Assembly: GCF_900637185.1 (NCBI RefSeq)
Contig: NZ_LR134352.1
Span: forward strand, 5,012,001-5,076,000
DNA length: 64,000 nucleotides
Reading direction: 5' to 3'
Origin: Nocardia asteroides
GTDB lineage: Bacteria > Actinomycetota > Actinomycetes > Mycobacteriales > Mycobacteriaceae
Shown: piece by piece, positions 1 through 64,000 of the stretch
Position numbering within the stretch: the first letter of the stretch is position 1
Layout: each line of letters begins with the position of its first letter
Made by a program: the position numbers and the translations under genes
The notes under the pieces: model-generated
What the model saw: only the letters and a program-made list of their open reading frames with translations
Databases searched by the model: none
Told to the model about the DNA's origin: nothing

Positions 1-558
1 GCGGTCATGTCCGACGGCACCCACAGCGGCTACAGCACCGGCGTGCATGCCGGGTTCGGTGTCGCACCGGGCGGAGTTGTCCCGGTCATTGGGACCTCCA
101 CCAGCGAGTTCAGCCACAGCTCTGCGTTGGCGAGAAGTCTGGCGTGGCAGCCGATTCTCCCGTCGGCCGGTCCTCTGTCGGTCCTCGGCTCGGTGTTGAT
201 GTTCTTCCCGCTGATCGCGTTCGGCCTGAGCACTGTCGGATTGACGATGGAGCCGTTGCCCTCGCATCCGATTCGGATGATGGTGTCGGTGCTGGGCCTC
301 TACTTGTTTCCGATCTTGCTGTCCATTCCAGTTGTCGCGATCTTCACTACCGCGTTCAAGCGTGCACGCCGCAACAGCAAGGTCGACGCCGGGCGGCACC
401 GAGCACGCGGTGTTTGGAGCCACGGCTACTACTGCCACCGATGCGGCGTGGCCTACTGGCCGTACCCGACAGAACCCGGTATCCCTTACCGAGTCGCCCT
501 CGCTCCCAGCCAGTTTCGTTGGCACGTCTGGAACACCGGCGGTTACGCCAAACTCTGA
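1..558 (+). CDS. Membrane protein with C-terminal Cys motif, 5' end possibly outside window
   Basis: The frame is open from the first base. An ATG at position 7 gives 183 aa but has no visible ribosome binding site, so the true start may lie upstream of the window. Two hydrophobic segments (about residues 55-80 and 92-115) predict a two-helix membrane protein. The C-terminal part holds a CHRCG motif in a GYYCHRCGVAYWP context, like a half zinc ribbon. The gene is convergent with the next one and overlaps it by 16 bases. Family not recognised; the function is unknown. Confidence 0.6.
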   Translation, partial: AVMSDGTHSGYSTGVHAGFGVAPGGVVPVIGTSTSEFSHSSALARSLAWQPILPSAGPLSVLGSVLMFFPLIAFGLSTVGLTMEPLPSHPIRMMVSVLGLYLFPILLSIPVVAIFTTAFKRARRNSKVDAGRHRARGVWSHGYYCHRCGVAYWPYPTEPGIPYRVALAPSQFRWHVWNTGGYAKL

Positions 559-1061
559 CCGGCCTGTTCTTCGGCACTCAGCCCGGCCCTCGATTCCCTC
601 TGTATGCCTGGCCGCTCAGGTTCGTGGTGGTCGGGACGTGTTCGTCCCTGCGAATCGGGATCGTTCTGTGCAGCCACGGATACTCGCGCCACAGCGATCA
701 GTTGTCGCACCTGTCTGTTGGTCAACTCGAGGAGTTCACTGATGTCGTCATCGGACTCCCCTAAGTCGCGCATCGTCGACACTGCGCCCGCTTGCTGAGC
801 TCGCCAACGCGTGACTTCCGTCTCGTGCTCGCCTTCCAACTGCTCGATCCTCTTGCGCAACTCGCTGACGCGCTGGTCGCGTATCGCGGTGCACTGTCGG
901 ATCGATCCTGCCGCACGTAGATAGATCTGGACTGCGTCCATCATCTCGGACTCGCGGCGCGTGGCTGCCTCACGCCGAGCTTTCATCAATTTCTGGACTT
1001 CGTCCAAACGGCGACTCGATTCGGGGTCGCGCTTGGATCGTCGTTGTCTGCCAGCAGGCAT
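543..1061 (-). CDS. Coiled-coil hypothetical protein
   Basis: This encodes 172 aa. The start ATG is preceded by AGGAG at a good distance. The first ~110 residues are charged and helical with heptad-like spacing (RKRIEQLEGEHETEVTRW), predicting a coiled coil. Around residues 95-125 the segment DDDISELLELTNRQVRQLI resembles a helix-turn-helix. The C-terminus is polar and disordered. Proteins of this layout are common on actinobacterial plasmids, where they may bind DNA, but this is inference from composition. No family is assigned. Confidence 0.6.
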   Translation of the reverse strand: MPAGRQRRSKRDPESSRRLDEVQKLMKARREAATRRESEMMDAVQIYLRAAGSIRQCTAIRDQRVSELRKRIEQLEGEHETEVTRWRAQQAGAVSTMRDLGESDDDISELLELTNRQVRQLIAVARVSVAAQNDPDSQGRTRPDHHEPERPGIQRESRAGLSAEEQAGQSLA

Positions 1062-1316
1062 CTCGATCTCCTGAGAGTGGCCCGACCAGCGGCTCTTCCG
1101 CCTGCCAGCCTACGCCGCCAACTCGGGCCCTCGCCAGCATCGCGACGGCAACACCCTGGCGCTACAGGTTCTTTCACCAGCCCTTACGTATCCGCTTGCC
1201 GCTCGCTGTGCCCCGCGACGCGTCCTGCCCTGCGGTCCGGCTCGGTGACCGGGTGAGCCACTTCGCGTTCCCCCCGGCCCCTCTCACCCGCACAGTTTCT
1301 CGAAGTAGGGAGACCG

Positions 1317-1892
1317 ATGACCACCTCGCACACCATGTTCGAACCGATCCTCCGCGAGCTAGCCGGATCGGAGTTCACCAAGACCCTCCTTGCAACGTTC
1401 AGGCAGCTGGAGTGGGCCGAGGAGGAGATCCAGCGAGCCCAAACCCGCCACCCTGATGTCGCTGACGTGTTGCACCACAGCTTTTCGCTGTTGAGCGCGA
1501 CCGAAGATCGGATGTCCACCGAGTTCGTCTACCGGGCGCATGCCCGGGAGCTGCTCGAGCGGGTCGCGACCGGTGTGTCGACAAAGCCGGGGACCTCGGT
1601 CGAGGTCGTGTTGTCGCTGATGCGCGCGAGCTTGGTGACTCCGTTGAACACCACCGCGTTCGGCCTGTACGTGCGGATGTGGCGTCAGGCCGGACTGCCC
1701 ACCGTCGATGGTCTGGGCGGGGATCTGGGCGAGCACCACGAAGCCATCAACGCTAGCCGGATCGATGAGTTCGAGGCGATCGCCCGGCGCCAGCTCGCCC
1801 AGCCCTCCCGTGTGCTGACGCTGGTTTCCTGCGAGGGCCGCCATCTCGGCGAACCGGTCGACTGCCGCCTGGCAACTGCGCGCGCCGCCTGA
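1317..1892 (+). CDS. Conserved hypothetical protein of actinobacterial elements
   Basis: This encodes 191 aa from ATG, preceded by AGGGAGA. It is mostly alpha-helical and soluble, with no signal peptide, membrane segment or Cys cluster. It lies in the same orientation as, and about 95 bp upstream of, the first amidoligase gene, separated from it by a hairpin. It may be the first gene of a loose transcription unit running to 7.3 kb. I do not recognise a family. Confidence 0.65.
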   Translation: MTTSHTMFEPILRELAGSEFTKTLLATFRQLEWAEEEIQRAQTRHPDVADVLHHSFSLLSATEDRMSTEFVYRAHARELLERVATGVSTKPGTSVEVVLSLMRASLVTPLNTTAFGLYVRMWRQAGLPTVDGLGGDLGEHHEAINASRIDEFEAIARRQLAQPSRVLTLVSCEGRHLGEPVDCRLATARAA

Positions 1893-1933
1893 CCTGTCCC
1901 TGTCCTGGGTCACGTTTTTCGTCCTGTCTTTCA

Positions 1934-1960
1934 CGCCGCATCCGGTTTTCGGGTGCGGCG
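1934..1960 (+). promoter_or_regulatory. Leader hairpin or terminator before first amidoligase
   Basis: An 11-bp stem (one G-T pair) with a GTTTT loop is followed directly by TTCGTCGT and the ribosome binding site of the amidoligase at 1988. A similar hairpin followed by TTTCGTCGT precedes the second amidoligase. It could be a terminator for the upstream gene or a leader element shared by both modules. Confidence 0.5.
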
Positions 1961-1987
1961 TTCGTCGTCTTTCGGAAGGGGTTTGCT

Positions 1988-3211
1988 GTGCCCGATCTCG
2001 ATCTGCCCGATCCGTGCGGGGTCTGCCGATCCCGCGAACCCGGTGTACGTGTCCCGGTCGACGCCGGGATCGTCTGCCACGCATGCGCCCGAACCTGCGC
2101 CCAGTGTTACCGCTGCGGCGTGCGTTCGCTCGCCCTCACCGACACCGCCGCCGGGCGGCGCCTGTGTTCGGACTGTGCGACCGGATTGAACGCGTGCGTG
2201 TCGTGTGCGGAGGTGACCTTCACCGGTCTGCGCACCGACACCGGCGGTTTCGTCTGCGGGATCTGCGCGCACCAGTTGTTCGATCAGTGCTTCCGGTGCG
2301 AACGGTTCACCCGCCACAGCCGCTACGTCGTCGGCAACCACCGCACCTGCCCTACGTGCGCTCAGGAGCTGTGCGCGTGTCCGGACTGCGGCACGTTGCT
2401 GGCGGGGCGGCGCGGGTGTGATCGGTGCGCTGACCGGCACACGTTGTGGAACTACACCTACCGTCCCGACCCGATCTTCCACGGCACCGGCCCGTTGTTC
2501 CTCGGGCTGGAACTGGAAGTCGTTGTACCCGAAGACTGTTTCGACGATGCGATCGCGACCGCCACCGACACACTCGGATCGCTCGGCTATCTCAAACGTG
2601 ATTCCTCGATCCGCCCCATGGGTTTCGAGATCGTGTGCCACCCGATGACCTACCAGTACGCCCTCACCGAATTCCCGTGGCAGGTCCTGCACCAGCTCGC
2701 CCGGTTGGGCTGTGAGACCGGTGCCGGTGTTGGTTTGCACGTGCACGCCTCTAGGGCAGGGTTCACCGGGCCCGCACACATTTTCCGGTGGATGAAGCTG
2801 GTCTACCGCAACTCCGACCAGGTCTCGCGGTTGGCGCGACGCACCAGCCGCTACGCCCCGTTCGAGCCCGACACTCGCTCGCGTGCCAAAGACCTGGCCA
2901 AAGGCGCCCGCCACGCGGTCGGGTTGCCCCGGTACCAGGCGATCAACCCCCACCCCCGCGACACCCTCGAGCTGCGGGTCTTCGCCAGCGCGCTCGACCC
3001 CGGCCAGGTGCAGGCGGCGTTGGCGTTCACCGAGGCCTCCATCGCCTACACCGCCGACCTCACCGTCGCCCAGATCCACGCAGGCGGCTGGGACTGGGAC
3101 CAGTTCACCGACTGGCTGTCGCGCCGCCTCGAATACGCGCCCTTGGTGGTCGAACTGGCCCACCTTGCCGACCTGATCGATGAACAGGAGGGCGTGCTGT
3201 GTGCCTCTTGA
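1988..3211 (+). CDS. Zinc-ribbon amidoligase (Amidoligase_2-type), copy 1
   Basis: This encodes 407 aa from GTG, preceded by GGAAGGGG. Residues 1-160 are very Cys-rich, with repeated CxxC pairs (for example CGVC, CHAC, CYRC, CFRC, CPDC) that predict tandem zinc ribbons. From about 165 comes a glutamine-synthetase-fold amidoligase domain: GLELEV with E175 and E177, a GLHVH motif with H251 and H253, and LELRVF around E328-R330. This family (PF12224 type) is predicted to form amide or peptide bonds from ATP, an acid and an amine. The next gene overlaps its end by 13 bases and supplies a class II glutaminase, the expected ammonia source. The substrate is unknown. Confidence is high in the family, low in the reaction. 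Confidence 0.85.
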   Translation: MPDLDLPDPCGVCRSREPGVRVPVDAGIVCHACARTCAQCYRCGVRSLALTDTAAGRRLCSDCATGLNACVSCAEVTFTGLRTDTGGFVCGICAHQLFDQCFRCERFTRHSRYVVGNHRTCPTCAQELCACPDCGTLLAGRRGCDRCADRHTLWNYTYRPDPIFHGTGPLFLGLELEVVVPEDCFDDAIATATDTLGSLGYLKRDSSIRPMGFEIVCHPMTYQYALTEFPWQVLHQLARLGCETGAGVGLHVHASRAGFTGPAHIFRWMKLVYRNSDQVSRLARRTSRYAPFEPDTRSRAKDLAKGARHAVGLPRYQAINPHPRDTLELRVFASALDPGQVQAALAFTEASIAYTADLTVAQIHAGGWDWDQFTDWLSRRLEYAPLVVELAHLADLIDEQEGVLCAS

Positions 3212-3990
3212 CCTTCATCCCCGCCTCCGTCGCACCGGACCCGACCGCGTTGCGGCATGGCGCCGAGGCGAATCCGCACGGGCATGGGTTCGCTGTTATC
3301 GCCGGCCCCGTGATTGTGACCGGGCACGGCATGAACGCCGAGGAAGTGATCGACCTGTTCGCCCGGGTTCGTGCCCAGCATCCGCGGGGTCCGGCGTTGT
3401 TTCATTCCCGCTACGCAACCCACGGCATCCGCACCGTCGACAACTGTCACCCCTTCCGCCTCGGTGGTGACAAACGAACCGTGTTGGCGCACAACGGTGT
3501 CCTGCCCAAACGTGTGCATCCGGGCCCGTATGACTGGCGATCGGACACCCGCATCGCCGCCGAGGACTACCTCCCACGCCAGCCGTTCGGGTCGATCGAC
3601 ACCCACAAGGGGTTTCGGGGACTCGAGTCCTGGCTGGGGTCATCCAAGTTGCTGATCCTCACTGTCGACCCCGCCTTCGACCAGCAGGTGTATCTGCTCA
3701 ACGAGTCGAAAGGCTTGTGGGACAGCGGGATCTGGTACTCCAACCGCAGCTACCTGCCCTGGTCGCAGCGGTACGCCACGCAACGCCGATTGGCATGCCG
3801 TAGCTGTGAGACCGTCGACGAGAACCGGGTCAGCCGCTACTGCACCACGTGCGGGTGGTGCTTCGCCTGCGAGAACCGGTTCCCGCACTGCGAATGCCGC
3901 CGACCGCGCACCCGCAGCCCGCGCCACCGCGCTCTCAACCGACCCCTGCCGTTGTCGGCGGTGAAACCACCGACCGCCCCGAGTCCCTGA
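3199..3990 (+). CDS. Class II glutamine amidotransferase-like protein, copy 1
   Basis: This encodes 263 aa. The GTG start is followed directly by Cys (MCLLTF), which becomes the N-terminal nucleophile of an Ntn-type glutaminase after Met removal. AGGAGGG fits this start. Family landmarks follow: HSRYATHG, DNCHPF, LAHNGVLP and SDTRIAAEDY. The last ~60 residues carry a CRSC...CTTC...CFAC...CEC zinc-binding region that is not part of the usual glutaminase. The coding overlap with the amidoligase (stop inside the fourth codon) predicts translational coupling and a complex in which glutamine-derived ammonia feeds the ligase. Confidence 0.85.
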   Translation: MCLLTFIPASVAPDPTALRHGAEANPHGHGFAVIAGPVIVTGHGMNAEEVIDLFARVRAQHPRGPALFHSRYATHGIRTVDNCHPFRLGGDKRTVLAHNGVLPKRVHPGPYDWRSDTRIAAEDYLPRQPFGSIDTHKGFRGLESWLGSSKLLILTVDPAFDQQVYLLNESKGLWDSGIWYSNRSYLPWSQRYATQRRLACRSCETVDENRVSRYCTTCGWCFACENRFPHCECRRPRTRSPRHRALNRPLPLSAVKPPTAPSP

Positions 3991-4031
3991 CGCGTCGGTC
4001 GCACCGCAAGTCACCAACGCTTTTCCCCTGA

Positions 4032-4052
4032 GCCTGCACCCGTCGTGCGGGC
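4032..4052 (+). promoter_or_regulatory. Leader hairpin before second amidoligase
   Basis: An 8-bp stem (GCCTGCAC with GTGCGGGC, one G-T pair) with a CCGTC loop is followed by TTTCGTCGTTTCC and then the ribosome binding site of the gene at 4080. Position and downstream motif match the hairpin at 1934-1960. Confidence 0.45.
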
Positions 4053-4079
4053 TTTCGTCGTTTCCAGGGAAGGAATTCC

Positions 4080-5330
4080 ATGCCCACCGCTGTCCTGGTC
4101 GTCCTCGCCGAATGCGATGCCTGTTCAGCCCGACACCCTGCCGCGGACTTGGTCGAGACGGCCGAGAACCAACAACTCTGCTCGGACTGTGTCGCTGGCC
4201 TCGACCTGTGTGAGAGGTGTGATTTCCCCGCCCGCGATACCGCACTGACCACTGCGGACGACTACTGGTGTGCTGGTTGCCGAGCCCCCTGCACCGTGTG
4301 TGAGGACTGCGAGCGCTACGCGCCCTACGTCGTGGCGGTCCTCTCCGGCGGTGACGTGTGCGAATCGTGTGCCGAGTCCTACACCGCCTGCGACGACTGC
4401 GATCTGCGCACCGCCGACTCCTACACCGTCGACGGTGATCGGGCGGTGTGCGAGGACTGCCGCGACGACTACACCCGATGCCACAGGTGCCGCACCCTCG
4501 TCCGGGGACGTGAGTACTACTGCGACGACTGCGCCCGGCCCGACGATTCCCGTGTCCACGACTCCGACTACAGCCCGCGCCCGGTCTTTCACGGGCACGG
4601 GCCGCTGTTTCTGGGCATGGAACTCGAACTCCGCACCACCGTGCACGGCTATGAGGACTCGGTCGCGACCGCGAACAACCACCTCGACGGGGTCGGCTAC
4701 CTCAAATACGACGGGTCGATCAGTTGCGGGTTCGAACTGGTCACCCACCCGATGAGTTTCGACTACGCGATGAGCGAGTTCCCCTGGGCGCTGTTGACGC
4801 GGCTGCGGTTGCTGGGTTGTCACACCGATGACGAGGTCGGCATCCACGTGCATGTGTCGCGGGCCGGGTTCGACTCCCCTGCCCATATCTACCGGTGGCT
4901 CAAACTCGTCTACCGCAACGAAACCCACGTCACCGCGCTGGCGCGGCGCCGCGACTCGCAATGGGCCAGCTTCGACCCCGACACCCGCGACATGGCCAAA
5001 CACCTCGCCCACGGCGGACACGGGTGGGGCCGCTATCACGCCATCAACGCCCGACCCGCCCACACCTTCGAGCTGCGGGTCTTCGCCAGCTCGCTCGATC
5101 GCCGCGAGGTGCAAGCCGCGCTCGGTTTCGCCCATGCCTCCGTCGAATACACCCGCGCCCTGCGCGCCCACGACGTCGTCGCCGGCCAGGGCTGGGACTG
5201 GGCCACCTTCACCAGCTGGGTGGCAGCGCGACCGGAATACGCCGCTTTGACCGCTGAACTCGCCGCGCTGGCACCGGCCTCAATCGGTGTGCCCAGCCGG
5301 AACCTGGAGGACTTCGCATGTGCATCTTGA
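4080..5330 (+). CDS. Zinc-ribbon amidoligase (Amidoligase_2-type), copy 2
   Basis: This encodes 416 aa from ATG, preceded by AGGGAAGG. It is a full-length homologue of the gene at 1988: a Cys-rich N-terminus with many CxxC pairs (CDAC, CERC, CEDC, CDDC, CHRC), then the amidoligase core with GMELEL (E181, E183), GIHVHVS (H256, H258) and FELRVF (E331). All core motifs are kept in both copies although the zinc-ribbon parts differ, which suggests that both are active with different partners or substrates. Its stop lies inside the fourth codon of the next gene, the same overlap as in copy 1. Confidence 0.85.
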   Translation: MPTAVLVVLAECDACSARHPAADLVETAENQQLCSDCVAGLDLCERCDFPARDTALTTADDYWCAGCRAPCTVCEDCERYAPYVVAVLSGGDVCESCAESYTACDDCDLRTADSYTVDGDRAVCEDCRDDYTRCHRCRTLVRGREYYCDDCARPDDSRVHDSDYSPRPVFHGHGPLFLGMELELRTTVHGYEDSVATANNHLDGVGYLKYDGSISCGFELVTHPMSFDYAMSEFPWALLTRLRLLGCHTDDEVGIHVHVSRAGFDSPAHIYRWLKLVYRNETHVTALARRRDSQWASFDPDTRDMAKHLAHGGHGWGRYHAINARPAHTFELRVFASSLDRREVQAALGFAHASVEYTRALRAHDVVAGQGWDWATFTSWVAARPEYAALTAELAALAPASIGVPSRNLEDFACAS

Positions 5331-6076
5331 CCGTCATCAAACCCGGCATCGCCCCCGATTTCCATGCTCTCGCCGCCGGTGCGGTCGCGAACCCGCACGG
5401 GCACGGGTGGGCTGTGCACGCCGGGGACCGGCTCATCGTCGGCCACGGCATGGACCCAGAGACCACCATCACCGAATTCGCCCACGCCCGAGCATCATTC
5501 CCGGACGGGCCGGCGTTGTTTCATTCCCGCTTCGCCACCCACGGTGACCACACCACCGCCAACTGTCACCCCTTCGCCATCGGCGGGGACAAGCGAAGCG
5601 TGCTGGCCCACAACGGGATCCTGCCCGAGCACGTCCACCCCCTCACCGGTGACGACCGTTCCGATACCCGGATCGCGGCCGAGGACTTCTTGCCGCAGAA
5701 CCCGTTCGGGTCATTGGATTCCTGGGCCGGACGGGAACGGTTCGAACTCTGGTTGGGTACCGACAAGGCCGCCATCCTCACCGTCGACCCCGCCTACAAA
5801 CATCCCGCCTACATCTTCAACGAACACCGCGGGCACTGGCGCGACGGGTCGTGGTACTCAAATCACAACTACGAGCTGGGCCGATACCCGGCCGGTGCCT
5901 TCGTCGACTACGAGTTCTGTGACAACTGCGGGGCAGAGTACGACAACCCCGACGGCCCGCACTGCCCGTACTGCGGCTTCTGCGAAGCGTGCCTGAATCC
6001 CTACCCGCGCTGCCGCTGCACCTGCCCCGATGAGGCCGACCGCTACTCCGACCTCCTGGCACTCGAAACCGCCTGA
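5318..6076 (+). CDS. Class II glutamine amidotransferase-like protein, copy 2
   Basis: This encodes 252 aa from ATG followed by TGC (MCILTV), giving the N-terminal Cys nucleophile. GGAGG lies upstream. It shares with copy 1 the motifs HSRFATHG, NCHPF, LAHNGILP and SDTRIAAEDF, and it ends in a similar zinc-binding tail (CDNC...CPYC...CEAC...CRC). It forms the second half of a duplicated amidoligase-glutaminase module. Role as in copy 1: predicted supply of ammonia from glutamine to the paired ligase. Confidence 0.85.
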   Translation: MCILTVIKPGIAPDFHALAAGAVANPHGHGWAVHAGDRLIVGHGMDPETTITEFAHARASFPDGPALFHSRFATHGDHTTANCHPFAIGGDKRSVLAHNGILPEHVHPLTGDDRSDTRIAAEDFLPQNPFGSLDSWAGRERFELWLGTDKAAILTVDPAYKHPAYIFNEHRGHWRDGSWYSNHNYELGRYPAGAFVDYEFCDNCGAEYDNPDGPHCPYCGFCEACLNPYPRCRCTCPDEADRYSDLLALETA

Positions 6077-6128
6077 CACCCATGTCTTTCGTGCTCCGTC
6101 TGGAGCCCTCTTGGAGAGGACACCCTCG

Positions 6129-6461
6129 ATGACCTATCCGCTGACCGTACCGCCCTTGCGCCACAGGGTGCGCGCCGCCCTGAACCAGTTGCGTGGCGTC
6201 AGCCCTGTCGCTGACCCGGTGACCGGTTCGACCGAATCGACGATGGTGGTGGCCGCACTCCACGAGGCCCGCCACAACAACCTGACCGTCACCGTCCGCA
6301 CCCGCGGCGGGCACTTGCATTTTCGGATGACCGTGGACACTGTCGGCGCCCGCCACGCCAACCTGACCACTGATGCCGGTGAGCAGGTGATCGTGCCGTT
6401 GCGGTTCATCGAGACTGTGCAGTACCTGGCACCCAGCAACGGTGACCAGGGGCTGCTGTGA
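6129..6461 (+). CDS. Hypothetical protein downstream of amidoligase modules
   Basis: This encodes 110 aa. The ATG at 6129 (MTYPLTVPPL) is chosen because TTGGAGAGGA precedes it; the frame is open further upstream without a plausible start. It is a small, probably beta-rich soluble protein. The next gene starts inside its stop codon region (GTGA overlap). The tight chain 6129-6461, 6458-6937, 6934-7269 suggests one operon co-expressed with the amidoligase pairs. No family recognised. Confidence 0.6.
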   Translation: MTYPLTVPPLRHRVRAALNQLRGVSPVADPVTGSTESTMVVAALHEARHNNLTVTVRTRGGHLHFRMTVDTVGARHANLTTDAGEQVIVPLRFIETVQYLAPSNGDQGLL

Positions 6462-6937
6462 ACACCACCGTGGTCGGGGCGGCTGAGCCGTCGCGCTGGA
6501 CCGCCCGCCTGCACCCCATCCCCCGGCCCGCGCGTGAGGTGTTGGTCATCGGCTGGCACGCCGCATTCGCCGACACCCCCGCTGCGGGAACCCCGATCGC
6601 GGTGTTCCCCCACACCGAGATCATCGCCGATCACTTGCCGGTGATGGCGTTGGTGCGCATCGAACACGCCACCGCGATCGACACCATCACAGCTGACGGC
6701 ACACGCGAAACCCGCTGGGGTGCCGACCCGTTCGGTATCGCGAAGACCGGGATCAGTTGGCGGCTGGTGCCCGCACACCTCGCCGAGGACCGGTGGGTGA
6801 TCGCGCCCGGGTGGTGGGCCGCCGGCGGCGAGGAAGCCGTGCTGCCGACCTCGATCACCTCACACGCCCTCGGCGCACCCACCGTGGTGCCCGTCTACGA
6901 CCACGACCCACACACCGGGAAACGCTGGACATCGTGA
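6458..6937 (+). CDS. Hypothetical protein, GTGA-coupled
   Basis: This encodes 159 aa from GTG; the start overlaps the previous stop as GTGA, so translation is probably coupled. It has Trp-rich patches (WRLVPAHLAEDRWVIAPGWWAAGGEE) with no signal peptide or membrane segment. The end overlaps the next start in the same way. Family not recognised; context suggests an accessory role to the upstream enzyme pairs. Confidence 0.6.
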   Translation: MNTTVVGAAEPSRWTARLHPIPRPAREVLVIGWHAAFADTPAAGTPIAVFPHTEIIADHLPVMALVRIEHATAIDTITADGTRETRWGADPFGIAKTGISWRLVPAHLAEDRWVIAPGWWAAGGEEAVLPTSITSHALGAPTVVPVYDHDPHTGKRWTS

Positions 6938-7269
6938 TCACCCACGTCGGAGAACTCACCGCCTGGCTGCAAGCCCAGATCCCCGACCCCGACGACAACC
7001 TCTACGAGCCGTGGAACACCGGCACCCCGACCACCACCAGCCTGGTGTCGCTGATCCACCTCCGAGTCCAGACACCCTTCGCCCCCGACCGGACCGTCAC
7101 TGTCGTCCTCGTCGCCTACCGCTGTCCCGCCGAGGACACCGCACCCGACACCGAACCACCAGATTCGAGGCACCCATGCCCGCAACCCCCGGATCCCGAC
7201 CGCCGGCGGCCGAGCGTGTTCCGATCCCCGCGCGCCTGGCGACGGCACCGCTCTCGTCAGGACTCGTAG
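6934..7269 (+). CDS. Hypothetical protein, last gene of coupled trio
   Basis: This encodes 111 aa from a GTG overlapping the previous stop (GTGA). The frame is open upstream but the overlap pattern fixes this start. Residues 1-70 look folded (LTAWLQAQIPDPDDNLYEPW), while the C-terminal ~45 residues are Pro/Arg-rich and disordered. The tail may have been altered by the insertion sequence that follows. No family recognised. Confidence 0.5.
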   Translation: MITHVGELTAWLQAQIPDPDDNLYEPWNTGTPTTTSLVSLIHLRVQTPFAPDRTVTVVLVAYRCPAEDTAPDTEPPDSRHPCPQPPDPDRRRPSVFRSPRAWRRHRSRQDS

Positions 7270-7761
7270 TCCCCTACTTATCTCGTATCGGGTGGTGAAC
7301 GCGACTCGGTGAGAACCGATCTCAGCATTGCCCGCACAAGGTTCATCCATGATGGGTGACTCCGGGTAGTCCCCAGAACCCAGAGTTCTCGATGTAGGCG
7401 GTGAGCGCCCTCGTGGATGAACCGCCTCAGCTTGCTAACGATGACCTCTACACACCGCCTGGGCCGACCAAGCCCTCGTGCATACGGTAGGCATCGACAG
7501 CAGCGGGGTGGTCGGACAATCAATTTCAGCCCAGTGCGCGCGCTACCAGCGTTTCATTGATCGTGGTCCGAGCCCTCCCGCACGACCGAACACCTCGTTA
7601 GTTGCGAGCTTCGAGCTCTGAGGCAGACCGGTGTCGTGCGGGTGCGCTGGGAGCGCGAACAACTCATCGGAGGCCAGCCCATCGAGGCTCGTAAGTAGGG
7701 CGTCGCGCGTTCCTGCCAGGGTTTTCGGACCCATGTGACCAGCCGAACGACGGGAGGACAG
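7270..7761 (+). ncRNA. Structured left end of IS110 element, candidate bridge RNA region
   Basis: This ~490-bp stretch before the transposase has no convincing gene but has strong pairing potential. GGTTCATCCA at 7340-7349 pairs perfectly with 7414-7423. CCCGCACGAC at 7577-7586 pairs perfectly with 7633-7642, and inside that loop GAGCT-TCG-AGCTC (7606-7618) forms a nested hairpin. IS110 elements are known to encode a bridge/seek RNA in the long non-coding end upstream of the transposase, which guides target choice. The exact element boundary and RNA ends cannot be placed by eye. Confidence 0.45.
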
Positions 7762-9003
7762 ATGAACCGCTACTGCGGGATCGACTGGGCCGAGGGCCAT
7801 CACGACATCGCCATCGTCGATCAAGACGGTGCTCTGGTTTCGAAGAAGCGGATCGGAGACGACCCGGCAGGCTTTGCCGCACTTACCGAAATGTTGACCG
7901 CAGCGGGCGACACCGCGGAGGAACCGATCCCCGTCGCGATTGAGACCACCCGCGGTTTGATGGTCGCTGCGCTGCGAGCCACCGGCAGACCCGTCTATGC
8001 GATCAACCCCATGGCAGTGGCACGCTACCGCGAACGGCACACGCTGGCCCGTACCAAGTCTGATCACGCCGACGCGATGACGTTGGCAAACATCCTTCGC
8101 GTCGACGCACATGTCCATCGCACGATGCCGGCCGACAGCGAGCTCGCTCAAGCCATCGCAGTCCTGGCCCGCGCGCAACAGGACGCGGTATGGCGACGCA
8201 CCAAAGCAAGCAATGAACTGCGTTCGCTACTGCGCGAGTTCTACCCGGTATTCCTGGCGACGTTCGCGGACCGGTCCTCAACAAACCTCGCCAAACCAGA
8301 GGTCCGCGCGGTGCTAGCGATCGCGCCGACACCGACATCCGCCGCAAAGCTCACCAAAACTCGCGTCGCGGCTGCACTGCGTCGCGCGGGGCGCAAACGC
8401 GGCATCGACGAACGGGCTGCTGAGATCGTCAAGCAGCTGCGTCGTCCCGGCCTTCGCCAACCAACACCCGTCGAAACCGCGATGGGCCGCCACGTGCTTG
8501 TCCTCCTCGCGGCTCTGAACGCCGCTTGCGTCGGTGCAGACGAGCTGGAAGAGGCTGCAGCCGAAGAGTTCCGCAAGCACCCCGACCACGCGATCATCAC
8601 CAGCTTTCCCGGCCTCGCCGATCTTGCCGGCGCCCGCGTTCTTGCCGAGATCGGCGACGACCGCAACCGGTTCGCCACCGCTCGGTCGCTGAAGGCCTAC
8701 GCCGGATCGGCTCCTGTCACCAGAGCCTCTGGGCGTTCGATCTCAATTACCCACCGCCGCATCAAGAACGATCGTCTTGCTGCTACCGGTTGGGTGTGGG
8801 CCTTCGCAGCAGCGATCAATAGGGGCCCGGCCCGCGAGCACTACCTTCGTCGGAGGGCACACGGAGACAGGCACAGTGCAGCGTTGCGACATCTGTTCAA
8901 CAAGATGCTCGGCCAGTTGCACTACTGCCTCCGCACAGATCAAACCTTCGATCCTGTCAAGGCGTTCCCCGGCCCGAAGGTTCGGGAGCCCCTAGCGGCC
9001 TGA
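7762..9003 (+). mobile_element. IS110-family transposase (DEDD recombinase)
   Basis: This encodes 413 aa. The ATG at 7762 is chosen because GGGAGGA precedes it. The N-terminal RuvC-like DEDD catalytic set is visible as D8 (YCGIDWA), E61 (AIETTRG), D101 and D104 (KSDHADA). The C-terminal Transposase_20-type part has AGSAPVTRASGRS with the likely catalytic Ser at 323. Length and order fit an intact IS110-group enzyme, so the element may be active. It has inserted between the hypothetical trio and the defence-like gene at 9087. IS110 members do not need terminal inverted repeats, and none were sought as proof. Confidence 0.9.
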
Positions 9004-9024
9004 GCCTCGCCGACCAACCACAGC

Positions 9025-9055
9025 CCGACCCCCACACCTTCGCAACGGGGGTCGG
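9025..9055 (+). terminator. Stem-loop downstream of IS110 transposase
   Basis: CCGACCCCC and GGGGGTCGG form a perfect 9-bp stem 22 bp after the transposase stop and 32 bp before the stop of the convergent gene. It is a likely bidirectional terminator or part of the right end of the element. Confidence 0.6.
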
Positions 9056-9086
9056 ATCTGTCATGGCAGATCGAGAAGCGGTGCGC

Positions 9087-11879
9087 CTAGTTGCTATGCA
9101 GTCGCTTCATGGCTGTTGCACGAACAGAGATCGACGGATGCTGGGTGAGTTCTTCGAGGATTCCGGTAAATACCGAGTTATCGGTTTGGGTGTTGCGAAG
9201 TACAGCGGCGACTGCGAGTTCACCGCCGGTGGCGACTGCGGTCGTCAGGATTGGCCCATAGATCGACCACAGTTCAGGATCCGTGACGAGGCGGCGGGTT
9301 ATGCCGGTGATCGCGCGCTCGCGTACGTCCTGGTCATGGTCGGCAAGTAATGTGACCAGAAGGTTCTCATATCCGTTAACACGTGCGCAGGCATCAGCAG
9401 CGTCGGCTCGGTGCAACTTGGTGCCGCTGAGCATGCGAGCAAGCGCTGTGGCCGCACCCGATGACGCGGCCGGGTATGTGTGGAACAGCAACTCGAGTGC
9501 TGCGCCGCCGAGCGGTCCCTCTAGCGGGTCCGCCGTATCGCGGGCACCGTTCGATACGTCTACGATGGTCTCGGCGACGTCACGGATCTTGCCTTGTGTA
9601 CCGGCATCAAGGTCTGCGAATTCTTCTGACAGAATCTTGAGTGCGTGGCGTTTGCGCGATCCCAGCACTTGCGGGCTTCTCAGAAACGACAGCAAATAGT
9701 CCAGGTCAGCGGATCCCTCGAAGGTAGTGACTAGTCTTGCGTACCAGGCGGGGTAGTCATGGATGTAGCCGGAGAAGCTCCCGCGTCGGGTCTCGGTTTC
9801 GATGTCCGCCAGCTTTTGCCGGCATCGGTCGCCGATCGCGGTGGCTTCATCGAGTTGTATGGCGCTGAGTGGTATCTCTGCCGCGGCAGAGATATCTCCT
9901 TGCAGGAGCGCGTTGCGGAAGAGGGCTTCGGTGGTCGAGTTCCGTCCACAGGTTCCAGCGAGCACCCACTGAACCCGGTTGTTGTCGTCGTTGATTTCCA
10001 CTGCCCGCCCGCCCAACGCTGTGCGCTGCGCAGAGGTGAGGCGAAGGACCCTGAGAAGCCGGTCGACCGCTGGCGCGATTACCTCTGCGTGTTGCGCCGG
10101 TAGGGTCGCAATGTGGTGCACGATCGCCTCGACATGGTCGTCGTCAGCGAAATCGACAAGTCCTGCGATCGCGTGGAGCCTTGCGGTCGGAAAACCGCCG
10201 TCGGTACTGACCTTGTTGACCAGCGACCCTCCGGGCTGTAGCGAGGCGATCAGCTCGCCAAGCCAAGTACTGGCAATGTCAGGAGGGAAATAGGGGCCCA
10301 GCTGACTCACCAGGGTCAGGTCGGCTCGGGAGGAGGTTCTAGTCATCGTGTCAGGCGTGACGTCGCGAACTAGTCGTGGCAGCACTGCGGCGGGCCCGTG
10401 ACGCTTGACTTTGCGCACGGTGTTTTGCAGGTCCTTGTGTCGGCCGGATCGGCGGAGCAAGTCAATCGATTCGACGAGTCGCTCATCACTGGTACGCCCG
10501 GTGGACAAGTCTGCTTTCGCAAGTGTTCCTGCAGCAGCGTTCCATTCGGCCGAGAGTCCTGACAGGCGGGCGATCAGTCCGGCAGAGTACAGATCGTTGT
10601 GCACGGTGTCGGCTTCGAAGATCTGAACCGCTGGATCCTGGCTCCACTGTTTGAAGACGCGGTCGAGCGCGCGCGACAGACCGGTGGACATGGGGTAGCG
10701 GCGCCACCAAGAGGCGGTGGTATCGAGGGCGGTGACGACGTCCGTCATGCTCTGGTCGGTTCGATCGGTGCGGTCCGTGAGGGTGAACAGCAGCCAGATT
10801 GCGGCGGAACGGAGCGCCTCGACTGCAACGTCGTCGCGTGGCCCGGTGCCGAGATGGATATTGGCGGAGTTGACCGCCTCAATCGCGCCTGCGTGATCAC
10901 CGATTTCAGCCAGGAGGCGGGCCTGGTGGATGTCAAGCCATCCTTTGTCACTGTTCGAGAGGGTTTCACTGTGCTGGCTGGTGAGTGCAGCCACTGCGTC
11001 AGAGATACGGCTCTGATCTTCCAGTGCCAGGGCAAGGCACACCGCGGCTGCGGACCTGAGATGCGGCGGTGTGGATTCTGCGGTAAGGAGCGTCTGCAGT
11101 GGCTCATGGATGCCACCGGTGAGCCACGAATAGATCGCGGCCGCCAGGCGCCAGCCGTGATCATTGTGGGCGTGAGCGTCCTCAGGGGACGGGACATCAG
11201 GGTGCTTGCCGGTGAAGTGACTCCATCGCTCGGGTGTGCCTTCGATGATGACCGAAATGGCTTCGGGCCAGGAAAACGCGACGTCGGTTCCCCGGCTGGG
11301 ATGTGGGCTGACGATGCGGGGCACAAGCAGGCAGTATCGGGCCCGCTGGTCGGCGGGCAGATGTGAGGCGTTGAACCGCCAGCGTGCACCTTCGTGGGTC
11401 ATGCGTCGTCGGGATCGCATAACCCAGTTGATCCATTGGTCGCGATGGTCCTTGGTGAGGCGTTGGTCATCGGGAACAAAGACTTTGATGCCGACCCCGG
11501 TGGATTGGATGTGTTCGGTGTCGAGGTAGGCCCATACTGCGGTTGTGGTGTCGTCGCTGATCAGGATGACGATGTGTGGCACATGGTGGTCGGTCCAGTA
11601 CTCGCCGTGGTGGTCGGCGCCTTCGGTAAACCACCAGCCGCGGCGACCGTCAACGTGGCCTGGTCGGCTAAAGAACGAGTCGCCATGTTTAGCTTGAACC
11701 CCCAGCATAAGACCAAGGTCAGTGAGATCGTGTCCGCGCATCTGTACGAACAGGTCGGTACCGACGTCGTGCCTCCCTGTCGGTACAGGGCCCCACCCGA
11801 GTTGGTTGAAGAATAACGTGCAGAAGCTCTCACCTATCTCGCCCAACTGGACCGTCTTCGGCTGACGCGGTTTGCTCAC
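9087..11879 (-). CDS. DUF4365-like nuclease domain fused to large helical-repeat region
   Basis: This encodes 930 aa from GTG. Residues 10-125 resemble a DUF4365 / PD-(D/E)xK restriction-like fold: E14/E17 in LGEIGESF, D42 in HDVGTDLFV, and Q62-x-K64 in LGVQAKHG give the likely metal-binding and catalytic set. The remaining ~750 residues are soluble helices with TPR- or HEAT-like periodicity and could form a sensor scaffold. No ATPase motif was seen. Being a single large gene beside an IS in a mobile element, it is a candidate anti-phage effector; this is inference. An AT-rich CACAAT lies just upstream of the GTG, so the mRNA may be leaderless. Confidence 0.75.
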   Translation of the reverse strand: MSKPRQPKTVQLGEIGESFCTLFFNQLGWGPVPTGRHDVGTDLFVQMRGHDLTDLGLMLGVQAKHGDSFFSRPGHVDGRRGWWFTEGADHHGEYWTDHHVPHIVILISDDTTTAVWAYLDTEHIQSTGVGIKVFVPDDQRLTKDHRDQWINWVMRSRRRMTHEGARWRFNASHLPADQRARYCLLVPRIVSPHPSRGTDVAFSWPEAISVIIEGTPERWSHFTGKHPDVPSPEDAHAHNDHGWRLAAAIYSWLTGGIHEPLQTLLTAESTPPHLRSAAAVCLALALEDQSRISDAVAALTSQHSETLSNSDKGWLDIHQARLLAEIGDHAGAIEAVNSANIHLGTGPRDDVAVEALRSAAIWLLFTLTDRTDRTDQSMTDVVTALDTTASWWRRYPMSTGLSRALDRVFKQWSQDPAVQIFEADTVHNDLYSAGLIARLSGLSAEWNAAAGTLAKADLSTGRTSDERLVESIDLLRRSGRHKDLQNTVRKVKRHGPAAVLPRLVRDVTPDTMTRTSSRADLTLVSQLGPYFPPDIASTWLGELIASLQPGGSLVNKVSTDGGFPTARLHAIAGLVDFADDDHVEAIVHHIATLPAQHAEVIAPAVDRLLRVLRLTSAQRTALGGRAVEINDDNNRVQWVLAGTCGRNSTTEALFRNALLQGDISAAAEIPLSAIQLDEATAIGDRCRQKLADIETETRRGSFSGYIHDYPAWYARLVTTFEGSADLDYLLSFLRSPQVLGSRKRHALKILSEEFADLDAGTQGKIRDVAETIVDVSNGARDTADPLEGPLGGAALELLFHTYPAASSGAATALARMLSGTKLHRADAADACARVNGYENLLVTLLADHDQDVRERAITGITRRLVTDPELWSIYGPILTTAVATGGELAVAAVLRNTQTDNSVFTGILEELTQHPSISVRATAMKRLHSN

Positions 11880-12312
11880 ATCCGTATTGTGCCTGCAACC
11901 GGGCAGTTGTTGTGATCAGGCAGCTACGTGTTGCACTCAGCGCCTTGTCCGGGCCAAGATGTGTTGGACCAGAGACGGTTTCGGGGGCTGCTGGTTTCTT
12001 CCGCAACGTGGTGAAACCTTCCGGAGCACGGGTCCCGTGTCGCCGTCGACACTGATGACGCTCGTGCCCGTGGTGGGAGGTCGGCCCGAGGTACAGGGCC
12101 GTTACTGTCCCCTCACTGGTCGGAGGTATCCACGTCTTGATGGCCGCGGCCGACGAGCTCCCAACGCGGTGTCCGAACTAGAACCGGAACCCCCTGCGAA
12201 CGCAGCCAGCCCGACGAAGCGGCAGACGGCTGTACACCGAAGACTGCGAGGTCGTTGTGTGTCGGCGGCAAGTCTGTGCCTAGACACAACCTGCAGCCTC
12301 TCAATTTGACTA
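11880..12312. other. Intergenic region without recognisable gene
   Basis: About 430 bp lie between the divergent starts at 11879 and 12313. Open frames here overlap on both strands and lack a ribosome binding site or family motifs. It contains the promoters of both neighbours and may hold a junction scar, since the gene at 12313 lacks a good start. Confidence 0.5.
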
Positions 12313-12936
12313 TTGCGAGTATCGGAGGTCTACATCACCCTCGCCCACCGCGACCGGACCCGCCCGGTGTGGGGAAACATCGACCCCCACCGCCTCGCAG
12401 AGGTCCTGCACCACAAACGATGCCAGGTCTGCGGGGAAGACCTCTACGACACCCTCGTGCTGATGATCCGCCCGTCGGACTATCTGCGTGGCGTAGCAGT
12501 CGAACCTGGTTTGCACCCCGAGTGTGGCTGGTATAGCCGCCGGGCTTGCGTGATGCTGGCCGGGCACGTCGACCGCTACAACCCCGTCGGCAACACCCCA
12601 CTCAACCTGTGCGGCGACCCGCTATGTCGCTGTCGGTACTGGGCGCCCGCCGAGACCACCACTCCGGGCCGGGAGGGTAAACCGGCTGAGGCCTGGTACG
12701 AGGCCTGGATCCGGCGCGAGGACTACGACGTGTTCACGGTCCCGGCCGACGAGTCCGGGCCCGAAGCCACCGGCATCGCGCTACGTGGGGTGCCGTTCCT
12801 ACGGTTGCGTAAGGTCCGCGACCCGGCACCGAACACTGAGGATTCCCAGCCGATGGACTTGCTCGCCGCGGTCATCGCCGCCCGCACGCTCTGGGAAACC
12901 CTCGACCTCACCGAAGATCCCGACGCTCCCCGATAG
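12313..12936 (+). CDS. Cys/His-motif hypothetical protein, start uncertain
   Basis: This encodes up to 207 aa. The only in-frame start near the conserved N-terminus is TTG at 12313, which has no ribosome binding site before it; the native start may have been lost to rearrangement. Residues 35-80 hold CQVCGED...HPECGW...RRAC, then CGDPLCRCR around 100-107, suggesting zinc binding. It is acidic and soluble. I do not recognise a named family. It precedes the DnaA-box cluster and the DprA-like gene. Confidence 0.6.
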   Translation: MRVSEVYITLAHRDRTRPVWGNIDPHRLAEVLHHKRCQVCGEDLYDTLVLMIRPSDYLRGVAVEPGLHPECGWYSRRACVMLAGHVDRYNPVGNTPLNLCGDPLCRCRYWAPAETTTPGREGKPAEAWYEAWIRREDYDVFTVPADESGPEATGIALRGVPFLRLRKVRDPAPNTEDSQPMDLLAAVIAARTLWETLDLTEDPDAPR

Positions 12937-13025
12937 CGGGTCGCCCCGGCGCGTTCCCGCATGCCGCGTTTCCTCGCCGCCAGCCCCATACGCGTATCTG
13001 TGCCGGGCAGTGACCGGCGCTCACC

Positions 13026-13058
13026 GTATCCACATGTTGTGGATACCCCTGTGGACAA
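13026..13058. promoter_or_regulatory. DnaA-box cluster, candidate replication origin
   Basis: Three DnaA-box-like 9-mers lie within 33 bp: GTATCCACA (13026-13034), its perfect inverse TGTGGATAC (13038-13046), and TGTGGACAA (13050-13058), the complement of the actinobacterial box TTGTCCACA. They sit in a ~200-bp gap between two genes in a region with plasmid-type genes. Function as an origin is inferred from box density only. Confidence 0.45.
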
Positions 13059-13137
13059 CCACAACAGGAGCCACCATCCGACCCGCCCGGCCGCAGCCGC
13101 AGCGCGGTCCCGCCCCTGCGAGAGGACTTCATCGACC

Positions 13138-14015
13138 GTGGACCTGACCATTTCCGCCGCATTCGCCCAGCAGTTGGCATGGGCGATCCTGGCCCGCGCC
13201 GCCCTCTACTTTCGCGGTGCGGTCGCTATCCTGCTCGCCGCTCAGGGCCCCGACGGGGCCGCCGACATCCTCGCCCGCGCCATTCCCGGCTTAGCGGTGC
13301 GCGCCGAAGCCGACCTCGCCGACGCCGACCGCATCGGTGCCCGGCTGATCATCCCCGAGGACCCCGAGTGGCTCGCCGGCTCACCGAGTTCGAGGACCCC
13401 GGCACCAACCGGTTCGGTCCGGTCGCGTTGTGGGCTCGCGGTGCCGGACCCCTCGACACCCTCGCGCACCGCGGCGTGGCCGTGGTCGGGGCGCGGGCGT
13501 GCACCGAGCACGGATACACCGCCACCCGCGACCTCGCCGAGACGGCCGCCGGGCAGGGGTGGACGATCGTGACCGGCGGCGCCTACGGCATCGACACCGC
13601 CGCCGTCGAAGGCGCGCTCGCCGTGGACGGTTCGGCTGTCGTGGTCACTGCCGGCGGGCTGCGCCACGCCTACCCCGCCACCAACGGTGACATATTCGAA
13701 CAGATCACCCGACGGGGACTGCTGGTGTCGGAGTATCCGCCGTCCGACCGGCCCACCCGTGACCGGTTCCTGCACCGCAACCGGATCGTCGCCGCCCTCG
13801 GCGCCGGGATGGTGGTGCCCGAGGCCGGGATCCGCAGCGGCACCCTCAACGCCGTCGACTGGGCAAACCGGCTCAACCGGCCCGTGTCCGCGCTGCCCAC
13901 CCCGACACCGACCGCTCCCGCGTGGGCCGGGTGCGCGGCCATGGTCGACAACGGCCACGCGCAGCTGGCCACCGACACCGGCCAGCTGCTGGCCGCTCTC
14001 GCGACCGCGGGCTGA
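13138..14015 (+). pseudogene. DprA/Smf-like DNA-processing protein, frameshifted
   Basis: The N-terminal part starts at GTG 13138 (after GAGAGGA) and reads VDLTISAAFAQQLAW to EDPEWLAGS. The rest continues in another frame from about 13380 (LTEFEDPGTNRFGP), consistent with loss of one base near 13378-13381. The second part carries the DprA Rossmann core: VAVVGARACTEHG, IVTGGAYGIDTAAVEGAL, and a GIRSGTLNAVDWA loop, ending at 14015. DprA binds single-stranded DNA and loads RecA; plasmid-borne homologues are common in actinobacteria. It is either a true pseudogene or one sequencing error; all other parts look intact. Confidence 0.8.
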
Positions 14016-14044
14016 ATCATTCACCGACAGAAAGGAAATCATCG

Positions 14045-14503
14045 ATGACCGTGCGGATGAGCAAGTTCGAACTGTGGTTCCCGCTGAGGCAGGTCGCGGC
14101 GATCGCCGAGCACGCGATGGCCGCGACCGAGCATTCCTGGCCAGACTACGACAGCGACAAACCCGACCCCGTCCCACCGGCGTTGGTGTGGGCCAAGGAC
14201 CAGGGCACCTACCTGCTGTCCAACGGCCGACCCCGCCTGCTGGCAGACCCCGACAACCCCGAGAGCTCCTCGAAGGTGGTCTACGCGGTCGGTTACGAGC
14301 GGTACTTCGACTTCTCCTACACCGCGGTCGGTGGCGACGACTTCGCCGAATACATCTCCCTCACCGAACAACAGAACAGGACCTCGCTGATCGAGATGAT
14401 CCGTCACCACGCCGCCAGTGGCGGCATCATGATCTTCACCGTGCATCCCGGCGGCCGCTACGAAATCGAGTTCAGTACGGCCGCTGCACCATTCGACCGA
14501 TAG
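14045..14503 (+). CDS. DUF3085-like protein
   Basis: This encodes 152 aa from ATG, preceded by AGAAAGGAAA. The pattern of an N-terminal PLRQVAAIAEHA helix, VWAKDQGTYLLSNGRPR, a YAVGYE segment and GGDDFAEYI fits the DUF3085 family, which has no known function and is common on actinobacterial plasmids. It lies 29 bp after the DprA-like gene in the same direction, probably co-transcribed. Confidence 0.65.
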   Translation: MTVRMSKFELWFPLRQVAAIAEHAMAATEHSWPDYDSDKPDPVPPALVWAKDQGTYLLSNGRPRLLADPDNPESSSKVVYAVGYERYFDFSYTAVGGDDFAEYISLTEQQNRTSLIEMIRHHAASGGIMIFTVHPGGRYEIEFSTAAAPFDR

Positions 14504-14672
14504 CGACCCGATTCGGATGCCGAATCGATATCGACCCTCGGACGCCTGTCGGACCGCCAGCCCGAGGGCAGCGGAGTAGATTCCCGTCTCGTCGGATCCC
14601 AAAGAGCCGGTGAGGGTGGGATTCGACATCAGGTGCGGTGCAGTCTCTGGCGGGATACATGCTCAGCACCCC

Positions 14673-14721
14673 GTCCCGGTCGGCCGAACCCTCACCCCGT
14701 CAGGGCCCGGCCGACCGGGAC
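14673..14721. terminator. Bidirectional terminator, 14-bp perfect stem
   Basis: GTCCCGGTCGGCCG (14673-14686) pairs perfectly with 14708-14721 across a 21-nt loop. It lies between the convergent genes ending at 14503 (+) and 14726 (-) and can terminate both. Confidence 0.75.
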
Positions 14722-14725
14722 CACC

Positions 14726-15160
14726 TCACACCCGACGGTGGAGGTGCAACGCGCTGCCGGGTACCGCGGTGAAGTCGAGCGCTTCGAAGAACTGCCGGCG
14801 CCCCCACCGGCCATGCGGGTCGGTGTCGAGGACCACCGTCACCTTCTCCACGCCTACCTGTTGGACTCGTTGGATGAACGTGCGTACCAGCGCCGATCCG
14901 ACCCCGCGGCGCGGTTGTACGACGCCGACCAGTGCGAGATGGCCCGTGTGCGGTTTGCCGGTCAGGAATCCTTCGGCCGTGCCGTCGCGGAGGGCGAGGA
15001 GCCGGACCGCATCAGGGTCACCGATCCCGGTCAACCGTGACGGTGCGGCGAAGACGCTGTCGCGCAGCTGGTGGATGCGGTCGAGGGAGGCGAGTAGCTG
15101 CGGGAGCAGTGTGTGCTCACCGTGGAGCTGCTCGACTTCGATCCCGTCCACACTGTCCAC
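14726..15160 (-). CDS. GNAT-family N-acetyltransferase
   Basis: This encodes 144 aa from GTG. The acetyl-CoA binding motif A is visible as LALVGVVQPRRGVGSALVRTFIQ (about residues 75-97), followed by KVTVVLDTDPHGRWGRRQFFEALDF, the usual motif B region. It is short but complete for the family. The acceptor is unknown. It lies 69 bp downstream of the SOS-box-controlled gene on the same strand and may be co-transcribed with it. Confidence 0.75.
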   Translation of the reverse strand: MDSVDGIEVEQLHGEHTLLPQLLASLDRIHQLRDSVFAAPSRLTGIGDPDAVRLLALRDGTAEGFLTGKPHTGHLALVGVVQPRRGVGSALVRTFIQRVQQVGVEKVTVVLDTDPHGRWGRRQFFEALDFTAVPGSALHLHRRV

Positions 15161-15229
15161 GCTGCCATACCGGTACGTTCGTACAGAAAATTCCGGCGAG
15201 CCGAGGCCCCGTCGACAACGACTTCTCGG

Positions 15230-15550
15230 CTACCGGTCGGCCGGGGTGAGCGCGTGCGCGGGGCACCATTGGTGGAGCTGGAGTTGCCCGTGCCCGTTGC
15301 CGGTGACCAGGGTGAAGGCGACCAGGCCCATCCAGGTTCCGTCATCGAGCAGCACCCAGGCATGGAGCCAGCCGGGGACGTTCCCGGCCAGGCGCAGGCC
15401 ACCCAGTTTCACGCGCATCGCCGGCCGGTCCTGGCGGAAGTGTTTCGGCTTGGTCCCGATGGCCAGGTGGGCGGCGACGATCACCTTCTGCGGCGGATCG
15501 ACGACGCGCCACGGCTCTGGTTTGAACTGCACCGGCCACTTCTCGAACAC
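15230..15550 (-). CDS. Hypothetical protein next to an SOS-like box
   Basis: This encodes 106 aa. The GTG at 15550 (VFEKWPVQF) is preferred because the alternative ATG at 15607 would overlap the start of the divergent gene and swallow the SOS-like box. The protein has many Trp residues (WPVQFKPEPWRVV, GWLHAWVLL, GTWMGLVAF) and a compact beta-rich look. Family not recognised. Its promoter region is shared with the gene at 15606. Confidence 0.55.
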   Translation of the reverse strand: MFEKWPVQFKPEPWRVVDPPQKVIVAAHLAIGTKPKHFRQDRPAMRVKLGGLRLAGNVPGWLHAWVLLDDGTWMGLVAFTLVTGNGHGQLQLHQWCPAHALTPADR

Positions 15551-15569
15551 GCCGCCGAACTTACATGTC

Positions 15570-15585
15570 TCGAATGTATGTTCGA
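15570..15585. promoter_or_regulatory. SOS (LexA) box in divergent promoter
   Basis: TCGAATGTATGTTCGA matches the mycobacterial SOS box TCGAAC-N4-GTTCGA with one mismatch. It lies in the 55-bp gap between the divergent genes at 15550 (-) and 15606 (+). A TAGAGT -10-like element at 15593-15598 follows, placing a start point at or near the ATG of the plus gene. Confidence 0.6.
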
Positions 15586-15605
15586 TAACGGGTAGAGTGC
15601 TGGCC

Positions 15606-15878
15606 ATGTCCGAGATGCCTGCCCCCGCGCCAACGGCAGCGGCGCTGGCCACCGTCCGCCGTCAGCTTGGCGTCTGCGCCGCGTTCGGCGCCGTGGCTGC
15701 CCCCGAGCAGCTTGACGAGATCGCGGAGCGCCTGACCGAGGTGCTGCGTGGCTACGCCGTAGCTGACACCCGCAGGTATCCGGGACTACGGCGTCCGCTG
15801 CGGCCGCGATCCGCACGGACCGTGCACCCTTGGCGGATCGACCACACGCCCAGCGATCCCGAACACCCGTTCTCATAG
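15606..15878 (+). CDS. Small hypothetical protein, probably leaderless and SOS-linked
   Basis: This encodes 90 aa from ATG. There is no ribosome binding site, but a -10-like hexamer 8 bp upstream suggests a leaderless mRNA. The N-terminal half is helical (ALATVRRQLGVCAAFGAV, LDEIAERLTEVLRGY); the C-terminal 40 residues are basic and Pro-rich. Family not recognised. The adjacent LexA-type box suggests induction by DNA damage. Confidence 0.5.
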   Translation: MSEMPAPAPTAAALATVRRQLGVCAAFGAVAAPEQLDEIAERLTEVLRGYAVADTRRYPGLRRPLRPRSARTVHPWRIDHTPSDPEHPFS

Positions 15879-16069
15879 CCGACGCGCCCGTCGCCAGGAG
15901 GACCTTCGCCCGGGCAGACAAGCGGTTGCGGAGCACCGCTGCCGCTGTGCCCGAGGCGAGCGCTGTCGGCCGCCCGAAAAGGAGTGGAGCCGAGCCGCGA
16001 GGGTGCGGTTGGATAGCGACCTGCGGGCGCGGCGCGGGCCGCGAACCCGGATGACCAAGGGAGTGCACG

Positions 16070-16432
16070 ATGTCGATCGCGACGCTACGCGGCGTGACCC
16101 TGGACTGCGCCGATCCTCGGGCTCTCGCCCGGTTCTACCAAGAGCTGACAGGCATGCAGCTCGGCTATGACAGTGACGAGTTCGTCGCCCTGACCGATGG
16201 TTCGGGTTGCGACCTGGGCTTCCAACGAGTCGACGGATACCGGGCCCCGCAGTGGCCCGGTCAGGACGTGCCGCAGCAGATGCACCTGGACCTCAGGGTC
16301 GCCGACCTCGACGCGGCGGAGAAGTCGGCGCTGGGGTGCGGCGCGGTCAGGCCGGACCACCAGCCGGGCGGCGACAGGTGGCGTGTGCTGCTGGACCCGG
16401 CCGGTCACCCTTTCTGCCTGGTCACTGGCTGA
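16070..16432 (+). CDS. VOC-family (glyoxalase-like) protein
   Basis: This encodes 120 aa. It starts with the typical LRGVTLDCADPRALARFYQ strand-helix, has HLDLRVADLDAAE in the middle and WRVLLDPAGHPFCLV at the end, the hallmark of the vicinal oxygen chelate fold. Metal ligands could be H92 and the Glu/His near the termini. The specific reaction cannot be told; family members include resistance proteins and dioxygenases. Single gene, length normal. Confidence 0.85.
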   Translation: MSIATLRGVTLDCADPRALARFYQELTGMQLGYDSDEFVALTDGSGCDLGFQRVDGYRAPQWPGQDVPQQMHLDLRVADLDAAEKSALGCGAVRPDHQPGGDRWRVLLDPAGHPFCLVTG

Positions 16433-16511
16433 CAGCAGGGAGATCTGGCCATTGCAACCCTTCTGGTGGTGTCGAAATTCACCAGTAGCGCAGAACTCTG
16501 CCTGCCGACCT

Positions 16512-17613
16512 CTAGCGCGGCCGCTCTCGAAGGCATTGTGCAGCGTCGAGAAAGTGGCTCACAACGCCGTCGGCGCTTGTCGGTGGATTGAAACCCGCTG
16601 GCCACCGTGTTTGGGGTGTGTGGTAAGCCCCGGACAGATTGGGGCGACCGAGTTCTACGCCCGTCGGCTGCCTGATTCGAAGCCAGGCATCGGTCAGGTC
16701 CGCATCACTGAGGTCGGCTCCGGTCAGGTCGGCGAGCATCAGGTTGGCTTTGTTCAAGACGGCGGAGGTGAGGTTCGCGCCTCGCATGTTCGCGCCCCTG
16801 TGGTCGCTGCTGTTGAACTCGACGCCGGTCGCGTGCGCAGAGGAGAAGTCGGCCCACCGCAGATCGCGAGCCCAGAAGGTCGCTGTCGCGAGTTCGGTTC
16901 GCCCGAATGTCGCGCACCTCAAGTCGGTCCCGTCGAAGTGAGCTTCCGGCATCTTGGCTCCGTCGAAATCGGCCGGCGAAGGAACCCGTCAGGTGTGCTT
17001 CGGCCAGGCACGTTCCACTGAGGTCGGGCAATGCACCCGCGTCGTGATTGACGTTGCGGCGGCCGAGCACTGTGAGTGCTGCTTGAACATCGATGGCCGT
17101 CTGTGGAAGCGGACCTGCGTACCTCCAACCTCTCGGCGCGCTGTCATCTCGAACCAGTTCCGGCAAGGTGCAGGCCGGCGTGTCGGCCGGGGCTTGTGTC
17201 CGGATGAATCCACTGAGGATTTCGATAATCGTCGGCTGGTCTTCGGCCGAGTCCTTGGCCAGGCGCTCGAGCGAGTAGATACCGCCGAGTCGGACGTTGA
17301 CCTTCTCTGAGCCGAGGCTCTCGACGGCGTTGGTGAACCGCTCTGTCACCTGGCCTTGCGCGGACAGCCCGTACTGGTCGCGCGTGGACTGCAGTGATTG
17401 AGCACTGAACCACAGGGCCGCTACCGCGGTCAGAGCAGTCGCGATCGCAGCAACCTTGGTCCATCCGTCCCACTTCAGTAGTGGCGACAGGATTCGGCTT
17501 ATCACGGGCTGTTGAGGTTGCGGTGTTGATCCAGCCGTGGAGGCCGAGGGCGGTGTCGAGTCAGCGTCGGATTCCGCTGAGACGCTACCGGAGCTGCCGT
17601 CGTCAGTGCTCAA
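16512..17613 (-). pseudogene. Membrane-anchored pentapeptide-repeat protein, frameshifted
   Basis: The gene starts at TTG 17613 (after GGGAGA) with a disordered head, then a membrane anchor (WTKVAAIATALTAVAALWF) and the motif QYGLSAQGQVTERFTNAVESLG plus VRLGGIYSLERLA. Near 16971-16978 the frame changes (loss of two bases or gain of one), and pentapeptide repeats (GANLTSAVLNKANLMLADLTGADLSDADLTDA) continue in the new frame to 16512. The gene at 36523 is an intact paralogue with the same layout, proving the frame shift is a lesion here. Function of the family is unknown; repeats form a quadrilateral beta-helix. Confidence 0.85.
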
Positions 17614-17870
17614 TGCTGTCTCCCAACATCCGCCGGAGCCCCACAAAACCGCTGGTTGCAATAGCATCGCTCGCCGCGTCTGCTCGTACGCGCGTAACGG
17701 GGTACTCAGTTCTGGGGCGGCGCCCACTCAAGAGCGCGCATCTGTCGAACCTGCGCAAGGTGCGCGGATTCATCGACGCCCTGCATCGCCGCTCCCCGAC
17801 CTGACCGACAGGCAACTCGACGGCCGCGTCGGGCGCCGATGCCATCGCATCGTGGCGTTGTGGTTCTACG

Positions 17871-18143
17871 GTGTGTGGCTGTGCCGCAATTCGCCCTCGG
17901 AGTGCGAAATCGGCTGGACCACCCAGCACTGCGGGATCGACGGCCGCGAGTGGAGGCATCTTCATCGACCTGCAAGGCCCGATCGCCGCCATTGGCCGGG
18001 ACCTCGAGTCTGGCCGGGCTCTGAACTTCCGCATCGACGCGACGATCGGCGGCCGCGCGGCGGGATCGGTGCGGGTGCCCACCGACGAAGCTTCCGAGGT
18101 CGCAGTGACGCAGCTGCGGGTGTGGTGCGCCGAAATCACCTGA
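17871..18143 (+). CDS. Possible small protein or gene fragment
   Basis: The last ~60 residues (from about 17950: GIFIDLQGPIAAIGRDLES, then a stretch ending VAVTQLRVWCAEIT) look like a folded small domain, while the part before is compositionally random. There is no good start or ribosome binding site, so this may be the 3' remnant of a lost gene in a decayed region. Not recognised. Confidence 0.3.
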   Translation: MCGCAAIRPRSAKSAGPPSTAGSTAASGGIFIDLQGPIAAIGRDLESGRALNFRIDATIGGRAAGSVRVPTDEASEVAVTQLRVWCAEIT

Positions 18144-18274
18144 ACGAAGTCACCACCGGCTACCAGCCCGCGCGAACGACACTCCACGCCCTTCAGCGCT
18201 GACCAGACCGCACTGATCGAACCCACTTGAGGTCAGCAGAGTCGGCGCCGACCCGCGTATCCCGACCTGCCGTA

Positions 18275-18565
18275 CTACAAGCGCGGATCGTGCACGAGCC
18301 GGAAGTCGTGCAATGCCTCATCCAGCCCGCCGGATGCGGTGAACTCGCGGCCGATGACTTCCCCCGCTGGTATGTCGCAGTCGCGGCCCATCACGGTGGC
18401 CGAGAGCACCAGCGGAGCCGTGTAGGAGTGCCATGGCGTGACGCAGTGCGCGTCGTCGCCGACGGTGAGCATCACCCACAATGGCACCCGGCCATCAGGG
18501 AGGACCTGGTAGTCGTGACCGGTGCTGGGTGCGTCGAAGTAGATCGGGTAGTCCTCGACACTCAT
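18275..18565 (-). CDS. Small hypothetical protein
   Basis: This encodes 96 aa from ATG at 18565, preceded by GGGAGTGG. It starts MSVEDYPIYFDAPSTGHDYQ and is acidic, soluble and probably beta-rich. The frame stays open upstream but composition worsens, supporting this start. Family not recognised. Confidence 0.5.
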   Translation of the reverse strand: MSVEDYPIYFDAPSTGHDYQVLPDGRVPLWVMLTVGDDAHCVTPWHSYTAPLVLSATVMGRDCDIPAGEVIGREFTASGGLDEALHDFRLVHDPRL

Positions 18566-18768
18566 TGGTTCCACTCCCGCCAGATAGTCGTGGTGCACGC
18601 ACCGGGCTCGGACCGCGCCGACCCGTCGAACTGGTTGGCCGGCGGGCCGTTCCGAGATGACGATAGTGCTCCAAGCTGGTATCTCGAACAGGCAGAGCTG
18701 CAGATCGGGCTGAGCATGAAGGTAACCAGCCCGCGGAATCGGCGAACACCGACAGCGGCCCGCCCGAA

Positions 18769-19362
18769 TCATCTCCAGCTAGAAGGCTGGACGGGGGCGG
18801 CCATTCCGGACGCAGGATAGTTGGGGCCACGAGCCGGCCCATGATTTCCTGTGCACCACAGTCGGGACGACGGCAGAAGCGCGAGCAGGAATGTGGCTGC
18901 GGGGAATACGAGCAGCAGGATCGGCAGAAACCACGGCAGATCGACATATGTTCCGAGCAGAGATCTCACCGCCGACTGCCCGAACGTCAACTCGAGGAAG
19001 ATCTTGCTGCCGGGATCGAATCGGCCGAACTGCGCGACATTCGAAATCACCCCGAACACGTAGGCGCCGACGACTCCCGCGCAGCCCAGCGCCGCTACGG
19101 TCGGCCCTGGTCTGCCGCGCCGAAACAGCATGATCGCGCCGATCAGGAGCAGCACGGAGGCGATGACATCGACAACCATCAGCACCGCGGACACAAAGGA
19201 AGCCCACGCGGGCGCGAACCCCCACGCGAACAGCGGGTAGTCCGAAGTTGCCATCCACACGACCGCGGAGACCAACTCGATGAGGCCGCCGACCAGCGCC
19301 GAAACCCCGGCGATAATCGCTGTTCCCCCGCTCGGCGGTCGTCGTACTGGGTCGGGATGCAT
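18769..19362 (-). CDS. Integral membrane protein, four to five helices
   Basis: This encodes 197 aa from ATG at 19362, preceded by GGAGG. Hydrophobic segments at about residues 15-35, 45-70, 80-98, 105-125 and 155-175 predict a polytopic membrane protein. There are no catalytic motifs. It lies in a region of decayed genes but has intact codon use and a good ribosome binding site. Family not recognised. Confidence 0.65.
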   Translation of the reverse strand: MHPDPVRRPPSGGTAIIAGVSALVGGLIELVSAVVWMATSDYPLFAWGFAPAWASFVSAVLMVVDVIASVLLLIGAIMLFRRGRPGPTVAALGCAGVVGAYVFGVISNVAQFGRFDPGSKIFLELTFGQSAVRSLLGTYVDLPWFLPILLLVFPAATFLLALLPSSRLWCTGNHGPARGPNYPASGMAAPVQPSSWR

Positions 19363-19433
19363 CAGGGTCCTCCAAGATTCGGCTGCAACCACTCTGACCC
19401 ATACCCGCCCAATTGTCGTGCCACGCCTCGAGC

Positions 19434-19685
19434 TCACCCCCGATGGCGCTGCGACCGCCGACGTTCGAAGAACAACTGATCCACTTCCATCGGCATCGCC
19501 GTGATCTCGGCCAGTCGACTGTCGTATCCATGCTCGGTGATGCAGATCACTCCCGCAACCGTCCAACCACGACGGCCCGCCCGCCCTGCGAGCGCCTCGA
19601 ACCCGTCATCAGACAGGCTCGACGTGGTTTTGTGGATAACGCGGTCGGGGGCGGCCTCTTGGATGTAGGCGTCCATGGCGTTCAT
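19434..19685 (-). CDS. Small hypothetical protein
   Basis: This encodes 83 aa from ATG at 19685 (MNAMDAYIQEAAPDRVIHKT). The composition (SSLSDDGFEALAGRAGRRGW) looks like a folded alpha/beta protein, but the start is weakly supported and the upstream frame is random. It overlaps no better candidate. Not recognised. Confidence 0.4.
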   Translation of the reverse strand: MNAMDAYIQEAAPDRVIHKTTSSLSDDGFEALAGRAGRRGWTVAGVICITEHGYDSRLAEITAMPMEVDQLFFERRRSQRHRG

Positions 19686-19730
19686 CAACGCCTCGGTGTC
19701 GCCTTTCCACCGGCGTGGAGCAAGACGGTG

Positions 19731-20104
19731 CTGCGCGCCTCCACCGAGGCCGTCATCGTCGGCGCGATGCCCGGCTCCGGGCCGAACCGCGGCCACCTTC
19801 GGCGGCCTGGTCCTGGCCGGGCACACTCCCAAGGGCGGTTGCGCTGTATCGGCGGGGTCGGGACCGGGTTCTCCACCGAGTCCCGGCACACCCTGCGCGC
19901 CGCGCTTGAGGAGATCCGCCGCAACACCAGCCCGCTCGACGATCCGGCGCTGGCGGCGGTGCGGCGGCGGCGTGGTGGGTCGAGCCGGTGCTGGTCGCCG
20001 ATATCGAGTATCGGGAGGTCAGCGGCGACGGTCTGCTGCGGCATCCCAGCTTCCGCGGGATCCGCACCGACAAGACCCCCGATGAGGTCGGCCTGCCCAG
20101 CTGA
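19731..20104 (+). pseudogene. ATP-dependent DNA ligase, 3' remnant
   Basis: Pieces of the C-terminal OB-fold of an actinobacterial ATP-dependent DNA ligase can be read in successive frames: STEAVIVGA, then VLAGHTP, then IGGVGTGFSTESR and EEIRRNTSPLDDP, and finally AWWVEPVLVADIEYREV to the stop at 20104 (ending TPDEVGLPS). The nucleotidyltransferase domain is absent and at least two frameshifts separate the pieces, so this is a dead relic. Confidence 0.8.
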
Positions 20105-20338
20105 CCCTCGTTCGGTCACCGTCGTTTCCGCACAGGTGTAGCTACGGCACACTCCCAGGTCGGTAACGGCCCGGGTAGGCCGCCCGGCTAGGGAGACATC
20201 GCGACTCCCGGCTCGGGGCGGCGCCGTAGCAGCGGCCCCGGACGGAATCAGGACTTACCCTGAGCACACGGAACTGGCCGTTCCCGGTATTGCTCCGCTG
20301 ATCGCGGCCGCGCTCGGCGAACCCGCCTTCTTCAGCAG

Positions 20339-20752
20339 CTAGTCCAAGACCAATCGCGGCCGAGCCTCCGGGCGGCCGAAGGCCACAATTCGAGGCAGAA
20401 CCTCGCGCAGTCGTGCCAGTTGCGCGGACGGCACGCGCAGTTGTGCCTCGATGACCGAATCGGTCAGCCCCAGATCGTCGAGGGCGTCCGGGTCGAGCGT
20501 CACGCGCAGAAGATCGCCGGTCAGTTCCACTTCACGCACGCAACCGTAGGCTGTGCCTTGATCCGGTATGACCAGGCAATGGGTGTCCATTCCCAGTGCG
20601 ACTTCCTGTACGTCGGGCTCCTCGAAATCGCACATGAACAGCAGGAAGAACCCTTCGCCATCCGGGGACTCAGCCACGCCTGCCACCACGGCATCGTCTA
20701 CGTCGGGATCATCCTGGCCACTTGCCACCAACGCCGTGAATCTGAATGCCAT
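20339..20752 (-). CDS. Imm10-like immunity protein
   Basis: This encodes 137 aa from ATG. The layout (LLFMCDFEEPDVQEVALGMD, then a VIPDQGTAYGCVREVELTGD strand pair, LLRVTLDPDALDDLGL, and a C-terminal helix LARLREVLPRI) resembles the Imm10 family of polymorphic-toxin immunity proteins. No cognate toxin is seen nearby, so it would be an orphan. The family call is by pattern only. Confidence 0.5.
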   Translation of the reverse strand: MAFRFTALVASGQDDPDVDDAVVAGVAESPDGEGFFLLFMCDFEEPDVQEVALGMDTHCLVIPDQGTAYGCVREVELTGDLLRVTLDPDALDDLGLTDSVIEAQLRVPSAQLARLREVLPRIVAFGRPEARPRLVLD

Positions 20753-20898
20753 GCCGGGAGTTCTAGCACCTCACGGCCCGGTTGTCGTGGTGCTGCCTCT
20801 CCACCGGTCGGCGGCGGGCACCGAATGACTTCTCGACGTCCAGCCGGCGCGATTGCCAGCAATGGGGGTGATGCGGTGGGGAAGCTGGTCGATTCGGG

Positions 20899-21219
20899 TT
20901 ACCGACCAGCGACGAGTTCAACATGGGCCGTGGCCGCGCCCAGGACTTCGAACACGGCACGCTGGTATGGAATGGCGGTGATCCGCGATCGGACTTCGAC
21001 CCGCCGACCGGCACCGGCCTGGCGAAGATCTGTGAGAACCCCGCACCCGGTCAGCCGAGCCAGGCCGGTGTCGGTGCAGACGTCACGGTCGCAGAGGTAC
21101 TTGCCGCACACCATCACAGCATGGATGGCGGGCAGCGGGCCGAAGGCACCCTTCCGGCCCAGGACCGCATCTTGTATCGCCCCTACCGACCATTGTCGGT
21201 TCTCAAGCAGTGGCACCAA
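20899..21219 (-). CDS. Hypothetical protein, second of a small minus-strand pair
   Basis: This encodes 106 aa from TTG at 21219, only 2 bp after the stop of the 55-aa frame upstream, which supports this strand over the overlapping plus-strand frame at 20923. It contains IHAVMVCGKYLCDRDVC, a Cys cluster that may bind metal. Family not recognised. Confidence 0.45.
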   Translation of the reverse strand: MVPLLENRQWSVGAIQDAVLGRKGAFGPLPAIHAVMVCGKYLCDRDVCTDTGLARLTGCGVLTDLRQAGAGRRVEVRSRITAIPYQRAVFEVLGAATAHVELVAGR

Positions 21220-21221
21220 GA

Positions 21222-21389
21222 CTACAAGCGAGGACTCTGATCCTCCCCGCAGTGATGCAGCGTCGCCCGTGTGATGCCGTAGCAGACGAGCAGGTCACTG
21301 ATCCTGCCCTGCACTGCCCAGACCTGTGGATCGTCGGGGTCCAGGCCGGCGTCGAGCAGCGACTGCCGGTCGACAGAGTCCATTCCCAT
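21222..21389 (-). CDS. Small hypothetical protein (55 aa)
   Basis: ATG at 21389 (or 21383) gives MGMDSVDRQSLLDAGLDPD and ends CGEDQSPRL at a TAG. The sequence DPDDPQVWAVQGRISDLLV looks like a folded helical protein. It lies directly before the gene at 21219 on the same strand, suggesting an operon. Not recognised. Confidence 0.45.
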   Translation of the reverse strand: MGMDSVDRQSLLDAGLDPDDPQVWAVQGRISDLLVCYGITRATLHHCGEDQSPRL

Positions 21390-21475
21390 GCCCGGTTCGA
21401 CGGTTCCCGCAGTGGGCCGGTTCCGGTAGGCGATGTGACTGTCCGGCGCTTCGCCTACCGAGGCGGTGCCGGACC

Positions 21476-21610
21476 TCAGTCGGATGCGGCGGGGATCAGG
21501 TCGGTCAGCCGCATCGACCGCGGGTGCGCGCCGGGCGCCTCCTGCAGCGTGGATCGAATGAGGGCGCGGTCGTCGTCGATCTCGAGAATCCGGAACTGGC
21601 GAGGTCCCAT
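21476..21610 (-). CDS. Small hypothetical protein (44 aa)
   Basis: The frame runs from ATG 21610 (MGPRQFRILEIDDDRALIRS) to TGA at 21476, with natural codon use. It is on the same strand as the two following small genes and may be the 3' end of a longer lost gene. Between 21390 and 21475 nothing is seen. Confidence 0.35.
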   Translation of the reverse strand: MGPRQFRILEIDDDRALIRSTLQEAPGAHPRSMRLTDLIPAASD

Positions 21611-21787
21611 CGGGTCTGATCGTGGCTGACCGCCATATCTGTCACCGCCCGGGCCGCCTGAGCTGAGTGACGCGGTGCGTTGATCAAGCTATCTGTCGCC
21701 TAATCTCCATCATGCTTGTCACCGATCGCGTGCATGCCCCGGTTTTAGGCGGGTTGCCCGCGTAGGACTACGCCCCGATAAGCGGTC

Positions 21788-22204
21788 TCATCCAGCGCTG
21801 TGGCCGATCCGCCGACGGGCTACCCGCGCCGATGGGCTCACGCGGAACATCTCATCGGGATGGACGGCTTCCACACACGCCCAGTACTCAAGCCGCTGCG
21901 CGATTCCTAGAGCTTGCGTGGCTTCCCAAACCGCAACCAGGGTGTCGATCAACTGTTCGGTTCGCTCCGGCAGATCTTCCGGTGCCGACGTGATGACAAG
22001 ATCGTCCTCGGCCGACTCAAGGACCAGGTCCAGCAACCAGAAACTCAGCTCCCAGTCGGCCTTGTTTGCGAGCAGCAGACGAACGAATTCATCGAGCCGC
22101 GCCGGATCGGATACCTCGATAGGCCAGTCCTGCATCCAGCCTTCGTGCGGGACGTTGGCCAGCTTCGCCGCGCGCGTCGCCGATTCCCCGCTTGGATAGA
22201 TCAT
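21788..22204 (-). CDS. Hypothetical acidic helical protein
   Basis: This encodes 138 aa from ATG at 22204 (MIYPSGESATRAAKLANVPH). It is rich in Trp, Glu and Leu (LANKADWELSFWLLDLVLES, VAVWEATQALGIAQRLEYW), predicting an all-helical soluble protein. No membrane segment. Divergent from the TRADD-N-associated-type membrane gene 170 bp away. Family not recognised. Confidence 0.6.
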   Translation of the reverse strand: MIYPSGESATRAAKLANVPHEGWMQDWPIEVSDPARLDEFVRLLLANKADWELSFWLLDLVLESAEDDLVITSAPEDLPERTEQLIDTLVAVWEATQALGIAQRLEYWACVEAVHPDEMFRVSPSARVARRRIGHSAG

Positions 22205-22373
22205 GTAGCTGAAGGTAGCCAACGTAGCGAACTTTGGCGATGGAGTTAGCGCTCTAGGGCGTCTAACCGAAACTGCATGGGCGGGTAGCCCGGGTTGAGC
22301 GTCAGAAGCGAAGGGTAGATCGGATTCGCTTCGCCATGGCATTGGCGAAGATCTTGATGACCGTTTCTCTTTC

Positions 22374-23093
22374 ATGCTGTATCTCGGGGTGTCTGGCGAT
22401 AACGACGCTGGGACGGCCGTCACCATCGCCATCGGGTTAGTTATGGCTACCACGGCGACGACATTCATTACACGGCTGTACTTTGGTGGCCCTCGCTCTC
22501 ACTTCTCGGCTGAGTTTCTTGATGCCACCGAGAACGTCGATCGCGCTGTCGAGAAGGTCGCCGGCCCGAACGACCTTCTCAAGCTGATGGAGGTCAACCG
22601 TCGCCAGATGGAGGCCTATGATGTTCAGGCTCGCGCGCAGGGTCGGTCATCTCATCGCAGCAGCTTGTTCGCGATGACCGCTGGGTTGGCGATTGTGGGC
22701 GCAGGCCTGTGGATAGCAGTGAGCGCCGAGAACTCAGCGACGAAGTACGCCGCCGCGATCGTCGCAGCCGTGGGAACCGCTACGGGCGGCTACATCGCTC
22801 ACACGTTTATCAGTGTGAACACCTCTGCCCAGCATCACGTCCGCTACTACTTTGAGCAGCCGTTGGTGCAGTCGTATCTGCTCACTGCGGAACGGATTGC
22901 CGATCGGCTTCCGGAAAGTGCGCGGGGCGCGCAGTACGAACTGATCGTGGATGCAGCGCTGCAGCAGGCTGGCCTGGTACATCAACTTCGTGATGCCGCA
23001 GCGGCTCCGCCGGAACCCGAGCGCGAGCCGGATCCAGCGGAAGGCCCGCCCTCCGATGGCGGGGAGTCGTCGCGCGACGCTGGCAAGGAGTAA
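22374..23093 (+). CDS. TRADD-N-associated-type membrane protein
   Basis: This encodes 239 aa. One hydrophobic helix lies at about residues 13-36 and a helical hairpin at about 98-150. Between them comes LLKLMEVNRRQMEAYDVQA, a segment typical of the TRADD-N-associated two-helix membrane domain described in bacterial conflict and programmed-death systems. After the hairpin, SAQHHVRYYFEQPLVQSYLL continues the family pattern; the C-terminus is disordered and acidic. In other genomes such proteins anchor death- or nuclease-type effectors; no partner effector is obvious next to it. Confidence 0.65.
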   Translation: MLYLGVSGDNDAGTAVTIAIGLVMATTATTFITRLYFGGPRSHFSAEFLDATENVDRAVEKVAGPNDLLKLMEVNRRQMEAYDVQARAQGRSSHRSSLFAMTAGLAIVGAGLWIAVSAENSATKYAAAIVAAVGTATGGYIAHTFISVNTSAQHHVRYYFEQPLVQSYLLTAERIADRLPESARGAQYELIVDAALQQAGLVHQLRDAAAAPPEPEREPDPAEGPPSDGGESSRDAGKE

Positions 23094-23110
23094 CCAGCTA
23101 CCGTTAGAAC

Positions 23111-23437
23111 ATGCGTTCGAGCGGCGGGGGCTGGAAACCGATCCTCGAGATCGACGGCGTCGTCGTCCCTGCGGGCACCGGATTGACCCGCACCTCGCGG
23201 GGCTGGGCGCACCCGACACCGGTGTTCTGCCACAACGGCCACCGCTTAACCCCGAGTCAGACCGTCGTCGGATTTCGACACTGCCGCGCATCCCACGTCG
23301 ACGGCGGCCACCGATCGTTCCTCTGCAGGACCTGCGGCGACACCGTGCTGCTGCCACTGCCCGGCCCGGACTGCGACCACCGCGATTTTGACGAGCGCCC
23401 AACAGGAACCACTCGGCCGCCGGCCGCGTCAGAGTAG
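23111..23437 (+). CDS. Small Cys/His-rich hypothetical protein
   Basis: This encodes 108 aa, starting 17 bp after the membrane gene. Residues 40-90 contain CHNGHR, FRHCRASHVDGGH, CRTCG and CDHRDFD, a likely zinc site. Probably co-transcribed with the upstream gene and the 43-aa frame downstream. Not recognised. Confidence 0.55.
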   Translation: MRSSGGGWKPILEIDGVVVPAGTGLTRTSRGWAHPTPVFCHNGHRLTPSQTVVGFRHCRASHVDGGHRSFLCRTCGDTVLLPLPGPDCDHRDFDERPTGTTRPPAASE

Positions 23438-23439
23438 GC

Positions 23440-23571
23440 ATGAAACTCACACTCATCACGCCGTACGAGCCCGCCCCCACGACTGAGCCGCCACGCACCG
23501 ACATCGCCTTCGTCAACTACTTCGCCGAGTGCGCAGACGACGACACTTCCACCCCCGACACCATGCCGTGA
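23440..23571 (+). CDS. Short acidic peptide (43 aa)
   Basis: The frame starts at ATG two bases after the previous stop and reads MKLTLITPYEPAPTTEPPRT, then an acidic tail, to TGA. It is followed directly by a strong terminator. The tight spacing suggests it is translated with the upstream gene. Function unknown. Confidence 0.45.
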   Translation: MKLTLITPYEPAPTTEPPRTDIAFVNYFAECADDDTSTPDTMP

Positions 23572-23577
23572 GCACAG

Positions 23578-23611
23578 AAGTGGCCCGGCAGGCAGGCCTG
23601 CCGGGCCACTT
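23578..23611. terminator. Bidirectional terminator, 16-bp perfect stem
   Basis: AAGTGGCCCGGCAGGC and its exact complement are separated by only AG. It lies between the plus-strand unit ending at 23571 and the minus-strand operon ending at 23623, with T-rich ends on both strands. Confidence 0.85.
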
Positions 23612-23622
23612 CGCTCTACCGG

Positions 23623-23874
23623 TCAGCCGATGCCGAGCCGTTCCATCGCCCAGTCCAACGCCGCGTCGCGGTCATCGGCCGGGATCTGGCGGGTGAAAGC
23701 GAGCGGCGGAGTAACGACGCGCACCGACCGCCAGCCATGTATCGGCCGCACTGCCCAGCCACCCCACTCTCGGCGTACGGGGAACACGCCAGGCTCACTG
23801 CGATGCTCGTGCCGCGCACGAAAATCGATGACGGTACGAGTCAGCCGCCAGCGCAGTGCCGCCTGGTTCATCAT
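23623..23874 (-). CDS. Small basic hypothetical protein
   Basis: This encodes 83 aa from ATG at 23874 (MMNQAALRWRLTRTVIDFRA). It lies 13 bp after the secreted-protein gene on the same strand. It is Arg/Trp-rich (RREWGGWAVRPIHGWRSVRV) and soluble, and is the last gene of a minus-strand operon. Not recognised. Confidence 0.55.
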   Translation of the reverse strand: MMNQAALRWRLTRTVIDFRARHEHRSEPGVFPVRREWGGWAVRPIHGWRSVRVVTPPLAFTRQIPADDRDAALDWAMERLGIG

Positions 23875-23887
23875 GGTCGCCCCGTCC

Positions 23888-24319
23888 TCAGCAGCTGGTG
23901 ATGATCGGCGCCGATTCGTCGCCGTAATGGGTCGTCGTGTTCGCCCGAGTGTCCCACATCTCGACCGTCGCGACCCATGCTCCAGGCTCACACGATGCCC
24001 AGGTCGCAATGTTCAGTATCGGCGCTGGCACCTGCTCAGACGGTTCGATGGCGCGGGTCGACCAGTCCCCACCCTTCGGCTTGAACTTCAAGCGCAGCAC
24101 GGTGCTGAACACGTCCGGCGTGCCCGCGATCTTGCAGTCGACATAGCCACCGGCGACCATCGCGGCCGGCTCTTTCAGATACGGTGCACCTTGGTGGAAG
24201 TTGAATTCGCACCGCCCGGCCGCGATCGGCTTGATCGCCGGGGCCGCGCCCGCGACGCCGCCCGACATGGTCGTGGTCAAGACCGCGGCGATCGGCACAA
24301 CAGTGGTAACGAGCTTCAT
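23888..24319 (-). CDS. Secreted hypothetical protein with signal peptide
   Basis: This encodes 143 aa. A classical signal peptide (MKLVTTVVPIAAVLTTTMSG) is cleaved near residue 26 (AGA-AP). The mature part has three or four Cys residues that could form disulfides (RCEF, DCKI, SCEPGAW, TSC). Its ATG overlaps the stop of a possible small frame upstream (ATGA), and GAAGGGGAG is the ribosome binding site. Function unknown. Confidence 0.7.
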   Translation of the reverse strand: MKLVTTVVPIAAVLTTTMSGGVAGAAPAIKPIAAGRCEFNFHQGAPYLKEPAAMVAGGYVDCKIAGTPDVFSTVLRLKFKPKGGDWSTRAIEPSEQVPAPILNIATWASCEPGAWVATVEMWDTRANTTTHYGDESAPIITSC

Positions 24320-24462
24320 CGGTTCTCCCCTTCATCGCGACGCCGGTCGAGTGCGATCTCGACGTGTGCGACGTCGACAGTTGTGGCGCGCGAGCTGCAC
24401 GCTGTGAAACGGACCCGCGCGCGCCGACTGCCTTCTCCCTGGCCGGGCCCAGCAGCCGACAC
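24316..24462 (-). CDS. Possible small protein resembling tail of the next gene
   Basis: A 48-aa frame from GTG 24462 ends TTVDVAHVEIALDRRRDEG, very like ATVDVDHVELALRRQLEQ at the end of the protein at 24515-24922. Its stop overlaps the start of the secreted-protein gene. It may be a real coupled small gene or the trace of a partial duplication. Confidence 0.3.
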   Translation of the reverse strand: MSAAGPGQGEGSRRARVRFTACSSRATTVDVAHVEIALDRRRDEGENR

Positions 24463-24477
24463 GCGCAGGCTTCTATC

Positions 24478-24513
24478 CGTGGCCGCCCGGGTGTGCACCC
24501 CCGGGCGGCCACG
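24478..24513 (-). terminator. Terminator, 14-bp stem
   Basis: CGTGGCCGCCCGGG (24478-24491) pairs with 24500-24513. It lies directly after the stop of the minus-strand gene at 24515 and would end or attenuate that transcript. Confidence 0.65.
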
Positions 24514-24514
24514 C

Positions 24515-24922
24515 TCATCCCCCGAGAGGGCGGCTCTGCTCGAGCTGGCGACGCAACGCCAGCTCGACATGGTCGACATCGACGGTCGCCGCACCGCTTT
24601 GGCGGGCGATGCGCTCGGCGACCTCCAGCAGGCGCTGCAGCGCAGGCGAATACAGTGCCTCGACGTCGATGACGTCGAGGGCCACCGGATCCGGGTCAGC
24701 GATCGCGGCCAACGCGCCCGCCAGGTCGGAGTACAGGTCGTCGTCCGGGTGCGGTCCGACCGCGAACACCGGCCCGACGTGGCCGGTCTCGTCGACCGGT
24801 GCCCACGTGTTGAGCCAGCCCGCGACACGCGGCCGGTCGGCTTCGGTGAACTCGCGCATCGTGTCGACGACCGCAGACCGCGCGGCGGCCAGCGTGCCCG
24901 GCTCCTGCTCAGTACCCGACAC
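24515..24922 (-). CDS. Hypothetical acidic protein
   Basis: This encodes 135 aa from a start overlapping the upstream gene by 14 bases. It is acidic and helical (ARSAVVDTMREFTEADRPRV, DDDLYSDLAGALAAIADPD), with no motif I can name. The C-terminal segment is echoed in the small frame at 24316-24462. Part of a minus-strand operon starting at 25199. Confidence 0.6.
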   Translation of the reverse strand: MSGTEQEPGTLAAARSAVVDTMREFTEADRPRVAGWLNTWAPVDETGHVGPVFAVGPHPDDDLYSDLAGALAAIADPDPVALDVIDVEALYSPALQRLLEVAERIARQSGAATVDVDHVELALRRQLEQSRPLGG

Positions 24923-25199
24923 GACGATCCAGCCTCATCAGACCAGCACCGACCAGGACGTTGATCGCGGCCATCTTGCGAGGGCAGATCGTGCGGTCAC
25001 AGCAGCGGTGCGCCTGAACCGTCCTGCGGGCCTGGTCGATCGAGAACCGGCGCACCGGCGCCGAGTGCACGATCACCGTGCTGCAGCCGGTCTGCTCGTC
25101 GTCCTGGGCGATCGCAGCACGGGCCGCCTCTCGTGCGACCCGCGCCCGTATCGCATCAACGGTGAACGCGCTGGTCGCGGCCTTGGCTCGTCTCCACAC
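24909..25199 (-). CDS. Small hypothetical protein, first gene of minus operon
   Basis: This encodes 96 aa from GTG. It contains CCDRTICPRKMAAINVLV, a CC-x4-C cluster, and a helical Ala/Arg-rich N-terminus. Overlap with the next gene suggests coupling. Divergent from the XRE/PLD regulator at 25351, whose operator may also control this operon. Not recognised. Confidence 0.55.
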   Translation of the reverse strand: MWRRAKAATSAFTVDAIRARVAREAARAAIAQDDEQTGCSTVIVHSAPVRRFSIDQARRTVQAHRCCDRTICPRKMAAINVLVGAGLMRLDRRVGY

Positions 25200-25320
25200 C
25201 GTGGGCTCCCCTCGTCGGTGACCGCGCCCGCCGCCGGGGAACTCTCACCCGGCGGCGGGGCTTGGCAACCAGCCTCTCGCCGATCGTCGGGACGACGGAA
25301 CCTCCTACGTTTCCCACTTC

Positions 25321-25330
25321 GGGACGTCCC
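25321..25330. promoter_or_regulatory. Palindromic operator candidate GGGACGTCCC
   Basis: A perfect 10-bp palindrome lies 21 bp before the regulator start at 25351; a related half site (ACGTCCC) recurs at about 25339-25346. The neighbouring XRE-type regulator is the natural candidate to bind it. Confidence 0.4.
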
Positions 25331-25350
25331 GCAGGGTGTACAACGTCCCT

Positions 25351-26118
25351 ATGTCGAACGAGCGGTTGCGCGCCGCGATAGCCGCGCGAGGTTGGACACA
25401 CGCGAGGCTGGCCGAGGCGGCGAACGTGGACCCGAAATCCGTCGAACGCTGGGTGAACCTCGGCCGAGTCCCCCGGCGGCGCACCGCGATCCAAGCCGCC
25501 GAATGCTTGGGCGAGGACGTCCATGCCCTCTGGCCCGCCCTCCAACAGGCACGCACAGCCCGGGCCGTCAGTCCCGAACTCGTTGCCCTCTACGACCGGA
25601 GAGCCGACGTCTCCGCCTCGATGTTCATCAACCTGCTGACGCCGGCGAGTGACCGCATCGACATCCTGGTCTACGCCGCCGTCTTCCTCCACGAGGCATA
25701 CCCACGGCTCAACGACCTGCTGATCGAACGTGCCGGGGCAGGCTGCACGATCCGGATAGCCGTGGGCGATCCCGACAGCGCCAACGTCCAACAGCGAGGA
25801 CGGGAGGAACGATTCGGGCACGGCATCGAATCCCGCTGCCGGTTGGCCCTGATGCACTACCGGGCGCTGGAAGACACGCCGGGCATCGAGCTGCGGACCC
25901 ACACCACGACGCTCTACAACAGCATCTTCCGCGCCGACGACGAGATGTATGTCAACGCGCACGTCTGGGGCGTCAACGCCTACGGCGCCCCCGTGTGGCA
26001 CCTGCGCCGTACTCTCGACGGTGGCCTGTTCGACACCTACAGCGACAGTTTCAACGCGGTCTGGCACACCGGCCGACCGGTGAAAGGCGAAGCCGATGGC
26101 GCGCACCGAGTTCTATGA
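25351..26118 (+). CDS. XRE-type regulator with phospholipase-D-like C-terminal domain
   Basis: This encodes 255 aa from ATG 25351 (MSNERLRAAIAARGWTHARL); ATG 25336 is an alternative. Residues 1-60 form a helix-turn-helix (LAEAANVDPKSVERWVNLGR). Residues 90-250 resemble the PLD-like sensor half (SASMFINLLTPASDRIDILV, RIAVGDPDSAN, HTTTLYNSIFRADDEMYVN) found in actinobacterial XRE regulators. The next gene, a Nudix hydrolase, overlaps by 23 bases; this pairing recurs in Streptomyces relatives. It probably senses a nucleotide-like ligand; this is inference. Confidence 0.75.
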   Translation: MSNERLRAAIAARGWTHARLAEAANVDPKSVERWVNLGRVPRRRTAIQAAECLGEDVHALWPALQQARTARAVSPELVALYDRRADVSASMFINLLTPASDRIDILVYAAVFLHEAYPRLNDLLIERAGAGCTIRIAVGDPDSANVQQRGREERFGHGIESRCRLALMHYRALEDTPGIELRTHTTTLYNSIFRADDEMYVNAHVWGVNAYGAPVWHLRRTLDGGLFDTYSDSFNAVWHTGRPVKGEADGAHRVL

Positions 26119-26566
26119 CGACCCCGCCGCACCAGAGCCGAACAGTCTCGTCGTCGCCGCGTCCGCGGTCGTGTGCGACGACCGCGGCCGCATCCTGCTC
26201 CAGCGACGCACCGACAGCGGCCTATGGGCGCTGCCCGGCGGCGGCATGGAGATGACCGACAGCCTCCCCGGCTGCGCAGTCCGGGAAGTCAAGGAAGAAA
26301 CCGGCCTCGACATCGAGATAACCGGCCTCGTCGGCACCTACACCGATCCACTCCACATCATCGCCTACAGCGACGGTGAGGTCCGACGCCAGTTCAACGT
26401 CTGCTTCCTGGCCCGGGTCATCGGTGGAAAGCTCGCCATCTCCGATGAGTCCACCGAACTACGATTCGTAGCACCGGCCGAACTGGACAGCCTCGATATG
26501 CACCACACGCAACGACTCCGGCTGAGCCACTACCTGGAGGAGCGACCTACGCCGTACCTGGGGTGA
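26096..26566 (+). CDS. Nudix hydrolase
   Basis: This encodes 156 aa. The Nudix box is clear: GGGMEMTDSLPGCAVREVKE followed by ETGLDI. The usual Glu after G-x5 is Asp here, while the REVKEE core needed for metal binding is intact. Family members hydrolyse nucleoside diphosphates linked to other moieties. It overlaps the XRE/PLD regulator, so the two are co-expressed. Confidence 0.9.
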   Translation: MARTEFYDDPAAPEPNSLVVAASAVVCDDRGRILLQRRTDSGLWALPGGGMEMTDSLPGCAVREVKEETGLDIEITGLVGTYTDPLHIIAYSDGEVRRQFNVCFLARVIGGKLAISDESTELRFVAPAELDSLDMHHTQRLRLSHYLEERPTPYLG

Positions 26567-27363
26567 ACATTTCGGCGCGGCGGCCTCGACGCAGTCACCG
26601 GACGCGGCGCAGCATTCGCACCGTAGACCGTGGTGGTTGTTTGTCGCCGGGGTCGCGGACTGGGCGCGGTTGGTCGCGTCGACCGGTGTGGTGATCGCGC
26701 CGGTCCAGTCCGACCCGATCGCACCGTCGGCCCGGTTGAACGGCGTCGACCAGTTGAATTAGCGTGCGCACGGCAGGCTCTGGAACGACCGCGGTCGCCA
26801 CGGCCTGTACGCCTGCGATCGTGACACCGGCGGCGACCACGGGTGCGATCGCGCGGACGGTGCCCGTACCGCTCTGATGCATCCCCGGCGCCAGCGCTTG
26901 GAAACGACCACAGTCTGTCCTGCTGGATCACGGTCTCGCCGTCGACGACGAACCCGCGCTCCGCTAGTGCGAGTTCAGCGAGTTCAGCGAGTTCAGGTCA
27001 GGCGATGGTGATGCCGTTTCCGTTGCGCGATTCAAGTCGCAATGTCTCCTCGACGTAGCCGATCGCCCGCAACCTGTCGTGGTTCACTTCGAAACCCCAT
27101 TGGCCGATCATCGGGAGAAAACTCACCCGCGACCGCCAGCACCGGCACATAACGCGGCAACTCACTCACCCGCTGCTCGCCCTCACCGCCTGCCCGAACC
27201 GAAGTCGGCCCCTTGGGCGATTCCCGCCGAACCATCCAGCAAATATTCAGCGTGCCGCCGTTCGGAGAGCTCTCTGCCATCTCCAGCTGGTGTTCAGCCG
27301 TGGTAGCCGCCCCATTCGAACATCGCCAGCCCTGCCCCGACCATCAGCAACCGGAGGACACCC
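26567..27363 (-). pseudogene. Decayed minus-strand region with stop-interrupted frame
   Basis: No intact gene is seen in these ~800 bp. On the minus strand a frame reading MIGQWGFEVNHDRLRAIGYV onward (from about 27110) ends at TGA 26998, and the same frame continues with PELAELAELALAERGFVVDG. Upstream, SELPRYVPVLAVAGEFSP is readable in another frame. A 9-bp unit GCGAGTTCA is repeated three times at 26969-26995. This looks like a degraded small gene or two. Confidence 0.4.
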
Positions 27364-27543
27364 ATGACCGCGACCGCCACCGACCCCGCTGCGCCGACGA
27401 CCGACCCGATCGAGTCGATCACGACCAGCGATCTCGCCCACCGTGTCCATCTCGGCACCGCCGGACCCGTCACCGCCCTCGGCGAGGACCCGGTGATCGA
27501 GCGCTGGCGTGCGCAGTTCCCCAGCTGGCGCGGCAAGCACTGA
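27364..27543 (+). CDS. Small hypothetical protein (59 aa), possibly shortened by a nonsense codon
   Basis: The frame runs from ATG 27364 (MTATATDPAAPTTDPIESIT) to TGA 27541-27543. After the TGA the same frame stays coding-like (IYRADNADTLRLHPLNVTRH) to 27618. A TGG-to-TGA change would explain this. It lies upstream of the ParB-like gene on the same strand. Not recognised. Confidence 0.45.
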   Translation: MTATATDPAAPTTDPIESITTSDLAHRVHLGTAGPVTALGEDPVIERWRAQFPSWRGKH

Positions 27544-27713
27544 ATCTACCGCGCCGACAACGCCGACACGCTGCGGCTGCACCCGCTCAACGTCACCCGC
27601 CACCGCCGCACCCGTTGACCTGCTGCTACAGCCCGCCCACGGCGACGATGCGCTCACCCGGATTCGACAGCCGGAGAACCCGCTCCCGCCGTGCCAATCG
27701 AAGAGGAGTTGCC

Positions 27714-29519
27714 TTGCCCACCAGCACGATCGAACCCGTCGACCCGGTCGAACTCGACCAGCCCACCGCCGAAACCGCAGACACCGCAACCGGTGTGGTG
27801 AACGACGGAGACAAAGGAGCGCCCGTCCCGCCCCGCGCCGAGGCCCGGTACATGGATCCAGCCGAGTTGGTGATCGGGCACAACGTGCGCCCCGAGGATC
27901 AGATCGACCTCGAGGCCCACGCCAAGGAAGTCGCCTCGATCCGGCTGTTCGGGGTCCGTGACCCGATCCTGGCCGAACGCGGCCCCGACGGGCAGATCGT
28001 CGTGGTCGACGGCCAAGTGCGTGCCCTGATCGCCCGAACCCTGGGCCTGCAGGTCCCGGTCTACATCCAGCACACCGATCGGGCTATCACCGACCCGGAA
28101 CGGTTGATCGACCGCGCGCTGACCCAGATCAACCTCAACGATCGGCGCATCGAGCTCACCGACTCCGCCCGCGCGGCCGGGGTCGCTTACATGCTCGACC
28201 TCGGCGCCACCGCCTCCCGCGTCGCCGAAGGGTTGCAGACCAGCACTATCAGGGTGCGCAAGGCCGGCAAGATCGGCCGATCCACGGCGGCTCGCGCGTT
28301 GCTCGACGAACACCAGTACAGCCTCGACCAGCTCCAGGTCATCGCCGACTACGAAGCCCTCGACGACCACGACGCGATCGAACAACTCACCAACGGCGGC
28401 CGCGGCAACTTCGACCTGCGCGCCAGACGCGTCGCCGGCGACCGTGCCGAAGCGCGTCAGCGCCTGGCCGCGGCCCTGCACTACGCTGCGGCCGGGTTCG
28501 CGATCGCGACCACCGATCCCGCCTACCTCGACCACGACCTGTTCGTTCCCGCCGAGGACCTCGTCACCATCGACCAGACCCCGGTACCCGAGTCCGAGAT
28601 CTGGGCCAACTCAGCGCGGTGGCTGGTCGCGCTCGAGCGGATCGAGGACGCCGAACTCGTCGACGAGACCACCGGGGAGGTGATCGATCCCGACACCGTC
28701 GACTTCGACGCCGACCCCGACACACCGCCCGCGGAGGGTCTGCGCACAACCGACGGTTTGATCCATCGGGACCTCTGGCTGGCGTCCTACTTCCTGGCCG
28801 CCGACCAGCTCGAGCCCGCCGGCCTCCTGCGGCGCACCGCCAACATCGACCCCGCCGCTGACCCGGACCTCGCCACCGACAACAGCGTCGACGTGGCCGA
28901 GACAAGCGCGCGGGCCGCGCAGGAACGGGCCGCCGCCCAGGCTCGGCGTGAGGAGCGGCGCAGGGTGATCGAGCTCAACAAGCGCGGCGCTGCGGCCAAG
29001 GGTCGCCGGATCGAGTTCCTGGCCCGGTTGATGTCGGGTCGGACCTTGCCCGCCGGTGCGGCACAGTTCGTCGCCGAATCGCTGGCGCGTGACTCCGCGC
29101 TGCTGTCCGGATCACGAGCGCGTGCGTTCGCGATGCAACAGCTCGGACTCGACTCGAACGCCGAGGTGATCGAACGTGCCAGCGGCGGGACCACCACCGA
29201 GGGGTGGCGGTTCGTGCTCGGGTTGGTGCTGGCCGCCCACGAATCAGCGCTCGGCAAGGACTCCTGGCGCCAGCACCGGTGGCTGGGCGCCAACACGGCC
29301 CACTACCTGCACTACCTGGCCCAGGTCGGCGAAGCGAAGGGGTTCGCGCTGGTCGATGTCGAACTCGCCACCGCCGGCGACCTCGATCCCGACGCCATCG
29401 ACCTCGAACCCGGTCCCGGCACCGTCGCCGACACCTCGCCCGGAAACCTCACCGAGGAAACAGACAAGGCGACCGACGAAACCGAGACCGCGCCGACGCA
29501 ACTCGTAACCGCGGCCTAA
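27714..29519 (+). CDS. ParB-like nuclease/partition domain protein
   Basis: This encodes 601 aa from TTG at 27714, chosen because AAGAGGAG precedes it; the frame upstream is random. Residues 45-170 match the ParB/RepB N-terminal domain: ELVIGHNVRPE, VASIRLFGVRDPILAERG, VVDGQVRALIARTLGLQVPV. A helix-turn-helix-like part follows (TDSARAAGVAYMLDLGATAS, RVAEGLQTSTIRVRKAGKI). The long C-terminal part (250-570) is helical and acidic with no known domain. No parA lies next to it, so this could be an orphan ParB acting in partition or regulation of the element. Confidence 0.8.
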   Translation: MPTSTIEPVDPVELDQPTAETADTATGVVNDGDKGAPVPPRAEARYMDPAELVIGHNVRPEDQIDLEAHAKEVASIRLFGVRDPILAERGPDGQIVVVDGQVRALIARTLGLQVPVYIQHTDRAITDPERLIDRALTQINLNDRRIELTDSARAAGVAYMLDLGATASRVAEGLQTSTIRVRKAGKIGRSTAARALLDEHQYSLDQLQVIADYEALDDHDAIEQLTNGGRGNFDLRARRVAGDRAEARQRLAAALHYAAAGFAIATTDPAYLDHDLFVPAEDLVTIDQTPVPESEIWANSARWLVALERIEDAELVDETTGEVIDPDTVDFDADPDTPPAEGLRTTDGLIHRDLWLASYFLAADQLEPAGLLRRTANIDPAADPDLATDNSVDVAETSARAAQERAAAQARREERRRVIELNKRGAAAKGRRIEFLARLMSGRTLPAGAAQFVAESLARDSALLSGSRARAFAMQQLGLDSNAEVIERASGGTTTEGWRFVLGLVLAAHESALGKDSWRQHRWLGANTAHYLHYLAQVGEAKGFALVDVELATAGDLDPDAIDLEPGPGTVADTSPGNLTEETDKATDETETAPTQLVTAA

Positions 29520-29661
29520 CCCCACCACTGCGCTCGGTGGCCCGGTCGCGCAGACAACGACCGGGCCCCACCCGCAGGAAACGAGTAGCCGAGCCCGACG
29601 GCGCAACCAATTCGGCAGCGGAAGTGCAGTTCGCCAATCGATTCAGAAGGAGTGCTCTGTT

Positions 29662-30771
29662 GTGGATGCCGATTGCCAGGGGGGATCGCGCTTGTTCGCT
29701 CATCGTGCCGGGAGCGGCGATGCCGCCTGTGTGCGCGTCGACGACGCCGGGCAGTTGATCGCGGCGGTCCCGGCGATACTGCGATTCATCCCCACCCGGT
29801 CGCTGGTCGTGGCGCTGGTGTCGGCCGCCGCCGACTCCGCCGCGTCCGCGCGGGCAATTCCTGTGGTAGTCCGGGTCGACCTCGACGCGGTCACCGACCC
29901 TGCCCGCGCGCAGGAGCCACTGGAGTTGCTGGACACGGTCTTTCGGCGTGAGAACGCTACCGCAACATTCGCGATCGTCGTCGATGACCGACCCCACGCC
30001 ACGGCGACCGCGCACCTGGTCGTGGCCCTGCTGCAGTCGATGGCGGTGAACCTGGCACACGCCTGGCTGGTCCCCACGATCAGCGCCGGCGCGACCTACC
30101 GCGGCCTACTCGACGGTGACAGCGACGGCACTGTGAACGACCCCGCCACCTCACCGCTGGCCCTGGCCCTGGCTCTCGACGGTGTCGCGATCCACCACAG
30201 CCGCAGCCAGTTGCGTGATCTCATCGCGGTCGACCCGCAGGCGAGCGCAGCACTGTCACCACTCATCGCTACGGCCGTCGAGCACTACCGCGGCGAACGC
30301 GCCGACGCGGCCACCGCCGATCACGGCGCCACCTTTCACCGTGACACCGCCTGCGCGGTACTTGAGCGCATCTCGGCCGTCGCTGAATCCGGCTGCACCC
30401 CCGAGGGTCTGGCCACGGTCGTGGCGGCGCTGCGTGATGTGGTGATCCGTGACGTCATGCTCGCGTTGACCGGCACCAGCTGGGCGGCGGACGCGCAGAT
30501 CCTGTGGCAGTCGGTGGCGCGGGCGAGCACCGGCCGGGATCGGGCTGAGGCCGCGATGCTGTGTGGCTACGACGCCTACCACCGCGGCGACGGCGTCTAC
30601 GCACGAATCTGTCTGGAAGCGGCCTTGCAGGCAGACTCCGAACACTCGATAGCTGTGCTGCTCAAGGCGGCGCTCGACGGCGGCGAACCTCCCGCGAGAA
30701 TCGCGATGATCGCGGACGCCGGACGCGACATCGCGACCGGTCTCAGAATCGACCTCACCACGACGACCTGA
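29662..30771 (+). CDS. DUF4192 domain protein
   Basis: This encodes 369 aa from GTG, preceded by AGAAGGAG. It has the DUF4192 pattern: DAGQLIAAVPAILRFIPTRS near the N-terminus, a central VVVRVDLDAV strand, and a C-terminal AAMLCGYDAYHRGDGVYARI segment with helical repeats. DUF4192 proteins are common in Actinobacteria and often plasmid- or ICE-linked; function unknown. Same strand as the ParB-like gene. Confidence 0.85.
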   Translation: MDADCQGGSRLFAHRAGSGDAACVRVDDAGQLIAAVPAILRFIPTRSLVVALVSAAADSAASARAIPVVVRVDLDAVTDPARAQEPLELLDTVFRRENATATFAIVVDDRPHATATAHLVVALLQSMAVNLAHAWLVPTISAGATYRGLLDGDSDGTVNDPATSPLALALALDGVAIHHSRSQLRDLIAVDPQASAALSPLIATAVEHYRGERADAATADHGATFHRDTACAVLERISAVAESGCTPEGLATVVAALRDVVIRDVMLALTGTSWAADAQILWQSVARASTGRDRAEAAMLCGYDAYHRGDGVYARICLEAALQADSEHSIAVLLKAALDGGEPPARIAMIADAGRDIATGLRIDLTTTT

Positions 30772-30913
30772 CTATATGCTCGTCGCCACTGATCACGCGG
30801 GGATCTGATCGCCCCGGCCGTGTTGTCGTTTCTGCGGATAGGATCGCAGCGGACATCGCCATCGCATCCCGCAACCGGATCGGTGGACAGGTATGCAATG
30901 CAGGGGGAACCGC

Positions 30914-32050
30914 GTGACCGACGCACGGGAGCACAGGCTCGCCGTCCTGGCGGCTGGATTGCCGGCCCTCGAGGTGAAACTGGCGTTCCGCCATGCCGAA
31001 TTTCCCGTCTATGACAACAGCCTGCTCGACCCGGAACTGATCGAGAAGCTGACCCAGCGTGCGAAGGTGGTCTCCTCCACTGCCTACACCACGACGATCA
31101 CCCCACGATCGTGGTACTGGTTGTCCGGCTCGTTGCAGGCGATCGGCGTGGTTGCGACGATCTTCGGGCTGCTGACCGCGGGTGCAGACCTGGCCGACAA
31201 TCTGATCGGCGCCTCGTCACCGTCGGGCGGGCGGGTGGCCCTGCTCGCCGCGGTCGTGATGGTGGTCGGGCTCGCGATGCTGCCCGCCGGGATCCGGATC
31301 GCCACGATCGGACGAGGCCGCCGCACCCACCCGCTGAACCTGGACGCGACCGAGATCGAACTGGTTGAGAAGTCGCTGGTGATCTGGCCGCGCACGACCG
31401 AGGGACCGTGGGCGCCACCTCTGCTCGCTGACCCTCTTCGCCGCGCCGAAGTCGAACACTTGCGCGATACCCTGTCGGATCGGTCCCGGCCGGACGCGAC
31501 CGAGGCGTGGCCGGAAGCACACGCGGTCGGCATCGCCCGAGTGTTGGCCCGCCGGATCCGCGCCAGCCCCGCCTATTCCACGCAAGCCCTTGACACGTTG
31601 CGCGTGGACGTGGATCGGCTCGTCACCGAGATCGACCTGCGCGCCTACCGCATCCTCAAAGCCCGCACCCAACTGGCGGTCACGACCACCACCGACACCA
31701 CCGGGCTAGTCGGTGAGGCTGTCGAGACAGCCTGGGTCGCGCTCATGGAGTTGATCGAGCAACTCGACCACTACCACCGCGAGCTGGTCACGATCGAACA
31801 GTTGCTGACCACGGCCGCCGAACTCGACAACACCCCACCGCTGCGCGAGCTCAGCCTCGACGACATCGCCCGCCAGCTGCTGCGCGACGCAACCGCCTCA
31901 ACCTTCGACACCGACGCCGTCGCCGCTCATGCCGGCGAACTCACCGACCTGCAGGCGGACCTCACCGCGCGGATCGCGTTCCTACGCGACCTGCTCCACA
32001 CCAGCACCTTGCCCATACTCCCCACCGCGCATCGAGATTCACGGCCATAA
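30914..32050 (+). CDS. Membrane protein with cytoplasmic helical C-terminus
   Basis: This encodes 378 aa. GTG 30914 is preferred because GGGGGA lies 7 bp upstream; ATG 30893 has no ribosome binding site. Two hydrophobic helices (about 67-90 and 102-122) are followed by a long coiled, charged region (AYRILKARTQLAV, AWVALMELIEQLDHYHRELV). It is a two-helix membrane protein with a large soluble tail. Family not recognised. Confidence 0.65.
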   Translation: MTDAREHRLAVLAAGLPALEVKLAFRHAEFPVYDNSLLDPELIEKLTQRAKVVSSTAYTTTITPRSWYWLSGSLQAIGVVATIFGLLTAGADLADNLIGASSPSGGRVALLAAVVMVVGLAMLPAGIRIATIGRGRRTHPLNLDATEIELVEKSLVIWPRTTEGPWAPPLLADPLRRAEVEHLRDTLSDRSRPDATEAWPEAHAVGIARVLARRIRASPAYSTQALDTLRVDVDRLVTEIDLRAYRILKARTQLAVTTTTDTTGLVGEAVETAWVALMELIEQLDHYHRELVTIEQLLTTAAELDNTPPLRELSLDDIARQLLRDATASTFDTDAVAAHAGELTDLQADLTARIAFLRDLLHTSTLPILPTAHRDSRP

Positions 32051-32158
32051 CCGATCGGCACGCACGGTCGACGACATCCTCCCCCGGCTTGACCGAACGG
32101 GCCAGAGCACGGATCAGGCCATGTCATGATCACCACAGTTGTCAGACCTCTGTCTGTC

Positions 32159-32857
32159 TTACCGTGTTCCTCGGGTGAACTCTGCGACAGCGGTTCGGCG
32201 GACCGGTTCTGACCAGTAGCCGGTGTCGCGCCCGTAGTTCGGTGTGGTGAAGGCTTTGTCCCACGCCGCATCCGGTGCCATCAGCTCACGCCAGGAGTCG
32301 ACTTCGACATACATCACCCGCATCGAGTTCAGTGATGCGTAATGCAGCGCGGGCCCGTCGGTGCTGACTGCATCCGCCGCCACAGCGACTTCGAAGTTGT
32401 GCTCGAGCGCTGCCCGCACGGTCGCCTCGACACAGATGTTGGTTTGCAGACCGGCGACCAGCACCCGCTCGACACCGAGGTTTTTCAGCACCAACGCCAG
32501 CTCGGTGTAGGCGAAGAAGTTCGGGCGGGTCTTGTCCAACACCACATCGCCTGGCTGCGGCGCGACAGCGTCGATGATCTCGCTGCGCCACTGCTGCTCT
32601 TGGACCGACAGCACCGGCACAGCGCGACGTGAACGTCGATGCCGCTCGGCACGCGGGTTCATCGCCTGGCTCAGCATCTGCCGTGAATAGATCACCGACC
32701 AGCCAGCATCACGGGCCGCGGCCAGCAGCTCCGAGCACGCGGTGATCGTCTCGTTCAGCCGCCAGATCGGTGGCCACCCGAGCGCGGACCGTACGTCCTC
32801 GCGCAGGTAGGCGTTCTGCATATCGATCATCAACACCGCACCCGGTCGCGCCACCAC
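32159..32857 (-). CDS. Isochorismatase-family cysteine hydrolase
   Basis: This encodes 232 aa from GTG, preceded by CGAGGAGG. The catalytic triad can be placed: Asp in VLMIDMQNAY (residue 12), Lys in VVLDKTRPNFFAY (about 109), and Cys in GLQTNICVEATVRAALE (about 142), with the expected cis-peptide context before the Cys. Family members hydrolyse isochorismate, nicotinamide or ureido compounds; the substrate cannot be told. It is divergent from its neighbours. Confidence 0.85.
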   Translation of the reverse strand: MVARPGAVLMIDMQNAYLREDVRSALGWPPIWRLNETITACSELLAAARDAGWSVIYSRQMLSQAMNPRAERHRRSRRAVPVLSVQEQQWRSEIIDAVAPQPGDVVLDKTRPNFFAYTELALVLKNLGVERVLVAGLQTNICVEATVRAALEHNFEVAVAADAVSTDGPALHYASLNSMRVMYVEVDSWRELMAPDAAWDKAFTTPNYGRDTGYWSEPVRRTAVAEFTRGTR

Positions 32858-33035
32858 AGCCCCTCCTCGAAGTTCTCCCGCCCTGACCTACCTCTCGATT
32901 ATGGCCGCCGTTCCCGCGCTGATACCGAGCGCGGCAAGCACAGGACGCGGCACGGTCTAACGAGCCCAGCCAGCCACGTGTTCACGCCCTCGCCCCGATC
33001 CACCGTGACGACCCGAAATCGAAGGGACCAGAACA

Positions 33036-33584
33036 TTGGGACAGCACTTCCACCCGGTCTTCCTCGATGACGACTTCGCCATCATCGGCCGGATCCAGCC
33101 GCAGATGTGGGCCTACAAGCTCGCCGAGGTGGTGTGGATCGGCGACTCGTTCGTCCTCGACGTCGAACGCGCCCTGACCTCGCCGACCCGGCTGGTGTGG
33201 GCGGGGCAGTACGCCGACCCTGAACCCGACACCGACCCGGTCACCGAGGTCGACGATCAAGGCACGGTGCGCGAGTACCCGCCGACCCTGCACGCGTTGT
33301 CGGAGGCCTACCCCGACATCGTCGTCGACCGTGCCATTCCGATCAGGCGGTTCTTGCTCAACCACGACCAGCGCGCCTTCATCGACAAACACCGCAGTCC
33401 TCCGAACCCGGATGAGGCGTCGGAGACCTTGCATCTGCTGCCGGCGCTCACCGCCGAAGGCAACGGGCGAGGCTCAGGGGATCTGCCCGCGCATCCGCTG
33501 ATCGGGACCTGGGCCCGCGCACGCATCAGCGTCACCGACACCGTTCCCGACGGATTCACCGAGACCACCTTCGTCTCTTGGTGA
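33036..33584 (+). CDS. Hypothetical protein upstream of ssb
   Basis: This encodes 182 aa from TTG. It is soluble and beta-rich (HPVFLDDDFAIIGRIQPQMW, LAEVVWIGDSFVLDVERAL). It lies 74 bp upstream of ssb on the same strand. Family not recognised. Confidence 0.6.
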   Translation: MGQHFHPVFLDDDFAIIGRIQPQMWAYKLAEVVWIGDSFVLDVERALTSPTRLVWAGQYADPEPDTDPVTEVDDQGTVREYPPTLHALSEAYPDIVVDRAIPIRRFLLNHDQRAFIDKHRSPPNPDEASETLHLLPALTAEGNGRGSGDLPAHPLIGTWARARISVTDTVPDGFTETTFVSW

Positions 33585-33658
33585 CACGAGCCCAACGCCG
33601 CTTCCCCGCGCCAACGCCAGCACATCTCCACCCGTCCTGATGACAGAAAGGTCCGACT

Positions 33659-34222
33659 ATGCCCGGCGAACCGACACTGCCCTTGGTGGGCAACTTGGCC
33701 TCCGATATCGAGCTCTCTTTCACTCCTGCCGGTGTCGCGGTGGCGCATTTCACCGTCGCCTCCACACCGCGGGTCTTCGACCGTACCACCGGGCAGTGGC
33801 GCGACGGTGACCCGTTGTTCCTGCGCTGCAACCTGTGGCGAGAGCCAGCCGAGAACGCAGCGGAGTCGCTGTCGAAAGGCGCGCGGATCATGGTGATGGG
33901 CAGGCTCAAACAGCGTAGCTACCAAACCCGCGACGGCGACAAGCGCACCGTCTACGAGGTCGAGGTCGACGAACTCGGCCCCAGCTTGCGTTTCGCCACG
34001 GCCAAAGTCACCCGCACCAGCCGAACCGGTAGCAGTGGCGGTGGGTTCGCCCAGCCCGACACCGCGACCCGCACCACCCGCGCGAACAACATACCCGCGC
34101 CGGCGAGCTCGGGCAGCGATTCGTGGCCCGGTGACACCGAGGTAACCGCCAGCGGAGGTGAGCCGTGGGAGACGCCGGTACTGGCTGGGGCCGGTGCAGG
34201 TTTCGGCGAGCCGCCGTTCTGA
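33659..34222 (+). CDS. ssb: Single-stranded DNA-binding protein
   Basis: This encodes 187 aa from ATG after a CAGAAAGG ribosome binding site. The OB-fold is recognisable: [68 protein letters not shown] flexible Gly/Ser/Thr tail ends in GFGEPPF, a variant of the acidic DDDIPF-type tip that binds partner proteins. The sequence starts with [11 protein letters not shown], typical of actinobacterial plasmid SSBs rather than the chromosomal copy. It supports replication or transfer of the element. Confidence 0.9.
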
Positions 34223-34680
34223 GCGCGGCGGTCTCCTGACCGAGCAGCAATGCTCAGGCAGCTTTCCGCTCCCGGACCGGCGGACCTTGACACCGGCATG
34301 CGCGGATCCCCATTCAATTCCGATCAGCGGTCGCGCCGGTGAGCGAGTCCATCGGTGGTGGGTCCGGGTGACGGTCTGGGGTGGACCCAGCCCTTCGAGG
34401 GCTACCAGGCCATCGTGCGCCACGGCTACGGGCCCGCGCCCGGCGGAAACGAATTCCCCACGCCACCACCAGCCGCGCCCACCCGTCCGGCCCAGATGGG
34501 CGTGGGGAATTCGCCCCCGCACGCAATGGCGCGTTCCCTCCGCCGTGTCGCCCGCTGTCCTGGTCGGTCGCCCTCGGCTGGGCCCACCCCAGCCCGGCAC
34601 CCTCCCTTTCGGGAAGAGCGTCGCGTTCCAGCGCGCCCCGGGTGCCGCCGTATCTCTCGCCCTATGTCAGGAGATCAGCT
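34223..34680. promoter_or_regulatory. Long non-coding region with 15-bp inverted repeat
   Basis: These ~460 bp between ssb and the gene at 34681 show no convincing gene. They hold a perfect 15-bp inverted repeat (CGAATTCCCCACGCC at 34450-34464 with its complement at 34499-34513), a smaller hairpin AGCCC-TTCGA-GGGCT at 34389-34403, and GGGTCC/GGACCC pairs before it. Possible roles: leader RNA, protein-binding site, or a replication/transfer origin. Confidence 0.45.
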
Positions 34681-36246
34681 GTGTCTGCTATCGCTCACCC
34701 CTCCCCGGTGTTCCTCGAAGCCCCGGCCGTCGAACCCGCCATCATCGAGTCCACCGTCGTCGAGTCCGTCGGTACCGATTCGGAACAGGTCGCGGGCACT
34801 CGGGCGTTCCTCGACGCGATCTTCGAGATCGAGCTCCAACTCGACCTCGACCGCCGCGCGGCGCTCGAGGCGTTTCCCGCCGCGCTCGCGTTGGCGACCG
34901 AGGCCGACTGGTGGCTGCTGGACTTCATGGTCGAACAGTTCACCCTGCACCCGCGCGAAGCCGCGCTCCGGCGTCTGGACGCGTTGTGGCGCCACGCCGA
35001 CGACCTCGGCCGTGAGCGGATGCTGGCGTTGGTGCCCGACACCGATCCCGGCCTGCACTCCCGCTCCGACCACGACCTGAACCACATTCTGGAAAACCGC
35101 GCGCGGCGCAACGGCACGACCATCGCCGACGAGCAGGCCAAGCTCGAAGTCCAGCTCGTCGCTGCGGAGATGCCGCGTCAGTCGATCCGCACTTGGTACA
35201 ACCCGTTGCCGCGGCTGTCGCTGGCGCCGACCAAACGCATCGACGCCTCCCGCCTGCGCCCCGACCAGATCCGTGCCCGTGTCGCTGCCCGTGGACGCCG
35301 CCGGCCGGCCGCGGTCGAACCGTCGGTCGTGACGACCTACGTGCGGGAAAGCTTGTTCGTCGACACCGAAGTCGCCGACCAAGCCCGCCTGCGGCAACGC
35401 TGGGCCGAGTTGGCCGCGCGGGGAATCACTCCCACCGCGTCGGCGCCGCGCGGGTGGACGCCGCGGCGTCCCGGTGAACGTCCGCCGCTGCCGGCCGATC
35501 TGTCCGGGGCGATCTGGGATCACCAGTACTGCGCCCACGTCGCCGACCAACGCGACCACGAACGCGCGCTCGCCGGTGAATCAGTGAAATCCCCGGAGCA
35601 TTCCCACGCGTGGGCGGCCGAACGCACCGGACTGCGCTCGCGCGGTGACCGGCGCGAAGCGTATCTGTTCCAGGGCAACGGACTCGACGACTTCCGCACC
35701 GCCATGACCCCGATCGCCGGGTGGCGGTGCGTTTCGTGCTTCGTCGAACGCCCCAGTGCCGACCAGCGCCCTGTCCACGCCCGCGGTGGTGTGCTGCGCA
35801 GCGACGACGGATTGTGCGACTACTGCCGCAGCGACGGCCGCACCGGGCTGCCCGAACTCGCGCCCGGGTTCACCGGCGCCGATCTCGCCGCCGCCTACTG
35901 CGTGTACTTCGCCCAGCACTACCGAGACTCGGCATGCGCGCTGCTCGCCGAGGTCTGCCGCCGCGCCCCGCAGTGGCTGACCGCGGTGATCGACCGGTTC
36001 CTCGCCAACCACCCCGATCTGCCCGGCGCACCGATGTTGCCCGACGTCGACGACGAACAGGTACCGGTCCCCGCACCGACGCGACCCAGGCGCCAGCAGG
36101 TCCTGCCGCCAGGACAGCGACCCGGCAAGTGCGAGGGCTGCACCCAATACGTGCCCGTGCATGATGACGGGTTCTGCACGACCTGCCGGGTCTACCTCGG
36201 GCTGCACGTGCCGACACCGCGCGAGCGGCGCCTGGTAGCCGCCTGA
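34681..36246 (+). CDS. Large hypothetical protein with zinc-finger motifs
   Basis: This encodes 521 aa from GTG 34681, preceded by AGGAG; the open frame upstream is random. The N-terminal ~200 residues are helical and acidic. Zinc-finger-like pairs are CVSC (about 352) with CDYC (about 383), and CEGC with CTTC near the C-terminus. The protein is soluble. Similar proteins occur on Nocardia/Rhodococcus-type elements, but I cannot name a family; a DNA-binding role is a guess. Confidence 0.65.
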   Translation: MSAIAHPSPVFLEAPAVEPAIIESTVVESVGTDSEQVAGTRAFLDAIFEIELQLDLDRRAALEAFPAALALATEADWWLLDFMVEQFTLHPREAALRRLDALWRHADDLGRERMLALVPDTDPGLHSRSDHDLNHILENRARRNGTTIADEQAKLEVQLVAAEMPRQSIRTWYNPLPRLSLAPTKRIDASRLRPDQIRARVAARGRRRPAAVEPSVVTTYVRESLFVDTEVADQARLRQRWAELAARGITPTASAPRGWTPRRPGERPPLPADLSGAIWDHQYCAHVADQRDHERALAGESVKSPEHSHAWAAERTGLRSRGDRREAYLFQGNGLDDFRTAMTPIAGWRCVSCFVERPSADQRPVHARGGVLRSDDGLCDYCRSDGRTGLPELAPGFTGADLAAAYCVYFAQHYRDSACALLAEVCRRAPQWLTAVIDRFLANHPDLPGAPMLPDVDDEQVPVPAPTRPRRQQVLPPGQRPGKCEGCTQYVPVHDDGFCTTCRVYLGLHVPTPRERRLVAA

Positions 36247-36265
36247 CTGTTCGGACCCAGTCCTG

Positions 36266-36297
36266 GGCTGGGGCATCCGTCTACTGGTGCCCCAGCC
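36266..36297 (+). terminator. Terminator after zinc-finger gene
   Basis: GGCTGGGGCA and TGCCCCAGCC form a perfect 10-bp stem with a 12-nt loop, 20 bp after the stop at 36246. Confidence 0.7.
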
Positions 36298-36522
36298 GCT
36301 GCGCTGCACTCTCGCGCGACCACCGCATCCAGAAGTTCGGCGTGAGACACCTACTTACGACATTCCAGGCGCTCACTGGTCACACGACCGGCGCGTCCAT
36401 CTCCTCACCGACTCCACAACCGGGCGTGTCACCTGCAGCAAAGCAACTGTTGCCGTAGCTGTCGCGGTGTACCTTCCACGTTTGAGTCCCGCGTGACGAG
36501 CTGTGCTGTCGAGGGGAGAACC

Positions 36523-37479
36523 ATGTCGATGCGAAGCACACCATCGCCCAGGCGCCGAACTTCGGTCGCCGGCCGCAACCAATCACGGAGACCGCCGACC
36601 CCACCGCCAGCACAGCCATCCCCGATCAAGCGCGCACTGCACGGGCTAGTCCTGTGGCCGGGATGGACGAAAGTCGCCGCAATCACAACGACCGTCGCGG
36701 CGATCGCCGCGCTCTGGTTTACCAGCCAATCGTTGCAGGCCACCAACAACCAATACGGGCTGTCGCAGCAAGTGGCGGTCACCGACCGCTTTCAGAAGGC
36801 GGTCGAAGCATTGACTTCCGACGAGGTCGATATCCGGCTGGGCGGCATATACCTCCTCGAACGCCTTGCAAAGGACTCACCTGCCGATCACGAGACGGTG
36901 TTCGCGGTGCTCTCGGCCTTCCTGCGCACCCACACCTCAGCAACCACCTGCGACATACCGACCCGAACTATGCCTGCTCCTTCTGATGTGGCAGCGGTGG
37001 TGTCCGTGATAAGGAGGCGGGATGGTCACAGCCCGCTGGACCTCGCACGGACATGCTTGGCCGGAACGAAACTGAACAACGCCAAGCTCACCGGGACCTC
37101 GTTCGACTTCGCGAACCTCAACGAGTCGACGTTCTACTCCGGCGACCTCACCAAGGCATGGTTCCATGGCGCAACCCTGACCAACTCGGGCTTCTCCTTC
37201 GCCAACCTCACTGGTGCCGAATTCGGCGCCGCAAACCTCACCGGAGCATTTCTTGACAGCACGAACCTCACCGACGCCCGGATGGCCACGGCGAATCTCA
37301 CCGACGCCCTCATCACCGACGCGGACCTCACCAACGCAGACTTGATCGAGGCCAATCTCGCCGGAACCAACCTCACCGGAACCAACCTCACCGGAGCCAA
37401 CCTCACAAACGTCTACTACAACGAGGCCACCCGCTGGCCAGACAACTACACACCACCAAAGAGCCGCCCCAACCCGTAG
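36523..37479 (+). CDS. Membrane-anchored pentapeptide-repeat protein
   Basis: This encodes 318 aa from ATG 36523 after GAGGGGAG. A basic disordered head is followed by a membrane anchor (WTKVAAITTTVAAIAALWF), then QYGLSQQVAVTDRFQKAVEA and VDIRLGGIYLLERLAKDSPA, and from about residue 180 a run of A(N/D)L-type pentapeptide repeats (ANLTGAEFGAANLTGAFLDS, NLTDA, ADLTNADL) to the C-terminus. It is the intact paralogue of the broken gene at 16512-17613. The conserved GGIYxLERLA block occurs in many such membrane proteins; function unknown. Confidence 0.85.
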   Translation: MSMRSTPSPRRRTSVAGRNQSRRPPTPPPAQPSPIKRALHGLVLWPGWTKVAAITTTVAAIAALWFTSQSLQATNNQYGLSQQVAVTDRFQKAVEALTSDEVDIRLGGIYLLERLAKDSPADHETVFAVLSAFLRTHTSATTCDIPTRTMPAPSDVAAVVSVIRRRDGHSPLDLARTCLAGTKLNNAKLTGTSFDFANLNESTFYSGDLTKAWFHGATLTNSGFSFANLTGAEFGAANLTGAFLDSTNLTDARMATANLTDALITDADLTNADLIEANLAGTNLTGTNLTGANLTNVYYNEATRWPDNYTPPKSRPNP

Positions 37480-37905
37480 CCCGGAGACACAAGCCATCGA
37501 CTACACGGAGACCACGGCACCTAACACATCCCTTTGCCAGCGCTCACCCACCGCACGCCGTGCACGAACGTGCCAGCCCCTAGGACCGAACGCAGTCACC
37601 TGCCTCGCCAACCAACGACATCGGTCGCTGCGGCGACTGGGGACCATCGACAACTGGCCGACTTCCTCTGCCAACTGAGCACCGCCGCACCCCCTTCGCC
37701 ACCAACATCCATATTTCGCCGCTCACCCGCCAGACACACCAGAACTTCGCCGACCACAACTGCGCTAGTCACTTGCCCCACACACCTCCCAATCCCTCCT
37801 CAACGTCCCTACAACGAGCAGACCGATCTCGTCACGAAGTCGAAATATTCCGTTCAAACCACTCAATCTGTGACTTCCGTCACCACCTCCCGGGGGGGAG
37901 ATGCA
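37480..37905. other. Intergenic region before MmyB-type regulator
   Basis: About 425 bp with lower GC than its surroundings. No gene-like frame with a start and ribosome binding site is seen except the regulator start at the end, which has a GGGGGGGAG ribosome binding site. It probably holds the regulator promoter. Confidence 0.5.
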
Positions 37906-38727
37906 ATGAACGACCGAATTTCACGACCCCACAAGGGACGCCAACGTCGACGCGCCCCCAACCGACCACAGGTCTCGATCCCCGACCTCGGTACCACCAT
38001 CGGATGGATTCGAGACGACCTCGGACTCACCCAGACCCAAGCAGCCGCAGAGCTCAACCTCAGCGCCGTTCACCTGGGGCGTTTCGAACGCGGCGATTCC
38101 AAGCCGCCCCCCGACACGCTCGAGAAGATCATCAGCGGCTACCGCCTGGACAGAGCCATGGCTTCACACCTTCGCGAGCTCGCAGGACCTGCGGTCATGC
38201 TGGCACCACCCGACGCCTTGCGCAGGTACGTCCGAGCCGAGAAGTCGCTCATGCTCAACCTCGAACGGTTCCAATCCCGCGCCATACCAGCCGCCTTCAT
38301 CGACCCGTTCTGGAATGTACTGGCGCGCAATGACTTATTCGCCGAGGCCTTTCCACGTATCGACGACACCAGCTCGATCGCAGTGTGGATGTTGAGCGAG
38401 CAGGGCAAGAGTGTGCTCGTCGACTCCGAAGCCGAAGGCTCCTGGACGGTTGCGATGCTGAAATCCGCCCTGGGACGTCACCGAAGCTCAGCACAGGCAG
38501 CAGAGCTCGTTTCCGCTCTGACACCGATCAGCGACGCCCGGCGACTGTGGGCAGACAGCGTGAGCGTCTCCTATGGGCGAGACTCACGATGCCTGCTGCA
38601 CGCCTACGATGCCGACCGCAAGCCGGCGTCCTACCTGCTGTCAATGACCGACGGGCTGTTCGCCCACCACGTCCAGCTCATCACAGTCACGCCTGAAGTT
38701 GCGTGTCCGCGGCCCGAACTCAACTAG
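37906..38727 (+). CDS. XRE-family regulator with MmyB-like ligand-binding domain
   Basis: This encodes 273 aa from ATG 37906. Residues 25-85 form an XRE helix-turn-helix (TTIGWIRDDLGLTQTQAAAE, LNLSAVHLGRFERGDSKPPP). Residues 105-255 match the MmyB-like domain (LMLNLERFQSRAIPAAFIDP, FWNVLARNDLFAEAF, WTVAMLKSALGRHR, LWADSVSVSYGR), which binds a small hydrophobic ligand in relatives. Such regulators control short neighbouring genes in actinobacteria; the target here is unknown, perhaps the excision genes downstream. Confidence 0.8.
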   Translation: MNDRISRPHKGRQRRRAPNRPQVSIPDLGTTIGWIRDDLGLTQTQAAAELNLSAVHLGRFERGDSKPPPDTLEKIISGYRLDRAMASHLRELAGPAVMLAPPDALRRYVRAEKSLMLNLERFQSRAIPAAFIDPFWNVLARNDLFAEAFPRIDDTSSIAVWMLSEQGKSVLVDSEAEGSWTVAMLKSALGRHRSSAQAAELVSALTPISDARRLWADSVSVSYGRDSRCLLHAYDADRKPASYLLSMTDGLFAHHVQLITVTPEVACPRPELN

Positions 38728-39198
38728 CCACCAGCGACATCCGCCTGCGCAGCGGCGGCACCACCACTGCTGTACCAGGCGGATCTTGTGATCGGTCACA
38801 GAGGCGGTAGCCGCCGGTCTGTGCACGAGTTGTCACCAATTTTTCAGCCCTAGCAGAAAATTGGTGGCGAACTCTCACAATTTCAGGTTTCCTGGAGGCG
38901 GGAAGAGTCATTGATCGGGCCGAAAGGTGCCCGATGCAGTTTCACGCAAGCATTACCCATCTCCCTCTGCACGTGCATTTTCTAGCAGCGCTATCGGGAG
39001 TCATCGCAGCCCATCACCGTGGGCAGTTCTGGCCCACGAATATGAGCGCACATGACTGCGATTCGAGCACTCTCCCTTCCGTTTCACACAGCCTTCGGGA
39101 CTGCGCGTTCCACCGCCTCCCGAAGAAGAACGCGAGTTTTCTCCTCGATTGCCCTTCACCTCTGAGGTACGGCGGCCAGCACCGCGCATCGGTGATCG
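38728..39198. promoter_or_regulatory. AT-richer control region before xis-like gene, with inverted repeat
   Basis: About 470 bp without a gene. CACCAATTTT (38833-38842) pairs perfectly with AAAATTGGTG (38856-38865), followed by ACTCTCACAATTTCAGG and the palindrome CAGG-TTT-CCTG. The A+T content stands out. Such sites next to xis/int genes often bind Xis, integrase or the regulator; an attachment site here is possible but unproven. Confidence 0.4.
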
Positions 39199-39474
39199 AT
39201 GTCCACTACGGCCAGCGACGCGCCGATGCGTGACGATCCTACGACCCCGGCCCCGGTGCCGCTGCGTCGATGGGTCAACACCAGAACCGCCGCCGAGCAC
39301 CTCGGCGTCCACCCAGAAGTGCTGCGACGCTGGGCCCGCCAACCCGGCAAGCACGCCTGGCTACCCAAACCCATCCGGGTGGGGAAGGAATTCCGTTGGG
39401 ACATAGACGAACTCGAATCAGCCCTAGCCACCTCGGGCGACTTGTCACCCGAGCACGACAGTGGGACGGGGTAG
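39199..39474 (+). CDS. Excisionase-like helix-turn-helix protein
   Basis: This encodes 91 aa from ATG 39199 (39226 is an alternative start). The core VPLRRWVNTRTAAEHLGVHP, EVLRRWARQPG, PKPIRVGKEFRWDIDELESA is the HTH_17/MerR-like excisionase fold used for directional excision by actinobacterial integrative elements. An integrase start follows 20 bp later, the usual xis-int order, but that gene is broken. Confidence 0.8.
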   Translation: MSTTASDAPMRDDPTTPAPVPLRRWVNTRTAAEHLGVHPEVLRRWARQPGKHAWLPKPIRVGKEFRWDIDELESALATSGDLSPEHDSGTG

Positions 39475-39493
39475 ACCACCCCGTCCCCTCGGA

Positions 39494-39600
39494 GTGCCCG
39501 GCAAGCCGATGCTCACCGAGATCGCCGGGGCACTGGAAGGCGCGCATCTACATCCGTGACACCTCCGGCCGCCGCCGCGATGTCACCCGCTTCTCCCCGT
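39494..39600 (+). pseudogene. Tyrosine integrase, N-terminal fragment only
   Basis: From GTG 39494 the frame reads MPGKPMLTEIAG, then after one extra G near 39533 continues as HWKARIYIRDTSGRRRDVTR, the typical N-terminus of actinobacterial tyrosine integrases (AP2-like arm-binding domain). It ends at about 39595, where homology to an MFS transporter begins. The catalytic domain is absent from the window, so the element cannot use this integrase. Confidence 0.7.
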
Positions 39601-40513
39601 GGGCCCAGCCCTGATGTTCCTCGACTTCGGTGTCACCGCTGCGGCCGCAGCGGTCGTGTTCGCCGTCCTGACCGTGGCACAACTGTTCGCCCTCCCGGCC
39701 CGCCGCGACCGGACGACCGGGGAACTGACATCGATAATGCAGGATTGGCGTGCGGTGGCGGCCAACCGCCGCTTCTGTGGTTTTCGCTGACGATGATCGG
39801 CTCCTATGTGCTGTCGTTCCAGGTGTACCTGGCCCTGCCGCTGCAGGCCGAGTACCTCGCCGGCGCCAACGCCCAGGTGTTGGTCTCGGCGCTGTTCGTG
39901 GTCTCCGGAATCGTCGCCGTGGCCGGGCAGCTGCGGATCACCGAATGGTTCGAGGCGCGCTGGGGAACCGGGCGCAGCCTCGCGGTGGGTATGGCGATCC
40001 TGTCTGCAGCGTTCCTGCCACTACTGGCCGTGCCCGGGCCCGGACGGTTCGGCGTCGCGGCCGCCGTGGCCGCGCTGCTGTTGTCCACGGCAGTGCTCGC
40101 GGTGGGCACCGCCGCGGTGTTCCCCTTCGAAATGGACACCGTCGTCTCGCTGGCGGGCGGGAAACCTGGTCGCCACCCACTACGGCTTCTACAACACGAT
40201 CGTCGGTGTCGGCATCCTGGCCGGCAATCTCGCGACCGGCGCTGTCGTGGGCGCCGCCCGCGCTGCTGGCGCGGACTGGGCGGTCTGGGCGGGACTCGGC
40301 CTTATCGGCGCACTGTCGGCCTTCACGCTACACCGACTCGACCGATCACAATCCCAGCAACAAGCCACGCGCGACGGCCGTGACGCACACCCCACCACCG
40401 AGACCCACGTTCTCGGCCCGCGCGCCACACAGCCGGACATGGCAGCCACTCACCAACCGCCCGTCGGCGTCGATCAAACGGATCGCGGACCGGCGAGGAC
40501 CATGCGGCGCTGA
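39596..40513 (+). pseudogene. MFS transporter relic (Rv0849-like)
   Basis: Homology to the intact transporter at 57576-59204 starts in mid-protein (PVGPALMFLDFGVTAAAAAV) and runs through three frames: up to NRRF near 39780, then [20 protein letters not shown] to VVSLAGG near 40165, then [18 protein letters not shown] to the stop at 40513. The N-terminal ~175 residues are missing. The two frameshifts and the truncation show it is dead. It is the remains of a second copper-locus copy. Confidence 0.85.
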
Positions 40514-40643
40514 ACCGAACCCGGCCACCAGAATGGTGACGGCAGTGTTCGATCGGTGCGACCGGGTCATGGAAAGTGGGTCCTCAAAATGAGGGCGTGA
40601 GGTTGCTGGAGGTCGACCGCATCCCCGCCGTTCCGCTCGCCGT

Positions 40644-41160
40644 GTGTCGTTGATGCCCGCACTCGATCACCTGCACGGACTGCACCTGGCCGTGGACTCA
40701 ACATTGTTGGCCGGCACCCACACCGGCCTATTCGCTCTCGGCTCCGACAGGCGCACCACCCGGATCGGCGCCTCCGACGACGACTTCATGGGACTGACCG
40801 GCGTCCCGGCCGCCGATCACCTGTTCGCCTCCGGCCACCCCTGACCGTCGAACTCGGCACCAATCCTCTGGGACTGTGGGTCATCGACACCACAGGCACC
40901 GTTTGGCGCAGCCGCACCGGCCGGACATGGGAACAACGCGCCGTCGTGGGGCCGGTCGAAGCAGTGCTGGCCATCGATTTCGACACCGCCTACGCCGCGA
41001 CCGCACAGGTTCTCCACAGGCCGCGCGGTCGGGCATGGCTATTGCAGCCCAACGTGACTGCCGAAGCCATGCGGATTACGAACGCCCGCGCCGGAACACC
41101 GGCGCAACCGCCGCCCGAGATCCCCAGGTCACGTGTCGCAGGTTCGTGCCCTGGGGCGCT
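40644..41160 (+). pseudogene. F510_1955-type glycosylhydrolase-like BNR protein, relic
   Basis: DHLHGLHLAVDSTLLAGTHT and IGASDDDFMGLTGVP to LFASGHP, then in another frame GTNPLGLWVIDTTGTVWRSR and VVGPVEAVLAIDFDTAYAAT, match the BNR-repeat protein often found in actinobacterial copper loci. The middle is missing and the end decays after about 41100. No full gene remains. Confidence 0.65.
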
Positions 41161-41239
41161 AGCCACAGCTAACGACACACCGACCGACCAGCGGCTGTGT
41201 CGGCGCTGGGCGGGGGCCGGTCCCCTACTGCGCGCAGAA

Positions 41240-41758
41240 TCACCGCACGACTCGCCCTTCTGTTGCGGCCTGTCGTGTGCGTAGCCAATACGGCGTGAGA
41301 CCACGAGGCTTGAAGACCGCCAGAATCATCGCACCAGCCAGGACCATGGCAGCGGCCGCACCATGGACAACGAAAGTCGGCGGCCGCAACTCAAGCAAAG
41401 TCGAGTCTGGTCGCGCGGCGACGGCGGCATAGTGGTCGACCGTGCGGGTGTAAAGGATCAAGATCGCCGTTGCGACCACGTTGAGCACGAGTTTGAACAG
41501 CACCCAGTAGTGCCGGATCAGGCCCCATGATGTGCCCAGGGATTGAACAATGCCCGTCACCAGTGAGCCCACCGACAGCGGCACAAGCACCCACCACGCC
41601 AGCGGTCGGGCGACGAGGTCGATCGCACGCACCAGCTGCACGTCGGAACTGGTGACCCCGACGACGGCCAAGGCAAGGAAGGCGAGGACCGCGCCGAGCC
41701 AACCGACCGAGACGCTGACGTGCACGGTGAGGGCGAGTTTGCGCCCGTGCGGGCTCAT
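41240..41758 (-). CDS. Four-helix integral membrane protein
   Basis: This encodes 172 aa from ATG 41758 overlapping the upstream stop by one base. Four hydrophobic helices at about 13-35, 50-70, 82-102 and 125-147, with conserved-looking His and Trp (TVHVSVSVGWLGAVLAFLAL, IRHYWVLFKLVLN). The pattern is like DUF2269-type membrane proteins. It forms a TetR-controlled operon with the small gene at 41946. Confidence 0.7.
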   Translation of the reverse strand: MSPHGRKLALTVHVSVSVGWLGAVLAFLALAVVGVTSSDVQLVRAIDLVARPLAWWVLVPLSVGSLVTGIVQSLGTSWGLIRHYWVLFKLVLNVVATAILILYTRTVDHYAAVAARPDSTLLELRPPTFVVHGAAAAMVLAGAMILAVFKPRGLTPYWLRTRQAATEGRVVR

Positions 41759-41946
41759 CACCGCACAAGCTCCTCGCTGGTTGACACCGCGGCCGACTGG
41801 CCGTGTCGCCCCGGCCCGTGCTGGCCGCCGCTGACGAGCAGCCCGACGACGAGCAGCGCCACTGTGAGCGCGACGACGACACCGACCACTTTCACCCAGC
41901 GGGGCGTTCTCGGGCCGTGGGGGCGTTGCAGGGAGCTGCTGGTCAT
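41758..41946 (-). CDS. Small single-helix membrane protein
   Basis: This encodes 62 aa from ATG 41946, with GAAGGA as ribosome binding site. One membrane helix (VKVVGVVVALTVALLVVGLL) follows a basic head; the outer tail is His/Gly-rich (GGQHGPGRHGQ). First gene of the divergent, TetR-controlled pair. Its His-bearing tail would suit metal contact, which is a guess. Confidence 0.65.
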   Translation of the reverse strand: MTSSSLQRPHGPRTPRWVKVVGVVVALTVALLVVGLLVSGGQHGPGRHGQSAAVSTSEELVR

Positions 41947-41981
41947 CAAGAGTCCTTCGGTTGGAGCGCAACAATTTTTAA

Positions 41982-41994
41982 AGACAGTATGTCT
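41982..41994. promoter_or_regulatory. Operator candidate for the TetR-family regulator
   Basis: AGACA-GTA-TGTCT is a perfect inverted repeat in the 82-bp divergent region between the membrane pair and the TetR gene; a further TGTCT half site lies at 42010-42014, next to a TACACT -10-like element (42014-42019). The region is markedly AT-rich. Confidence 0.55.
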
Positions 41995-42028
41995 CTGTTA
42001 AGAACAATCTGTCTACACTAACGGCAGT

Positions 42029-42622
42029 ATGTATCCTGGGCGGGTGCCGAAGTTGTGGACCGAGACGATCGACACGCACCGCCGCACGGTGCGGGAGTCG
42101 ATCCTCGACGCTGCCGCGCGGTTGGCAATAGAGCACGGGGTCGCGTCGGTGACGATGTCCCGGATCGCCGAGCAGGCCGGGATCGGGCGGGCAACGCTGT
42201 ACAAGTACTTCCCCGACGTAGGCGCCATCCTCGCCGCCTGGCATGAGCGCCAGATCGGCCACCACCTGGAGCAATTGGTAGCGGCGAGCGAGGCCGAGAA
42301 CGACCCGTCGCGACGACTGGATGTTGTGTTGGGCACTTATGCGCGGATTCTTCGCGAATCCAGGCACCGGCACGACAGCGATCTCGGCGCGATGGTGCCC
42401 CACAGTGGCCCGCACGTCGACCATGCTGAACAACGGCTGCGTCAGTTGATGACCGATGCGGTGGCCGCGGCTGCCGCGGCCGGTGCGGTGAGGACAGATG
42501 CACCCGCGGGCGAGCTGGCCGCCTACTGCTTGCATGCGTTGGATGCTGCGGTAGCGGCATCGTCCGTCGCCGCGGTAGCCCGCCTGGTCACAGTGATCCG
42601 TGCCGGTTTGGAACCGGCCTGA
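42029..42622 (+). CDS. TetR-family transcriptional regulator
   Basis: This encodes 197 aa from ATG 42029 (GTG 42044 is possible). Residues 18-65 form the TetR DNA-binding domain (RESILDAAARLAIEHGVASV, TMSRIAEQAGIGRATLYKYF). The C-terminal ligand domain is helical with several His (RESRHRHDSD, GPHVDHAEQ). It is divergent from the membrane pair at 41240-41946 and probably represses it and itself through the shared palindrome. Confidence 0.85.
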   Translation: MYPGRVPKLWTETIDTHRRTVRESILDAAARLAIEHGVASVTMSRIAEQAGIGRATLYKYFPDVGAILAAWHERQIGHHLEQLVAASEAENDPSRRLDVVLGTYARILRESRHRHDSDLGAMVPHSGPHVDHAEQRLRQLMTDAVAAAAAAGAVRTDAPAGELAAYCLHALDAAVAASSVAAVARLVTVIRAGLEPA

Positions 42623-42720
42623 CCAGTCGTCGAGGCTGGAGCAGGAGGCGTGGAGAGCATATTTCCAGTGGTCGGGGGTAGTCGTGGCCATGTGGGGGTG
42701 TGCGCGAGGAGGTGAGTGTG

Positions 42721-42798
42721 ATGCCAGGGATGTGCATGCAGATGATGAATATGCTCCGCGACATGTGGAACATGATGTTCCCGTCCATGCCGATGTGA
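42721..42798 (+). CDS. Methionine-rich micropeptide (25 aa)
   Basis: ATG 42721 is preceded by the near-perfect ribosome binding site AGGAGGT at 42708-42714. The peptide begins MPGMCMQMMNML and ends PSMPM, with 11 Met and one Cys among 25 residues. Met-rich short peptides are good Cu(I) ligands. It lies just upstream of the copper-linked DUF305 lipoprotein, and a similar peptide with the same kind of ribosome binding site starts at 63955 after the multicopper oxidase. It is too short for most gene finders. Confidence 0.6.
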   Translation: MPGMCMQMMNMLRDMWNMMFPSMPM

Positions 42799-42937
42799 AC
42801 GAGCCCGAAGCGATAGGCTGTGCTGCGCTGTCCGCCGGGTGCCGCCGATGTTCTCCCGCAGGCCAGGTCTTGGGCCGTGGGGGCCCGCCGGTCTGTGTTT
42901 CGACGTGAAGGTCATGTCCCGACTCCGAGGAGTTCAC

Positions 42938-43561
42938 ATGTCTCGACGTTCCATCATTGCTCGAAGGCTTATTCCGTGTATTGGGTTGGTCGCCCTGGTC
43001 GTCGCCGGCTGCGGGAACGACGACGACTCCGCACCGGTCCATCATTCTTCTACGACTCCCGCCGTCTCGACGAGTGCAGCCACCAACACCACCGCCCCGG
43101 CGGGAGCCTTCAACGATGCCGACGTGACGTTCTTGCAGATGATGTACCCGCACCACGAGCAGGCCGTGCAGATGGCAGAGCTGGTGCCCTCACGGTCCCA
43201 GGACCAGCAGGTTATCGACCTCGCGGCCGGTATCAAGGCAGCCCAGCAGCCTGAGATGACCCAGATTCAATCCCTCCTGGCGAGCGCGGGGAAGCCGGAC
43301 CCCGCCGACGGCGCGATGAACCACGATATGCCCGGCATGATGTCACCGGAGCAGATGTCCTCGCTCGAGACGATGGCGGGGCCGGAGTTCGACAAGATGT
43401 GGTTGCAGATGATGATCGATCATCACCGCGGAGCGTTGGAGATGGCCCAAACCGAGATCACCTCTGGAACCAACCCACAGGCAAAACAAATGGCAGAGAC
43501 CATCGTGGCATCACAGCAGGAAGAGATCGCCCAGATGGAGACACTGCTGGGACAAAAGTGA
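42938..43561 (+). CDS. DUF305 lipoprotein
   Basis: This encodes 207 aa from ATG 42938, preceded by GAGGAG. The signal peptide ends in the lipobox LVVAGC (Cys at about 21), so it is a membrane-anchored lipoprotein. The DUF305 ferritin-like helical domain follows with FLQMMYPHHEQAVQMAEL and WLQMMIDHHRGALEMAQTEI, plus a Met/His loop (GAMNHDMPGMM). DUF305 proteins are often found with copper-resistance genes and are thought to bind metal. Confidence 0.9.
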   Translation: MSRRSIIARRLIPCIGLVALVVAGCGNDDDSAPVHHSSTTPAVSTSAATNTTAPAGAFNDADVTFLQMMYPHHEQAVQMAELVPSRSQDQQVIDLAAGIKAAQQPEMTQIQSLLASAGKPDPADGAMNHDMPGMMSPEQMSSLETMAGPEFDKMWLQMMIDHHRGALEMAQTEITSGTNPQAKQMAETIVASQQEEIAQMETLLGQK

Positions 43562-43569
43562 GCGCGTCC

Positions 43570-43601
43570 GGCACCCTGGAGGCCCCGTGGCCTCCCGTGC
43601 C
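43570..43601 (+). terminator. Terminator after DUF305 gene
   Basis: GGAGGCC-CCGT-GGCCTCC forms a tight 7-bp hairpin inside an outer GGCAC/GTGCC pair, 9 bp after the stop at 43561. Confidence 0.7.
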
Positions 43602-43610
43602 CTACCGGAC

Positions 43611-43769
43611 TTACGGGCTTGCGGAGTCGGAGCGCCGCTGAGGCGTGACCGGCCGGGCTGTGAGCGCGACGCGGAGGGCTTCGGCGCCGCAAGCCAGGAC
43701 GCAGGCAGCGGCGGTTCGGGTGGCTGGATGGCGGGCGACCCGCAGGATCGCCGCAGCGAAAGTGTGCAT
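43611..43769 (-). CDS. Possible small protein (52 aa)
   Basis: ATG 43769 starts MHTFAAAILRVARHPATRTA, followed by AACVLACGAEALRVAL. A weak GACGAG precedes it. The composition is plausible for a small membrane-associated peptide, but there is no other support. It lies beyond the terminator of the MFS gene. Confidence 0.35.
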   Translation of the reverse strand: MHTFAAAILRVARHPATRTAAACVLACGAEALRVALTARPVTPQRRSDSASP

Positions 43770-43793
43770 TGTTATCTCGTCTTTTTCGAGAGG

Positions 43794-43823
43794 GTGGGGC
43801 CGCACTCGGTTGTGCGGCCCCAC
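43794..43823 (-). terminator. Terminator after MFS exporter gene
   Basis: GTGGGGCCGCAC and GTGCGGCCCCAC form a perfect 12-bp stem with a 6-nt loop. On the minus strand it is followed by CCCTCTCGAAAAAG and lies 59 bp after the stop at 43882. Confidence 0.75.
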
Positions 43824-43881
43824 TGTCCTTCTCGATCACATGCTCAGAGCCCTGGTGCTGATCCTGGATGTCACTTTTCGC

Positions 43882-45249
43882 CTATCCGACGAGGACTGGT
43901 TCGCGTGCTTCGCGGGGCCAGCGTCGGTGGGCGTCGTCGATGACGAATGGGTGGGTGTGCTGATAGATACGGTCGCTGATGCGGACCGCGCCGACCAGCC
44001 GGGCGGGATCAATAGTGCCAACCTCATGCAGATGGGTGATCTCGGCGGGTTCGTTGCGTGGCCAGTTCCGCACCGCGACCGCGGCGCCGAGCCCGGCCAT
44101 TGCCACCAGCACCACCCAGGTGGTAGTGAATCCGGTGGCGCTGGTCAGCCATCCCGCGATCGGGTAGGTCAGCAGCCAGGCCAGGTGCGAGAGCGAGAAC
44201 TGCGCGGCGAACAGTGCCGCACGATCAGCCGGCTGCGACGAGCGCCGCAGGATCGCACCAGTCGGTGTGAGCACGCCAGCGGTGCCGGCACCGACGAGCG
44301 CCCATACCGCGCTCGCGGCAGCCCACCGCCACTGACCGGTATCGGCGGTCGAGAGGGCGATGGCCGCGCCCAGGCCGAGAATCAGAGTCGCCGCGCCGAC
44401 CAGCATCACCGGGCGGGCTCCGGTGCGGTCTAGCACTCGCGGCAGCGACAACGCGACGATCATCGTTCCGAAGCCGTTGGCGGCCAACAGCATCGCCACA
44501 CCGGTCTGCGATCCGCCCAAGGTGTCGCGGACGTAGTTGACGGTGTTGACCATGATCACCGAGCCTGCCGCGGCGACGACCAGGTTCAGCCCCAGCAACC
44601 CGCGCAGCCGTGGCGTGGCGGCGAAGATTCGCATGCCCACAGCGATCCGGTCCGCGAAGCTGCCCTGGGTCGTTGCACCGGCGTCGGGAATGCGCGTCAA
44701 GACCACCAGGGCCGCCGAGACAACGAAACCGATGGCGGTGCCGACGAACAGCCAGTGGAAGCTGATCAGGGTTAACGCGGCCGCGGCCAGCATCGGGCTC
44801 AGCAGCGTTTCCATGGTCGCGGCGAGCTGAGCGGCCGACAGCGCTCGGGTGTAGTCGCGTTCGTCGGGCAGGATGTCGGGAATCACGGCCTGGTAGGTCG
44901 GAGTGAACGCGGCTGAGGCGGTTTGCAGGATCGCGATCAGGACATAGATCTGCCAGATGTGATCGATGAAGGGCAATGCGAGCACGACGCCGCCGCGAAT
45001 CATGTTGAGTGTGACCAGGAACAGCCTGCGCGGGAACCGATCGGCATACGCGGCAACGATCGGGGCGACGGTGACGTAGACGAGCATCTTGATGGTCAGC
45101 GCGGTGCCCAGGACCGCGCCGGCATCAGCGCCGGCGAGTTCGTAGGCGAGCAGTCCGAGGGCGACGGTGGTCAGGCCGGCGCCGAACAACGCGGTCATCT
45201 GCGCGGTGAACAACCGCAGGTAGTCGCGGTGGGCAAATAGCGAGTTCAT
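43882..45249 (-). CDS. MFS transporter with His-rich C-terminal tail
   Basis: This encodes 455 aa from ATG 45249 after AAGGA. Twelve hydrophobic helices are expected from the pattern; the cytoplasmic loop 2-3 motif (AYADRFPRRLFLVTLN) identifies the major facilitator family. After the last helix a ~60-residue tail carries ITHLHEVG, YQHTHPFVIDDAHRRW, with five His, a possible metal-sensing or binding tail. It lies 140 bp downstream of a copZ gene on the same strand, suggesting control by copper. Confidence 0.85.
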   Translation of the reverse strand: MNSLFAHRDYLRLFTAQMTALFGAGLTTVALGLLAYELAGADAGAVLGTALTIKMLVYVTVAPIVAAYADRFPRRLFLVTLNMIRGGVVLALPFIDHIWQIYVLIAILQTASAAFTPTYQAVIPDILPDERDYTRALSAAQLAATMETLLSPMLAAAALTLISFHWLFVGTAIGFVVSAALVVLTRIPDAGATTQGSFADRIAVGMRIFAATPRLRGLLGLNLVVAAAGSVIMVNTVNYVRDTLGGSQTGVAMLLAANGFGTMIVALSLPRVLDRTGARPVMLVGAATLILGLGAAIALSTADTGQWRWAAASAVWALVGAGTAGVLTPTGAILRRSSQPADRAALFAAQFSLSHLAWLLTYPIAGWLTSATGFTTTWVVLVAMAGLGAAVAVRNWPRNEPAEITHLHEVGTIDPARLVGAVRISDRIYQHTHPFVIDDAHRRWPREAREPVLVG

Positions 45250-45389
45250 CGGGGGTCCTTCTGGTCCTGTGTCGGTGCGGGGCACCGGATGTAGCTGAGG
45301 ATGGCGGCCGTCCCGGGACGCTGCGAGGCCCCCGATTCTCGGTCGTCGTGTCGTCGGAGCGGGTCGATGACACGACGACCGGTCGGGGG

Positions 45390-45611
45390 TCAGCTCTGGA
45401 CGAGTTCGAAGCCGAGGCGTTCGACGGCGGCCTGGATCTGTGCGGCGTCTGCGGCGCTGGCGCCGGTGACGGTTACCGCACCGGTGGTGAGATCGATGTC
45501 GACGTCGTCGATGCCGGAGAGCTTGCCGAGTGCGGCGGTGACATTGCCGACGCAGCTGCCACAGGACATGCCCGAAGCGACGTAGGTGCTCGCGGTGGTA
45601 GTGGTGCTCAT
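45390..45611 (-). CDS. copZ: Copper chaperone, HMA domain
   Basis: This encodes 73 aa from ATG, preceded by GGAG. It is a single heavy-metal-associated domain with GMSCGSCVGNV (Cu(I) ligands CxxC), GIDDVDIDL and AVERLGFEL. It delivers Cu(I) to P-type ATPases such as the one at 50108. A CsoR-like palindrome lies 70 bp upstream. One of three HMA-only proteins in the window. Confidence 0.9.
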   Translation of the reverse strand: MSTTTTASTYVASGMSCGSCVGNVTAALGKLSGIDDVDIDLTTGAVTVTGASAADAAQIQAAVERLGFELVQS

Positions 45612-45680
45612 GGCCGAGTCTCCTTGTGGTGGCGTTGCTTTCCGAGGGAAGACGATACGACCTCGACTATCGAAGGTAAA

Positions 45681-45690
45681 CCCCTAGGGG
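45681..45690. promoter_or_regulatory. CsoR-like palindrome upstream of copZ
   Basis: CCCCTAGGGG is a perfect palindrome, flanked by GGTAAA and GTAGGGGTAT, in the promoter region of the copZ at 45611. G/C-tract palindromes flanked by TA are typical of CsoR-family copper operators. No csoR gene is in the window. Confidence 0.5.
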
Positions 45691-45860
45691 GTAGGGGTAT
45701 GGTGCTCAAGTTCATACTCCTTAGGGGCATAGCGGGCGACGTGGGTCACTAGGCCCGCATCGCATCGGAAAGAGGCCTGACCGTGGTGAAAACGCGATGG
45801 AGTAGCCGCGTCGGCATCGGGTCGCGAACCGCCCACAGCACCCGGAGTGAAGACCTCGCC

Positions 45861-46862
45861 ATGGCCGCTACCAGCGTTTGGATCGTGGTGGCGGTGCATC
45901 TGGACGGGCGCACTACCTGGACTTGGCCGACTCGTTCTTCACCTGGTGCATCTGCTGCTGTATTCCGGCGTCGCCTCCGCGGCTGCCTTACTGTTGGCGA
46001 TGGGCGTGCGGCGACGCAACGCAAGGTCGATCTCTGAACTCGGCGGCGGCGTCGATGCCCAGGATACGGCTGACCCCTGGCCGGGGTCGGTGTCTTCTCC
46101 GCCGCCGGAGTCGCAGACATGGGGTGGCACATCAGATTCGGAGTCGAGTCCGGGCTCGACGCATTGTTCAGCCCGACCCACCTTCTCCTGTTCACTGGAG
46201 CGGCCCTGCTGTTCTCCGGCCCGCAGCGCGACCCAGATCAAACAGCCGTCAGCACCGACATGGGCAGCGCCCGCGGTCATCGCCGCCATCACGATCACCA
46301 CGATCATCGGCTTCGCCCTCAGCTACGCCTCCGCGTTCAACCGCCGACGCGCGACTGCACGCGGTCCGCGACTTCCCCGAAGGCACCCCGAGCACTACGC
46401 CACCCAGATCCCAGCCCAGGCTGGACTCGGCGCCTATCTGGTCGCTACCGCGCTGATTGTGCTGCCGATTTCGCTGCTGCTGATGCGACGGCGACTGTCC
46501 GTCAATGCGATCACCGCCTTCGCCACAGGGTTGGCCATTCTCGCGCAAACGGTGCAGAACTTCACCCGCCCCTCGGCCGTGGTGGCCGCCGTTGCCGGGC
46601 TGGTCGTCCAAGCCCCGTCGCGGCGTTCGCAGCCTGGGCGCCCCGGGTGTCGACAGCTACGGTGGCTGCCGTCTCGCTACCGGCGATATTGTGGTCGGCG
46701 CAGTTCGTGGCCTGGCAGCTCGGCCCGGTCGGCAGAGCTGGCCACCGGGACGGTCATGCTGTCGGCCTTGATATCCGCGGCGCTCGTCTCTGCGCTCGAA
46801 GCCAGAAAGGCATGGCGGAAACCACTGGCCACCGCCGCCGGATCTACGCTGCTCCTCCGTAG
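45861..46862 (+). pseudogene. Multi-helix membrane protein, frameshifted relic
   Basis: Reading across frames gives MAATSVWIVVAVHLDG, HYLDLADSFF, LLAMGVRRRNARSIS, MGWHIRFGVESGLDALFSPT, HLLLFTGAALLFSG, TITTIIGFALSYASAF, then GLGAYLVATALIVLPISLLL and AITAFATGLAILAQTVQNFT, and AAWAPRVSTATVAAVSLPAI. These are successive helices of one ~300-residue membrane protein broken by at least four frameshifts. Such proteins accompany copper genes in relatives, but this copy is dead. Confidence 0.7.
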
Positions 46863-46958
46863 TCCTTGCTCTCGGGCGCTCGTCATCGGCAGGGATGGGG
46901 CTGAGGCGTCTGCGCCGGATATGTGGGATCGACTGACCGGGGTGCACCGAGTCTCGCC

Positions 46959-47363
46959 TCAGCCGAGTGCTGCTATCAACTCCCGGCACGCCACTTCACA
47001 GCGTCGGCATGCCTGCGCGCAGACCCGGCAGTGTTCGTGGGCGGTGTGGCGTTCGCATTCATCGGCGCAGCTCGCGCACGCGGCGGCACACGCTTCGAGG
47101 ACGGCCCGGGTCACGTTCGCGTCGTAGCCGGTGTGGCGCGACACCACTCTTCCTGTGGCGTCGCAGATGTCGGCGCAGTCGAGATCGGACCTGATGCATT
47201 TGACCATTTCGGCCACGCCCGGCTCGCTCAAGCAGGCATCCGCGCAGGCGGTACAGGCCTGTGCGCATTCGAAACATCGCTCGATGCACGTGGCAAGCAC
47301 CTTCCGGTCGACCTGTCCCAGATCGGCCGGATACGAGTCGAGCAGTTCAGCGACGGTACCCAA
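46959..47363 (-). CDS. Four-helix-bundle copper-binding protein (Csp-like, DUF326)
   Basis: This encodes 134 aa. TTG 47363 is chosen because GAGGAGG lies 9 bp upstream. Cys residues line the helices in the typical spacing: CIERCFECAQACTACADACL, CIRSDLDCADIC, ACAAACASCADECERH, HCRVCAQACRRCEVAC, about 18 Cys in total. Csp proteins store many Cu(I) ions inside a four-helix bundle. There is no signal peptide, so this is a cytosolic (Csp3-like) form. Its natural partner is the copper efflux machinery around it. Confidence 0.85.
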   Translation of the reverse strand: MGTVAELLDSYPADLGQVDRKVLATCIERCFECAQACTACADACLSEPGVAEMVKCIRSDLDCADICDATGRVVSRHTGYDANVTRAVLEACAAACASCADECERHTAHEHCRVCAQACRRCEVACRELIAALG

Positions 47364-47429
47364 GAATTTCCTCCTCGACGACAAGTCCAGTTGGTCGTCG
47401 GTGCATTACCCGGCTGCCGGAGCGTGAAA

Positions 47430-47476
47430 CCGCGGCGCCGCGGCGCCGCGGCGCCGCGGCGGATCGGCGGATCGGC
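47430..47476. repeat. GC-only octamer tandem repeat
   Basis: The unit CGGCGCCG/GGCGCCGC is repeated about four times, followed by two copies of GATCGGCG. It lies in the ~300-bp gap between the Csp-like gene and serA, which otherwise holds only the operator at 47590. Confidence 0.7.
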
Positions 47477-47589
47477 GGAGTCAGCCGGTCATGCAGACCG
47501 GTCCTCCCCATGCAGGCTCAGGGCGGTTGCCCGGCAGTGCATGGCGGGCGCCACACCTCGGATCGGTTGCTGTACCCTTCGCCCGTATC

Positions 47590-47613
47590 TACTGTCTAAC
47601 TACGTAGATACTG
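47590..47613. promoter_or_regulatory. BlaI/CopY-type operator upstream of serA
   Basis: TACTGTCT-N6-GTAGATACTG shares 17 of 24 positions with the perfect palindrome at 52910-52933. It lies 54 bp before the serA start. See also 61119-61142. Confidence 0.55.
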
Positions 47614-47667
47614 TCGTTCGTTCGACATGTACTCGCCGTCGAACCCAGCCAAGAGGAGTACCCCACA

Positions 47668-49266
47668 GTGAGCCAAGCAGGCCGTCCTGTAGTTCTGATC
47701 GCCGACAAGCTCGCCCAGTCGACCGTCGACGCGCTCGGTGACGGTGTCGAGGTTCGCTGGGTCGACGGCCCCGACCGCCCGGCCCTGCTCGCCGCGGTGC
47801 CCGAGGCCGACGCGCTGCTCGTGCGTTCCGCGACCACCGTCGACGCCGAGGTGCTCGAGGCGGGCAAGAAGCTCCAGATCGTCGCCCGTGCCGGCGTCGG
47901 CCTCGACAACGTCGACGTGCCCGCCGCCACCGAGCGTGGCGTGATGGTCGTCAACGCCCCGACCTCCAACATCCACACCGCCGCCGAGCACGCCGTCACC
48001 CTGCTGCTCGCCGCCGCGCGCCAGATCCCGGCCGCCGACGCCACCCTGCGCGAGAAGACCTGGAAGCGCAGCAAGTTCAACGGTGTCGAGATCCTCGGCA
48101 AGACCGTCGGCGTCATCGGCCTCGGCCGCATCGGCCAGCTGTTCGCGCAGCGTCTCGCCGCGTTCGAGACCAAGATCGTCGCCTACGACCCCTACACCTC
48201 GCCCGCGCGCGCCGCCCAGCTGGGCATCGAGCTGCTGAGCCTGGAAGAGGTGCTCGAGCGCGCCGACTTCATCTCCATCCACCTGCCCAAGACGCCCGAG
48301 ACCAAGGGCATGCTCAACGCCGAGACCCTGGCCAAGACCAAGCCGGGCGTCATCATCGTCAACGCCGCGCGCGGTGGCCTGATCGACGAGCAGGCGCTGG
48401 CCGACGCGATCAAGTCCGGCCACGTGCGTGCCGCCGGCCTGGACGTGTTCGAGACCGAGCCGTGCACCGACAGCCCGCTGTTCGAGCTGCCCGAGGTCGT
48501 CGTGACCCCGCACCTGGGCGCCTCCACCGCCGAGGCCCAGGACCGCGCGGGCACCGATGTCGCCAAGTCGGTGCTGCTGGCGCTGGCCGGTGAGTTCGTG
48601 CCGGGTGCGGTGAACGTCACCGGTGGCGCCGTCAACGACGTCGTCGCGCCGTGGCTGGACGTGGTCCGCAAGCAGGGCGCGCTGCTGGGCGCCATCGCCA
48701 ACGAGCTGCCCGTCAGCGTCGAGGTGCAGGTCCGCGGCGAGCTGGCCTCGCAGGACGTGGCCGTGCTGGAGCTGTCCGCGCTGCGCGGGGTGTTCTCGGC
48801 GCTGGTCGAGGACCAGGTCACCTTCGTCAACGCCCCGGCGCTGGCCAAGGAGCGCGGCATCACCGCCGAGGTCACCACCGCCACCGAGAGCCCGAACCAC
48901 CGCAGCGTCGTCGACCTGCGCGCGGTGTTCGGCGACGGCTCGACCCTGAACGTGGCCGGCACGCTGACCGAGCCGAACCTGGTCGAGAAGATCGTCAACA
49001 TCAACGGCCGCAACTACGACATGCGCGCCGAGGGCCTGAACCTGGCCGTGCTCAACTACGAGGACCGCCCGGGCCAATTGGGTTACATCGGAACGGTTCT
49101 CGGCCGGGCCGGAGTCGACATCAAGGCTGCCCAATTGGCCCAGGATGTCGATCCCGGAGGTGCCACCGTTATTCTCCGGGTCGACAAAGAGGTGTCCGCG
49201 GAAACGAAAGCGTGGATCGAGAAGGCAGTCGGCGCTGCCAAGGTCGTCTCGGTCGATTTGGCCTGA
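47668..49266 (+). CDS. serA: D-3-phosphoglycerate dehydrogenase
   Basis: This encodes 532 aa from GTG with AGAGGAG. It catalyses 3-phosphoglycerate to 3-phosphohydroxypyruvate, the first step to O-phosphoserine. Visible: substrate-domain start, GKTVGVIGLGRIGQ NAD motif (about 147-160), catalytic Arg in NAARGGLID, Glu in DVFETEP, His in TPHLGAST, an intervening domain (LPVSVEVQVRGELAS), and a C-terminal ACT domain (LAVLNYEDRPGQLGYIGTVL). It is a full-length mycobacterial-type enzyme. Its placement inside a copper island behind a BlaI/CopY-like operator is unusual. Codon use is extremely GC-biased until about 49,072 and then relaxes sharply in the ACT domain. Confidence 0.97.
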   Translation: MSQAGRPVVLIADKLAQSTVDALGDGVEVRWVDGPDRPALLAAVPEADALLVRSATTVDAEVLEAGKKLQIVARAGVGLDNVDVPAATERGVMVVNAPTSNIHTAAEHAVTLLLAAARQIPAADATLREKTWKRSKFNGVEILGKTVGVIGLGRIGQLFAQRLAAFETKIVAYDPYTSPARAAQLGIELLSLEEVLERADFISIHLPKTPETKGMLNAETLAKTKPGVIIVNAARGGLIDEQALADAIKSGHVRAAGLDVFETEPCTDSPLFELPEVVVTPHLGASTAEAQDRAGTDVAKSVLLALAGEFVPGAVNVTGGAVNDVVAPWLDVVRKQGALLGAIANELPVSVEVQVRGELASQDVAVLELSALRGVFSALVEDQVTFVNAPALAKERGITAEVTTATESPNHRSVVDLRAVFGDGSTLNVAGTLTEPNLVEKIVNINGRNYDMRAEGLNLAVLNYEDRPGQLGYIGTVLGRAGVDIKAAQLAQDVDPGGATVILRVDKEVSAETKAWIEKAVGAAKVVSVDLA

Positions 49267-49515
49267 TCTCACTGATAGATCCTCCAGCACCAGCGAGGAA
49301 GGTAACTCCTGCGACGAAGCCTTCGCCGCAATTGTCGAAGAATGAGCGCAGCGTTGGGCGCAGGCTGCGCACTGGCAAGCGGTCTGTCCCGGTGTCCACA
49401 GCGGAGTCAGATCCTGTCGCCATCGGCCGCGATGTGTCCCGGGAATACCGGTCAGCTTCAACACTGTCATGCAGGGTATGTGCTTCGCAGGAGGATCCAC
49501 TGAGGAGGCACATCG

Positions 49516-49995
49516 ATGATTATTCGGCTCACTCGACTCGCCGTATCCGCTGCTCTGGCGTCCGCGGCGATAGCCGCGAGTGCTGGACACGCCGCCGCTG
49601 ATCCTGGCTCGGTCTCGATTAGCGGCAACATGCAGGTGCTGGGCATCAACGTGCTACGCATCGATGCCCACGGCACCGGTGACGGCCCAGCCTCAGGCAC
49701 TTACGTTGCGAGCGGGCGGATGGGGAATATGCCGCTACCGGTGCGCGTCACCGGCCCGGTGACCTGTCTGACGATCAACGGAAACACCGTCTCGTTGATC
49801 TATCCGATCACGACTGCCGAACCGGTCATGGTGTTCGCACCCGACTCGATGGCCATCCAGATCACCGTCACCAAGGGTGTCAGCGGGGAACCGAACCGGA
49901 TCGGCTACGGAGTCCCGATGCCGACTACCAGCTTCCGTGGATGCCAACCGGGTGCGACACCGCTGATCTTCGACGGGACCATCGACATCAACTGA
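49516..49995 (+). CDS. Secreted hypothetical protein
   Basis: This encodes 159 aa from ATG with TGAGGAGG. A signal peptide (MIIRLTRLAVSAALASAAIA) is cleaved near residue 28 (AAA-DP). The mature protein is beta-rich with two Cys (VTCLTI, FRGCQPG) that could form a disulfide. Family not recognised; similar small secreted proteins are common in Nocardia. Confidence 0.7.
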   Translation: MIIRLTRLAVSAALASAAIAASAGHAAADPGSVSISGNMQVLGINVLRIDAHGTGDGPASGTYVASGRMGNMPLPVRVTGPVTCLTINGNTVSLIYPITTAEPVMVFAPDSMAIQITVTKGVSGEPNRIGYGVPMPTTSFRGCQPGATPLIFDGTIDIN

Positions 49996-50107
49996 CCTGC
50001 CGCCGCTAGCAGACAGCCACCTGACCACACGTGCTTGGTGCCCCCGAATTGGGGCGGTTCAGCATAAGAGGTCCCGCCGAGGGACGACAGCACGGCGGTG
50101 ATCGTGG

Positions 50108-52363
50108 TCAGCTGTTGTTGGAGCGGAAACGGCGCAGACGCAGGCTGTTGCTCACCACGAACACCGAGGAAAACGCCATCGCTGCACCCGCCAGCATGGG
50201 GTTCAGCAGACCTGCCATGGCCAGCGGCAAGGCGGCGACGTTGTAGGCGAATGCCCAGAACAGGTTGCCTTTGATGGTGCCGAGCGTCTTGCGGGACAAC
50301 CGGATCGCATCCGCCGCGGCCCTCAAGTCGCCCCGGACCAAGGTCAGGTCACTGGCCTCGATCGCCACATCGGTGCCGGTGCCCATGGCCAGGCCGAGGT
50401 CGGCCTGGGCCAGTGCCGCCGCGTCGTTGACGCCGTCACCGACCATGGCCACGACCCGTCCCTGGGCCTGCAGATTCTTGATGACATCGACCTTGTCCTG
50501 GGGCAGCACCTCAGCGATCACCTGTTCGATGCCGACCTCGTCGCCGATGGCCCGCGCCGCGGCAGCATTGTCTCCGGTCAGCAACATCGGTGTCAGTCCC
50601 AGCGCACGCAGTTGTGTAATCGCTTCGGCGGAGGTTGGTTTCACCGTATCGGCCACTACCAGGACACCACGCGCCGTCCCATCCCAGGCGACCGCGACCG
50701 CGGTCTTCCCCTCGGATTCGGCAGTGGCCATGGCTCGCGCCAAGTCCGCGTCGAGGTCTTGCGCGTGCTCTGCCAGCAGTCGGCGACGCCCGACGACGAC
50801 CGCATGGCCTCCGACGACACCGTGCACACCGAGGCCCTCGACGTTGGCGAAGCCCTGCACCGGTTCGAGTACGCCGACCTTGTCACGGGCACCCTTGGCG
50901 ATCGCCTGCGCGATCGGGTGCTCGGAGGAATCCTCCAGTGCTCCTGCCAGTTCCAGGATCCGCAGCTCATCCTCGCCGTCGGCGGCATACACCTTCAGCA
51001 GACTCATCTTGCCGGTGGTGACGGTCCCGGTCTTGTCCAGCACCACGGTGTCCACCCGCCGGGTCGATTCCAGCACCTCCGGCCCCTTGATCAGCACGCC
51101 CATCTGCGCACCGCGGCCGGTACCGACCATCAACGCCGTAGGGGTAGCCAGGCCGAGCGCGCAGGGGCAGGCGATGATCAGCACGGCGACCGCGGCGGTG
51201 AAGGCCGCGGCGACCGAACCCCCGGTACCCAGCCAGAATCCCAGAGCCGCCACCGACAGCGCGATCACGACGGGTACGAAGATCCCGGAGATCTTGTCGG
51301 CCAGCCGCTGCGCCTGGGCCTTGCCGTTCTGGGCCTCCTCCACCAACCTGGCCATCTGGGCTAGCTGGGTGTCGGAGCCGACCCGGCTCGTTCGCACCAC
51401 GATCCGGCCGCCGACATTGACAGTGGCGCCGACCACCGCGTCATCGACGCCGACTTCTACCGGCACCGACTCACCGGTCAGCATCGAGGCGTCAACCGCC
51501 GACGAACCTTCCACGACGACACCGTCGGAGGCGACCTTTTCGCCGGGGCGCACGACGAACAGATCACCGACGGCGAGCTGATCGGCGGGTATGTGCTCCT
51601 CCTTGCCTTCGCGCAACACCGATACTTCTTTGGCGCCGAGCTCCAACAATGCTCGCAGCGCGGCGCCGGCCTGCCGCTTGGAGCGGGCCTCGAAGTAGCG
51701 TCCGGCGAGGATGAAGGTGGTGACCCCGGCTGCCACCTCCAGATAGATGTTGCCGGCTCCGCCTTCACGAGCGATGGTCAGCTCGAATGGGTGCGTCATT
51801 CCCGGTGTACCGGCGGTGCCCCAGAACAGTGCGTACACCGACCAGCCGAGCGCAGCGAGCGTGCCGATGGAGATGAGGGTATCCATCGTTGCGGTGGCAT
51901 GGCGCAAGTTGGTCCAGGCCGCCCTATGGAAGGGCAAGGCGCCCCAGATCACTACCGGCGCGGCCAGTGTCAGCGACAGCCACTGCCAGTTGGTGAACTG
52001 CAGTGCCGCAATCATCGCCATAGCGATCACCGGCACGGTCAGGACCAGCGAGATGAGCAGACGCTGGCGCAGCGAGGCCGTCGGGTCGTCGCCTTCGCGA
52101 TCAGGTGCTGAGGCGTTTCCATTGCCGACCTTCGAGACCGGAAGCTCGGCGGTATAGCCGGCTTCCTCGACCGTCGCGACCAGGTCCTCGGGCGTGAGGT
52201 CGCTGGAGTATTCCACGCGCGCTTTCTCGGTGGCGTAGTTGACCGTGGCGGTGACCCCGTCGAGCTTGTTCAGTTTCTTCTCGATGCGATTGGCGCACGA
52301 CGCGCAGGTCATGCCACCGATCGCCAACTCGATCCGCGTGGATGGTTGCGTCGTGGTGCCCAC
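50108..52363 (-). CDS. copA: Copper-exporting P1B-type ATPase
   Basis: This encodes 751 aa from GTG after GGAG. An N-terminal HMA domain has GGMTCASC (CxxC around residues 19-22). Eight membrane helices are expected; the Cu-binding CPC lies in [16 protein letters not shown]. The P-domain has [13 protein letters not shown] (phosphorylated Asp), the N-domain has SEHPIAQAI, and the hinge is [16 protein letters not shown]. It pumps Cu(I) out of the cytosol. It is followed upstream in the operon by copZ (52425-52631) under a CsoR-like palindrome. Confidence 0.97.
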
Positions 52364-52424
52364 CGCTGACTCCGATCCGTACTGCGATGAATCTGGCTAC
52401 AGGTAATGAAATCGACGGGCCCGG

Positions 52425-52631
52425 TCAGTCGGCAAGCTGATAGCCGGCCTCGTTGACAGCCGCGGCGATGTCACTTCGTTCGACCGCACCCGTCGCGTCG
52501 ATGGTCACGTGCCCACTGGCGAAGTCGGCCTCCACTGCAGTGACACCCGGGATCTTGCCGACTTCTTTCTGCACTGCATTCGCGCAGCAACTGCAGGTCA
52601 TTCCAGTCACGGACACGGTTGTGGTGGTCAT
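52425..52631 (-). CDS. copZ: Copper chaperone, HMA domain
   Basis: This encodes 68 aa from ATG after GGAG. Single HMA domain with GMTCSCCANAV (CxxC plus an extra Cys), GVTAVEADFASGHVTI and AVNEAGYQL. It lies 62 bp upstream of copA in the same operon and should load copA with Cu(I). Confidence 0.92.
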   Translation of the reverse strand: MTTTTVSVTGMTCSCCANAVQKEVGKIPGVTAVEADFASGHVTIDATGAVERSDIAAAVNEAGYQLAD

Positions 52632-52681
52632 GGCTGATCATCTCCTAGCACTGCGGTGTCTCCGACCGCCCAGTTCCAATA

Positions 52682-52698
52682 ATACCCCCCAAGGGTAT
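52682..52698. promoter_or_regulatory. CsoR-like operator upstream of copZ-copA
   Basis: ATACCC-CCCAA-GGGTAT is a perfect inverted repeat 51 bp upstream of the copZ start at 52631. The form matches CsoR-type operators (G/C tracts flanked by TA). Confidence 0.65.
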
Positions 52699-52909
52699 CT
52701 CGCGATGCCGCTGGTGACTACTCGGCCGGAACGCCGATGCTTGCCACCGCGCACCAGATCCCCAGGAAACAGAAGCGAGGGCGACGCCACGAGTCGTCGC
52801 CCCCACTCCCGCAGGCCGGCCCGAGCGCGCGAGATGAGGGAATCGCGCGCCGAGGGACGTGGCCAACACCCCTGGCTCTTAGGGGCGCCCGCGCCGTGAA
52901 CGGCGCAAG

Positions 52910-52933
52910 TACTATCTACGTCAGTAGATAGTA
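52910..52933. promoter_or_regulatory. BlaI/CopY-type operator, perfect palindrome
   Basis: TACTATCTAC-GTCA-GTAGATAGTA is a perfect 10-bp inverted repeat with a 4-bp spacer. It lies about 220 bp before the M56 peptidase start and about 280 bp upstream of copZ-copA. Near-copies occur at 47590 and 61119. Confidence 0.7.
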
Positions 52934-53152
52934 GATAAGAGGTTGGTGGAATGCAACTGCCCGGCAGATGATCAGCGCCGGCGCCGCGGCAGCGCGATCA
53001 TTCGGTGCCTTCGGGTGCCGATAGTATGTTCGCAAGCCGCAAATTCTGTGGTGCAACGCCTGTATCTCGATCCGGCAGAGGAGCCAATCGGTGCCAACGA
53101 TGTCTGTGCGTACGGTCGTGGTCTTCGATGCTCAGGCACTGCGGGGAATGTC

Positions 53153-54100
53153 ATGAGTGTGGCGCTGTGTCTACTGGCCTACACCGTGGTCGTGGCGGTG
53201 TTGGCACCGCCGCTTTTGCTGCGCACAGCTGGCGACGGGCAACATCCACGCTTGGGCCTCGTGGCCTGGCTGAGCGCTATCGTCTCGGTACTGCTGTCCT
53301 GGGTGGTCGCGGTGGTTTTCCTCGGCGTCGATATCGTTCGGGATCTGCTCGCCGATCAGCATCTGGATCTCGGACGTTGTTTCAGACAGCTACACGACGC
53401 CGCGGCAGGCTCGTACGGAGCCGCAGTCCAGGTCGGCTTGTGGACGCTGACGGGGCTTGCGGTGCTCGCGGCTGTGGTCGCGGTGTGGCGGCTGAGCCGT
53501 TCGCTGGTCCGGGCTCGATCGGTGACACACCAGCACGCGCAGGCGGCACGGATGGTCGGTCGCCGTCATCACCGTCACGACGCGGTGGTGCTCGATCATC
53601 CCGAACCGGCGGCATATTCGGTGGCGGGGAACCCGCACACGATCGTGTTGACCCAGGGCATCGTGGCAACTCTCGACGAGGAGCAACTGGGCGCCGTCAT
53701 GGCTCACGAACGCGCCCACCTGCGTGGACGCCACCACGTTCTGCTTGCCTTCACGCGCGCACTCGCCTCGGTGTTCCCCCGGATCGAGTTGTTCGCCACC
53801 GGTGCCGCGCAGGTGGCACGGCTTATCGAGATGATCGCCGATGACGCGGCCGCCGACATCTATGGACCCATCACAGTCTGTGAGGCGCTGGTGACACTGG
53901 CCGACTCTCACGGCACGGCTTCGGTCGCGGCGACCGAAGTAGGTCTCGTCGATCGGGTCCACCGCCTCGCGGAGCCCCCCGCACCCACCCAGATGAGTCG
54001 TGTCACCGCCTCAGCCGCTATCGCCGCGGTCGTGCTGGGCCCGATGATCGCGACGTTGGCCGCGGCGGGTGGGATCGGTGTCTGCGCGCTGGGCAGCTGA
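53153..54100 (+). CDS. M56-family (BlaR1-like) membrane metallopeptidase
   Basis: This encodes 315 aa from ATG 53153 with GGGGAA; the open frame upstream to 52943 is random. Membrane helices at about 5-22, 35-60, 95-115 and 285-310 flank a zinc protease domain with AVMAHERAHLRGRHH (HExxH-like motif HERAH) and a downstream EMIADDAAAD helix giving the third ligand. In BlaR1/BlaI-type systems this protease triggers loss of the BlaI repressor; the BlaI/CopY gene here is 7.5 kb away at 61629. Confidence 0.88.
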   Translation: MSVALCLLAYTVVVAVLAPPLLLRTAGDGQHPRLGLVAWLSAIVSVLLSWVVAVVFLGVDIVRDLLADQHLDLGRCFRQLHDAAAGSYGAAVQVGLWTLTGLAVLAAVVAVWRLSRSLVRARSVTHQHAQAARMVGRRHHRHDAVVLDHPEPAAYSVAGNPHTIVLTQGIVATLDEEQLGAVMAHERAHLRGRHHVLLAFTRALASVFPRIELFATGAAQVARLIEMIADDAAADIYGPITVCEALVTLADSHGTASVAATEVGLVDRVHRLAEPPAPTQMSRVTASAAIAAVVLGPMIATLAAAGGIGVCALGS

Positions 54101-54215
54101 ACGCGCCCAGGGCCGCCGATCGCGGGGAGGAAAATCGGCCCTCGGTCGGCGATCGCGCGGTAGTCGGCGTCCGGTGAATTACTTTTTCCGTATCCACGTC
54201 AAGGTGTAGGAGTCG

Positions 54216-54668
54216 ATGATGGCAGGCCGGTCCATAGTCCCCGCCACGGACAATCGGCCCGGTGGTGACCACTTACAGTGGCTGACACTGTCCGCTCTCG
54301 CATTCGTAGTCGGCGCCACGGCGCTGAGGGTTGTCGGTGTGCCATCGGTTGATCTGCACGGACCAACGCATTTCCTCGGGCTCATGGACCCTTTCTGCGG
54401 CGGGACCCGGGCCACCTACCTATTGCTGGCGGGCGATCTGTCCGAGTCCCTGCGCTACAACCCCGGCATCCTCGTACTCGCTGTCGTTGTCGTCCTTGCC
54501 TTGGCCCGCGGCGCGGTCGGAGTGCTCACCGGCCGCTGGTTACAGATCGCGGTGCGCCCTGGACTGAGACGGGCGTTGCGGATCGTCGCCGTGGTTGCGG
54601 TGCTGGGGTTGTGGGTGCGTCAGCAGATCAACGCCGACCTGCTGACGCAACCCTGGCCGGTCCCATAA
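54216..54668 (+). CDS. DUF2752 membrane protein
   Basis: This encodes 150 aa. The DUF2752 signature is clear: GLMDPFCGGTRATYLLLAGD with the conserved CGGTR. Membrane helices lie at about 22-42, 82-100 and 118-135. Function unknown. It is convergent with the HMA gene at 54669, with no gap between the two stops. Confidence 0.85.
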   Translation: MMAGRSIVPATDNRPGGDHLQWLTLSALAFVVGATALRVVGVPSVDLHGPTHFLGLMDPFCGGTRATYLLLAGDLSESLRYNPGILVLAVVVVLALARGAVGVLTGRWLQIAVRPGLRRALRIVAVVAVLGLWVRQQINADLLTQPWPVP

Positions 54669-54884
54669 CTATCGGGTGACTACCGCGGTGTAGCCGAGCT
54701 CGGTGATCGCGGCGATCACGTCCTCGGCGGTGGTGACCGCGACATCGAGCTCCACTGTGCTGAGCCCCTTTTTCATCGAGGTTTGCGCACCGCCGACGCC
54801 GGGCAGGTCCTCGAGGGTGTCGTCGATGAGCAGTGCGCAACTGCCACAGTGCATGCCTTCGATCCGAAAAAGGTGGGTTGTCAT
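54669..54884 (-). CDS. HMA-domain metal-binding protein
   Basis: This encodes 71 aa from ATG after AAGGGA. HMA fold with IEGMHCGSCALLIDD (CxxC), LPGVGGAQTSMKKGLSTVEL and ITELGYTAVV. It lies 14 bp downstream of the TauE/SafE-cupredoxin gene in the same operon, so it probably works with that exporter rather than with copA. Confidence 0.88.
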   Translation of the reverse strand: MTTHLFRIEGMHCGSCALLIDDTLEDLPGVGGAQTSMKKGLSTVELDVAVTTAEDVIAAITELGYTAVVTR

Positions 54885-54898
54885 GCGGAGTTGTCCCT

Positions 54899-55981
54899 TC
54901 AGAGAATGGTGATCATGCCCGAGTACATGCCCATACCGCAGGTGTAGTCCATGCGGCCGGGCTGCAAAGTGCCCAGTTCGATGCGGGTTTCGCCACTGGT
55001 GGGCAGTGTCGTGGTGATGCCGAGACTCGGGAAAACCATTGACCGGACGCATCCGTGTGTCCCGTTGGTCTTGACGACAAGCATGGTTGGGACGCCCGAG
55101 ACAGCTTCGATGTTCTGCGGACCGTAGGAGCCGGTCTTCGCGGTGATCGTCAGGGTCTGCACACCGTCGGCGACGACGGCGGCCGAGGCATCTGCCGCTG
55201 GAGGTTCGAATCCGATCGACTCCCCGATCCGGCTGGCCGCCAGCGGCGAACCGGCGAGTTCCAAGCCTGCGTTGAGGGTGTAGAAGCCCATCGCGAGAAC
55301 CACGACACCGGTGGCCAGGGCCAGCCGGCCCCGCCACACGGTGGCCGCGACCCGGGCGGCGTATCCGAGTATCGCGAACAGCGGGCTCGTACCCAACACG
55401 AAGACCGCCATGATCGCCGCACCCCACCACGCGGACCCTGATGCCAAGGCCAGCGCTTCCACCGACAGTGTCACCCCGCACGGAATCAGGACCGTCGAGA
55501 AGCCCAGGACCGCGGGTGCTACCGCGGCCTGCGAACGCGCCCGCTTACGCAGTACCCGCATCCACGACGCGGGTGGTTCGATCACGATACCCCGGAACCC
55601 CGGTACGCCCAGTTGCGCGAGACCGAAGACGATAATCAGCAGCCCGGCGCCGATCTGCAGCCAGGTCCGGGCACCGGTCGACAACTGCACGGCACCACCG
55701 ACCACCCCCAGAACCGCACCGAGCACGCTGTGCGACAACAGTTTCCCGGCGAGAAACCCGCCGACCGGGACGAGATCGTCAACGACGCGTTGGCCCCAAC
55801 GCGGCTGCGTCCTTGTCACACGTACACCGTTGGCGGCGGGCGTGGCCGACGGCGCCCTGGTACCCACCGCCGCGACGGCGCGCTGGCGGGTGATCAGACC
55901 GGTGAGCAGGCCACCTTGCACGGCAGCACAGGACACACCGCCGGCGAACAAGCCGGTCACCAGAACAGGAAAAAGATTCAC
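54899..55981 (-). CDS. TauE/SafE-like membrane protein fused to a cupredoxin domain
   Basis: This encodes 360 aa. GTG 55981 is chosen because GCAGGAG precedes it and it starts directly before the first helix (VNLFPVLVTGLFAGGVSCAA). Residues 1-235 are a polytopic domain like UreH/SafE exporters (IPCGVTLSVEALALASGSAW). The C-terminal ~90 residues form a cupredoxin-like domain: THGCVRSMVFPSLG with Cys/His and MDYTCGMGMYSGMI with the Cys-Met copper loop. This fusion and the following HMA gene point to copper transfer across the membrane. Confidence 0.85.
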   Translation of the reverse strand: MNLFPVLVTGLFAGGVSCAAVQGGLLTGLITRQRAVAAVGTRAPSATPAANGVRVTRTQPRWGQRVVDDLVPVGGFLAGKLLSHSVLGAVLGVVGGAVQLSTGARTWLQIGAGLLIIVFGLAQLGVPGFRGIVIEPPASWMRVLRKRARSQAAVAPAVLGFSTVLIPCGVTLSVEALALASGSAWWGAAIMAVFVLGTSPLFAILGYAARVAATVWRGRLALATGVVVLAMGFYTLNAGLELAGSPLAASRIGESIGFEPPAADASAAVVADGVQTLTITAKTGSYGPQNIEAVSGVPTMLVVKTNGTHGCVRSMVFPSLGITTTLPTSGETRIELGTLQPGRMDYTCGMGMYSGMITIL

Positions 55982-56095
55982 AAAAGACTCCTGCGAGAAG
56001 AGAAAAGAGACGGGCATGACAGCTCACACCGACGACGGAGCGTCGGCGCGAAACCCGAGACGATCACAAGATCGGACACATCCCGGTGCCCGCTC

Positions 56096-56563
56096 CTATG
56101 TCCGCGACACGCAGAGTTCAGCCAAAGTCGGTGCACGCGGCAGGGCCGACCGCACCCCTGTCATCCCCATATCCTGAGTCCGCCGAAGCACAATGGCGAC
56201 GATTTCCTTACGTGGAAAGGCGAATGTCGCCAGCAACGCCAGGAATGCCGCCAAACATGCCATTGCCAGACCCACCGTCGGGGCATGTTCGGCATCATCG
56301 ACCGGCGTTAGCGACGTATTGGTTGCCTCTGCGGCCACCTCGGAATCGAGGCCGTTGTCATGCTGGTGAATATCGGAATCATCGACCTGTGCACCGCAGT
56401 GACCGGTCACGCCGCTGAGCACGGCGGCCGAGTGTGTCATCCCCATCGGCATGCCGGTCTGGCACTGTGTCCCGTGCGCGAGGGCGATCCCGACAAATGC
56501 CGACAGCACCACCGCGAGCCGCAGCAGCGCGACTCGTCGTGGGGTCATCGGTGCGAAGATCAC
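56096..56563 (-). CDS. DUF6153-like membrane protein with Met/His loop
   Basis: This encodes 155 aa from GTG (ATG 56548 is possible). Two helices at about 10-30 and 97-117 bracket an extracytoplasmic loop with GTQCQTGMPMGMTHSA, GHCGAQVDDSDIHQHD, rich in Met, His and Cys, a likely copper ligand set. The layout fits the DUF6153 family. Located within the copper operon on the minus strand. Confidence 0.65.
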   Translation of the reverse strand: MIFAPMTPRRVALLRLAVVLSAFVGIALAHGTQCQTGMPMGMTHSAAVLSGVTGHCGAQVDDSDIHQHDNGLDSEVAAEATNTSLTPVDDAEHAPTVGLAMACLAAFLALLATFAFPRKEIVAIVLRRTQDMGMTGVRSALPRAPTLAELCVSRT

Positions 56564-56797
56564 GCGGCGATCCTACTAAGCGATCCCGTAGATCGCACAG
56601 GCGACCCGCGAATCACGAAATCGGCGGATTCCACTGTTCCAATGCACGCCCTCGTTGCCGCCACCAACAGGCGCGGATTGCGCGATCTGGTATTCGAGGC
56701 TCCCTTACCGTGGCGAGCGCAGCCGTGCGGGCACCGAACAACCAGCGAGTGATAGTGCGGTTGTTTGTCCGCACCGCACCCGCTGGTCGCTCAGGGA

Positions 56798-57466
56798 CTA
56801 TCGAGATGTGCGGCGGCCACGTGCCAGTGCGGCCGCCGCGGTGGCCGCGGCGATCACGCCCAGGCCCAGCCCGCCGACCGCCATCCAGCGGGTCGTCGAA
56901 TCGGTGCCGGTCGCGGATTCGTGCTCGCCCTGGGCGGCCTCGGTGGTGTTGTGGGAGTGTCCGTCACCGGCAGGAGCGGCCGCCAGAGCCAGGACAGGCA
57001 ACGGGAACTCCGGTTCGGGTGCGCCGTCGGTACTGGGCTGATCCCAGGTGACGACCTTGCCGTCGCTGTAGGTCTGCACGGCACGGAAGGCGACTTTGTC
57101 CTTGCTCGGCAGCGGACCGGCGTAGAGATCGAACCGCTGGAACTGTCCCGGGCCGACCCCGGATCCCGGTTCCGCGGTCCAGGTGACCGAGGTCGCCATC
57201 TTGGCCGCATCCCGGTTCACTGTGGCCGTCCATCCAGGCATCGGTTCGGTGCGCGCGGTTTTGAGGCCGGGCAGTTCGACGGTCAACGCGGTGGTCGAGG
57301 CCTGCTCGGATTCGTTGGAGATGCGGAAGGTCAGCACCGCCGAGGCGTTTTGCTTGGCGCCCGGGGCTTCGACTCCCAGATGCGCCGAGGCGATGCCGCC
57401 GGCCAGCACGGTGGCGGCCGCAGCGGCGCCGAGGGTGATGGCGAGGCGCCGCAGAACTGTTGTCAT
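56798..57466 (-). CDS. ycnI: YcnI-family copper-binding protein (DUF1775)
   Basis: This encodes 222 aa from ATG after AAGGA. The signal peptide ends ...GGIASA-H, so the mature protein starts with His, as needed for the copper brace of YcnI (His-1 with Glu). The DUF1775 beta domain covers residues 28-175 with MPGWTATV and VTWTAEPG. A C-terminal membrane helix (WMAVGGLGLGVIAAATAAAA) with a basic end anchors it. The loop before holds GDGHSHNTTE. It acts outside the membrane in copper capture. Confidence 0.9.
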   Translation of the reverse strand: MTTVLRRLAITLGAAAAATVLAGGIASAHLGVEAPGAKQNASAVLTFRISNESEQASTTALTVELPGLKTARTEPMPGWTATVNRDAAKMATSVTWTAEPGSGVGPGQFQRFDLYAGPLPSKDKVAFRAVQTYSDGKVVTWDQPSTDGAPEPEFPLPVLALAAAPAGDGHSHNTTEAAQGEHESATGTDSTTRWMAVGGLGLGVIAAATAAAALARGRRTSR

Positions 57467-57575
57467 GTCATGTGTCCTTCAGTGGATGGTGTCGAACGGT
57501 CGCAAAGCCGGGACCCTGTGGGAGGGCCCCGGCGCTCGATGCCGTCACCAGCCTGGCTGTGAAACCAGGCGAGCC

Positions 57576-59204
57576 TCACCGCCTGGTTTCCGGTCCGGCG
57601 GCGGGGTAGCGCGAGCGCCGGTCTTCGGCGGAAGGGTGCGGGCGGGGTGCGGGCGGTGCGACCCGGCGGTGTCCGCGCCGCTCGGGCTCCGAGGTCGGCC
57701 ATGGGCGTGGCGCGCCACTCGGGACACGAGGTGCTGGACCGAGTCGGTCTTCACCGGCTGCTGGCCGTAGCCGTGGTGGTACCGGCTGTCGGCGGTAGGT
57801 GCGCTGGTCGGACTGCGCCGTCGGCCGGGTCTCTGCACCGAATCGATTCACCGGCTCGACGCCGTGGACGGGTCGACGTCGCAGTGGGGTGGTCACCGGA
57901 TCAGAGCCGTTGACGGCTGGTTCGGTGAGCCGGTGACGTCCGCTGGGCAGACGATGGCGACCGGTGACGTGCTCGGGCGTGGTGGTGCGGTCGGTGCGTT
58001 CCAGCCGGGCCAGGGCGTAGGCGGCGAGGACGCCGATCGCGGTCAAGCCCGCCCAGACGACCCAATCCAGTCCTGCCTCGCGCGCAGCGCCGACCAGGGT
58101 GCCGGTGGCCAGGTTGCCGACGAGGATGCCCACACCGACGACGGTGTTGTAGAAGCCGTAGTGGGTTGCGACCAGCTTGTTTCCCGATAGGGAAACCACG
58201 GTGTCCATCTCGAACGGGAATACCGCCGCGGTTCCTATGGCCAACAGCGTGGTCGTCATCAGCAGGGCGGTGACTGCGGCCACGGTGCCGAAGAGTCCCG
58301 GTGTGGGCACGATGATCAACGGAATGAACGCCGCCGCGAGCACTGCCATGCCGGCGACCAGGCTCTTTCCCGGCCCCCAGCGGGCACGCAACCAGGCGGT
58401 GATGCGGAGCTGACCAGCGACGGCCACCACGCCGGAGACCACGAACAGTGCCGAGACCAAGGTCTGCGAGCGTGCCCCGGCGATGAATTCCGCTTGCAGC
58501 GGCAGCGCCAGATAAACCTGGAACGACAGGACGTAGGAGCCGATCATCGCCACCGAGAACGCCAGGAATCGCCTGTTGGAGATGACCCGGCGCCAGTCGT
58601 CGAGGACCGAGGTCTTCTCGGCCGGGGCCTCGCCACGCCGGGCGGGCAGGGCGAACAGTTGAGCAATGGTCAGCGCGGCGAACACGGCCGCCGCCACACC
58701 GGCGGTCACGCGGAAGTCGACCGCCATCAGAGCCAGTCCGACGAGCGGTCCGGCGAGGATGCCCGCTTGATAGAACATGTTGAACACCGCGAACGCTTCG
58801 ACCCGGCGCTCACCGGTGTCAGCGGCCAGATAGGCGCGCACGGCCGGGTTGAACAACGCTCCCGCGAAGCCGGTCGCCGCCGAGGCGATCAGCACCGCGG
58901 GCAGGGACTCGGCGAAGACCAGCAGGGCGAAGCCACCCGTGCGCAGCAGGCATCCGGCCACGATCAACGGTTTGTATCCGAGCCGGTCGGCCAGGGTGCC
59001 GCCGATGAGGAACATGCCTTGCTGGGAGAAGTTTCGCACACCCAACACCAGGCCGACCGCCCACGCGGCCAGCCCCAGGGGACCTGCCAGGTAGCCGGCC
59101 AGATAGGGCATCAGCATGTAGAAGCCGAGGTTGATGCCGAACTGGTTGATCATCAGCAGCCGTGCGGGCAGGTCGAAGCTGCGGAATTTTGCGACCACTG
59201 TCAT
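57576..59204 (-). CDS. MFS transporter, Rv0849-like
   Basis: This encodes 542 aa from ATG 59204, overlapping the cysK2 stop (ATGA). Twelve-helix MFS with [34 protein letters not shown] (loop 2-3 motif), [17 protein letters not shown] and [20 protein letters not shown]. The last ~120 residues after the final helix are Arg/Pro-rich and disordered, longer than usual, perhaps from a lost stop codon. In M. tuberculosis Rv0849 lies in the copper-responsive lpqS-cysK2 operon; its cargo is unknown. A dead paralogue lies at 39596. Confidence 0.85.
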
Positions 59205-60325
59205 GAGGCGAGCTGCCCTTCGGCCACAGCCCTGGGCGAGACCACCGTGGTGCAGCGGGTCCACCGTTGCACGACCCGTTCGCCCGGGTGGTCGATTGCC
59301 TCGGGGGCCAGCGGTGGGTCGATGTCGAGCAGCCCGTGCTCAGCGCAGTAGGAGTCGTTGTAGATGGTGTCGAAGTAGCGGTGCGGACCGTCGGGGAATA
59401 CCGCGGCGATCCGAGTGGACGGCGCGGCGACGCGGGCGGCCCACCCTGCGACCAGCGCGACCGCGCCCACACTCCACCCGCCGGTCGCGTGATGGGTAGC
59501 CGCTAGTCTGCGGCAGGCCCACACCGATTCCGCCGGGGCGACCCAGTGGACTTCGTCGAACGCGTCGTATTCGACGTTGGCCGGGAAGATGCTCGAACCC
59601 AGCCCTCGCATCAGGCGCGGCCCGGCCGGCTGGCCGAAAATCGTCGAGGAGATCGTATCGACACCGACGAGTTTCATGTCCGGGTTGTAGCGGCGCAGGA
59701 CCCGCGCCACACCAGCGGAATGTCCTCCGGTGCCGACCGCGCACACCAGGACATCGACGGTGCCGAGCTGTTCGAGCAGCTCCAAGGCCAGGGATTCGTA
59801 GCCCTCGACGTTGTCGGGGTTGCTGTACTGATCCGGGCACCAGGCGTCGGGTTCGGCGGCCAGGAGCTGGGCTACGCGCTCGCGGCGGGCCTGCTGCCAG
59901 CCGCCGACCGGGTGCGGTTCGGTGACCAGGTCGACGGTGGCGCCGTAGGCGGCCAGCATCTGCGCAACGATCGGTTCCAGCCCCGGGTCGGTGACCACGG
60001 TCACCGGGTGCTGGTAGACCATCCCGGCCAGCGCCAGTCCCAGGCCGAGGGTGCCGCTGGTCGATTCGACGATGCGGGCGCCGGGCACCAGATCGCCGCG
60101 TTCGTGCGCCTTCTGCACCATGTGCAGAGCGGGCCGGTCCTTCATCCCGCCAGGGTTGAATCCTTCCAGCTTGGCCCAGAATCCACGATCGGCGGCGGCC
60201 AGCGGTTCCCCGATCCACAGCACCGGGGTGTTGCCGACCAGGCCTCGGGGAGCGTCGGCGGCATCGGGTGCGCCGAGCATGCGACGGGTGTGACCGAATT
60301 CAGCGGCGGGGAGGGTGGTGTTCAC
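59201..60325 (-). CDS. cysK2: CysK2-like PLP-dependent cysteine/S-sulfocysteine synthase
   Basis: This encodes 374 aa from GTG 60325. PLP enzyme of the cysteine synthase superfamily: PLP-lysine in [12 protein letters not shown], substrate loop [14 protein letters not shown], and phosphate-binding [16 protein letters not shown]. Gene order lpqS-cysK2-MFS matches M. tuberculosis Rv0847-Rv0849. CysK2 there uses O-phospho-L-serine and thiosulfate to make S-sulfocysteine. Here O-phosphoserine could come from the serA in the same island. Overlaps the MFS gene by four bases. Confidence 0.9.
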
Positions 60326-60427
60326 GATTGCTGTCTCTTTTCTGCACAGGCGCACGCTTGCGCGGTACGCCACGACGGTGGGCAGCGAGCACCGGCCGAC
60401 ACGGCAGGTCGGCCTGGCGCTGACTGA

Positions 60428-60880
60428 TCAGCGTCGGGAAATGCAGAACATAGTCAGAACTGTGCGCCCATCAGGCGAGTGCGGCACAGAGGGCGGACCC
60501 CGGATACCACCACCGCGGGAGTCCTGTGTCGACGTCGGCGTCCAGACCGCGGTGAACGCGGCGAGCACCAGCGCGGCCAGCGTCAGCGACACGATCCCCG
60601 GAGGAAGCGCCTTGTCCGGGCAGTGCACGTCGTGCGCGAAGCATTGCTGCGACACGTCGGCAGCGGTGGCGTGGTCGTGGTCAGTCGCGGCGGTCGGTTC
60701 TGCGGCGAGATGCTGGTGGCCTGTCGCGTCGACGGGCGCGGCCGCAGTGACCGAGTGATGACCGCGCGAGCCAGACTGGTCGTTGAAGAGCAGGCAATCA
60801 GCGGTAGGAACGATCACCAGGGCGGCCAGCAGCAGCACTGCCAGCCAGCTACCTCTGCGCATCCGACCGAGAGAATTCAC
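60428..60880 (-). CDS. lpqS: LpqS-like copper-regulon protein
   Basis: This encodes 150 aa from GTG 60880 (ATG 60862 is an alternative; neither has a clear ribosome binding site, and a TACCCT -10-like element upstream suggests a leaderless mRNA). An N-terminal helix (WLAVLLLAALVIVPTADCLL) is followed by a His-rich stretch (GHQHLAAEPTAATDHDHATA), CFAHDVHCPDKALPP, a second helix and the end VLTMFCISRR, which parallels the LTxFCxxRR end of M. tuberculosis LpqS. First gene of the lpqS-cysK2-MFS operon. Confidence 0.75.
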   Translation of the reverse strand: MNSLGRMRRGSWLAVLLLAALVIVPTADCLLFNDQSGSRGHHSVTAAAPVDATGHQHLAAEPTAATDHDHATAADVSQQCFAHDVHCPDKALPPGIVSLTLAALVLAAFTAVWTPTSTQDSRGGGIRGPPSVPHSPDGRTVLTMFCISRR

Positions 60881-61317
60881 GATGCCGCGAGGGTAACGAA
60901 CATATAACGGAGTGCGCAATGGCGCCTTCGCTGCGGCCATGAGGCCGTGGCGCGATCGCATGCTCGTCTTCGTGCCGTAGATCCGCGCGGGGAGGTCCCA
61001 CACCGGCGTGCTGCGCAACCTCCACCTCCTGAACTCGAACATGCTGTACACCAATAGTTTTGGCGGTACCCACCCTAGCCGCATTCGGCAGGTTGGTTGA
61101 CAACCACAGCGATCAATCTACTATCTCGGTACGTAAATAGTTTGTGTTGTGTGATCAGGCGCACGCCTCGGCGTGTCGGATCACCAGACCTTCAGTACGT
61201 CACCTCGACGACATGCCCCGGTGACGAGCACGTGACGAACACCGCCCGTTCGCCGGAACATGGCTAACCCGCCGCCCACCGGCGGTAACCGCGCCGGCAA
61301 CGATGAAAGGGACCACC
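60881..61317. other. Control region of lpqS operon and His-rich gene
   Basis: About 435 bp without a supported gene. It holds the operator at 61119-61142 and the divergent promoters. AT content rises around 61060-61150. Confidence 0.6.
61119..61142. promoter_or_regulatory. BlaI/CopY-type operator between lpqS operon and His-rich gene
   Basis: TACTATCT-N6-GTAAATAGTT shares 18 of 24 positions with the perfect palindrome at 52910. It lies between divergent units: lpqS (start 60880) and the secreted His-rich gene (start 61318). Confidence 0.6.
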
Positions 61318-61632
61318 ATGACCACTGCCCGACCTCAGCGACATCACCTTCCCGCTCGACTCCTCGCAGCGGCCTCGATCGCCGCCGCGGCGACCTTCCT
61401 GGCCGCCGTCCCCGCGACCGCCGCACCGTCGGCCTCGGGGACCAGCGGCCGACCCGCGGGCGCCGACGACGGCCGAGGCACCGCCTGGCACGGCAACAGC
61501 CGCGTCGACAACGGGCACAGCACCGACGGTGGTCCACGCGGGCACGGCCACGACCGCGCCGACAACGGCCGACACGACCCATCCGACGACGGCGGCCACT
61601 GCACACCTCGCGTGTGCTCCGGCCCCCGCTAG
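61318..61632 (+). CDS. Small secreted His/Asp-rich protein
   Basis: This encodes 104 aa from ATG after AAAGGGA. A signal peptide (MTTARPQRHHLPARLLAAAS onward) is cleaved near AVPATA-AP. The mature ~65 residues are disordered with many His, Asp and Gly (GRGTAWHGNSRVDNGHSTDG, GHGHDRADNGRHDPSDDGG) and two Cys near the end (HCTPRVCSG). A metal-buffering role in the cell wall is likely from composition and context. Confidence 0.65.
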   Translation: MTTARPQRHHLPARLLAAASIAAAATFLAAVPATAAPSASGTSGRPAGADDGRGTAWHGNSRVDNGHSTDGGPRGHGHDRADNGRHDPSDDGGHCTPRVCSGPR

Positions 61633-62018
61633 CTGTGGGGGTCGGGGTGGTCGATTCCTCGCGGCCGCTGCCGCAGTGCCTCGCGCAACCGCTGCGATTG
61701 GGCCGGGGTCATCGTTTCGATGAACCGGGCCAGCACGTCTTCGGCCCGGCCGCCCGCATCGAGCGCGGCGCGCATCTGTCCGGCGCTGTACTGCTCGCGG
61801 GTCAAGGTGGGCCAGTACAGGTAGGCCTTGCCTTGGCGTTCGCGGTCGAGCCAGCCCTTGCGGTGCAGGTTGTCCATGGTGGTCATCACCGTGGTGTAGG
61901 CGATCTGGCGCTCGGCGGCGATCACCTCGCGCACCTGGCGAACGCTGACCGGCTCGGCGGCCGACCACACCGTGTCCATCACCACCGATTCCAGCTCGCC
62001 GAACCCGCCGCTTGCCAC
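61629..62018 (-). CDS. BlaI/MecI/CopY-family repressor
   Basis: This encodes 129 aa from GTG 62018 after GAGGAGG. The winged helix is clear: GELESVVMDTVWSAAEPVSV, REVIAAERQIAYTTVMTTMD, NLHRKGWLDRERQGKAYLYW. The C-terminal half (ALDAGGRAEDVLARFIETMT) dimerises. It is the likely ligand of the three 24-bp operators in the island. Release could be by M56 proteolysis (53153) or by Cu(I) binding, though no CxCx4CxC copper motif as in CopY is present. Convergent with the His-rich gene, overlapping by four bases. Confidence 0.9.
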   Translation of the reverse strand: MASGGFGELESVVMDTVWSAAEPVSVRQVREVIAAERQIAYTTVMTTMDNLHRKGWLDRERQGKAYLYWPTLTREQYSAGQMRAALDAGGRAEDVLARFIETMTPAQSQRLREALRQRPRGIDHPDPHS

Positions 62019-62282
62019 TCGAACCTCCTCACCTTTCGGCTTGCCCGCGCCGAGCGGGCCGCGCAGATCTCGGCGATGAGGCTCGCGCGCGACAGCCTGG
62101 CCGCGATCGTAGGACGAATTCGTTTCGATCGCGCGGCAACGAGGTGAACCACGAACACGCCCGATCGCGTGCGCTCCGGGGATACAAGATCTCCCTAGCA
62201 TGCGAGCCGAAACCCACTTCAACTGCACAAACCCTGTCATTCACGGCTGGTCGCGGACATCGACACGACGAAGGAGACGCCC

Positions 62283-63845
62283 ATGTCGTCACCACACAAC
62301 CTCGGCACCCTCAGATCCCGGCGTAGCTTTCTCGCGCTGGGCGCCGGTGCGGGCGCGGCCGCGCTGCTGGCGGCATGCGGGAATTCCACCACCCCACACC
62401 GCGCTCCGATCGGCCCCGATTCCGACGCGGTCCGATCCGCCGAGGACGCCCGGCGATCTGCCACAGCCACGGTGCGCGAGGTATCGCTGCGTCCTGCACC
62501 GAGCACGGTCGACCTCGGCGGCGTCCAGGTCCAGACCTGGACCTACGGCAACACCCTGCCCGGCCGCGAGATCCGGCTGCGCCGCGGCGAGGTGCTGCGT
62601 GCCGAACTGAGCAATGCCTTGCCCGCGCCGACGACGGTGCATTGGCACGGCATCGCCTTGCGCAACGATATGGACGGCGTTCCTGAGATCACCCAGGCTC
62701 CGATCGCCGCGGGCGCGAACTTCCGCTACGAATTCACCGTCCCCGACGCGGGCACCTACTTCTTCCATCCGCACGTCGGTGTCCAGCTCGATCGTGGCCT
62801 GTACGCTCCGCTGATCATCGAGGATCCCGACGAGGGGTCCGACTACGACTCCGAGGCCGTCATCGTGCTCGACGACTGGCTCGACGGTGTCGCCGGCCGC
62901 GACCCGGACTCCGAACTGGCGCGGCTGCGCGAGCAGGGCATGGCCGGGATGGACATGGGTGGGCAATCCGGTGGCATGGACCACGGCGGGATGTCGATGG
63001 GCGGCTCGGCGCCAATGTCGGCACCCAGCGACCCGGCGATGCCGTTGGGCGCCGACACCGGTGACGTGCAATACCCCTACTACCTGATCAACGGGCGCCT
63101 GGGCACCGACCCCGTAGTCCTCCAGGGCCGCCCGGGACAGCGGATGCGGTTGCGCATCATCAACGCCGCCTCCGACACCGCCTTCCGCGTCGCCCTCGGT
63201 GGTCACCAGCTGCGCGTCACCCACACCGATGGATTCCCTGTCGATCCGGTCTCCACCGCCAACATCCTCATCGGGATGGGCGAACGCTACGACGCCGTGG
63301 TCGAACTCGGCGACGGAGTGTTCCCGCTGGTCGCCTCCGCCGAAGGCAAGACAGGTCAAGGCTTCGCGCTCATCCGCACCGGGTCCGGCACACCGCCACC
63401 GCCGGATGCTCGCCCCACCGAACTGGCTGCGATCCCGCTGTCGGCGGCGAGCCTGACCGCGACCGAGGCTGTCCAGTTGCCCGACCGAAAGCCTGATCAG
63501 ACCCTCGATGTGGCACTCGAAGCCGACGCGAACAAATACATCTGGACGATCAACGGCAAAGCCTTCCCCGACCACGCGCCGCTGGATGTGACTGCCGGAC
63601 AACGGGTCCGGCTGCGGTTCAACAACAAGACGATGATGTGGCACCCGATGCACCTGCACGGCCACACATTCCAAGTCGTCACAGGCTCCAGCGCGGGACC
63701 GCGCAAGGACACCTCGATCGTGGTGCCGATGCAGACCGTCGAAGTCGACTTCGACACCGACAACCCCGGCCAGTGGATGCTGCACTGCCACAACGTCTAC
63801 CACGGCGAAGCCGGGATGATGACCGTCGTCTCCTACGAGCAATAA
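62283..63845 (+). CDS. mmcO: Multicopper oxidase (MmcO-like)
   Basis: This encodes 520 aa from ATG. A Tat-type twin-arginine signal (RSRRSFLALGAGAGAAALLA) runs into a lipobox LLAAC, so it is exported folded and lipid-anchored. The four copper motifs are present: TVHWHGIAL, TYFFHPHVG, MWHPMHLHGHTFQ, MLHCHNVYHGEAGMM (type 1 Cys with axial Met). A Met-rich insert (GMAGMDMGGQSGGMDHGGMS) at about residues 220-240 fits Cu(I) oxidation. It detoxifies Cu(I) outside the membrane. A Met-rich micropeptide starts 110 bp downstream. Confidence 0.95.
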   Translation: MSSPHNLGTLRSRRSFLALGAGAGAAALLAACGNSTTPHRAPIGPDSDAVRSAEDARRSATATVREVSLRPAPSTVDLGGVQVQTWTYGNTLPGREIRLRRGEVLRAELSNALPAPTTVHWHGIALRNDMDGVPEITQAPIAAGANFRYEFTVPDAGTYFFHPHVGVQLDRGLYAPLIIEDPDEGSDYDSEAVIVLDDWLDGVAGRDPDSELARLREQGMAGMDMGGQSGGMDHGGMSMGGSAPMSAPSDPAMPLGADTGDVQYPYYLINGRLGTDPVVLQGRPGQRMRLRIINAASDTAFRVALGGHQLRVTHTDGFPVDPVSTANILIGMGERYDAVVELGDGVFPLVASAEGKTGQGFALIRTGSGTPPPPDARPTELAAIPLSAASLTATEAVQLPDRKPDQTLDVALEADANKYIWTINGKAFPDHAPLDVTAGQRVRLRFNNKTMMWHPMHLHGHTFQVVTGSSAGPRKDTSIVVPMQTVEVDFDTDNPGQWMLHCHNVYHGEAGMMTVVSYEQ

Positions 63846-63849
63846 CCCC

Positions 63850-63939
63850 ATGCCCGCGTGCTGCCCACACAGCCTGCAGCGTTCACTGCGGCGAGTGCGC
63901 ACACCGCACCGATACCTGATGCCCGCCGCCCATGTGTAA
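63850..63939 (+). CDS. Possible 29-aa peptide after the oxidase
   Basis: ATG 63850 gives MPACCPHSLQRSLRRVRTPH to TAA 63939, which overlaps the ribosome binding site of the next micropeptide. There is no own ribosome binding site; coupling to the oxidase is the only argument. The CCPH start could bind metal. Confidence 0.2.
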   Translation: MPACCPHSLQRSLRRVRTPHRYLMPAAHV

Positions 63940-63954
63940 GGAGGTGACCGACCG

Positions 63955-64000
63955 ATGAACCCGATGAAGATGCTGTGCGACTGGATGTGCTCGATGATGG
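63955..64000 (+). CDS. Methionine-rich micropeptide, runs off window end
   Basis: ATG 63955 is preceded by the strong ribosome binding site AAGGAGGTG (63938-63946). The visible part reads MNPMKMLCDWMCSMM, with six Met and two Cys in 15 residues. It resembles the Met-rich peptide at 42721 and is placed directly after the multicopper oxidase, so it probably binds Cu(I). The 3' end lies outside the window. Confidence 0.6.
   Translation, partial: MNPMKMLCDWMCSMM

Follow-up and report, generated by a model that had tools for sequence, protein, structure and literature searches.

The window analysed here, a stretch of 64,000 nt of Nocardia asteroides (GCF_900637185.1, NZ_LR134352.1, positions 5,012,001-5,076,000, forward strand), carries two ligase-glutaminase gene pairs, LIG1-GAT1 followed by LIG2-GAT2, and a preliminary description of these four plus-strand ORFs was confirmed in coordinates and strand (Table 1). 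In our reading, to which we give a probability of about 0.5, such a pair is a two-protein glutamine-dependent amidotransferase, docked through zinc modules and directed early against the host, which is doubled in Nocardia. The class II glutaminase, with Cys2 as nucleophile, would free ammonia from glutamine, while the glutamine-synthetase-fold ligase would activate a carboxylate with ATP, which the ammonia would join to give a primary amide. The ligase's zinc array, together with the 8-Cys tail of its partner, would join the subunits, dock a macromolecular target, or both. The pair would be expressed early by phages and conjugative elements, from a place near SSB, ParB-like and DprA-like genes, in order to alter a host component during establishment, as counter-defence or takeover; in the Nocardia elements, one old duplication would have led to two pairs with diverged fixed positions. 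We regard the amidation chemistry as likely and give the early host-directed purpose about an even chance. The direct basis comprises the folds modelled for copy 2, the conserved catalytic residues, the regular pairing, the apparently single duplication, purifying selection and the element context; ammonia transfer, amide product, zinc docking, timing, target and purpose are what we infer.

Table 1. Features of the cassette and its neighbourhood (window positions; neighbour counts refer to 65 loci)
Feature	Position	Strand	Description
Upstream neighbour	1317..1892	+	191 aa, no Pfam or PHROG match; family 9, at least 22/65 loci
LIG1, ligase 1	1988..3211	+	GTG start, 407 aa; N-terminal CxxC zinc array and amidoligase core
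LIG1/GAT1 overlap	3199..3211	+	13 nt
GAT1, glutaminase 1	3199..3990	+	263 aa; class II glutamine amidotransferase, N-terminal Cys2, C-terminal 8-Cys zinc tail
Spacer between pairs	3991..4079	+	GC-rich hairpin, then TTTCGTCG
LIG2, ligase 2	4080..5330	+	416 aa; zinc array and amidoligase core
LIG2/GAT2 overlap	5318..5330	+	13 nt
GAT2, glutaminase 2	5318..6076	+	252 aa; class II glutaminase and zinc tail
Two small neighbours	6129..6937	+	110 and 159 aa, no Pfam match; families 8 and 4, at least 23/65 and at least 29/65 loci
IS110-type transposase gene	7762-9003		
Cys-rich protein, zinc-binding-like	12313..12936	+	207 aa, commonest neighbour, at least 46/65 loci; no Pfam, NCBIfam or PHROG match
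DprA-like protein	13368..14015	+	PF02481, 175 bits; at least 27/65 loci
ParB-like protein	27714..29519	+	PHROG 6218, E 7.8e-49, no Pfam match; at least 26/65 loci
DUF4192 protein	29662..30771	+	PF13830, 192.9 bits; at least 30/65 loci
Single-stranded DNA-binding protein (SSB)	33659..34222	+	PF00436, 91.4 bits; at least 19/65 loci

Family assignment, active sites and zinc modules

The assignment of the genes to amidoligases and class II glutaminases is upheld by profile searches and by the folds of copy 2. LIG2 (30.4 bits against PF12224, Amidoligase_2, cut-off 22) and GAT2 (25.7 bits against PF13230, cut-off 23) both pass, whereas copy 1, which shares 44% of its ligase and 52% of its glutaminase residues with copy 2, falls just under: LIG1 reaches 21.1 bits against PF12224, 0.9 below the cut-off, and GAT1 20.1 bits against PF13230 and 19.4 bits against PF13522 (cut-off 27). 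LIG1 and GAT1 correspond to PHROG 22302 (E 1.4e-30) and PHROG 25883 (E 5.1e-50), two families without assigned function. In the genome of the window, the PF12224 profile matches one place, LIG2, and LIG2 used as query matches both ligases. None of the four cassette proteins matches PADLOC at E 0.01, and a known anti-phage defence system was accordingly rejected.

The model of LIG2 shows a glutamine-synthetase-like fold with acidic, His and Arg active-site residues, and that of GAT2 an Ntn fold with an N-terminal Cys pocket and glutamine-binding motifs; by homology to LIG2, the core of LIG1 is assigned the glutamine-synthetase fold. Amidation of a carboxylate, as proposed earlier, stands as a prediction. 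For the residue counts we took the window and the 36 loci that have exactly two strong matches to each of LIG and GAT, in all 37 tandem loci with 74 sequences per family. Among the 14 ligase positions checked, 13 are invariant and D211 is changed once (L134, copy 2). Glutaminase residues C2, R71, T74, N82, H98, N99 and D116 are invariant (74/74) and G100 is changed once (L144, copy 1); the Cys2 nucleophile also follows Met1 in all 59 rows of the glutaminase alignment. H75 aligns with a His of GlmS that presumably contacts glutamine. It is kept in 37/37 second copies and in 17/37 first copies, with R, K or Q in the other 20. The earlier statement that the active sites are intact therefore holds for all four genes of the window, both glutaminases keeping H75, but not for the tandem loci as a whole. 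The four window genes are under purifying selection (dN/dS 0.09-0.27 relative to three relatives).

EgtC is a close fold match to GAT2, and because it fits nearly as well, the main rival explanation is that the two proteins are a writer and an eraser. The ligase would form a gamma-glutamyl-type amide with an amine or an amino acid, and the class II Ntn protein would take the added group off again, as in EgtA/EgtC of ergothioneine synthesis, where a glutamine-synthetase-fold ligase and a class II Ntn hydrolase serve one pathway and EgtC takes off a gamma-glutamyl group, or in PafA/Dop with Pup. However, most of the residues corresponding to those that we take to hold glutamine in GlmS are conserved in the glutaminases. 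In addition, a motif search of the surroundings of the pair was negative for gamma-glutamylcyclotransferase-like motifs in 79/80 viral and 68/68 bacterial loci and in the window. The motif occurs in L058 only (1/148 loci), and a companion of this kind, as in phages of the LUZ24/phiEco32 type, was rejected. We know of no zinc arrays in EgtA or EgtC, and no ergothioneine genes were recognised among the scanned neighbours. A writer-eraser pair thus appears unlikely, and we prefer a glutamine-fed amidotransferase.

In LIG1, residues 10 to 147 hold 11 CxxC motifs; the number per ligase is 7-8 in 51/61 viral and 10 in 67/106 bacterial sequences; judging by these motifs, zinc arrays are a general feature of the family in viruses and bacteria. 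Their spacing is regular (20 plus 10 residues), and the ligase N-terminus weakly matches LIM domains, namely PINCH1 LIM4-5 by Foldseek (E 0.0067) and an FHL1 LIM domain by sequence (E 0.014). The rows of one LIG2 fold search span residues 172-408, so that they barely cover the N-terminal array. Zinc ribbons had been proposed for these proteins; the zinc modules are borne out, and in the ligase they may be LIM-like rather than plain ribbons. LIM-like arrays are typical intracellular protein-binding modules.

Pairing, gene overlap and the double cassette of Nocardia

Among 50,697 phage records, 24 hold a relative of LIG2, and Mycobacterium phages account for 19 of these; relatives were also found in 5 of 72,556 plasmid records and in 281 stretches of viral contigs. 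Among the best 80 of these 281 viral relatives, which represent 74 distinct ligases, a glutaminase ORF lies directly 3' of the ligase in 76; in the other four (L056, L077, L096 and L098) the contig stops 0-62 nt after the ligase. L058, the sole double set of these 80, gave no match for the one protein scanned. L122 is a phage, with terminase, portal, DnaB-like helicase and WhiB-like genes near the pair, and L046 has one portal match. Among nine distant annotated phage and plasmid loci, seven have both genes, while a Clostridioides phage (L008) has the ligase only and a Bifidobacterium phage (L005) the glutaminase only; pairing thus breaks down among distant relatives. LIG-GAT fusion proteins were rejected, as no ORF in 148 loci matches both profiles.

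Both pairs of the window overlap by 13 nt (GTGTGCCTCTTGA and ATGTGCATCTTGA). The preliminary description had singled out this identical overlap, which is indeed present in both units but is no special mark, since 95 of 100 measured bacterial pairs share it; for the same reason it was rejected as a sign of recent origin. The glutaminase typically starts with ATG/GTG-TGC-NTC-(T/C)TG-A, and this start context contains the TGA stop in the ligase frame, which accounts for the shared length. This inherited arrangement may help to couple translation of the two genes. Viral pairs overlap by 13 nt in 5/74 cases (L045-L049, the five best matches to bacterial ligases), the commonest viral length being 32 nt (21 pairs). 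One in-frame TGA was flagged in relatives, and selenocysteine or read-through was rejected because the ORFs stop at the normal ligase stop. The bacterial survey covered 113 ligases. The 13 without a measured pair are two first copies removed by the distance filter although their glutaminase ORFs are present (L140, L175), three at contig ends (L137, L174, L191), one decayed (L176) and seven extra or lone ligases (L126, L127, L133, L146, L153, L182, L183). For two of the five bacterial overlaps of other lengths (322 and 637), the script probably chose a wrong start. Four Pseudonocardia loci (L186, L187, L190, L192) were excluded from the pair counts because their ligase sits in stop-free frames of 11-22 kb.

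In a scan of genome contigs, the best 80 of 87 bacterial relatives fall into 68 loci, 51 of them in Nocardia, and among these 51 the order LIG-GAT-LIG-GAT is found in 40: 35 plain, three with an extra ligase (L126, L127, L133) and two with three sets (L162, L165). Many of the 11 Nocardia loci without a full double set (L130, L137, L146, L150, L151, L153, L161, L174, L176, L183, L191) touch a contig end, and the contigs of L146 and L153 carry only an extra-type ligase. Outside Nocardia, 13 actinomycete loci have genes of ordinary size, and each holds one LIG-GAT pair, with one further ligase in L182. The earlier description had implied that the duplicated form is an oddity of one mobile element; this view is not sustained, as the pair is widespread in phages and the double form is common in Nocardia and appears old.

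In trees built in quick mode, with support by SH-aLRT only, the first-position Nocardia ligases form one clade (47 rows, support 100) with the second-position ligases outside, and a single branch (98) separates 39 first-position from 37 second-position glutaminases. Sequences of the same position are on average 67-69% identical, those of different positions 56-57%. From these position-specific groups and identities, the duplication looks like one old event of which both copies were retained. A recent tandem duplication or an assembly artefact was rejected in view of the identity between the two window copies and the separate grouping of each position. Some positions are fixed differently between the copies in the 37 tandem loci, two of them (LIG 255 and 330) adjoining active-site residues, and the two pairs therefore probably treat two substrates or two sites. 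The spacer hairpin has z < -2 in 26/35 Nocardia spacers, that of the window reaching only -1.7. Decayed cassettes also occur: a second place in genome G271 has a truncated LIG2, and the locus of G133 is degenerate.

Mobile-element setting and relation to known systems

The neighbour survey covered 65 loci, the window included, and its counts are lower bounds because the flanks extend to at most 10 kb and were often ended by the contig. Genes of the neighbours, the IS110-type gene and the carrier loci were called by a simple codon-usage script. The SSB, ParB-like, DprA-like, DUF4192 and 207-aa families lie mainly downstream of the cassette on the same strand; in the 207-aa family, C37, C40, C71 and C79 are conserved in 46/46 members. 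Just outside the window, on its upstream side, lie an integrase gene (5008597-5009868 of the window's genome, G000) and a DUF2637/excisionase-like gene, in agreement with the mobile-element setting suggested earlier. In the family search, 8 of 301 genomes carry the cassette, all of the genus of the window. A TrwC relaxase gene is found 3' of the cassette, on the same strand and contig, in six of these eight (8.3, 11.5, 12.5, 14.3, 17.7 and 22.8 kb after LIG2), compared with TrwC in 3 of 20 other listed genomes of the genus (Fisher p 0.005). No TrwC match was found near the second G271 cassette, in G133, whose cassette sits at a contig end, or in the genome of the window. Given the integrase, the excisionase-like gene, the transposase and the lack of a TrwC match, the window copy is best read as the remnant of a mobile element with an intact cassette. 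The positions of the SSB, ParB-like and relaxase genes would be compatible with a putative conjugative leading region. Plasmid leading regions carry SSBs and anti-defence genes, including phage-related families, according to passages of PMC11541004, in the main text of which the word amidoligase does not occur.

The same surroundings raise the question of nucleic-acid hypermodification, in which the pair would amidate a carboxylated base or nucleotide precursor and so allow incoming DNA to evade restriction. Phage DNA modification is known to involve class II glutaminases fused to QueC, and besides the SSB and ParB-like genes of the elements, the pair lies near replication genes in phage MEP402 and near RNA polymerase in ctgrD200. 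Yet among the tested neighbours no base-modification enzyme was recognised, apart from the ParB-like protein, which marginally matches a DNA methyltransferase profile (E 0.0098). A conserved companion for making a carboxylated base was not seen either, and we hold this explanation to be most improbable.

Pairs of this kind are already known and named in phage annotations. In the mycobacteriophage Marvin and its relatives an amidoligase (gp105) likewise precedes a glutamine amidotransferase (gp106), both of the families found here; over the aligned part, the 19 Mycobacterium phage records are 36-39% (ligase) and 39-41% (glutaminase) identical to ours. Marvin differs in having a single pair, annotated genes 79 nt apart and fewer N-terminal zinc modules. 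YbdK-like and GmaS-like ligases use small molecules. For Marvin, secondary-metabolite synthesis has been suggested, as related in PMC10580990, and the pair could then make an amide metabolite, with purely structural zinc arrays. No biosynthetic gene was recognised among the scanned conserved neighbours, however, and each ligase has several zinc modules, so that we find this explanation very improbable.

The OM43 (Methylophilales) phages MEP401 and MEP402 (PMC10580990) also have an amidoligase and a GATase. In MEP402 the two genes are adjacent and stand shortly before primase, helicase and polymerase, with conserved catalytic residues; identity to the window proteins is only about 23-27%, and these phages differ further in a longer N-terminal part with few CxxC motifs and in having one pair. 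The MEP402 replication enzymes, used as landmarks, gave no match in the 80 viral loci, so that an early position is unsupported in those phages. The LUZ24-like phage UFV-P2 resembles the window in having a PF12224 ligase and a class II GATase in a single early cluster, but an HNH gene lies between the two, and there are further genes for ATP-grasp, COOH-NH2 ligase and AIG2/gamma-glutamylcyclotransferase proteins, as described in PMC3890496.

Amidated peptidoglycan occurs in actinobacteria. MurT-GatD combines a Mur ligase with a class I glutaminase, neither related to the parts of our pair. The likeness of MurT-GatD to our pair is one of principle, two co-transcribed genes that amidate a carboxylate (PMC3267633). 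Amidation of a peptidoglycan or surface carboxylate that blocks superinfection is the role stated for phage phiEco32 in passages of PMC10580990 and PMC11318856, both citing Iyer et al. 2009. For the present branch, this literature proposal is less well supported and seems quite unlikely: phages with related ligases infect such unlike hosts as Mycobacterium, Methylophilales and Clostridioides, the recognised neighbours act on DNA rather than on the wall, and the protein-binding habit of LIM-like arrays would point to the cell interior.

Significance of the pair

In the literature searched, we found no experimental work on the function of the pair and no description of the Nocardia double cassette, its zinc arrays or its relaxase-linked setting, in agreement with the uncharacterised status assumed for the duplicated zinc form. 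Starting from the amidotransferase reading, one may speculate further that a glutamine-fed ligase guided by a LIM-like zinc array is an early protein-amidation weapon common to phages and conjugative elements. On entry it would inactivate a host protein that serves defence or replication by amidating the protein's acidic side chains or its carboxylate tag, the Nocardia version being two-headed with two specificities; we consider this extension doubtful.

Amidoligases are frequent yet unexplained in phages, and the literature, in the passages that concern them, repeats a computational prediction of 2009. One large branch of these enzymes has a very regular class II glutaminase partner and possibly LIM-like zinc arrays. 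Phages share it with conjugative elements, and in some of these carriers it stands at positions typical of early genes; within this branch the double cassette of Nocardia would offer an internal comparison of two specificities.

Surroundings of the cassette

Both ligase genes in the window, LIG1 and LIG2, are preceded by GC-rich hairpins, which are possibly terminators, attenuators or single-strand promoters. Such spacer hairpins are recurrent in Nocardia, with differing stem sequences (z < -2 in 26 of 35). An IS110-type transposase gene sits between the ligase–glutaminase cassette and the remainder of the element, and the gene of a DUF4365 protein separates the cassette from its usual neighbours. 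DprA-like genes were found near the cassette in at least 27 of 65 loci, the window included. Three loci of the Nocardia neocaledoniensis group (L126, L127 and L133) carry, downstream of the double cassette, a third ligase without a glutaminase.

Coordinates of features in the window and in related loci
Feature	Locus	Position	Strand	Remark
GC-rich hairpin	window	1891-1987		ahead of LIG1
GC-rich hairpin	window	3991-4079		ahead of LIG2
IS110-type transposase gene	window	7762-9003		
930-aa protein, DUF4365	window	9087-11879	-	PADLOC match to Aga_REase model, E 5.3e-8
DprA-like protein	window	13368-14015	+	PADLOC ShosA models also matched
Third ligase	L126	15056-16240		
Third ligase	L127	9493-10815		
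Third ligase	L133	11239-12510		
Gamma-glutamylcyclotransferase-like motif	L058	3802-4245		
WhiB-like regulator gene	L122	12660-13001		downstream of phage glutaminase

Ligase relatives in Pseudonocardia and viruses

Four Pseudonocardia loci (L186, L187, L190 and L192) each contain one or two amidoligase cores, enclosed in stop-free frames of 11-22 kb that give no glutaminase match; these frames look like giant multidomain proteins. Reading by eye, we noted a trypsin-like part in the L186 frame.

Among the best 80 of 281 viral loci, a single one (L058) carries a double cassette, near which a gamma-glutamylcyclotransferase-like motif occurs. The WhiB-like regulator gene in the phage locus L122 points to an actinobacterial host.

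Residue 75 of the first glutaminase

The conserved His75 is absent from the first glutaminase (GAT1) in 20 of the 37 Nocardia tandem loci and from the second in none. This loss, confined to one copy, is a hint that the first pair handles glutamine differently.
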